This document shows positions 1-32,813 of a DNA stretch of 32,813 nucleotides, in pieces. Each line of letters begins with the position of its first letter. Position 1 is the first letter of the stretch. This stretch comes from an uncultured Lentisphaerota bacterium. Its GTDB lineage: Bacteria > Verrucomicrobiota > Kiritimatiellia > RFP12 > UBA1067. Made by a program: the position numbers and the translations under genes. The stretch lies in NCBI GenBank assembly GCA_900320855.1, contig ONTV01000004.1:1-32813 (forward strand), given 5' to 3'. The notes under the pieces are model-generated. The model was not told the DNA's origin. It saw nothing but the letters and a program-made list of their open reading frames with translations, and did not search any database.

Positions 1-3227
<3,227 letters not shown>

Positions 3228-3231
<4 letters not shown>

Positions 3232-4283
3232 TTCTGCTTCTGATCCTCGGCGTGGTCGGCGATTGCCTTTGCGATGAGGCCCGAGACGTCGTTGGTCGCC
3301 GCCGCGACGCCGGCCTTGACGGCATAGTAGATGGCCTTGTGGGAGGAGCTGCCGTGCGTGATGATCACGGCCCCCGGCACGCCCAGGAGCGGCGCGCCGC
3401 CGTAGATCTCGGGGTCAAGCTGCTCCTTGAGCGAGTGGAACGCGCCCTTGAGGAGAATCGCCCCCAGGAAACGCAGCGGGCCCTTGAAGCACTCCTTCTT
3501 CAGCCAGTAGCCGATCGCCTTCGCGATCGACTCCGTCGTCTTGAGGACGACGTTCCCGACGAAGCCGTCGCAGACGGCGACGTCGATGTGGCCCTTGTAG
3601 AGGTCCTTGCCCTCGATGTTGCCGACGAAGTTGAGGTCCTTCACCGCCTTGAGGAGCGGGAAGGTCTGCTTCGTCATCTCGTTGCCCTTGCAGTCCTCCG
3701 TGCCGATCGAGATGAGACCGACGGCCGGCGTGCCGCGCTTGAGGACGGCCTTCGAGTAGGCATTGCCCATGATCGCGAACTGCACGAGCCACTCGGGGTG
3801 GCAGTCCATGTTCGCGCCGGCGTCCAGGAGCATGAGCGGACGCGTCGGATTGCGGTTCGGCAGGACGGTCGCGATCGCCGGACGCTTCACGCCCGGAATC
3901 CGCCCCAGCGTCAGGATCGCGCTCGTCGCGACCGCGCCGGAGTTGCCCGCCGACACGAACGCATCGGCGCGCCCCTCCTTCACGAGCCGCATCGCGACGT
4001 TGATCGAGCAGTCGCGCTTCTTGCGGACGGCCTCGACCGGCGTCTCGTCCATCGCGGCGACGTCAGGCGCGTGGACGATCTCCAGCGTGCCCTTCTCGAT
4101 CACCTGCTGGGCCGTCGCCTTCAGCTTCGGCGGCAGCTTCTCAAGCTCCGCCTGGATCGGGGCGAGCTGCCCGACGAGCAGGATCTTCACGTCCGGCACG
4201 CCGGCCGCCGCCTCGACGGCGCCAATCACAACCTGTTCGGGGGCGTAGTCGCCGCCCATCGCATCCAACGCCACGCGCGTCAT
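3228..4283 (-). CDS. plsX: Phosphate acyltransferase PlsX
   Basis: PlsX makes acyl-phosphate from acyl-ACP, feeding glycerol-3-phosphate acylation at the membrane. The 351-residue protein opens with the family signature [15 protein letters not shown] and carries [24 protein letters not shown] and CDGFVGNV, covering the whole family length. The start at 4283 is chosen over the upstream in-frame ATG at 4325 because AGGAGG lies 9 bases before it (4293-4298) and the signature begins right after it. It follows yceD and rpmF, the classical yceD-rpmF-plsX order, and overlaps leuS by ATGA. A hairpin with a T-rich tail separates it from rpmF, and no promoter was seen in that gap, so it probably depends on read-through. 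Confidence 0.96.
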
Positions 4284-4323
4284 TCGTTCAAGCCTCCTTT
4301 TCCGGGAACCTGAAAGAAAACCC

Positions 4324-4359
4324 AAAATCCTCCGGCGCCGTGGGGCGAAGGAGGATTTT
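4324..4359 (-). terminator. Hairpin with T-rich tail between rpmF and plsX
   Basis: A perfect 10-bp inverted repeat, AAAATCCTCC (4324-4333) and GGAGGATTTT (4350-4359), with a 16-base loop. Read on the minus strand the stem is followed by GGGTTTTCTTTC. It lies 20 bases after the rpmF stop and looks like an intrinsic terminator or attenuator. It would make rpmF message more abundant than plsX-leuS. Confidence 0.6.
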
Positions 4360-4379
4360 CACGTTCCAGCGAACGGTCC

Positions 4380-4565
4380 TTATTCAGCCGCCGCCGCGAT
4401 GACCTTGCGGCCACGGTACGTGCCGCACTTCGGGCACGCACGGTGCGTACGGACGGCCGCGCCACACGCAGGGCACGTTGCGATCTGGGCGAGGATCGGC
4501 TTCTCAAGGGAAGCGACACGCTCGCGTTTACGACGCTTGGACACACGATTCTTCGGGCTAGCCAT
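4380..4565 (-). CDS. rpmF: 50S ribosomal protein L32
   Basis: A 61-residue L32 of the large ribosomal subunit. The N-terminus MASPKNRVSKRRKR is the family pattern (basic rRNA-binding tail), and four cysteines (C31, C34, C44, C47) form the zinc ribbon of the Cys4-type L32 proteins. The start at 4565 follows AAGGAG with a suitable spacing; a longer in-frame ORF back to 4616 is ignored because it only adds part of the yceD end. It sits between yceD and plsX as in many bacteria, has a candidate internal promoter within yceD, and is followed by a terminator-like hairpin. Confidence 0.97.
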   Translation of the reverse strand: MASPKNRVSKRRKRERVASLEKPILAQIATCPACGAAVRTHRACPKCGTYRGRKVIAAAAE

Positions 4566-4588
4566 GTTCTTTTTCTCCTTCTGTACTG

Positions 4589-5023
4589 TTACTTCAAATT
4601 GTCGAGCGCATTCCACCGATCGTCCGCAGGAGTTGCCCCCTTTTGTTCGATCCCCGGACAGGACTCGCGACAGACCGGGTATGTCGGTAGGGCGAGTATT
4701 ATACTCTCTCTTACATCCACAGTCAAATCGACCTCCGAAACATTCTCGGAAATCTCATAAGACTGCAAAAAATCGTCAACTTTGATTGTATCGTCGAAGT
4801 CCTTCCCGCAGCGGGAGCAGACGAGGTCGAAGTCCTGCTCCAAATGTCCGCGCACGAGAAGTTCCGTTCCGACGACCTGCGCCGTCAGTCGGTAGCGCAC
4901 CCCGCCGAAGGGCTTCACGAACGGCTCGTCCAGGTCAATGCACAGGACTTCGCCGACGAGCTCCTCGCCCTCCGGGTCAAGCCGCGCGACGTCGACTACC
5001 AGTTTCGTCTCATCGCTTTCCAT
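4589..5023 (-). CDS. yceD: YceD/DUF177 family protein (23S rRNA accumulation protein)
   Basis: A 144-residue acidic protein of the YceD/DUF177 family, linked in other bacteria and plastids to 23S rRNA accumulation and encoded just before rpmF, as here. The core shows LVRGHLEQDFDLVCSRCGKDF followed by an acidic stretch; C69/C72 and C118/C122 could bind a metal. The ATG at 5023 has GAGG close upstream, and the ribosome binding site lies within the end of coaD, which overlaps it by 14 bases. A consensus-like promoter for rpmF lies within the coding sequence (4698-4726). Confidence 0.85.
   Translation of the reverse strand: MESDETKLVVDVARLDPEGEELVGEVLCIDLDEPFVKPFGGVRYRLTAQVVGTELLVRGHLEQDFDLVCSRCGKDFDDTIKVDDFLQSYEISENVSEVDLTVDVRESIILALPTYPVCRESCPGIEQKGATPADDRWNALDNLK
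4698..4726 (-). promoter_or_regulatory. Sigma70-type promoter for rpmF inside yceD
   Basis: On the minus strand TTGACT (4721-4726) and TATAAT (4698-4703) are separated by exactly 17 bases. It would start a transcript about 125 bases upstream of rpmF, inside the yceD coding region. It could uncouple L32 synthesis from the serC-coaD-yceD genes. No TG extension is present. Confidence 0.6.
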
Positions 5024-5492
5024 GAAGCCTCCTCTGCACGGACGGCGTCACGAACGAAGCCGTGTCGCCGCCATAGCTTGCGATTTCGCGGACGGTCGAG
5101 GCCGTCACGTAGGCCAGGCTCTCGCTCGGCATCATGAACAGCGTCTCGATCTCCGGCGCCAGACGCCGATTCGTGAGCGCCATCTGGAATTCGTACTCGA
5201 AGTCCGAATAGACCCGGACGCCGCGAATGACGACATGCGCCGTCTCGCGGCGGCAGAAGTCCACCAGCAGCCCGTCCAGGACCTTCACCTCGACGTTCTT
5301 CAGCCGCGCGCGGCGGACGTCCTCCCGAATCATCGCGAGCCGCTCGGCCGCATCAAAGAGCGCGCCCTGCTTCTTGCTGGTCGCCGCAACGGCGACGACC
5401 AGCCGATCATAGAGCTTCGCGGCCCGCTTGATGAGGTCGAAATGCCCGAGCGTCATCGGGTCGAACGTCCCCGGATAGACGGCCTTCGTCAC
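5010..5492 (-). CDS. coaD: Pantetheine-phosphate adenylyltransferase (CoaD)
   Basis: CoaD joins ATP and 4'-phosphopantetheine to give dephospho-CoA, the penultimate step of coenzyme A synthesis. The 160-residue protein matches the usual length. It has the nucleotidyltransferase motif GTFDPMTLGH (residues 8-17, T-x-G-H), the VIRGVRVYSDFEYE segment and the C-terminal TASTVREIA motif. A GTG start at 5492 is chosen because the signature begins six codons later and AAAGG lies upstream; an upstream in-frame ATG at 5696 would run deep into serC. It lies 11 bases after serC and its last 14 bases overlap yceD. Confidence 0.95.
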   Translation of the reverse strand: MTKAVYPGTFDPMTLGHFDLIKRAAKLYDRLVVAVAATSKKQGALFDAAERLAMIREDVRRARLKNVEVKVLDGLLVDFCRRETAHVVIRGVRVYSDFEYEFQMALTNRRLAPEIETLFMMPSESLAYVTASTVREIASYGGDTASFVTPSVQRRLHGKR

Positions 5493-5503
5493 GGACGCAC
5501 CTT

Positions 5504-6601
5504 TCAGCCGTTGCGCTTCTCGAAGTCCTTCATGAAGTCGACGAGCGCCTCGACGCCCGCCAACGGGAAGGCGTTGTAGATCGACGCGCGCAGGCCGCCG
5601 ACCGAGCGATGGCCCTTGAGCGACGACATGCCGAGCTTCTTGGCCTCGTCGAGGAACAGCTTCTCCAGCGCCTCGTCGCCGCCCTTGATGCGCCACGTCA
5701 CGTTCATGTTCGAGCGGAACTCGGGCAGGGCCGTGCCCGTCCAGAAATCGCTCGAGTCGATGACATCATAGAGCTTCTTCGCCTTCTCGGCGTTGAGCTT
5801 GAAGAGGTTCTCCTTGCCCATCTTCTTCACCCACTTCATCGTCTCGCCGAAGACGTAGATGCCCCAGGTCGGCGGCGTGTTGTAGAGCGAGTCGTTGTCG
5901 ACGTAGGTGCGGTACTGGAGCATCGTCGGAATCTTCGGGCACCCCTTCTCGGCCAGTTCCTTGCGGATCGCGACGACGGCCATGCCCGACGGCCCGAGGT
6001 TCTTCTGCGCACCCGCGTAGAACAGGTCGAACTTCGTGTAGTCGCGTTCGCAGGAGAGGATGTCGGACGACATGTCGCAGATGAGCGGCCCGTTCACCTT
6101 CGGAAATTCCTTCAGTTGCGCGCCCGCGATCGTCTCGTTCGAGCAGATGTGGTAGTACGCCGCGTCATTCGACCACTTCCACTCGTCGGCGCGCGGCATG
6201 CGCGTCGGGATGTCCTTCGCGCAGTCCGCCGCGACGTTGCACTGGACGCCGTGCAGCTCCGCGACCTTCTGGCCCTCCTTCAGGGCCTTCCCCGACCAGG
6301 TTCCCTGCTTGGCGTAGTCGGCGTTCTTGCCCTGCCCGAGGAAGTTCATCGGGATCATCGCGAACTGCATCGACGCGCCGCCCTGGATGAAGCAGACGCT
6401 CCAGTCGTCATTGAGCCCGCACAGCTCCTTGAACGTCGCGATCGCCTCCTGGTGAATCGCATCGTAGTCCTTGCCGCGGTGGCTCATCTCCATCACGGAC
6501 ATGCCGCTGCCCCTGTAGTCGACGAGATCCTTCTGCACGTCCTGCAGAACGTCGAGGGGGAGAACCGCGGGACCCGCGGAGAAGTTGTAGGCTCTGGCCA
6601 T
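5504..6601 (-). CDS. serC: Phosphoserine aminotransferase
   Basis: A pyridoxal-phosphate aminotransferase that converts 3-phosphohydroxypyruvate and glutamate to phosphoserine in serine synthesis; it may also serve pyridoxine synthesis. The 365-residue protein begins RAYNFSAGPAVLP, has the GSGMSVMEMSHR substrate segment, FIQGGAS for cofactor phosphate binding and the Schiff-base lysine K200 in YAGAQKNLGPSG, with the conserved SVGGLRASIYNA near the end. The ATG at 6601 follows AAGGAAGG. It is the first gene of the serC-coaD-yceD group, with its own promoter about 90 bases upstream and a leader of roughly 75-80 bases. Confidence 0.97.
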   Translation of the reverse strand: MARAYNFSAGPAVLPLDVLQDVQKDLVDYRGSGMSVMEMSHRGKDYDAIHQEAIATFKELCGLNDDWSVCFIQGGASMQFAMIPMNFLGQGKNADYAKQGTWSGKALKEGQKVAELHGVQCNVAADCAKDIPTRMPRADEWKWSNDAAYYHICSNETIAGAQLKEFPKVNGPLICDMSSDILSCERDYTKFDLFYAGAQKNLGPSGMAVVAIRKELAEKGCPKIPTMLQYRTYVDNDSLYNTPPTWGIYVFGETMKWVKKMGKENLFKLNAEKAKKLYDVIDSSDFWTGTALPEFRSNMNVTWRIKGGDEALEKLFLDEAKKLGMSSLKGHRSVGGLRASIYNAFPLAGVEALVDFMKDFEKRNG

Positions 6602-6621
6602 TTTCGTTACCTTCCTTGTCG

Positions 6622-6678
6622 AGAGTTTATCGTGTTGTTTTTTCGTGAACTCGCCCGTAGAGTTTATCAGATGGGCGA
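6622..6678 (-). other. serC leader with inverted and direct repeats
   Basis: The predicted 5' untranslated region of serC contains TCGCCC/GGGCGA (6651-6656 and 6673-6678) able to form a 6-bp stem with a 16-base loop. It also holds two copies of AGAGTTTATC (6622-6631 and 6659-6668). No known riboswitch or T-box pattern is recognised. It may be a small regulatory leader or the 3' end structure of the purE transcript. Confidence 0.3.
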
Positions 6679-6687
6679 TGAAAGGGG

Positions 6688-6716
6688 ATTATACGCTTTT
6701 TCTCGCCGCTCAGCAA
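6688..6716 (-). promoter_or_regulatory. Promoter of serC
   Basis: Minus strand TTGCTG (6711-6716) and TATAAT (6688-6693) with a 17-base spacer. The -35 box overlaps the purE stop codon, so the promoter starts directly at the end of the previous gene. Confidence 0.65.
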
Positions 6717-7228
6717 GCGGCCCCGGCTGTCGGCGCCTGGTGGATCCGCGCGTTCGCCGCCGCGACCTTCTCCTTGAGCGTCTCCTTGTACGCCTGGAAC
6801 TTCGCGCGCAGGCCGGCGTCGGCCGTGCCCAGGATCTGGACGGCCAGCAGCGCGGCGTTCGTCGGGCCGGCGCTGCCGCAGGCGACCGTCGCGACCGGAA
6901 CGCCAGACGGCATCTGCACCGTCGCATAGAGCGCGTCCAGCCCGTTCAGCGCGCCGCCCGCGACGGGTATGCCGATGACCGGCAAGACCGTCGCCGCCGC
7001 GAGGACGCCGCCCAGGTGCGCCGCGCCGCCGGCGGCGGCGATGATGACCTTGAGGCCGCGCGCCTCCGCCGTCCGCGAATAGTCGAGCGCCACCTCCGGC
7101 GTGCGGTGCGCGCTGATGACGCGCGTCTCGTACGCGACGCCGAACGACGCCAAGGTCTCGCACGCCTTCTGCACGAGCGGCCAGTCCGAATCCGACCCCA
7201 TGACAATGCCAACGACAGGCTGTTCCAT
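6710..7228 (-). CDS. purE: N5-carboxyaminoimidazole ribonucleotide mutase
   Basis: Class I PurE moves the carboxylate of N5-CAIR to C4, giving CAIR in purine synthesis. The 172-residue protein has the signature GIVMGSDSDWP, the ISAHRTP loop with the catalytic histidine region, AAAGGAAHLGG and the PVIGIPV segment, as in PurE octamers. The ATG at 7228 follows AGGAGA; the longer frame back to 7330 overlaps the upstream DUF1080 gene and is not used. No purK is adjacent. It lies 34 bases after the DUF1080 gene and is probably co-transcribed with it. The serC promoter -35 box overlaps its stop codon. Confidence 0.95.
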   Translation of the reverse strand: MEQPVVGIVMGSDSDWPLVQKACETLASFGVAYETRVISAHRTPEVALDYSRTAEARGLKVIIAAAGGAAHLGGVLAAATVLPVIGIPVAGGALNGLDALYATVQMPSGVPVATVACGSAGPTNAALLAVQILGTADAGLRAKFQAYKETLKEKVAAANARIHQAPTAGAAC

Positions 7229-7262
7229 CTTCAGTCTCCTTTCTTTCCTCACCGGAGGCGCA

Positions 7263-7961
7263 TCAGCGCGCCTTCTCCTCGACCCAGACGTTGCGGAACT
7301 GGATCGCCCCGCCCTCCGCCTGGAGCGCAATGGCGCCGCGCGCGACGGAAATTCCGCTCAGCCGGTTGAGCTCGACCCCGTTGACGCGATTGACGAGCGT
7401 GTCGCCCTTGAGCTCGACCTCCAGGACGTTCCATTCGCCGAAGGGCCGCTCGACGTCCGAACCCTTTCGAGGGGCTTGGGTGATGCCCGAAAGCGCCTGC
7501 GCCGGATCGTAGGGCGAGCGCGGCTCGAAGCCCGCGAAGCGAAGGCCCGCCAGCCCCAGCACGTCGCCCATCGCCCCCCGGCAGAGCTGGTTCTCAAGGC
7601 ACGTCGGAATGAACGTCCCGCGCTCGGCGGCGAGGCGCACGAAGACGCCGGAGTTCGGCTTTTCCGTCTCGCGCCACCAGCGGTACTCGACGTGCAGGAG
7701 GAAGTCCCCGAAGTCACCGCGCTTCGTGCGCAGGTAGCCGAACGGCGTCCCCGTCGTCAGGATCGTCCCGTCCTTGACGAACCACGTCGGCTCGGCCGCC
7801 GAATAGCCCCCCGTGACATCGTGGTCCGCGACCGCCGTCCAGCCGGAGAGGTCCTTTCCGTTGAACAGCGCGACCTTCTCGGCCCGCGCCGCAAAAACGG
7901 CCGCGCCGCCCACGAGAGCCGCGCATCCGAGAGTCTTCATCTCCTTGAACAACATCTTCAT
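7263..7961 (-). CDS. Secreted DUF1080 (3-keto-disaccharide hydrolase-like) protein
   Basis: A 232-residue protein with a signal peptide (basic start, hydrophobic LGCAALVGGAAVFA, cleavage likely after ARA near residue 27). The mature part matches the DUF1080/PF06439 jelly-roll fold: LFNGKDLSGW at the start, WFVKDGTILTTG, FLLHVEYRWW, NSGVFVR, FGEWNVLEVELKGD and IQFRNVWVEE. Members occur in PVC and Bacteroidetes glycan degraders, and some act on 3-keto sugars. The substrate here is unknown. Three in-frame ATGs exist (7961, 7955, 7940); the one at 7955 has the best spacing from AAAGGA, so the true start may be two codons later. It precedes purE, with which it has no obvious functional link. Confidence 0.85.
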   Translation of the reverse strand: MKMLFKEMKTLGCAALVGGAAVFAARAEKVALFNGKDLSGWTAVADHDVTGGYSAAEPTWFVKDGTILTTGTPFGYLRTKRGDFGDFLLHVEYRWWRETEKPNSGVFVRLAAERGTFIPTCLENQLCRGAMGDVLGLAGLRFAGFEPRSPYDPAQALSGITQAPRKGSDVERPFGEWNVLEVELKGDTLVNRVNGVELNRLSGISVARGAIALQAEGGAIQFRNVWVEEKAR

Positions 7962-7992
7962 GTTCCTTTCGTCGTCATCCTTGATAGCGAGT

Positions 7993-7998
7993 AGTATA
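7993..7998 (-). promoter_or_regulatory. Extended -10 promoter of DUF1080-purE
   Basis: Minus strand TTTGGTATACT, a one-base variant of the TGGTATAAT box found before other operons here. No -35 match at 16-18 bases. It lies about 32 bases before the ATG at 7961. Confidence 0.55.
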
Positions 7999-8038
7999 CC
8001 AAATCTCCCGCCACACGGGGCTCGCGGACTGCCCTCCG

Positions 8039-9730
8039 TCAGCGCGACAGGAAACGTCCGCCGCGACGCCCGGTGAAGACGCCGTTCGCGTACGGCACGA
8101 CGCCATTGACCATGACGAGCCGGACGCCGTCCGTGAACTGGTGCGGCCGCAGATAGGTCGCCTTCGCGGCAAAGGACGCTTCATCCCAGACGACCAGGTC
8201 GGCGAACGCTCCCTTCGTCAGCACGCCGCGTCCGCAAATCCCGAAACGCCGCGCCGGAACGGACGTCATGCGCGCAATCGTCTCTTCGCGCGAGACGCCA
8301 AGCGCCCGCACGCGGCGGTAGAATTCGGGCATCGTCGCGTAGGCACGCGGATGCGGATGGTCGGCCGCGAGCGGCCCCCACGGCGCTCGAAGCGAAGCGT
8401 CGCTTCCGGGCACGATCCACGGCTGCGCGAAGATCCGGTCGAGGTTCGCCTCGTTCATGCCGAAGAAAAAGGCCCCCGTCTTGCACCCGTCCTTCTCCAG
8501 AATCCGGCAGATCAGCTCGCCAGGCGTCAGGTCTGGGCGTTTGGAGGTTTGGGGGGTTGGAGGTTTGGGGGGTTGGAGGTTTGGGGGGTTGGGCGTTTGG
8601 GCGTTTGGAGGTGCGGCGGTTTGGTCGCATTCGACCATTCGACCATTCGACCATTCGATTATTTCCCTCACCGTCTTCCCGCAGAAGCGCTTGTTGTCCG
8701 CATGCCACGTGCCGCCGATCATCACCGTCGCCCAGTCGCGGTCGAGCGCATCGATCTCCCGGACGATCCGCGCGCGGAGATCGGGCGTCTGCAGCCGCAC
8801 CCTCTCCGCGACCGCCGCGCCCTCCTGCGCCCAGTCCGGCAACAGGACGTCGAGGTCTGTCCCCGCCGCGCAGTACGGATAGCGGTCGCTGCCGAGCAGG
8901 CAGCCCTCGTCCACCGCCCGACCGACCTTCTCCAGAACGGCGTCGATCTTGTGCCAGTTCTTCGGCCCGCTCGTCTTCAGATGCGAGATTTCGGCCCGGA
9001 TGCCCGTCTTCCGCGCCAGCGCAATCACCTCGTCGATTGACTCGAGGATCCGGTCGCCTTCCGAGCGCATGTGCGTCGCATAAAGTCCGCCGCGCGCGGC
9101 GGCGACTGCCGCCAGCGCCTCGACCTCCGCCGCCGTCGCGTACTTCCCCGGCTGGTAGATCAGCCCCGTCGTCAGGCCCCACCCGCCCTCGTCGAGCGCC
9201 TGTTCGAGAAGCCGCCGCATCGCGTCCAGCTCCTCCGGCGTCGCCGCACGCCCCGCATAGCCCACGACGGACGAACGGAGGGTGTTGTGCCCGACAAACT
9301 GGATGGTGTTGACGGCCGGCTTCGCGGCCGCGAGAACGTCCCGGTACTCGGCCAGCGACCGCCACGTGAGGCGATTGCCGAGAAGCGCCGCCCAGTCGCC
9401 CGAAAGCCGGGCCTCGCCATAGCGCGGCGCGACGGAGCCGCCGCACTGCCCGTTGATCTCGGTCGTAATCCCCTGCGTCACCTTCGACGGCGCGTCCGGC
9501 TCCAGGACAAGATAGGCGTCCGAGTGCGCGTGCGCATCGACGAACCCCGGCGTGACGAGAAGCCCCGTCGCATCGACCGTCTCCATGTCCGGGCACGTCC
9601 GCCCTGGCAACGACGGCGCGCGCGGCACGACATCGACGACCCGGTCGCCCGCGACGAAGACGTCGCCGACGAACGCGGGAAGCCCCGTGCCGTCGACGAT
9701 CGTCCCGTTGGCAATCCGCGTCACGCTCAT
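8039..9730 (-). CDS. N-acyl-D-amino-acid deacylase (D-aminoacylase family amidohydrolase)
   Basis: A 563-residue metal-dependent amidohydrolase of the D-aminoacylase group (COG3653), which removes acyl groups from N-acyl-D-amino acids. Ligand residues fall at positions familiar from the Alcaligenes enzyme: H67 and H69 (DAHAHSD), C96 (GQCGGS), H220 (YATHMRSE) and H250 (ISHLK); D444 in PGSDASLR is the likely catalytic aspartate. The ATG at 9730 overlaps the murG stop (ATGA). At residues about 357-399 the usual short linker after GKTVREI is replaced by a Pro/Asn/Gln/Thr-rich tract encoded by period-8 tandem repeats, after which the family sequence resumes. Being behind murG, it may salvage D-amino acids from the cell wall; that is inference. 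Confidence 0.9.
   Translation of the reverse strand: MSVTRIANGTIVDGTGLPAFVGDVFVAGDRVVDVVPRAPSLPGRTCPDMETVDATGLLVTPGFVDAHAHSDAYLVLEPDAPSKVTQGITTEINGQCGGSVAPRYGEARLSGDWAALLGNRLTWRSLAEYRDVLAAAKPAVNTIQFVGHNTLRSSVVGYAGRAATPEELDAMRRLLEQALDEGGWGLTTGLIYQPGKYATAAEVEALAAVAAARGGLYATHMRSEGDRILESIDEVIALARKTGIRAEISHLKTSGPKNWHKIDAVLEKVGRAVDEGCLLGSDRYPYCAAGTDLDVLLPDWAQEGAAVAERVRLQTPDLRARIVREIDALDRDWATVMIGGTWHADNKRFCGKTVREIIEWSNGRMVECDQTAAPPNAQTPNPPNLQPPKPPTPQTSKRPDLTPGELICRILEKDGCKTGAFFFGMNEANLDRIFAQPWIVPGSDASLRAPWGPLAADHPHPRAYATMPEFYRRVRALGVSREETIARMTSVPARRFGICGRGVLTKGAFADLVVWDEASFAAKATYLRPHQFTDGVRLVMVNGVVPYANGVFTGRRGGRFLSR
8537..8624 (-). repeat. Eleven tandem octamers (NNGTTTGG/NNGGTTGG type) inside the deacylase gene
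   Basis: On the plus strand the stretch divides exactly into 8-base units ending TTGG, apart from one unit AGGTGCGG. It includes three perfect copies of a 16-base dimer, AGGTTTGG plus GGGGTTGG (8545-8592). It encodes a Pro/Asn/Gln/Thr-rich linker. Because 8 is not a multiple of 3, gain or loss of one unit would shift the reading frame. Confidence 0.9.
8628..8659 (-). repeat. Four tandem octamers CATTCGAC inside the deacylase gene
   Basis: Three exact CATTCGAC units and a final CATTCGAT, immediately next to the TTGG octamers (3 bases apart) and with the same 8-base period but unrelated sequence. It encodes residues about 358-368. Confidence 0.9.
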
Positions 9731-10803
9731 CGGGCGCTCCCGCCCGCCCCCGTGACGAGGTCGGCGACGCGCGCGGCGGCGTCCGGCGTCGCGAGGGCCT
9801 TCATCTTCGCCGCCTGTCCCGCCAGCGCCTCCGGGTGGTCGTACTTGTGCCGCAGGTAGCGGCAGACGGCGCGCGCCGAAAGCTTCGCCTGCACGCCTTC
9901 GTCGGCCGCGCCCGCCGCCGCGAACGCCTCGGCGTTGAAGTGCTGGTGGTCGCGGAGCGCGCTCGGCAGGGGAATGAGGAAGGCCGGCTTGCCGCAGGCG
10001 GCGAGCTCGAAGCAGGTCGAGGCGCCCGCGCGCGCGACGACGACGTCCGCCGAGGCGAAGGCGTTGGCCATCTCGTCCTCGAACGCATGGACGCGCGACG
10101 GCAGCCCCGCCGCCGCATAGGCGGCCATGACCAGCCCCTCGTCCTTGACGCCCGTCTGGTGGATGACGTAGAGCGGCCGCGCCGCGCCCGCCGCCGCGAG
10201 ATCCTTCTTCAGCATCACGAGCGCGTCGGCGAGCAGCACGTTCACGGCGTGCGCGCCCTGGCTTCCGCCCGTCACGAAGACGACGAAGGCATTCGGCGGA
10301 ATGAACGGGAAGCGCGTGCCGGACGCGATGTCCGCGCGCACCGGCAGCCCCGTGAGGACGGTCTTCGCGCCCGGCAGGAACCGCGTCGTCATCGCGAAGC
10401 TGATCGCGACCGTCTCCGCAAAGCGCGAGAGGAGGTCGACGGCCTTGCCCGGCACCGTGTTCGCCTCGTGCAGGTAGACCTTCACGCCGCAGACGCGCGC
10501 CGCGAGAACGGGCGGCAGCGACGAGTAGCTGCCCATCGCGAGGAGCGCGTCGGGCCGCGTCCGCCGCATCTCCCGGCGGCACCGCCAGATCGAGCGGAGG
10601 ATCGCGAAGGCGTTCTTCGCCGCGAGCGGACGCGCCCCCGTCGAGAAGACCGCCCCCTTCCAGCGCTTCATCACGCTCGACTCGACGTCACGGCCCGAAT
10701 CCCAGACCGTGACCTCGTGTCCGCGCTTCACCAGTTCCTCGGCGACGGCCAGGCCGGGGAACGCATGCCCCCCCGTGCCGCCACAGGCGACGACAATCTT
10801 CAT
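9727..10803 (-). CDS. murG: Undecaprenyldiphospho-muramoylpentapeptide N-acetylglucosaminyltransferase
   Basis: MurG adds GlcNAc to lipid I to give lipid II at the inner face of the membrane. The 358-residue GT28 protein has the N-terminal GGTGGH loop (residues 8-13), LHEANTVPGK in the acceptor domain, TGGSQGA, and the UDP-GlcNAc site AGASTCFELAACGKPAFLIPLP region. Length is normal. It starts 3 bases after the upstream BatC-like gene and overlaps the deacylase by ATGA. Usual mur neighbours (ftsW, murC) are absent, so it sits outside the common division and cell wall cluster. Confidence 0.96.
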   Translation of the reverse strand: MKIVVACGGTGGHAFPGLAVAEELVKRGHEVTVWDSGRDVESSVMKRWKGAVFSTGARPLAAKNAFAILRSIWRCRREMRRTRPDALLAMGSYSSLPPVLAARVCGVKVYLHEANTVPGKAVDLLSRFAETVAISFAMTTRFLPGAKTVLTGLPVRADIASGTRFPFIPPNAFVVFVTGGSQGAHAVNVLLADALVMLKKDLAAAGAARPLYVIHQTGVKDEGLVMAAYAAAGLPSRVHAFEDEMANAFASADVVVARAGASTCFELAACGKPAFLIPLPSALRDHQHFNAEAFAAAGAADEGVQAKLSARAVCRYLRHKYDHPEALAGQAAKMKALATPDAAARVADLVTGAGGSAR

Positions 10804-10806
10804 CTT

Positions 10807-12276
10807 CTACCAGTCCCTTTCGTTCGGCGGCAACGGCGCCTTGCGCATCCGCGCCTTCTTGTCCGCCTCATGCTCGTCATTGCGCTCCTGCGCCTTCTTC
10901 AAAGTCGCCTCCAGTTCCTGCTCCTCCTTCGACTTCTCCTCGTCCTGCGGCTCGTCCGACTCATCCGGCGCCTGATTCTCCTGGGGATCCTGATCCTGCT
11001 TCTGGTCGGACGGCTGATTCTGCGGTTGCTCTTGCGGTTCCTGCTGCGGCTGATCCTTGTTCGGCGGATTCTGCTTCTGCTGCGGGTCTTGGTTCGGCTG
11101 CTGATTCGGCTGGCCCTGTCCACCGCCGCCGTTCGGATCCTTCGGCAGCAGCTCGCGGATCTCCGCAATCAGCTGCAGGGCCTTCTCCTGGGCGGGCGGC
11201 AGGGGCTTTTCGAGGGTCGAGAGCTGTTGCTTCTCGAGCTCAGTCGCCAGCGCCGCGACCTTCGCCTGGGCCTCGGCCGTGAACGGCGGCTTGTTCGTGT
11301 CGGCCTGGGCCTGCTGCTCGTAGGCGCGCGCCCACGCCGGGAACTTCGCGCGGAAGCTCCGCGTGTAGTCGAGCGCGTCCTGCTGCCAGGGGCGTCCGTT
11401 GAACGCCTCGACGTCCAGCCAGGCGTTCGACTGCGCGACCAGGTCCTCGTCCATCGCCGCCGGCGGCAGAATCGCCTGCTTCAGGAAGCGCGTGAAGTCG
11501 TGCTCGACGTCCGACAGCGTCGCGTAGGCGCCTTCGTCCAGGTCGCCGAGCGCGTCGGCGGCCTTCTTCGTCTTCGCCTCGGCCTGCTCGACCTGAAGGA
11601 GGATCGTCGCGGCCTGCTCCTGGTTCGTGACGGACGACGTGATCGCCTCGCGCACGGGAATCCAGACGTCGGCGAGGTTTGCCGCCTGGGCGGAGAGCCG
11701 GTCGGCGAGCGCGACGCGGCGCACGGGCGCGTTCGTCAGGTATGTGCCCGAGTCGGTCATCAGCTGCCGCGCCTCGACCGTCGCCGTGCGCAGAAGCGCG
11801 CCCGGATCCTTCCCCTGCGACGCCTTCAGGATCGCGTTGATGCGCGCCGTCTCGCGGATTTCCGGCAGCTTGTCCGTCGCGCGCGTGAAGTTGCGGTTCG
11901 CCTTCGGATCGTCCGGCGCGGCGCGGAGCGCCAGCTGCGCGGCGGCGGCGGCCTCTTCGAGGTCGCCCGCGTCAAGGGCGAGCTTCGCGACGACTTCCGC
12001 CGCACGCGGACCGTGCGTCTTCGAGAGCATCAGCGGCTTCAGGACGCGCAGCGCATTCGTCGCGTCGCCCGCGCGATAGAACTCGACGCCCTGGTTCCAG
12101 ACTTCGCCGTCGGTCAACGGCGCCTCCTCGGCGGAGGCGAAGAGAGAAAGCGAAAGGGAGAGAACCGCGACGAGAGGGGCGAGCGGGGCGTGAGGGGCGC
12201 GAGAACAGGTCTCTCGCCGCCCAAGTCCCTCAAGTCCCTCGCGTCCGCACAAAACGCCCGTCGCGCGCAACGCCAT
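10807..12276 (-). CDS. Secreted TPR-like protein with Gln/Pro/Asn/Asp-rich tail, BatC-like
   Basis: A 489-residue protein with a hydrophobic export segment (PLVAVLSLSLSLFASA, cleavage near residue 49) after an unusually long basic N-region. Residues about 60-150 look like TPR helices (GVEFYRAGDATNALRVL, LALDAGDLEEAAAAAQLALR), followed by a helical middle. Residues about 385-460 are very rich in Q, P, N, D and E, and the protein ends in a charged stretch closing with PPNERDW. A TPR followed by such a tail and a basic-D-W end is typical of BatC-type proteins of the Bat aerotolerance cluster, but no MoxR or VWA partner lies nearby. Start ATG 12276, one base after the pyrF stop. Family assignment is tentative. 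Confidence 0.6.
   Translation of the reverse strand: MALRATGVLCGREGLEGLGRRETCSRAPHAPLAPLVAVLSLSLSLFASAEEAPLTDGEVWNQGVEFYRAGDATNALRVLKPLMLSKTHGPRAAEVVAKLALDAGDLEEAAAAAQLALRAAPDDPKANRNFTRATDKLPEIRETARINAILKASQGKDPGALLRTATVEARQLMTDSGTYLTNAPVRRVALADRLSAQAANLADVWIPVREAITSSVTNQEQAATILLQVEQAEAKTKKAADALGDLDEGAYATLSDVEHDFTRFLKQAILPPAAMDEDLVAQSNAWLDVEAFNGRPWQQDALDYTRSFRAKFPAWARAYEQQAQADTNKPPFTAEAQAKVAALATELEKQQLSTLEKPLPPAQEKALQLIAEIRELLPKDPNGGGGQGQPNQQPNQDPQQKQNPPNKDQPQQEPQEQPQNQPSDQKQDQDPQENQAPDESDEPQDEEKSKEEQELEATLKKAQERNDEHEADKKARMRKAPLPPNERDW
12172..12248 (-). repeat. Short tandem repeats in the signal-peptide region of the BatC-like gene
   Basis: Two exact nonamers CAAGTCCCT (12222-12230, 12231-12239) plus a degenerate third, next to an irregular run of GAGGGGCG-like units (12172-12202). 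They encode the GREGLEGLG and RAPHAPLAPL parts of the long N-region ahead of the hydrophobic core. The period is 9 here, so the reading frame is kept. Confidence 0.55.
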
Positions 12277-12277
12277 T

Positions 12278-12976
12278 TCAGACACCTTCCATCTCCGCGC
12301 GGATGGCGCGCGCCGCCGCAACGGGATCGTCCGCCGCGAGGATCGGGCGGCCGACGACGAGGTGCGTCGCGCCGTCCCGCACGGCGTCCGCCGGCGTCGC
12401 GACGCGCTTCTGGTCGCCGACGGCCGCGCCGGCGGGGCGCACGCCCGGCGTGACGAAGAGCGTGCCGGGCCGCAGGGCCTGCGAAAGCGCGCCGACTTCC
12501 CTCGGCGAACAGACGAGGCCGTGCGCGCCATGGGCCGTCGCGAAGCGCGCGAGCGCGGCGACCTGCTCGGCCGGCGTGCGCCCGGCGACGCCGATGTCGG
12601 CGAGGTCGGACTGGTCAAGGGACGTCAGCACCGTGACGGCGAGGATCTTCGGCCCGTTCGCGCCGAACTCCGCCGCCGCGTCCGCCGCCGCGCGGATCAT
12701 CGCCTGGCCGCCGACGGCATGGATCGTCATCAGATCGACGCCCAGCTTGCCGCCCGAGCGGACGGCCCGCTCGACCGTGCGGGGGATGTCGTGGAACTTG
12801 AGGTCGAGGAAGACCTTCTTGCCGAGGTCCTTCACGGCCTTGACGACGTCCGGCCCTTCCGCCGTGAAGAGCTCGAGCCCGATCTTGTAGAAACCGACGG
12901 GCTCGCCGATCGCCTTCACCTTCGCGACTGCCTCTTCGCGGGTCTGGACGTCAAGCGCAACAATGAGTTCGGCCAT
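12278..12976 (-). CDS. pyrF: Orotidine 5'-phosphate decarboxylase
   Basis: PyrF decarboxylates OMP to UMP, the last step of de novo pyrimidine synthesis. The 232-residue protein has the catalytic DLKFHDIP motif (D58, K60, D63), the N-terminal LIVALDV strand, TIHAVGG, TVLTSLD, VTPGVRP and the phosphate-binding VVGRPI near the end, as in the short bacterial group I enzymes. The ATG at 12976 follows AAAGGA. It lies 15 bases after fmdB and one base before the BatC-like gene, so it is in an operon with murG. Confidence 0.97.
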   Translation of the reverse strand: MAELIVALDVQTREEAVAKVKAIGEPVGFYKIGLELFTAEGPDVVKAVKDLGKKVFLDLKFHDIPRTVERAVRSGGKLGVDLMTIHAVGGQAMIRAAADAAAEFGANGPKILAVTVLTSLDQSDLADIGVAGRTPAEQVAALARFATAHGAHGLVCSPREVGALSQALRPGTLFVTPGVRPAGAAVGDQKRVATPADAVRDGATHLVVGRPILAADDPVAAARAIRAEMEGV

Positions 12977-12991
12977 GGCAACGGATTCCTT

Positions 12992-13243
12992 TCAGTAGAG
13001 CTTTTCGTACGCGCCCTTGTCGACGCGCTTCAGGGTGTGGAAGCCCGCGCGCTTCGCGCGGTAGTGGAGGTCGGTCTTCGAGTGCGTGAGGCCCGGCGCC
13101 TGAATGACGCGGATGACGGGCGCCCGGCACTTCGGACAATGGTCCAGCTTCGCCTCGCTGAGCGACTGGCGAATCTCGAACCCCTTCGCGCAGAGTTCGC
13201 AGCCCGAATCGGGCTCCTTCGCTTCGTAGACGTAAATCGGCAT
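12992..13243 (-). CDS. FmdB-type zinc ribbon protein
   Basis: An 83-residue protein beginning MPIYVYEAK, the normal start of FmdB/CxxC_CxxC_SSSS zinc ribbon proteins. C15/C18 and C36/C39 (CELC and CPKC) are the two knuckles. The family is thought to be regulatory but its role is poorly known. The start at 13243 is preferred over a TTG at 13273, because the TTG would lie only a few bases after the expected transcription start and the family signature begins at MPIY. It is the first gene of the fmdB-pyrF-BatC-murG-deacylase operon. Confidence 0.85.
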   Translation of the reverse strand: MPIYVYEAKEPDSGCELCAKGFEIRQSLSEAKLDHCPKCRAPVIRVIQAPGLTHSKTDLHYRAKRAGFHTLKRVDKGAYEKLY

Positions 13244-13279
13244 GATCTTCTTCTTCGGCGCCTCCCGCGCCAAGCGGCT

Positions 13280-13285
13280 ATTATA
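13280..13285 (-). promoter_or_regulatory. Extended -10 promoter of the fmdB-pyrF-murG operon
   Basis: Minus strand TGTGGTATAAT with no TTG-type -35 at 16-18 bases. It lies between the plsC stop and fmdB, giving a leader of about 30 bases. Confidence 0.65.
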
Positions 13286-13294
13286 CCACAGGCA

Positions 13295-14140
13295 TCAACG
13301 GTCGCGATCCGTCGGCAGGCCCCAGTTCTCAAGCTTCGTCGCCATCCAGTCGAACGACGCCTCGTGCAGCTCGCGCGACCGCCCGCACGGGATCACCGGC
13401 CCGCAGGCGACCTTGATGTCGTACTGCGTGTCGACCGGCCCGAAGTCCTTGAAGACCTTGCGCAGGAGCCCCGTCTTGCGCGTCGGCTGGCAGCGCGTGT
13501 CCACGACAAGCGGGACGACCGGGCAGCCCGCGCGTTCGGCGAGCTTCGCGCCGATCGACGAGAACCGCTTGCGGCTGAAGACCTCGCAGCGCGTGCCCTG
13601 CGGGAAGATGAGGAAGCTGTCGCCGCCCTGGATCCGCTCCGTGCCGACGCGCAGGATGTTCACGAGGTCTTCGCGCGGCGAGACGCGGCTGATCGGGACC
13701 ATCCGCATGTGCTCGGCCGCCTTCTCAAGGAACGGCAGGTGCGCCAGCGACGCCTTCGCGACGTAGCTGAACGGCGAGATCGACAGGAGAACCGGCGGCA
13801 GCAGGATCGTCTCCGTCATCGAGAGGTGGTTGCAGACATAGAGAACCGGGCCCTTGTGGGCGAGCCGGTCTTTGAAACCCTCCACGAGCACGTTCATGCC
13901 GAGGCGCTCGGCCGTCGTGACGGCCGAGAAGCAGAACCCGGCCCAAACGTCCGTCGTCAGCTTGCCGAGCGGCTCGGCCAGGGCACAGCACGGAAAGACG
14001 CGCGTCACGCCCCACGTGTAGCGCAGGGTCGTCCACGCGGACGGCTTCGCGCGCGTGACCGCGCGGCAGTCCGGCGCCGTGCGGTAGCCGCCCGTCGCGC
14101 GGATGGATTCCTGAAACTCACTCAGCGTCGTCGTTCGCAT
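13295..14140 (-). CDS. 1-acyl-sn-glycerol-3-phosphate acyltransferase (PlsC-like)
   Basis: A 281-residue LPLAT-family acyltransferase that would acylate lysophosphatidate or a related lysolipid at the membrane. Motif I is CNHLSMTE (N104-H105-x4-E110), so the usual HX4D aspartate is glutamate. Motif III is FPQGTR (179-184), followed by LAERAGCPVVPLVVDT, the motif IV region. The HX4E form occurs in a recognisable subgroup of bacterial acyltransferases, so this is probably not a defect. The ATG at 14140 follows AGGAGA. It overlaps the preceding secreted protein gene by 23 bases, so the two are probably translationally coupled. It is not adjacent to plsX. Confidence 0.85.
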   Translation of the reverse strand: MRTTTLSEFQESIRATGGYRTAPDCRAVTRAKPSAWTTLRYTWGVTRVFPCCALAEPLGKLTTDVWAGFCFSAVTTAERLGMNVLVEGFKDRLAHKGPVLYVCNHLSMTETILLPPVLLSISPFSYVAKASLAHLPFLEKAAEHMRMVPISRVSPREDLVNILRVGTERIQGGDSFLIFPQGTRCEVFSRKRFSSIGAKLAERAGCPVVPLVVDTRCQPTRKTGLLRKVFKDFGPVDTQYDIKVACGPVIPCGRSRELHEASFDWMATKLENWGLPTDRDR

Positions 14141-14906
14141 GCTCCGAAGTCTCCTGTTCTGCTTCCTGTGTGGCCTGTGCGGCAGCGGCCTGCTTCTTCT
14201 CGCGCATCGCCTTGAGCTCCGACTGGATGGCCAATAGCTGGTTGCGCTGCTCCTCCCGCTCGGCTTCCCGCGCCTGACGCTCCTCCTCGCGCTCCCGCCG
14301 CTGCGCCTCCTGCTCCTTGAGGCGCTCCTCCTCGCGTTCCCGCGCCTCGGCCGCGCGCTCGCGCCGCCGACCGCCCAAGGTGCGGAGCAGGGGCGAGCGC
14401 GCCCGCCCCGACGCGCTCTGGAGCGCGATGCCGTCATCCGCCTTCGCCGCGCCCGCCTTCGCCGTCGCCCCGGCGTCCTTCGCCGAGTCGCCGCCGATCG
14501 ACAGCGTGACCTCGATCTCGCCCTTCGCGATCGTCATCGTCGCCGTCTCGGGGTCGGCTTCCTTCACGAGCCAGCCGCCGCGCGTCTCGCCGACCTTGAG
14601 GTAGTAGTGGCACGGGTTCTTGCTGTCCGTGTTGTCGGTGAAGCCGACGGCGACCTGCCCGTCGGGCGTCTGGTTGATGACGGAGAAGCGGATTGCGCTC
14701 TTCAGCTGTTCCTGCTCCTTCGTCAGCTCCTTCTGGGACGACTTCGTCACCTCGCTCGGCAGCTTCGTCGGGTCGAAGCCAACGGGCAGCGCACCGAACA
14801 TCTGCCGGTCGACGATCGACTGGTAGCGGTCATAGGGCGGCTTCTCGGCCCAGGCCTCGGTCGAAAGGACGGCAAGCAACAGAAAAACTCGTTTCACGAA
14901 AGGCAT
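14118..14906 (-). CDS. Secreted protein with charged coiled-coil tail, unknown function
   Basis: A 262-residue protein I cannot name with confidence. It has a signal peptide (VKRVFLLLAVLSTEAWA, cleavage after about residue 20). Residues about 20-135 contain YQSIVDRQMFGALP and a beta-rich part with VAVGFTDN, HYYLKVGE and GWLVKEAD. This loosely resembles the N-terminal and HR regions of GspC/PulC-type secretion proteins. Residues about 170-250 are an almost uninterrupted Glu/Arg/Ala/Gln coiled coil. It has its own extended -10 promoter and an 11-base leader with AGAGGA next to the ATG. It overlaps plsC by 23 bases. A link with the pseudopilins at 22411-23690 is possible but unproven. Confidence 0.6.
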   Translation of the reverse strand: MPFVKRVFLLLAVLSTEAWAEKPPYDRYQSIVDRQMFGALPVGFDPTKLPSEVTKSSQKELTKEQEQLKSAIRFSVINQTPDGQVAVGFTDNTDSKNPCHYYLKVGETRGGWLVKEADPETATMTIAKGEIEVTLSIGGDSAKDAGATAKAGAAKADDGIALQSASGRARSPLLRTLGGRRRERAAEAREREEERLKEQEAQRREREEERQAREAEREEQRNQLLAIQSELKAMREKKQAAAAQATQEAEQETSEHANDDAE

Positions 14907-14923
14907 TTCCTCTTCGACGGAGA

Positions 14924-14929
14924 ATTATA
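14924..14929 (-). promoter_or_regulatory. Extended -10 promoter of the secreted coiled-coil protein and plsC
   Basis: Minus strand TTTTGGTATAAT with no matching -35. The TAA stop codon of the UbiA-like gene (14925-14927) lies inside this TATAAT box. Confidence 0.65.
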
Positions 14930-15530
14930 CCAAAATCGCGCAGAGGACGAGCCCCAGCAGCTGAAGAACCATGAGCCCGAAGACGAGACACACGACCTTC
15001 CGCTCGTTCGTCGGATCGACCGCCTCACGCTCGGAGTATTTCGTCACGCCCGCAATGTAGGCGAACCAGACAGCCGCCGGCAGCCAGGCAAACCCGCCAA
15101 GAAGGACGTTGAGCCCTCGCGCCGCGCCCATGAGCAGCGGATTCTTCGTGCGGTTGTAGAGCTGAATCGCGACCGTCAGCGCGACCAGCACGGGGAACGG
15201 ACCTCGCCCGAAGTAGAGCGCCAGCACGGCAAGACCGAGGCAGGCCGTGCGCACCAGCCGCGCCGCGCGCAGGGAAATCTCGCCCGACGCCAGCGGACGC
15301 GTCTTCGGATCGGTCGGCGCCCCGACGAGGTCGTTGTCGATGAGGCCATACACGTACATGAGGACGGACGCCAAGCAGACGAGGGCGACATCCGCCGCAC
15401 GCGCAAACGTGAGCGCGCCGCACGCCGCCGCGCCAACCAGGACGTCGCCAGGTACCGTGACGAGGTTCTGCACCCGGCAGAGCCGCAGCCACGCCCGCAT
15501 CCGCGAAGAAAAGGCACTTTCAGAATTCAT
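14925..15530 (-). CDS. Short UbiA-family prenyltransferase-like membrane protein
   Basis: A 201-residue membrane protein with about six hydrophobic segments. Near residue 60 it has IDNDLVGAPTDPKTRPLASGEI, which fits UbiA motif I (N-D-x-x-x-x-x-x-D followed by RPL-SG), preceded by R-x-x-N-L-V-T-x-P-x-D as in UbiA proteins. The second aspartate motif may be around YSEREAVDP. UbiA enzymes transfer prenyl groups to aromatic acceptors, but they usually have 280-300 residues and 8-9 segments, so this is short and the activity is uncertain. The ATG at 15530 overlaps the NYN gene stop (ATGA), yet a perfect promoter places the transcription start at this ATG. Confidence 0.6.
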   Translation of the reverse strand: MNSESAFSSRMRAWLRLCRVQNLVTVPGDVLVGAAACGALTFARAADVALVCLASVLMYVYGLIDNDLVGAPTDPKTRPLASGEISLRAARLVRTACLGLAVLALYFGRGPFPVLVALTVAIQLYNRTKNPLLMGAARGLNVLLGGFAWLPAAVWFAYIAGVTKYSEREAVDPTNERKVVCLVFGLMVLQLLGLVLCAILV

Positions 15531-16066
15531 GCGCGAATTATAGCGCGCCGCGAAAGGCCTGTCAACCGCGCCGCCGCATGCGCCAGCTCCCTGTCGTTCG
15601 TCCGCACGGACAGCCGGTCGCCGAGACCGAGATAGGCGGCCGCGCGCACAAAGGCCACGATGAACCGATCCGCCCGCTGCGCGCCCGTCCCGCCCGTGTA
15701 GGAGACGCGCAGCCGTCCATCCGAATCGACCGCCTCGTCCGCGCCGTCGAAGACGATCCAGACGCGTAGGCTCTCCGCGCCGTCCGCCGTCAGGCGCGCC
15801 CGCGCCTGCGCGACAAGCGCCGCACGATCCGGGGCTTCCTTCTGCGATCCAAGGATCAGGTTCCAGCCATCCCAGATCTCCAGCCGTCCGCCCGGCGGCA
15901 GCGCGCGCAAGTCGGCCAGCGCCAGAAACGCGAGGTCGAGATGCGCCGTCAACGCCGCGTTTGCGTCATGCAGGGCCGCGTTTTCGGCCTTTACCTTCGC
16001 GAGCGCCGTCTGGAGCTCGCGCACGTGCGCAACGCGCGAACCGAGAATCAGGTCTTGCGCGCCCAT
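15527..16066 (-). CDS. NYN/YacP-like PIN-fold ribonuclease with N-terminal coiled coil
   Basis: A 179-residue protein. Residues about 10-60 form a likely coiled coil (HVRELQTALAKVKAENAALHD). The C-terminal part fits the NYN domain of YacP/Rae1-type nucleases: IWDGWNLI (first acidic site), VWIVFDGAD, a GRLRVSYTGG strand, ADRFI and VRTNDREL. These keep the acidic residues expected for metal-dependent RNA cleavage. YacP (Rae1) in Bacillus cleaves mRNA on ribosomes; whether this one does is inference. It starts 4 bases after lspA. Its last 13 codons contain a complete TTGACA-17-TATAAT promoter for the UbiA-like gene. Confidence 0.72.
   Translation of the reverse strand: MGAQDLILGSRVAHVRELQTALAKVKAENAALHDANAALTAHLDLAFLALADLRALPPGGRLEIWDGWNLILGSQKEAPDRAALVAQARARLTADGAESLRVWIVFDGADEAVDSDGRLRVSYTGGTGAQRADRFIVAFVRAAAYLGLGDRLSVRTNDRELAHAAARLTGLSRRAIIRA
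15537..15565 (-). promoter_or_regulatory. Perfect consensus promoter with predicted leaderless start at the UbiA-like ATG
   Basis: Minus strand TTGACA (15560-15565), 17-base spacer, TATAAT (15537-15542). Only six bases separate the -10 box from the ATG at 15530, so transcription should start at or next to the A of the ATG. The sequence between (TCGCGC) has no ribosome binding site. Confidence 0.75.
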
Positions 16067-16070
16067 CCGT

Positions 16071-16565
16071 TCAGCCCTCCGCGCGTTCGACGGACGGCCG
16101 CGACGGCTTCTCGACAAGCGACGCGAGCAGGAGCAGGCCGACGGCCGTGCAGATGAAGGCGTCCGCCACGTTGAAGCAGGGAAAGTGGCTCGTCTTCCAG
16201 TGGAAGTCGAACATGTCGATCACATGGCCGCGAAAGACGCGATCGACGAGGTTGCCGACGACGCCCGCATAGAGAAGCGGCTCGGCCACGGCTCCCAGCC
16301 GCGAACCGGGCAGGCCGAAGACGCTCTTTCGCTTCCAGAGAAGGAAGCCCAGCGCGAGGACGCCAAACGCCGCGAGCGGCCAGACATGCCCCTGGAGAAG
16401 CCCCCAAGCACAGCCCCGGTTCTCGACGTAGGCAAGATTGAAGAGCCCCGGAATGACGGAAACCGCCGCCGCGCCCTTCAGGCGTGCGGCGGCGAATTCC
16501 TTGACGACCGCATCGACGACGGCGAGGTTCGCCGCGACGACGAGCGCAATCAGGGCGCGCTTCAC
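16071..16565 (-). CDS. lspA: Lipoprotein signal peptidase (signal peptidase II)
   Basis: LspA cuts the signal peptide from diacylglyceryl-modified prolipoproteins in the inner membrane. The 164-residue protein equals the usual length and has four hydrophobic segments. Conserved parts are YVENRGCAWG (the N-x-G box), GNLVDRVFRGHVID and FPCFNVADAFI; the aspartyl dyad is D117 and D135. A GTG start at 16565 is chosen since it overlaps the dksA-like stop (GTGA) and gives the standard N-terminus; the upstream ATG at 16604 lies within the previous gene. Adjacency to a DksA/TraR zinc-finger gene is common in bacteria. Confidence 0.95.
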   Translation of the reverse strand: MKRALIALVVAANLAVVDAVVKEFAAARLKGAAAVSVIPGLFNLAYVENRGCAWGLLQGHVWPLAAFGVLALGFLLWKRKSVFGLPGSRLGAVAEPLLYAGVVGNLVDRVFRGHVIDMFDFHWKTSHFPCFNVADAFICTAVGLLLLASLVEKPSRPSVERAEG

Positions 16566-17179
16566 TTCGCGCCGCGCTCCATCTCGCTCTGGCACTCCAT
16601 GCACGTGAGGACGAACGGCTGGTTCAGCAGACGCGGCTTGCGGATGAGCTGGCCACAGACCGTGCAGACGCCGTAGGTGCCGTCGTCGATGCGGTGCAGT
16701 GCCTCGTCGATCTGCTGGATCGTGCGGTTGATGTTGCCCATCTGCCCGAGCGCCTGGAGACGCAGCGTCTGCGCCGTGCCGTCGCCGCCGTCGGCCTCGT
16801 GGTCCTCGGACTCGTTGAAGCCCGTCGCCTTCATCGCGTCCACGCCCGACATCGCCTTCGTGCGCGCGGCGAGCAGCCGCTTGCGGAACTCCTTGAGGTC
16901 GGACTCGGGGAACTTCTCCGTCTCCTCGCCGCGCGAACGCGACGTCGGACGGCGCGAGAGGCGAATGCCGTCATCGACGCGATCCTGCTCGGCCTTCGCG
17001 GCCGACCGCTTCATCTCCTCGGCGATGGACGCGCCGAACGCAACGGCCTTCGCCGTGTCGATCGGCGTGTATTCCTCGATGACCGTCTTCGCCTGGGGGG
17101 AGGGACGGCGGATGATGCGCGGCGGAACGCGCTTGATTTCCCGCTTGTCGGCCGACTCGGCTGGATTCTTCTCGATCAT
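16562..17179 (-). CDS. TraR/DksA-type zinc finger protein
   Basis: A 205-residue protein with an Arg/Lys/Glu-rich, probably disordered first half and a C-terminal DksA/TraR zinc finger. C172, C175, C193 and C196 (CTVC and CMEC) are the metal ligands. A helical coiled coil (LKEFRKRLLAARTKAM to INRTIQQIDEALHRIDDGTYG) precedes it, ending in the usual DDGTYG turn. DksA-like proteins enter the RNA polymerase secondary channel; others of this architecture (YteA/YocK) have no settled role. The long N-terminal extension is unlike E. coli DksA. The ATG at 17179 follows AAAGGAGAG. It sits 22 bases after greA, whose product binds the same channel. Confidence 0.85.
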   Translation of the reverse strand: MIEKNPAESADKREIKRVPPRIIRRPSPQAKTVIEEYTPIDTAKAVAFGASIAEEMKRSAAKAEQDRVDDGIRLSRRPTSRSRGEETEKFPESDLKEFRKRLLAARTKAMSGVDAMKATGFNESEDHEADGGDGTAQTLRLQALGQMGNINRTIQQIDEALHRIDDGTYGVCTVCGQLIRKPRLLNQPFVLTCMECQSEMERGAK

Positions 17180-17201
17180 GTCTCTCTCCTTTCGCCGGAT
17201 T

Positions 17202-19238
17202 TCAGATCTGGATGCCGTCGGGCAGCTTCATCCACGCGCGGATCTCGTCCGTCAGCGGGCGAATCTCCTTCACGGTCGCGAACGTGAGGTTCCCCTCCCC
17301 GTCCGGCAGCTCGAAGTCGTCGCCGACCTTCTTGCCCATGAGGTTCTGCGCCACGCGCGTCTTCGACGAGAGGATGCCCTTCTCAAGGTCGTTGTCCCAC
17401 TCGCCGAGGATCGTCCACGTCTTCTCGCCCGCCTTCGTCGCGCAGACGACGGTCACGCCCGGCATCACCTCGTCGGTCGTCGCGTCGGCGAAGTCGCCGG
17501 GCTTCACGGCCTCGAGGTCGGCCTGCATGAGCGTCTGCTTCTGCATGAGCGCGCGCTGCTCGTCCTTCGCGTACTGGTACTCGGCGTTCTCGGAGAGGTC
17601 GCCGTAGCTCTTCGCGAACTCGATGCGCTTGACGTTCGCCGGCATGTCCTCGTTGATGAGCTTGAGGTACTCGGCCTTCTTGAGTCCGAAGCTGCGGTAG
17701 GACGTGAGGCGCGCGTACTCCTTCTTCTTCTCGACCTTGACGAGGTGCTCCTCCAGCGCGGGCACGATCTTCGTCATGCGCACGACCGTCGCGTGGTGCG
17801 TCGAGGGATCCCACGCGATCGAGGCCTGGAACCGCTCGAAGAAGAGCGCCTGGTCGGCCGGCTCCAGCCAGCCGAAGACCTTCTTGAGCCAGTCGACGTT
17901 CGCGAAGAGCCGCCGGACGATGTTCTGCATCTTGAGCGTCTCGCCGCCCTGGCGCCCTTCGCCGAGGGCAATCGCGTGCGTGAGGAGCGTGATGAACGGC
18001 GGCAGCTCGGCCCAGTCCTTGAACTGCTCGTACTTGCCGACGAGCAGCGTCGTCAGCGTCGCCGGCGCCTTCGGCTGGCGCATGAACATCCCGATCGTCT
18101 GACGGCAGGCGTCGTCCTGCGCGAACTGGTCGGCGATCTCGGCGACGGCCGTGAAGCAGAGCTCGGGAATCGCCGCGTAGAGCCGCGCCTTCGCCGTGTC
18201 GTCGCAGCCGAGGAACGCGATCATCGCGCCGACCTCGCGCGCGGGCAGCGCGGCCGCCGCCTTGATGAAGCGCTTGCGCTCCCAGAGGTAGTCGCGCATC
18301 TCCATCGCCGGCGGATTCGCGAAGCCCAGCGAGACGACGGCGCACGCGAGGCGCGCGTAGAGCGCGTCATCGACCTTGCGCGCGGCCGTCACGGCAAACG
18401 CAAGCCGCGCGCCCACCTTCGCCTTCGTCTCCTCGTCGGCGACCTTGAGCTTGCCCTGCGCGACGTATTCGCGCACCGCCGCGAGAATGAGCTTCGGGTC
18501 GGTCTCGTGCGCAAAGCCGGTGAGCCAGCCGTCGCCATAGTCCTCCGCCGCCGCGCGCAGCTGGATCGGCTCGGTCTTCTTCGCGGGCACGACGACGCAC
18601 TTGTCAGCCTTGAGCGCCGTGCGCGCGCCGTCCCAGAACTTCTTCCAGTTCACGGCCTTGACGAACCCGTTCTTCACGCAGTAGTCCTCCAGGCGCACGA
18701 GCGTCATCGACGAGCCGTTCGAGCGGAGGACCGCCTTGACGAACTCGGCCGGCTTCTCCTTGAGAAGCGCGTCGAAGTCGGCCGGCGCCGTCTCGCGCAG
18801 GACGAGGATGTGATCCTTCGGCGCGACCTCCAGCATGTCGCAGGCAGCCGCAAACGTGAACTGATGGCCCTTCTTCGTCTTGAAGTCGACGGTGATGCGC
18901 TTGTAGAAGTAGTCGATCTTCTTGACCGTGCCGAGCCCCCACGTCTCGTTCAAGACCTTGACGCCCGCCGCGCCGGGGATGTTCGCGTTGAACGCGACAA
19001 GCTTCTCGAGGCGGACGAGCGACTCGTCGAGCGGACGCGCGCCGAACTCGGCCCCGTCGATGAAAGAAAGAAGAAGACGATCGTCCGTCGTCTTCTTCAG
19101 GGCGTCCTTGACGCCGGCCGGCTGCACCTTCTTCGCAAGCTCCGCCTGGTTCTCCCGCACGAGCCTGAACGCGCCCATGAAATCCTTCTTCGCGGCGCAT
19201 TCGCCCAACTGACTCACAATTGCTTCCGTTTCGGCCAT
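17202..19238 (-). CDS. greA: Transcription elongation factor GreA, long PVC-type form
   Basis: GreA rescues backtracked RNA polymerase by promoting transcript cleavage. At 678 residues this is over four times the E. coli length and resembles the chlamydial/PVC form with a large helical N-terminal domain. Residues about 95-150 (ETWGLGTVKKIDYFYKR and after) look like a CarD/Tudor-type polymerase-interaction fold. The C-terminal 160 or so residues are classical GreA: coiled coil with GDLSENAEYQYAKDEQ (acidic tip), then the FKBP-like domain with VMPGVTVVC and GKKVGDDFELP. The ATG at 19238 follows GGAGAAG. An in-frame extension to 19397 would cross the promoter and is rejected. Downstream are the dksA-like and lspA genes. 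Confidence 0.92.
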   Translation of the reverse strand: MAETEAIVSQLGECAAKKDFMGAFRLVRENQAELAKKVQPAGVKDALKKTTDDRLLLSFIDGAEFGARPLDESLVRLEKLVAFNANIPGAAGVKVLNETWGLGTVKKIDYFYKRITVDFKTKKGHQFTFAAACDMLEVAPKDHILVLRETAPADFDALLKEKPAEFVKAVLRSNGSSMTLVRLEDYCVKNGFVKAVNWKKFWDGARTALKADKCVVVPAKKTEPIQLRAAAEDYGDGWLTGFAHETDPKLILAAVREYVAQGKLKVADEETKAKVGARLAFAVTAARKVDDALYARLACAVVSLGFANPPAMEMRDYLWERKRFIKAAAALPAREVGAMIAFLGCDDTAKARLYAAIPELCFTAVAEIADQFAQDDACRQTIGMFMRQPKAPATLTTLLVGKYEQFKDWAELPPFITLLTHAIALGEGRQGGETLKMQNIVRRLFANVDWLKKVFGWLEPADQALFFERFQASIAWDPSTHHATVVRMTKIVPALEEHLVKVEKKKEYARLTSYRSFGLKKAEYLKLINEDMPANVKRIEFAKSYGDLSENAEYQYAKDEQRALMQKQTLMQADLEAVKPGDFADATTDEVMPGVTVVCATKAGEKTWTILGEWDNDLEKGILSSKTRVAQNLMGKKVGDDFELPDGEGNLTFATVKEIRPLTDEIRAWMKLPDGIQI

Positions 19239-19275
19239 ATTCTTCTCCGTTTGGACAAGTTCAAAAACGGCGCGA

Positions 19276-19281
19276 ATTATA
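19276..19281 (-). promoter_or_regulatory. Extended -10 promoter of greA operon
   Basis: Minus strand TTATGGTATAAT with no TTG-type -35 at 16-18 bases. It lies 37 bases before the greA ATG. Confidence 0.65.
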
Positions 19282-19317
19282 CCATAAACGCCGCACGAGG
19301 GATAGTGGGGGCAAAAG

Positions 19318-19330
19318 CCACCTCGGGTGG
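19318..19330 (-). terminator. Weak hairpin downstream of nfo
   Basis: Minus strand CCACC-CGA-GGTGG followed by CTTTTGCC, within the 180-base gap between nfo and greA. It may end the glgB-nfo transcript, though stem and T-run are short. The rest of this gap holds the greA promoter and two copies of GGCTGCCGCAGG (19353-19364, 19404-19415), with no gene. Confidence 0.35.
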
Positions 19331-19418
19331 GATGGCAAGGAGACCGGCGACGGGCTGCCGCAGGCGCAAACCCGTCTACGACGCCGGGCGCGCGCACGAG
19401 AACGGCTGCCGCAGGGCG

Positions 19419-20306
19419 TCAGGCCGACGGCTCCCGAAGCGACTTGAGAAGCGCAATCTCGTCCCGATAGCCCTGCAAGTCGCAGGGCGTCTCAAGGTAG
19501 AACGGGAGGTCGCGAAGCTTCGGATGATTCACGAGGCGCCGGAAGGCGTCCAGCCCGATCTTGCCCTTGCCGATCTTCTCGTGCCGGTCCTTGTGCGAGT
19601 CCCTGGCGTTCATCGAGTCGTTCAGATGAATCGCCTTGAGGCGCGCGAGCCCGACCGTGCGGTCGAAGGCGTCCAGCACGCCGTCAAGGTCGCCGACGAT
19701 GTCGTAGCCGCCATCCCAGACATGGCACGTGTCGAGGCAGACGCCGAAGAGAGGTTTGGCGGTTGGGAGGTTGGGAAGTTTGGCGGCTTGGGATTCGGCG
19801 GCGTCGATCAGGGTGCGGATCTCCTCGAAGCTGCGCCCCAGCTCCGAGCCTTTTCCGGCCATCGTCTCCAGGAGAATCGTCGTCTTCCAGCCCCCCGTCG
19901 GCGCAGCGGCGCAGACGTGGCGGAGCAGGTTCGCGACGTGCGCGACGCCCGCCTCGACGCCCTGGCCCACGTGCGAGCCGGGATGGAAGTTGTAGAGCGC
20001 GCCCGGCGTCGCCTCCAGCCGTTTCAGGTCATCGACGAAGACATGCGCGGCGAACTCCCGGACGCGCGCCTCGGCGCCGGCGGCATTGAGCGTGTACGGC
20101 GCATGGGCGAGGATCGGCCCGACGCCGTTCGCCGCCGCGTACGCGCGGAACGCGGCGACGTCGGCGGGGTCGATGGGCTTCGCCGCGCCGCCACGCGGAT
20201 TCCGCGTGAAGAACTGGAAGACGTTCGCGCCGATCGAGACGGCGGTCTGGGCCATGGCGAGATATCCGCCGGCCGAACTCAGGTGACAACCGATTTTCAT
20301 GCTCAT
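19419..20306 (-). CDS. nfo: Endonuclease IV (AP endonuclease)
   Basis: A 295-residue TIM-barrel enzyme that cuts DNA at abasic sites during base excision repair, using three zinc ions. Family segments are IGCHLSSAGG, NVFQFFTRNPRG, HAPYTLN, NFHPGSHVGQG, LLETMAGKGSE, GVCLDTCHVWDGGYD, HLNDSMNARDSHKDRHEKIGKG and a final LETP, giving the expected His/Asp/Glu ligands. An extra 14 or so residues (about 172-185, rich in A, L, P, N and K) separate the SFEEIRTLIDAAE helix from GVCLDTCH; they are encoded by period-8 repeats related to those in the deacylase. The start is 20306 or the second ATG at 20300. No strong ribosome binding site is seen. It follows glgB by 22 bases. Confidence 0.93.
   Translation of the reverse strand: MSMKIGCHLSSAGGYLAMAQTAVSIGANVFQFFTRNPRGGAAKPIDPADVAAFRAYAAANGVGPILAHAPYTLNAAGAEARVREFAAHVFVDDLKRLEATPGALYNFHPGSHVGQGVEAGVAHVANLLRHVCAAAPTGGWKTTILLETMAGKGSELGRSFEEIRTLIDAAESQAAKLPNLPTAKPLFGVCLDTCHVWDGGYDIVGDLDGVLDAFDRTVGLARLKAIHLNDSMNARDSHKDRHEKIGKGKIGLDAFRRLVNHPKLRDLPFYLETPCDLQGYRDEIALLKSLREPSA
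19752..19791 (-). repeat. Five tandem octamers (AGGTTTGG type) inside nfo
   Basis: On the plus strand AGGTTTGG, CGGTTGGG, AGGTTGGG, AAGTTTGG and CGGCTTGG follow without gaps. They are degenerate members of the same octamer family, in the same orientation relative to transcription, as those at 8537-8624. They encode the extra loop before GVCLDTCH. Confidence 0.75.
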
Positions 20307-20328
20307 GGGAGAAGTCCGCAGAAGGTTT

Positions 20329-22371
20329 TCAGATCCGCTTCAGCACGATCGCCGTGCGGGCGGGCAGATAGAGCCGCACCTGCTGGACGATCTCGTGGCG
20401 GTTCGCGTCGAGGACGAGCGTCGGCGCGTAGACGACGCCGGGCTGGATGAGCCCCTGCCCGCCGAAGCGCGGCTCGTCCGTGTCGAGGAGATGTCGCCAG
20501 TCGGACGCGGGCGGCACGAGGACGCCGTAGTCGGCGAAGCTGCGCGTCGCGTTGAAGTTGAAGACGAAGAGGAGGTCGCCGCGCACGAACGCGAGCACCT
20601 TGTCCGCCTCGTTGCAGGCCAGCCGCGTCGGCGTCGCGCCGAGGGCGCCGCGCTTCCCGAAGAGCGCCTTCCCGCCCTTGAGCGCGGCGACCATCGCCGC
20701 GTCGAAGTCGCCGAGCGCCTTGAAGCGGAGGTTCGGGTCGTCCCGGAGCGACCACTGGCGGCGGCAGTGGCCGTAGTCCCAGCCGTTCTCCGCGCGCGGG
20801 AAGTCGATCCACTCGGGATGCCCGAACTCGTTGCCCATGAAGTTGAGGTACGCGCCGCCCGACAGCGCGGCCGTCGCAAGTCGCGCCATCTTGTGGAGCG
20901 CGACGGCGCGATCGACCGTGAGGCCGTGCTGGTCCTTGCCCATGCCCCAGTAGATCGCCGCGTCCGCCATCGTGAAGAAGAACGTCTTGCCGCCGACGAG
21001 CGCCTGGTCATGGCTCTCGACGTAGGAGACGACCTTCTCCTCCGCGCGCCGGTTCGTGAGCTCGAAGTAGAGCCCGCCCATCGACCAGTCCTCGTCGCGC
21101 ACCCGCTCCGCGAGGCGGAACCAGTAGTCCGGCTCGCCCATCGCCATGCGGTAGTCGAAGCCGATGCCGCAGTCCGCCGCCGGCGCGGCGACGCCCGGCA
21201 TGCCGGAGACGTCCTCCGCGATCGTGACCGCGTGCGGCTTCGTCTCGTGGATGACGCGGTTCGCGAGCGCGAGGTAGCACCAGGCGTCGTCGTCCATCGA
21301 GCCGTTGAAGTACATTCCGTAGTCCGTGAACGCCGCGCCGAGGCCGTGGTCCCAGAAGAGCATCGACGTCACGCCGTCGAACCGGTAGCCGTCGAAGCCG
21401 TACTCCTCCAGCCAGAACTTGCAGTTCGAGAGGAGGAAGTGCAGCACCTCCGTCTTGCCGTAGTCGAAGCAGCGGCTGCCCCACGCCGAGTGCCAGCCCT
21501 TCGCGCCCGCGTGGAAGTACTGGCAGTCCGTCCCGTCGAAGCGCGAGAGGCCGTCCCGCTCGTTCGCGACGGCGTGGGAATGGACGAGGTCCATGATGAC
21601 GCGAAGCCCCATTCCGTGCGCCGCGTCGACGAGGCTCTTGAGGTCGTCGGGCGTGCCGAACCGCGACGAGGCGGCGAAGAAGCTCGAGACGTGGTAGCCG
21701 AAGCTGCCGTAGTACGGATGCTCCATGACGGCCATGAGCTGGACGGTGTCGTAGCCGGCGGCCTTGATGCGCGGCAGCATCCCGTCGCGGAACTCGGCGT
21801 AGGTGTGGACGTGCGGCTCTTCGCCCGCCATGCCGACATGAGCCTCGTAGATGAAAGGCCTCTTGTCCCTCCCGCCACTCTTGTCTCCCCCCAAGACCGG
21901 TTCAAAGTTCTTCCACCGATACGGCCGGGGCGGATGCCAGACGCAGGCGGCGAAGAGCTTCGTCTCCGGGTCCTGCACGACGTAGCGCGCATAGGCGGGG
22001 ATGCGCTCGCCGCCGCCGCCCGGCCACGCCATCTCCAGGTGGTACTTGTCGAGGTGCCGGATCTTCGCCGCCGGGATGCGCCGCTCCCAGACGTCCGTCC
22101 CCGGCTTGCGGTGGACTTCGAAGGCCGGGTCCTTCTTCCAGCCGCTGAAGTCGCCGACGAGCCACATCTCCGTCGCGTGCGGCGCCCATTCGCGGAAGAC
22201 CCAGCCGCGCCGGTCGCGGTGAAGTCCGAAGTAGTTGTGCGCGTTCGCCCAGTCCGCCAGCGACGTCTGCCCCTGCGTGAGCGCGTCCGCCCGCACCCGG
22301 GCGTGCGCGGCGCGGCCGCGGATCGCGGCCTCAAAGGGCTTCAGGTACGGGTCGTCGAGAAGATGTGCCAT
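20329..22371 (-). CDS. glgB: 1,4-alpha-glucan branching enzyme (GH13)
   Basis: GlgB introduces alpha-1,6 branches in glycogen. The 680-residue protein has an N-terminal CBM48 domain (about 50-140, FREWAPHATEMWLVGDFSGW), a GH13 barrel with nucleophile D332 (GYRFDGVTSM), acid/base E386 (TIAEDVSG) and transition-state stabiliser D455 (VESHDQ), and a C-terminal beta domain ending in LKRI. The layout resembles the eukaryote-like GH13_8 subgroup more than E. coli GlgB. Residues 159-171 form a Gly/Asp/Lys/Arg-rich insert just before FIYEAHVGM, encoded by an 18-base near-repeat with unusual codons. The ATG at 22371 follows GGAGGA. It has its own promoter and is followed by nfo. No other glycogen genes are adjacent. 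Confidence 0.95.
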   Translation of the reverse strand: MAHLLDDPYLKPFEAAIRGRAAHARVRADALTQGQTSLADWANAHNYFGLHRDRRGWVFREWAPHATEMWLVGDFSGWKKDPAFEVHRKPGTDVWERRIPAAKIRHLDKYHLEMAWPGGGGERIPAYARYVVQDPETKLFAACVWHPPRPYRWKNFEPVLGGDKSGGRDKRPFIYEAHVGMAGEEPHVHTYAEFRDGMLPRIKAAGYDTVQLMAVMEHPYYGSFGYHVSSFFAASSRFGTPDDLKSLVDAAHGMGLRVIMDLVHSHAVANERDGLSRFDGTDCQYFHAGAKGWHSAWGSRCFDYGKTEVLHFLLSNCKFWLEEYGFDGYRFDGVTSMLFWDHGLGAAFTDYGMYFNGSMDDDAWCYLALANRVIHETKPHAVTIAEDVSGMPGVAAPAADCGIGFDYRMAMGEPDYWFRLAERVRDEDWSMGGLYFELTNRRAEEKVVSYVESHDQALVGGKTFFFTMADAAIYWGMGKDQHGLTVDRAVALHKMARLATAALSGGAYLNFMGNEFGHPEWIDFPRAENGWDYGHCRRQWSLRDDPNLRFKALGDFDAAMVAALKGGKALFGKRGALGATPTRLACNEADKVLAFVRGDLLFVFNFNATRSFADYGVLVPPASDWRHLLDTDEPRFGGQGLIQPGVVYAPTLVLDANRHEIVQQVRLYLPARTAIVLKRI

Positions 22372-22396
22372 CGTGTCCTCCGTTCGTTCGGAGTGG

Positions 22397-22402
22397 ATTA
22401 TA
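22397..22402 (-). promoter_or_regulatory. Extended -10 promoter of glgB-nfo
   Basis: Minus strand GGTTTGGTATAAT. At 17 bases upstream is TGGCGA, a weak -35 at best. It lies in the 39-base gap after the pseudopilin gene. Confidence 0.65.
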
Positions 22403-22410
22403 CCAAACCG

Positions 22411-22860
22411 CTAGGGCTTTCGCCACAGCGTGACGAAGCTCTCCTGCTCCTTCTTGCCGCGCCCCTGTCCACGCGCGCCCCACGTGACGGTGACGCGCAC
22501 GCGATAGAGATTGTTCAGCCGCCTGAGGTCGTCGTCGGACGGATTCCTGTCGAGGTTCTCGCGCTCCCACGTGAAGCCCCTGAACTTGTCCTGCTGCTCG
22601 CGCGTCAGGCGCTCGTCGGAGACGAGATCCCACAGCTCCGTCGCGCGCGTCTCCCGGACGTCGAGGTCGCCCTCCTCCACGACCTCCTCAAGCGGATAGG
22701 CCATCTCGCCGAGATCCATCACCTCCTGCGCCGTCTCGAGCTCCGTCTGCGACAGCATCATCTTCTGCGACTGCGACATCGACAGGAGAATTCCCGTGAG
22801 GCCAAACCCAAGGAGAATGGCCGCGAGCAGAACCTCCAGCAACGTGAAGCCCGCCCTCAT
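22411..22860 (-). CDS. Prepilin-type protein, GspI/PilV-like minor pseudopilin
   Basis: A 149-residue protein with a type IV prepilin leader at its very start: MRAG followed by FTLLEVLLAAILLGFGLTGI, with E at position 5 of the mature chain. Cleavage by a prepilin peptidase would be after G4. The remainder is acidic, then ends in a basic strand-rich part. Size and position after a GspH-like gene suggest a GspI/PilV-type minor pseudopilin. The ATG at 22860 overlaps the GspH-like stop (ATGA). No secretion ATPase, secretin or prepilin peptidase is in the window. Confidence 0.75.
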   Translation of the reverse strand: MRAGFTLLEVLLAAILLGFGLTGILLSMSQSQKMMLSQTELETAQEVMDLGEMAYPLEEVVEEGDLDVRETRATELWDLVSDERLTREQQDKFRGFTWERENLDRNPSDDDLRRLNNLYRVRVTVTWGARGQGRGKKEQESFVTLWRKP

Positions 22861-23690
22861 TCGTCGTCTTCCCGTCCGTCGCCCGACAGCACCTTCGCCG
22901 CGCCGAAGCGGTCGATGCGGATCGAAAGCCCGTCCTCCGGCCGCTGGCCGTCGGCGTAGACCCAGACCTGGTGCGGATCGACGCGCCCGTTCGTCTCCCA
23001 GACGACGGAGACGGGCTCCTGCCGCTCGGCGGCCGCCCCCTTCGCCTTCTCGTCGAACGCCGACGTCTCCGCCTTCTCCTCGGCCTTCGCCGCCGTCTTC
23101 GACTCCTTGAACTTGCCGAGCAGATAGTCGACGTTCGAGAAGACCGAAAGGCGCGGCCTGCGGCCCTCCGCCGTCTCCCCCAGTCCCTCGTCGCCCAGGA
23201 CGATTTTGAGCCGCATGCCCTTGACGACGTCCTCCTTGATGGGCGCGAAGAGGACGTCCTGCACGAGCGAACCGCCGTCCTCCTTCTTCGGGCCCGTCGC
23301 CGCGTCGCCGTCCGTGTCCGCCTCGGCCCGAACGGAGACGAGCTCCCGCTTCGGCGCCGCGAGCGGCTCGCCCGTCAGCGTCCGGATCTTCGCCCGGTCG
23401 ATTTCGTCCGCAAACAGCTTGGCGGACGTCATCTCGATCTTCGCCATCGGCTCGCCGTCGATCTCTTCGGTCGAGTAGGTGATGATGACGGGCTTCTGCG
23501 AGACGAGCGCCTGCGACCGCGCATGGCGGATCGCCGCGAAGATGTCGCGCGTCGCGCCCTTGACGCGCGCCGCGCCCTGTCCCGCACGGACGCTGACGAC
23601 GCCGACGCCCGCCATCGCGCAGATGATCGCGACGATCACCAGCAGCTCAATGAGCGTAAAGCCCCCGCGCCTCTTCGGGCCGCCCGTCAT
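22857..23690 (-). CDS. Prepilin-type protein, GspH/FimT-like pseudopilin
   Basis: A 277-residue protein beginning MTGGPKRRGG then FTLIELLVIVAIICAMAGVGV, the prepilin leader and N-terminal helix, cleaved after G10. AIRHARSQALVSQKPVIITY is the typical GspH/FimT sequence following the helix. The body is longer than usual (GspH about 170 residues) because of charged segments around 150 and 205-230 rich in K, E and A. The ATG at 23690 overlaps the amidase stop (ATGA), so amidase, GspH-like and GspI-like proteins are probably made together. A longer in-frame ORF to 24284 overlaps the amidase gene and is not used. Confidence 0.8.
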   Translation of the reverse strand: MTGGPKRRGGFTLIELLVIVAIICAMAGVGVVSVRAGQGAARVKGATRDIFAAIRHARSQALVSQKPVIITYSTEEIDGEPMAKIEMTSAKLFADEIDRAKIRTLTGEPLAAPKRELVSVRAEADTDGDAATGPKKEDGGSLVQDVLFAPIKEDVVKGMRLKIVLGDEGLGETAEGRRPRLSVFSNVDYLLGKFKESKTAAKAEEKAETSAFDEKAKGAAAERQEPVSVVWETNGRVDPHQVWVYADGQRPEDGLSIRIDRFGAAKVLSGDGREDDE

Positions 23691-24622
23691 GGCGTCTCCG
23701 TCTGCCCGGCGTTCCCGTCGGCCGCGCACCAGTCGGCGATGCCGTCGGCAATGGCCGAGGCGACCTTCTGCCGACGCGCGCGATTCCAGCAGTCGAGTTC
23801 GCCCTCCGGCGTCGTGAGGAAGTCCGTCTCGATCAGGCAGGACGGAATCTCCGGATTGCGCGTGACGGCAAAGTTCGCGTGGATGACGCCCCTGTTCGGC
23901 AGCGACGCGCCGAACGCCGCCGCGAGACGGGCGTTCAGCGCCCGCGCCAGCTCCTCGCCGATCGCGTTCCAGGCGTAGACGGCGTGGAAGCGGACAGTGC
24001 GCGGATCGCGGTCGGCCGCCGGCGCGTTGTGGTGGATCGAGACGAACGCATCCGCCCCCTGCGCGTGCGCGACCTTCGGACGGTCGTAGAGCGCAACCGC
24101 CACGTCCGCCTCGCGCGTCATCACGACGCGGTAGCCGCGCGCCACGAGCGCATCGCGGACGTTCCGCGCGAGCGCGAGGTTCAAGTCCGACTCCTTGAGG
24201 TTGTGCGGGCTCATCGCCCCCGTCTCGGCGCCGCCGTGCCCCGCGTCGAGAACGACCGTGATCTCGGACGGCGGCTTCCCGCACGGCCGGGGCTTCGGCG
24301 CGTCGCCGGCATACGGGAGCTTCGCGTAGACTTTCGCGGGGGGCTTGGGCGCGACGCCGGACGTCGCGGTCGGCGCGGGACGCTTCCCGACGACGAACGT
24401 GCGCCTCACGCCCGCGACGTCAAGGACATTCGTGCCCGCGACGACGTCCGCCATCGTGACCCACCCGCCAAGCGGATGCACCGCGACGTTACGCCCCTGG
24501 ACAAGGACATTCGTCGTCCCCGGCGCGACCGCACCCGACACGTAGCACCGTTCGAGGAACGGCAACCGCTGACCTTCCCTCGGAAAGGCGATGACAGCCG
24601 CGACAAGAAAGGAGAGGACCAT
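23687..24622 (-). CDS. N-acetylmuramoyl-L-alanine amidase (Amidase_3)
   Basis: A 311-residue cell-wall hydrolase that cuts the bond between muramic acid and the stem peptide. The hydrophobic N-terminus (VLSFLVAAVIA) suggests export. Residues about 20-80 form a beta-rich N-terminal region, then a Pro/Lys-rich linker, then the Amidase_3 catalytic domain from about residue 120: VVLDAGHGG (H129), LKESDLNLALA (E144), SIHHNA (H197), and SCLIETDFL (catalytic E265). The start at 24622 lacks a clear ribosome binding site but is the only ATG that gives a signal-like start. It lies 28 bases after galM. It could open peptidoglycan for the pseudopilin-based system downstream. Confidence 0.88.
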   Translation of the reverse strand: MVLSFLVAAVIAFPREGQRLPFLERCYVSGAVAPGTTNVLVQGRNVAVHPLGGWVTMADVVAGTNVLDVAGVRRTFVVGKRPAPTATSGVAPKPPAKVYAKLPYAGDAPKPRPCGKPPSEITVVLDAGHGGAETGAMSPHNLKESDLNLALARNVRDALVARGYRVVMTREADVAVALYDRPKVAHAQGADAFVSIHHNAPAADRDPRTVRFHAVYAWNAIGEELARALNARLAAAFGASLPNRGVIHANFAVTRNPEIPSCLIETDFLTTPEGELDCWNRARRQKVASAIADGIADWCAADGNAGQTETP

Positions 24623-24650
24623 CGGACGCCGAGGAGTTCAGGCCGACGTC

Positions 24651-25796
24651 TCAGTCCGCTAAGAAGCGGTATTCGGTGCGGCTCCGGAACGTCTCGCCCG
24701 GGCGGAGGACCGTCGTCGGGAAGTCGGGCCGGTTCGGCGAATCCGGCGCGTGCTGCGTCTCAAGCGCGACGCCCGCGAACGTCGGCAGCGTCCGCCCCGC
24801 CGCCTTCGCCGGGAGCGTGCCGTCCATGTTCTGCGCGCCGTACATCTGCAGGCACGGCTCGGTCGTCCAGACCTCCAGACGACGGCCCGACGCGGGATCG
24901 CGCATCGTCGCGGCCGGGTGCAGCTCGCCGGGCGCGCCGCGCAGCACGAAGTTGTGGTCGTACCAGCCGTCCATCGGCCAGTTCGCCGGCTGGGCGGCCA
25001 TCCACGCGGCCCGCGAACCGATCGGACGCGGCGACGTGAAGTCAAAGCCCGTCCCCGTAACGGGCGCATGCTGCGTCGGGATGAGGCCGGCGTCCGTCTG
25101 CGTGTAGAGGTCGGCGAAGATCTGGAGTTCCTGCTTCAGGACGTCGCCGCTCGCCTCGCCCGCGAGATTCCAGTAGCTGTGGTGCGTCAGGTTGAGGACG
25201 GTCGGCTTGTCCGTCGTCGCCTCGTAGTCGATCGTCCAGACGTTCGTCGGCAGGACGCGGTACGTCACCTTGCAGACGACCGTGCCGGGGAAGCCCATGT
25301 CGCCGTCCGGCGAGACGAGCGACAGCACGAGGCCGACCGTCTCGCCCTCGACGAAGGGCCGCGCCTGCCAGACCTTCGTGTCCCATCCGTCCGGCCCGCC
25401 GTGGAGGTTGTTGTGGCGCGGCGGCTTGTCCTCGCTGATCGGCAGCTGGTACGACTTTCCGTCCAGCGTGAACCGGCCGTCGCGGATGCGGTTGCCGAAG
25501 CGGCCGATGAGCGTGCCCATCGAGAAGCCGTTCTTCTCGTACTCCGCCGCCGTGTTCCAGCCCAGCGTGACGTCCGCCAAGTTGCCGAAGCGGTCGGGCG
25601 CGTAGCAGCGCACGAGCCGTCCGCCGTAGTCGCTGACGTCCAACGCCAGCCCGCCCGCGCCGCGCAAGGTGTAGAGCGCGGTCTCCGTGCCGTCCGAGAG
25701 CCGCCCGAAGCTCCGTTTCGCCGGCGGCTCGACCGCCGCCACCAGGGTTCCGGCCGCCAGCGCGGCCACCGTCGTCATCAGCATCTGTTTCTTCAT
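24651..25796 (-). CDS. galM: Exported aldose 1-epimerase (galactose mutarotase)
   Basis: GalM interconverts alpha and beta anomers of aldoses. The 381-residue protein has a signal peptide (KKQMLMTTVAALAAGTLVAA), so it probably works in the periplasm, as in several glycan-degrading gut bacteria. Conserved parts are TLIGRFGNRI, NNLHGGPDGWDTKVW (histidine), NLTHHSYWNLAG (histidine), FDFTSPRPIG and the C-terminal GVALETQHAPDSPN with the catalytic glutamate. The ATG at 25796 follows GGAAG. It has a strong extended -10 promoter about 80 bases upstream. It heads the galM-amidase-pseudopilin group. Confidence 0.93.
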   Translation of the reverse strand: MKKQMLMTTVAALAAGTLVAAVEPPAKRSFGRLSDGTETALYTLRGAGGLALDVSDYGGRLVRCYAPDRFGNLADVTLGWNTAAEYEKNGFSMGTLIGRFGNRIRDGRFTLDGKSYQLPISEDKPPRHNNLHGGPDGWDTKVWQARPFVEGETVGLVLSLVSPDGDMGFPGTVVCKVTYRVLPTNVWTIDYEATTDKPTVLNLTHHSYWNLAGEASGDVLKQELQIFADLYTQTDAGLIPTQHAPVTGTGFDFTSPRPIGSRAAWMAAQPANWPMDGWYDHNFVLRGAPGELHPAATMRDPASGRRLEVWTTEPCLQMYGAQNMDGTLPAKAAGRTLPTFAGVALETQHAPDSPNRPDFPTTVLRPGETFRSRTEYRFLAD

Positions 25797-25872
25797 TGCT
25801 TTCTTCCGTTCAATCAGCGCCCTCTCGGAGCCCCGCGCCGACCACGCGGAACAAGCCCCGATTCTTCGGCGT

Positions 25873-25878
25873 ATTATA
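25873..25878 (-). promoter_or_regulatory. Extended -10 promoter of galM operon
   Basis: Minus strand ATTGTGGTATAAT with no TTG-type -35. Its -35 zone is occupied by the CCCCGC/GCGGGG inverted repeat described separately. Confidence 0.65.
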
Positions 25879-25889
25879 CCACAATTCGC

Positions 25890-25906
25890 CCCCGCCGCAC
25901 GCGGGG
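25890..25906 (-). terminator. Strong GC hairpin between pflA-like gene and galM promoter
   Basis: A perfect 6-bp inverted repeat CCCCGC-N5-GCGGGG. It lies about 20 bases after the pflA-like stop, and could end the glycyl-radical operon although no T-run follows. It also covers the -35 zone of the galM promoter, so an operator is the alternative. Confidence 0.4.
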
Positions 25907-25927
25907 ACATTCGGAGCAACACACGAC

Positions 25928-26662
25928 TCAACCAAGGCCCAGCGCGGCGCGCCAGCGGGCACGGTCGGCGGCGGTCGGCTCGGACGTGCGGTCGAGGCGC
26001 ACGGGGATGCCGAACTTCGCGTACTTCTCAAGGCCCAGCGCATGGTAGGGACAGACCTCCACCCTCTCGACGCCGCGCAGGCCCGCGACGAAGTCCCGCA
26101 GCGCGGCCAGGTCGGCGTCCGCGTCATTGAGCCCCGGCACGAGCGGACAGCGAATCCAGAGCCGCGCGCCCGCCGCATCGAGGCGGCGCAGGTTGTCGAG
26201 GATCCGCGCGTTGCCGACGCCCGTCAGCGCGCGATGCCGATTGTCGTCGAGGCACTTGAGGTCATAGAGGAAGAGATCGACGTGCGGCAAGAGGCGCGCG
26301 AACGCCGCCCACGGCGCCTCGCCGCACGTGTCGAGCGCGACGGAGACGCCCTGCGCCCGCGCCGCCGCCGCCAGGTTGGCGGCGAAGTCCGGCTGCATCG
26401 TCGGCTCGCCGCCCGTGAGCGTGAGGCCGCCGTCCGCGCCGTAGAACGGCCGGTCGGCAAGGACTTCGTCCAGGACCTCCCCGACGGACATCTCGCGCCC
26501 GCAGACTTCGCCCGTCGCCACGGCCCGCTGGGACACGGCGGCCTGCGACTCGGGATTGTGGCACCAGACGCAGCGCAGGGGACAGCCCTTCAGGAAGACG
26601 CTCGTCCGAAGGCCGGGCCCGTCCTTCACGCTGCCGCGCTTGATGTCGAAGACGAGACCCAT
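25928..26662 (-). CDS. Glycyl radical enzyme activating protein (radical SAM, PflA-like)
   Basis: A 244-residue radical SAM enzyme that would generate the glycyl radical on the partner encoded at 28360-30507. It has FDIKRGSVKDGPGLRTSVFLKGCP and the cluster motif C-x3-C-x2-C in CPLRCVWCHNP, then GLTLTGGEP (SAM-binding GGE) and LDTCG, LYDLKCLD, CPYHALGLEKY. The length is that of pyruvate formate-lyase activase, and the ferredoxin-like insert found in many other activases is absent (only one extra Cys in GEVCGRE). The start at 26662 overlaps the symporter stop (TGATG); an ORF extension to 26755 lies inside the symporter and is rejected. Confidence 0.9.
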   Translation of the reverse strand: MGLVFDIKRGSVKDGPGLRTSVFLKGCPLRCVWCHNPESQAAVSQRAVATGEVCGREMSVGEVLDEVLADRPFYGADGGLTLTGGEPTMQPDFAANLAAAARAQGVSVALDTCGEAPWAAFARLLPHVDLFLYDLKCLDDNRHRALTGVGNARILDNLRRLDAAGARLWIRCPLVPGLNDADADLAALRDFVAGLRGVERVEVCPYHALGLEKYAKFGIPVRLDRTSEPTAADRARWRAALGLG

Positions 26663-28359
26663 CAGCGCGCGCGGATTCTCCGCCAGACGAAAGCCGACGC
26701 GCCGAGCGCGAGAACCGTCGCGACCGCCGCCTTCGCGTACCAGCCGTAGACCCACGCGCCCACCATGTACATCAGGTCGAAGATCGCGAACGACGCGACG
26801 GCCATGAGGAGAAGGCCCTTGCCGACATCGCGTCCGTCCGCCCGCACCGCCGCCTTGAAGCGCGCCGCCGTCGCCGCATCCGTCGGCTTCGTCAGCAGCG
26901 TGACGGCGAGCCAGCTAACGGACGTCACCGCGATCGTGACGAGCATCTTCCGCCACGACGGCCAGTCGGCAAACCCGAACTGGAGGACGAGCGCGACGGC
27001 GAAGGAGACGAACATGCCCGTCAGCTCCGTCCAGGCGTTGATGCGCATCCAGAACCAGCGCAGAAGGAAGATCGCGCCCGAGCCCGCGCCGATGAGGAGC
27101 ATGAGGTCGAAGGCGGCCTTCGCGCTCTTGAGATGCGGCGCGAGCGCACAGCCGAGCAGGAGAAGCGCGCACATCGCGACGCGACCGACCCAGATGAGCT
27201 CGCGGTCGCCCGCCGCCGGCCGGACGAACCGCTTCCAGAAGTCGTTCACCACGTAGGCGCTGCCGAGGTTGAGGTGCGCCGCGACCGTCGAGAAGAGCGC
27301 ACCCATCATCGACGCGGCGACGAGGCCGAGCCAGCCATTCGGGACCTTCGTCAGCATCGCCGGATAGGCCATGTCGCCGTGGATCAGCGCAGGATCGACC
27401 TTCGGGAACGCCGCCTGGATCGAGGCGAGGTCGGGGTAGACGATCACCGAGCAGAGCCCGACGACATACCACGGCCACGGGCGGATCACCCAGTTGAGGA
27501 CGTTGAAGAAGAGCGTGCCGCCGAGCGCGTGCGTCTCCGACTTCGCCGTCAGCATGCGCTGGACGATGTAGCCGCCGCCGCCCGGCTCGCTGCCCGCCTT
27601 CCAGACGTTCCACCACTGCACGGCGAGCGGAATGACGAACGCGACGAGCAGCGTGTCCCACGACGAGAAGTCGGGCAGGAGCGAGAGCCGCTTCGCCGTC
27701 TCGGGGTTCGCGACGATGCCCGCCATGCCGCCGACTTCCGGGAGACGCAGGCCATAGACCATCGCCGCGACCGCGCCGGCCATGATGACGAGGAAGAGGA
27801 AGAAGTCCGTCCAGATGACGCCCCGGATGCCGCCGAAGAACGTGTAGACGACGGCGGCGACGACCGTGACCCAGTAGATGGTCGAGGGCTCGATGCCGAA
27901 GAGAACGACGCCGATCTTGAGCGCTGCGAGGATCACGTTGCCGAGGACGAGCACATTGAAGACGATGCCGAGGTAGAGCGTGCGGAACGCGCGCAGGAAC
28001 GCCGCCGGACGCCCCGAATAGCGCAGCTCGTAGAACTCGATGTCCGTCGTCACGCCCGACTTGACCCAGAGCTTCGCGTAGACGAAGACGGTGAGCAGCC
28101 CCGTCAGGATGAACGCCCACATGACCCAGTTGCCGCTCATGCCGTCGCGGCGGATCACCTCGGTGAAGAAGTTCGCGCTGTCCGTCGCCGTCGTCGCCGC
28201 AACCATCGAGAAGCCGATGAGCCACCAGGACATGGAGCGGCCGGACGTGAAGAAGTCGTTCGCCGTCCGCTTCGCGCGGCGCGCGGCGACGGACGGGATG
28301 AGCGCCAGCACGGCGAAGAACGCGGCGATGACGGCCCAGTCGATTCCGTTCAAGAGCAT
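26662..28359 (-). CDS. Sodium:solute symporter (SSS family)
   Basis: A 565-residue inner-membrane transporter with about 13-14 hydrophobic segments. It fits the SSS/SLC5 family: FFTSGRSMSWWLIGFSMVAATT near the N-terminus, WVKSGVTTDIEFYELRYSGRPA, FFGGIRGVIWTD, and the Na2-site segment ALFSTVAAHLNLGSAYVVNDFWKRF with the usual serine/threonine pair. Substrates of the family include sugars, sialic acid, amino acids and vitamins; here the AGE epimerase neighbour favours a sugar or sugar derivative, by inference. The ATG directly abuts the glycyl radical enzyme stop (TAAATG) and AAGGAG lies in that gene's last codons. Confidence 0.9.
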   Translation of the reverse strand: MLLNGIDWAVIAAFFAVLALIPSVAARRAKRTANDFFTSGRSMSWWLIGFSMVAATTATDSANFFTEVIRRDGMSGNWVMWAFILTGLLTVFVYAKLWVKSGVTTDIEFYELRYSGRPAAFLRAFRTLYLGIVFNVLVLGNVILAALKIGVVLFGIEPSTIYWVTVVAAVVYTFFGGIRGVIWTDFFLFLVIMAGAVAAMVYGLRLPEVGGMAGIVANPETAKRLSLLPDFSSWDTLLVAFVIPLAVQWWNVWKAGSEPGGGGYIVQRMLTAKSETHALGGTLFFNVLNWVIRPWPWYVVGLCSVIVYPDLASIQAAFPKVDPALIHGDMAYPAMLTKVPNGWLGLVAASMMGALFSTVAAHLNLGSAYVVNDFWKRFVRPAAGDRELIWVGRVAMCALLLLGCALAPHLKSAKAAFDLMLLIGAGSGAIFLLRWFWMRINAWTELTGMFVSFAVALVLQFGFADWPSWRKMLVTIAVTSVSWLAVTLLTKPTDAATAARFKAAVRADGRDVGKGLLLMAVASFAIFDLMYMVGAWVYGWYAKAAVATVLALGASAFVWRRIRAR

Positions 28360-30507
28360 TTAGATCGTCTCCTTGACGAGGCGCTTCACCACGAGTTCGC
28401 GGAACGCGGGCGAGAGCGAATTGAAGTAGGCGGTGAATCCCGTCACGCGCACGACGAGGTCGGGGTATTTCGACGGGTCCTTGTGGGCGGCGCGAATTTT
28501 CTCGGCGTCCACGACGTTGATGTTGACGAGCGTGCCGCCCAGCGCGAAATGTCCGTCCAGGAGCGCCATGACCTTGTCGACGGCGCCCGGATCGTCCGCA
28601 AGCCCAAGGTCGACCTCCAGCTGCCAGGGGGCGGTGTTGCCGTAGCCGGGCTGGACGTCGGCGATGGCCCGCGCCATCGCGGTCAGCGCACCGTCCTTGC
28701 GGAAGCCGGGCAGAGGATTCGCGCCGTGCGAGATCGGCTCGCCCGCCTTGCGCCCATTCGGCGTCGCGCCGACGGCCTTTCCGAAGCGGATCGTGTCCGC
28801 CCACGTGAACCAGCCGGGAATCAGCTTGAAGCCGTGCGGCGTCGTGTGGCCGGCGATCTCGTCGTCCAGGATCCCGGTGAGGCGCACCGCCCAGCGGTCG
28901 GCCGCCGTGCCGCCGTGGCCGTAGCGGCCGGAGGCGTCGAGCAGGCAGCGGATGCGCTCGCCCTCGTCGCCCGCGAAGTTCGACGCGACGGCCGCCTTGA
29001 CCTGCTCGAACGTGAGGGACTTCTCCGTCTCGACGCGCTCCTCAAGCGCGCCAAAGCTGTCCGCGACGACGGCGAGGCCCGCCCCGTCGATCGCCATGTT
29101 GTAGTACGTCGCGCCGCCGTGCGAGACGTCCTTGCCCTTCTCGATCGGCCCGTGCGAGAGGAGGTTCAGGAGCAGCTCCGGCTCGTTCAGGTACTGGTGG
29201 TCGAGATGGAAGTCGATGCCCTGCGCCGTCACGGCGACGGCCGCCCGGAAGTGCCGGCGGTAGTTCGCCTCCAGTTCCGCGAGCGAATCCGATTCGGCGA
29301 ACGCGACCTCGAAGACCTTGGCGACGTTGATCTTCACGACGTCGTTGAGCGTGTACTCAAGCCCCGGCAGCGACATCCAGTTGCAGCCGACGGCGATGCG
29401 GCTGCGGGCAAGTTCCGCCGAATAGCCATTCTTCATGAAGCCTGCGACAAGGGCCTTGTCGCCCGAAAAGCGCGGATAGCCGAGGCGGTTCGCGAGGAGG
29501 ATCTCGACGCCGCGCCGATAGAGGCGGCGATCCATGCCGTCCCAGACGCGGATCGTCAGGTTGCAGCTCGACTTGAGCTTCGCGGCGGCCTCCAGGATGA
29601 TGAAGCTCATGCGGCTCGTCTGGTCGCGTCCGTCCGGGGCCGGCCCGCCGAGCTGGTAGTAGTGGGGATCGTTAAGCAGAAGGCAGAAGCAGAGGAACTC
29701 GGCCTCGTCGTCGGTGAGGCGCCCCGCCGCCGTATCGGCCTCGTAGTAGGGCCGCAGGAGCTCGTCGAGCTGCCCGCCCGCGCCGTCGCGGTTGTAGGTG
29801 CGCGAGGCCATATTGAAGACGGCGATCCACTGCACGGCCTCGCGGAAGGTCGTCGGCTTCGCGTCGACGATCGCGCGGCACGTGCGCGCCATCTGGACGA
29901 GGTTCGCGCGCCGCTCACCGTCCGCCTCGGTCATCGACCGGTCGGCGGCCGCCTCGGACAGGCGGCGAATCCACGTCTGCACGCCGAGAATCGTCGTCTC
30001 CTCCGCCTCCAGCAGCTCGGACGCGACCGGGTCGGCGGCAAACGTCCGCCGCGCCGCGCGGACTTTCGCGAGGAGCCCGCCCCAGCCGAGTCCGAGGCCG
30101 ATCGCGTAGTCGGGCGCGAAGTGCGCGTCCTTCCCGATGCCGGTCGTGATGTCGTACTTCTTCTGGAGCGGCTCGAGGTCGGAGTAGTCGAACGCGAAGT
30201 TCGAGCGCGAGAGCTGGTAGCCGAGGCGCATGCGCGAGAGCATGAACATCCAGCGGCCGGCGATCGCGTCGTCGGGGTCGATGTAGAGCGGATGGTTCGC
30301 CATGAGCCAGTGGAAGTTCGCCGCCCAGGCGCGCGGGCCGGAGAACTGCCCGGTCGCGTCCCGGACGGGCAGGTCGGCCACGAACGTCTCGGGGGGCAGG
30401 ACGAGGCCGTAGTCGTCCTCGTCGCGCGCCCCGAGCTTCGCCTGCTTCTCGGCCGTCTGGGCGACCTTCCGCGCCGTCAGGCGCGCCATCCGCTCCGCGT
30501 AGCTCAT
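28360..30507 (-). CDS. Glycyl radical enzyme of the pyruvate formate-lyase family, substrate unknown
   Basis: A 715-residue glycyl radical enzyme. The C-terminal glycyl loop is VVRVTGFTAYF with radical Gly690; it reads GFT where RVxGYxA is typical. The likely thiyl cysteine is C375 in AVGCNWMSLPG. Diol dehydratases, choline lyase, arylacetate decarboxylases and isethionate lyase have Cys-x-Glu here, and pyruvate formate-lyase has Cys-Cys; this enzyme has Cys-Asn-Trp. HGGATYYN and the late VNINVVDAEKIRAAHKDPSKYPDL match the family barrel. The ATG at 30507 overlaps the AGE stop. It forms a unit with AGE, symporter and activase. Such enzymes are destroyed by oxygen, so the host is probably anaerobic. 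Reaction unknown. Confidence 0.88.
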   Translation of the reverse strand: MSYAERMARLTARKVAQTAEKQAKLGARDEDDYGLVLPPETFVADLPVRDATGQFSGPRAWAANFHWLMANHPLYIDPDDAIAGRWMFMLSRMRLGYQLSRSNFAFDYSDLEPLQKKYDITTGIGKDAHFAPDYAIGLGLGWGGLLAKVRAARRTFAADPVASELLEAEETTILGVQTWIRRLSEAAADRSMTEADGERRANLVQMARTCRAIVDAKPTTFREAVQWIAVFNMASRTYNRDGAGGQLDELLRPYYEADTAAGRLTDDEAEFLCFCLLLNDPHYYQLGGPAPDGRDQTSRMSFIILEAAAKLKSSCNLTIRVWDGMDRRLYRRGVEILLANRLGYPRFSGDKALVAGFMKNGYSAELARSRIAVGCNWMSLPGLEYTLNDVVKINVAKVFEVAFAESDSLAELEANYRRHFRAAVAVTAQGIDFHLDHQYLNEPELLLNLLSHGPIEKGKDVSHGGATYYNMAIDGAGLAVVADSFGALEERVETEKSLTFEQVKAAVASNFAGDEGERIRCLLDASGRYGHGGTAADRWAVRLTGILDDEIAGHTTPHGFKLIPGWFTWADTIRFGKAVGATPNGRKAGEPISHGANPLPGFRKDGALTAMARAIADVQPGYGNTAPWQLEVDLGLADDPGAVDKVMALLDGHFALGGTLVNINVVDAEKIRAAHKDPSKYPDLVVRVTGFTAYFNSLSPAFRELVVKRLVKETI

Positions 30508-31700
30508 TTCGCGAGCTCCTCCTGCATGAGGCGGATGAGGTTGAAGAGCATGCGCGGATAGTGGAACGCGCCGGCCCAGCGGGTGCCCTTCATCGTGCAG
30601 GACGGCGTGCCGTCGCGGCGGAGGTACTTGATGATCTCGCCGTATTCCTTGTCGATGAAGTGGTCGAAGAACCACGTCTCGATCTTCTTGAACCAGTCGA
30701 GGTACTTCTCGTCCTTTGTGAGCGTGTAGGCCAGGAACGTCGCATAGATCGCCTCGTTCTGCGGCCACCAGAGCTTGAGCTCGTGCTCGTACTGGTCCGG
30801 CTCGTGGCCCTCGGGCTCGTCGACGTTTCGGAAGTAGATGATCCCGCCGTCGCCCTGCACGGTGTCCCACCCCCAGTCCAGCGCCCAGTCCAGGACCTGG
30901 AGGCCGTTCTTGAGGAGCTGCTCGTCCTTCTGGTACTTCGCCTCCTCCATCGTGAACCAGCTTGTCTCGATCGAGTGGCCGGGGTTGATCGTGCGGCCCT
31001 CCGGCGTCTCGCACGGCGTGCCGTCGGCGTTCACGATCTCGCGCAGGGCCTTCTTGTCGTAGTCCATGAACGTCGAATAGACCTCCTTGAAGCACGTCGC
31101 GATCGTCTTGTCGTAGAGCGACGTGTCGCCGCCGAGCTCGCGCATCATGATCGACGTGCACGAGATGATCATCGGGATGTTGTGCGCCCGCACCTTGCGC
31201 GCCGGATAGTACTTCGGCGGCAGCAGCTCGGGGTTGTAGTAGTACATCATGATCGTCTTGTAGAGCTTCTCGGCCTTCGCCTTCCAGGCCGGGTCCTTCG
31301 TGGCCTTGTAGAGCTCGATGTAGGCCATCACCGTGTAGTGCTCGGTGACGACGTAGCGGCGCTTGCGGACGGGCCGCCCGTCTTCCGTCACCTCGTAGTA
31401 GGTGCGGCCGTCCCGGTCGTCGAAGCAGTGGTCCTCGATGAACGCGATGCCCTGGAGCGCGAGGTCCAGCCACTCCTTGCGCGGCTCGATCTCGTTGTAG
31501 GCGCGCGCGAACAGGAGGACGTCACGCCCCTGCTGCCGGACGTTCTTGTCCGTGAAGAGCACCTTGCCGTCGCGTCCGAGATAGTTGTAGAAGCCGCCGT
31601 GCTTCGTGTCCGGCGAATGCTTCTGCCACCACTCCACGGATTCGAGGAGATACTTCCTGTACTTGTCGATGTACTGCTGCAATTCCTTCTTGTCCATCAT
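30504..31700 (-). CDS. AGE-family sugar 2-epimerase (N-acylglucosamine 2-epimerase-like)
   Basis: A 398-residue alpha/alpha-barrel protein of the N-acylglucosamine 2-epimerase (AGE) superfamily, which includes GlcNAc, cellobiose and glucose/mannose epimerases and the sulfoquinovose isomerase YihS. Family motifs: TINPGHSIETSWF (catalytic His), LWWPQNEAIYA, and TRWAGAFHYPRML (second His). It is closer to the GlcNAc 2-epimerase pattern than to cellobiose epimerase, but the exact substrate cannot be read from sequence. The first of two adjacent ATGs (31700, 31697) has AGGAGG 10 bases upstream. It is the first gene of the glycyl-radical operon, with its own promoter and palindromic site. Confidence 0.88.
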   Translation of the reverse strand: MMDKKELQQYIDKYRKYLLESVEWWQKHSPDTKHGGFYNYLGRDGKVLFTDKNVRQQGRDVLLFARAYNEIEPRKEWLDLALQGIAFIEDHCFDDRDGRTYYEVTEDGRPVRKRRYVVTEHYTVMAYIELYKATKDPAWKAKAEKLYKTIMMYYYNPELLPPKYYPARKVRAHNIPMIISCTSIMMRELGGDTSLYDKTIATCFKEVYSTFMDYDKKALREIVNADGTPCETPEGRTINPGHSIETSWFTMEEAKYQKDEQLLKNGLQVLDWALDWGWDTVQGDGGIIYFRNVDEPEGHEPDQYEHELKLWWPQNEAIYATFLAYTLTKDEKYLDWFKKIETWFFDHFIDKEYGEIIKYLRRDGTPSCTMKGTRWAGAFHYPRMLFNLIRLMQEELAK

Positions 31701-31735
31701 CGTAATGTCCCTCCTTGTTTTTTGAGACGGTGCGT

Positions 31736-31741
31736 ATTATA
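31736..31741 (-). promoter_or_regulatory. Promoter -10 of the AGE-glycyl radical operon
   Basis: Minus strand GATGATATAAT (TATAAT with TG extension) 36 bases before the ATG. No -35 match is seen at the usual distance; that zone is covered by a palindrome. Upstream sequence is strongly A/T-rich. Confidence 0.6.
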
Positions 31742-31746
31742 TCATC

Positions 31747-31768
31747 TTTGGCGGACAATAGCGCCAAA
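31747..31768 (-). promoter_or_regulatory. Palindromic operator candidate over the -35 zone of the AGE operon
   Basis: A perfect inverted repeat TTTGGCG (31747-31753) and CGCCAAA (31762-31768) with an 8-base spacer, starting 5 bases upstream of the -10 box. Its size and position fit binding of a dimeric repressor or activator. A second near-palindrome, CGCAAAAATTTTACG (31773-31787), lies just upstream. No regulator gene is in the window. Confidence 0.5.
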
Positions 31769-31807
31769 AAAACGCAAAAATTTTACGCCAACAAAACGAA
31801 CAAAATC

Positions 31808-31835
31808 GGCCTTTCCGTCCAGGAGGCGCGAGGCC
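31808..31835 (-). terminator. Weak terminator candidate after dus
   Basis: Minus strand GGCCT...AGGCC (5-bp stem, 18-base loop) soon after the dus stop, followed by GATTTTGTTCGTTTTG. The T-rich tail is suggestive but the stem is poor. Confidence 0.3.
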
Positions 31836-31840
31836 CTGCC

Positions 31841-32794
31841 TCACGGAAGCGCAAGCGAATCAAGGGCGCTGCGGACTTCCGCCAGCGTCCGGACGGCGTT
31901 GAGGCGCGCGCGCAGCGCGGCCGCGCCGGGGCGCCCCGCAAAGTAGCGGAAGAGGTGCGTGTGCATCTTCACGGAGACGAACCCGTCCACGGACGGGACA
32001 TGGTCTTCCGGGAAATGCGCCGCCAGCTGCTCGCGGAAGGCGAGCAGATAGGCGAGATGGGCCTCGACGGGATTCGGACGCGCCGCCGCGTCCCCGTCCG
32101 TCCCCTTCAGCCGCCGGAAGATCGACGGGTTCGCGAGCGCGGCGCGGCCGACCATGACGGCCGAGACGCCCGTCGCCGCCAGCGCCGCCGCCGTCTTCGC
32201 GTCCGTGACGGAGCCGTTTCCCGTCACGGGCACGCGGGCGCGCCGCACGACCTCCGCCAGCGTTTCGAGATGCACCGGCCCGCCGTGCAGCTGCGAGGTG
32301 TAGCGCGCGTGGAGGATGAAGCCGCGCGCGCCCGCGCGCTCGGCCGCGTCCAGCAGCTCGAAGACAGTCGTCCGCCCCGGATGCGGCCCGAGGCGCGTCT
32401 TGAGCGTGACGGGCAGCGACGTGTTCTCGCGCAGGGCCGTGAGCAGACGGTAGACGCGCGCAGGGTCTTCGACGAGCTTCGCGCCCGCCCCCTCGCGCGT
32501 CACCTTCGTCATCGGACAGCCCGCATTGAGGTTCAGCTCGACGAAGCGGTCGCGCACGGCCTCGACCGCACGCGCGGCACAGGCGAGATCCGTCTCCTTC
32601 GCGCCGAAGACCTGACAGGCGACCGGGCCTTCGCCCGGCATCGTCTCCATCAGGTGCCGCGTCGGCGACGAGCCATGCGCCAAGCCGGCGGCGGACACCA
32701 TTTCGGTGTACGCGAGATCCGCCCCGCCCTCGAAGCAGAGGCGGCGAAACGGCGCGTCCGTGAAGCCCGCGAGCGGTGCGAGGACGTATCTCAT
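31841..32794 (-). CDS. dus: tRNA-dihydrouridine synthase
   Basis: An FMN-dependent enzyme that reduces uridine to dihydrouridine in the D-loop of tRNA. The 317-residue protein has the N-terminal LAPLAGFTDAPFRRLC, the catalytic cysteine C93 in LNLNAGCPMTKV, VTLKTRLG, FILHARYTSQLHGGP, VTGNGSVTDA and VMVGRAALANPSIF, the expected flavin-binding barrel. Which of DusA, B or C it corresponds to is not decided. The ATG at 32794 is 19 bases from the window end, so its promoter and upstream neighbour are not visible. It is separated from the AGE operon by about 140 bases. Confidence 0.93.
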   Translation of the reverse strand: MRYVLAPLAGFTDAPFRRLCFEGGADLAYTEMVSAAGLAHGSSPTRHLMETMPGEGPVACQVFGAKETDLACAARAVEAVRDRFVELNLNAGCPMTKVTREGAGAKLVEDPARVYRLLTALRENTSLPVTLKTRLGPHPGRTTVFELLDAAERAGARGFILHARYTSQLHGGPVHLETLAEVVRRARVPVTGNGSVTDAKTAAALAATGVSAVMVGRAALANPSIFRRLKGTDGDAAARPNPVEAHLAYLLAFREQLAAHFPEDHVPSVDGFVSVKMHTHLFRYFAGRPGAAALRARLNAVRTLAEVRSALDSLALP

Positions 32795-32813
32795 CGCCGC
32801 GCGCCGGACGACG

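Follow-up and report, generated by a model that had tools for sequence, protein, structure and literature searches.

Two tandem arrays of an 8-base unit lie inside an intact bacterial gene, and the question is whether they act as an on/off switch, as an earlier note on this DNA had proposed, or are merely carried along by it. The window—the whole stretch of DNA analysed, 32,813 nucleotides in length—lies on contig 104 of genome G000, a 2.41-Mb draft of 217 contigs that is 87% complete. The gene (8039–9730, minus strand) is open from ATG to stop in an open reading frame check and encodes 563 residues, with the frame intact across both arrays. The product is classified as Amidohydro_3 by Pfam, and its nearest solved structures are N-acyl-D-glutamate deacylase (3gip, E=4e-68) and D-aminoacylase (1m7j, E=1e-67), whose alignments span both sides of the insert, i.e., both enzyme halves. 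Judged by this homology, it is a D-aminoacylase/N-acyl-D-amino acid deacylase-like amidohydrolase with N-acyl-D-amino acids as putative substrates; orthologs are present in about 30 related genomes. The repeat stretch (8529–8669) is located approximately two thirds along the gene and consists of approximately 12 degenerate octamers of the GGTTTGGG type adjoining four CATTCGAC octamers. The former are a family B array whose coding strand reads (CCAAACNN)n (8530–8624, minus strand), delimited by TRF and unit analysis; TRF gives a period of 8 with 11.9 copies and 73% matches, scores periods of 16 and 32 too, and the encoded stretch is rich in P/Q/T/N/K. The latter are a family A array of four units—TCGAAT hexamers joined by GG—at about 8628–8658 (minus strand), placed by TRF (CATTCGAC, 3.9 copies, 100% matches) and by an alignment of 52 A arrays. 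Immediately ahead of its first TCGAAT, at 8659–8669 (minus strand), stands the leader GAGGGAAATAA, which is common to most A arrays of the genome and here overlaps the ancestral codons GAA-ATC-ATC, as judged by the ortholog alignment. These copy numbers agree with the two kinds of period-8 repeat, eleven and four octamers at 8537–8659, that the earlier note had described. The window carries a second in-gene array, of family-B-like octamers detected by TRF (19751–19793, minus strand), in frame in the endonuclease IV gene nfo (19419–20255, minus strand, identified by TIGR00587), where it translates as SQAAKLPNLPTAKPL.

Both kinds of array are dispersed through the genome. A 401-base query around the deacylase site returns 69 matches in its own genome, nearly all of them at arrays. 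The genome was sampled over 771 kb of stretches, approximately a third of its length, part of the sample being chosen for holding matches and 256 kb by contig number. In the 771 kb, TRF detects 91 period-8 arrays versus 16 of period 7 and 23 of period 9, and Markov controls, likewise of 771 kb and run with an equal threshold, yield 0 (order 1), 1 (order 3), and 1 (order 5) period-8 arrays; the 256 kb of number-picked contigs hold 13 period-8 arrays versus 2 each for periods 6, 7, 9, and 10. The units fall mainly into three families—A, TCGAATNN; B, CCAAACNN; and C, GTGGGANN—and all three feature six conserved positions and two variable ones. The free dinucleotide is mostly GG, GA, or AA in A; CC, CT, GC, TT, TC, or AT in B; and AA or AG in C, and the two free positions have an entropy of 1.1 to 1.8 bits as against at most 0.67 at the others. 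The leader GRGAAATAA directly precedes the first TCGAAT in most of the 52 aligned A arrays, and four is the commonest unit count, exactly four units following 17 of 41 strict A leaders. Neighboring A leaders less than 400 bases apart are convergent in eight cases and divergent in one, and intergenic arrays often lie near the stop of the upstream gene, at a median of 46 bases. No terminal inverted repeats occur in single A arrays of the 52-array alignment, and the idea that A arrays form the ends of a single larger element can be rejected, since most stand alone and paired ones enclose unrelated spacers. Two intergenic repeats of L028 feature longer units: an A array at 6897–7000 whose higher-order unit is strictly 16 bases long (TCGAATGATCGAATGTT type), which indicates duplication of two units at a time, and, ahead of a gene start at 6076–6180, a repeat of approximately 16 to 20 bases (CCGAACTAAAACCCCAA type) that makes up a fourth family.

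Family A is narrowly distributed. A arrays are abundant only in G000 and, more weakly, in its two sister genomes G126 and G131: among 162 genomes of the order, three-unit matches number 163 in G000, 22 in G126, 9 in G131, 2 in G154, 1 in G016, and 0 elsewhere. The four-unit A pattern was found in none of 387 other genomes drawn phylum-wide without G126 and G131. The A leader is identical in both sisters, and G000 and G126 share one intergenic A array, which follows the same gene in both but differs in length and composition. Two arrays of G154, a member of another family of the order (C249 and C537; L156 and L157), consist of TCGAATGG without the GAAATAA leader, and their unit possibly arose independently. 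Family B is more widespread: its matches, counted in 157 genomes of the order, amount to 86 in G000 and 1 to 23 in 19 others, with species-specific dinucleotides—CA/TA in G002, G085, and G087; CT/TT/AT in G025 and G143.

The arrays could be functional DNA or RNA sites of a nucleoid, replication, or post-transcriptional factor, the copies being kept for their hexamers and merely tolerated in genes. The shared layout of six conserved and two free positions, the fixed leader with its four-unit mode, the closeness of intergenic copies to the upstream stop, and the convergent leader pairs are all consistent with such sites. Young copies of one source could give the same look, though, and in-gene copies are numerous, while B arrays between genes are randomly oriented. 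In addition, the absence of family A from nearly all congeners argues against a conserved cellular function, and we hold this reading to be unlikely. Neither plain slippage nor the neutral decay of old copies explains the conserved hexamers with their free dinucleotides; these may reflect a role at the DNA or RNA level, which weighs against mere passengers.

Plain local slippage would have each array grow in place from a chance seed, with no movement between sites. Sub-periods of 16 and 32 bases show that local duplication takes place, and the deacylase leader overlaps a pre-existing GAAATCATC that might have served as such a seed. However, the same three units and the same A leader recur at dozens of unrelated sites in few genomes, and slippage would be expected to copy all eight positions alike, the two free ones included. 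As an account of the arrays it is rather improbable. Ordinary slippage does not explain why three unrelated units should each combine a fixed hexamer with two free bases.

Many copies lie inside genes, which were called by a simple script of our own that started from the codon usage of the deacylase orthologs. Period-8 repeats occur in 32 called genes, a few (e.g., in L060 and L066) belonging to none of the families A, B, and C. Counted in sense or antisense, in-gene arrays make up 14 of 49 in family A, 17 of 31 in B, and 5 of 11 in C (31 of the 91 counted), and the host genes assigned by NCBIfam are UvrA (two sites), CarA, CarB, ThrC, ProRS (proS), MurC, KpsF, and Nfo. Within carB (L030, 6530–6570), two A leaders stand face to face within approximately 40 bases and form a perfect inverted repeat, GAGAAATAATCGAA...TTCGATTATTTCTC. 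A coding-phase test compared both sides of 79 array regions: 21 are in frame and open; one is shifted and open; three are shifted with an intervening stop, possibly as two genes; three keep the frame with a stop; and the rest have no same-strand coding sequence on both flanks. Chance would keep the frame this often with p=1e-9 (21 of 22) or p=3e-7 (21 of 25). Translational bypass of the arrays is not needed since frames are kept across them.

The orientation of B within genes is also biased. In-gene B arrays (CCAAAC) are sense to antisense in a ratio of 16:1, versus 5:8 between codirectional genes (Fisher p=0.0016), and A arrays in genes divide 8 to 6 by orientation. In sense, B encodes hydrophilic P/Q/T/K/N peptides; the opposite reading is rich in G/L/V/W/F. 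The bias would reflect selection on the product and not the insertion process. That the unit can pass through coding sequence at all follows from its length: 8 is coprime to 3, so that an array runs through every phase in 24 bases and is open or closed in all three frames of a strand together. A stop-free array can, therefore, cross a gene provided that the net length added is divisible by three. The claim that the repeat of the deacylase lacks stops in more than one frame proved understated, as all six frames are open.

The idea of a switch is that slipped-strand mispairing alters the octamer number and toggles the deacylase. The arithmetic behind it is right, namely that an 8-base unit shifts the frame unless copy number changes by multiples of three: length changes of 8 or 16 bp in the deacylase are predicted to yield frameshifted products of 395 to 521 residues with altered ends instead of 563, so that a single-unit change alters or truncates the product, and 24 bp leave the frame unchanged. 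Array length also differs between species at an intergenic site common to G000 and G126. However, the array units are degenerate, no pure run is longer than four of them, and the arrays lie mid-gene rather than at a promoter or the 5' end of a gene with surface or host-interaction function. The same arrays occur in housekeeping genes, in frame in 21 cases as against one to four that are not, and an off state would be costly in uvrA, carA, carB, thrC, proS, and murC; contingency loci are expected to show many off states. Nothing indicates that the repeat serves as a switch, and we regard a phase-variable contingency locus as very unlikely. The quadruplex that the earlier note placed on the G-rich plus strand during transcription fares no better: the signal is weak, with no G3 motif with loops of 1 to 7 and just a long-loop or two-tier motif, and the plus strand is the template of the deacylase, which makes the mRNA C-rich. 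Neither phase switching nor a quadruplex role is supported.

The deacylase site was compared by an alignment of orthologs from named records and whole genomes; the congener genomes are rumen MAGs labeled Kiritimatiellae or Verrucomicrobia. Between the motifs GGTW and TG(A/G)FFF, there are 86 residues in the window, 44 to 62 in many orthologs, and 48 and 54, respectively, in its nearest congeners, G020 and G009. The linker that the arrays had been said to replace is indeed short, but it is variable in sequence rather than conserved, and the repeats are inserted into it instead of replacing it. It is present without repeats in distant homologues—an outcome that the earlier note had itself named as bearing on its proposal—and no aligned ortholog carries the octamer arrays of the window at this loop. 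Other inserts do occur there: L089 has repeats of the CAATCAAA type, L095 a repeat resembling CCACCCAA, L091 repeats of TCCCGG, and G002/L090 a different long insert. On this alignment, the loop is a landing site used repeatedly for inserts. Two species (L094 and L100) share a nearly identical in-frame insert of approximately 110 bases at the loop, TTCACAATGCGCGATGGG...GACGCGTC, which looks like a different dispersed element. The deacylase of G126 features an in-frame A array in another, N-terminal loop (G126:C19; L167, about 1610–1645; peptide DSIIRLFDYSII). In an AlphaFold model of the window deacylase built from 16 sequences (mean pLDDT 72.8, pTM 0.77), residues 366 to 398 have a pLDDT below 50 and lie between helices 354–361 and 403–413; the repeat-encoded segment is, hence, predicted to be a disordered loop between helices. 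In other hosts, the insert is absent from the ThrC relatives examined, as are A-encoded peptides from the UvrA relatives examined, some of which have low-complexity inserts of other kinds in these loops. In congeners, the UvrA loops are filled by unrelated repeats; UvrA of G008 (L194) has a long repeat of peptide units, ASGAERNEPKARDGQTKI, in the loop that holds an octamer insert in G000.

Selection of the repeat peptide for deacylase function—flexibility, binding, or localization—would fit the presence of other inserts at this loop in several congeners and the occurrence of B in genes only in its hydrophilic readings. The same peptides are found in unrelated enzymes, however; the inserts of different species are alike in place only, and many species do without, which makes an adaptive linker highly improbable.

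We favor, with a probability of roughly three in four, the reading that the arrays of the window are copies of the dispersed octamer families A and B, which entered a short, variable surface loop after the split from known congeners and are tolerated there. They look like dispersed short-repeat DNA tolerated in permissive loops, i.e., passengers and not an on/off switch. The dispersal of units to many sites is observed. Insertion would be largely indifferent to genes. Purifying selection would then retain only frame-preserving inserts in permissive loops with a hydrophilic, disordered peptide, as the kept frame and the strand bias suggest, and array length would subsequently drift by local duplication of 8, 16, or 32 bases, as the longer sub-periods suggest.

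Searches of viral contigs and for PF00078 and PF01797 identified no machinery for this dispersal. Among the viral contigs, 0 contain the A leader with three units, 2 the four-unit A pattern, and 7 the four-unit B pattern. A reverse transcriptase (PF00078) occurs in G000 and in one of its two sisters; none was found in the second. The Y1 transposase (PF01797) occurs in 10 of 10 genomes tested, with 1 Y1_Tnp match in G000 versus 1 to 10 in genomes with and without the family. A trans-acting enzyme might write the octamers—a fixed leader, then units with six templated and two degenerate bases—somewhat like telomerase or a diversity-generating reverse transcriptase, with genes hit regularly and surviving since an octamer array that lacks stops leaves every frame open; we give this little credence. 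An assembly or binning artefact is scarcely credible: repeats frequently cause assembly errors and the draft has 217 contigs, but the frame is kept through arrays in approximately 20 genes, the same family and leader recur in two other genomes of the genus, and both flanks match one ortholog throughout, the exact copy number being uncertain. Under the dispersed-family reading, a young short-repeat family has reached approximately thirty sampled genes of one bacterium, core enzymes included, as in-frame disordered loops; the arrays would show, as a map made by nature, which loops tolerate insertion, and would exemplify how new protein segments arise from repeats.

Several known systems resemble the octamer arrays in part. 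In the open-licence papers searched, nothing was found on tandem repeats in Kiritimatiellae, and the combination of an octamer unit, a leader, three families, and many in-gene copies is unmatched. Phase-variable simple sequence repeats share a unit length not divisible by three within a coding gene, whereas the units here are degenerate, the targets housekeeping genes, and nearly all copies in frame. The TAACTGA heptamers of Beggiatoaceae, cyanobacteria, and Bacteroidetes are likewise lineage-patchy, dispersed short-unit arrays without an evident mobilizer, a few of them in ORFs; they consist of one exact unit, lie mostly just upstream of start codons, and in forward orientation contain stops in all frames and are, hence, located at ORF ends (PMC4679880). 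Borg tandem repeats also occur in and between genes, keep the frame in genes, and encode disordered peptides, but their in-gene units are perfect, have lengths divisible by three, and are nearly all unique per site (PMC9879509), whereas here one degenerate unit family of a length not divisible by three recurs at many sites.

The short tandemly repeated repetitive (STRR) sequences of cyanobacteria are related to degenerate heptamers of Xanthomonas and Nostoc, which come closest to the arrays described here. These heptamers, (GGGANTN)n and (GGGGAYT)n, respectively, form about 186 arrays with four units commonest, 7 to 11% of the Xanthomonas arrays being intragenic (PMC4692102). Both systems feature hundreds of dispersed arrays per genome, constant and free positions, a four-unit mode, inverted pairs that converge, a location of intergenic copies close to the upstream ORF, and no known mobilizer. 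They differ in that the unit here is an octamer of unrelated sequence, occurs in three families per genome, carries a fixed leader in the TCGAATNN family, and has a large in-frame share in genes. For the latter, the Rickettsia palindromic elements, palindromes of approximately 150 bases with a conserved peptide (PMC10969869), offer a parallel: they, too, insert in frame into unrelated metabolic and housekeeping genes and are translated within the protein. The octamer arrays, unlike them, have no palindromic body, vary in length, and form just the eight convergent pairs with unrelated spacers. By analogy, the octamer arrays would be a variant on the known degenerate heptamer arrays, with in-frame insertion resembling that of the Rickettsia elements.
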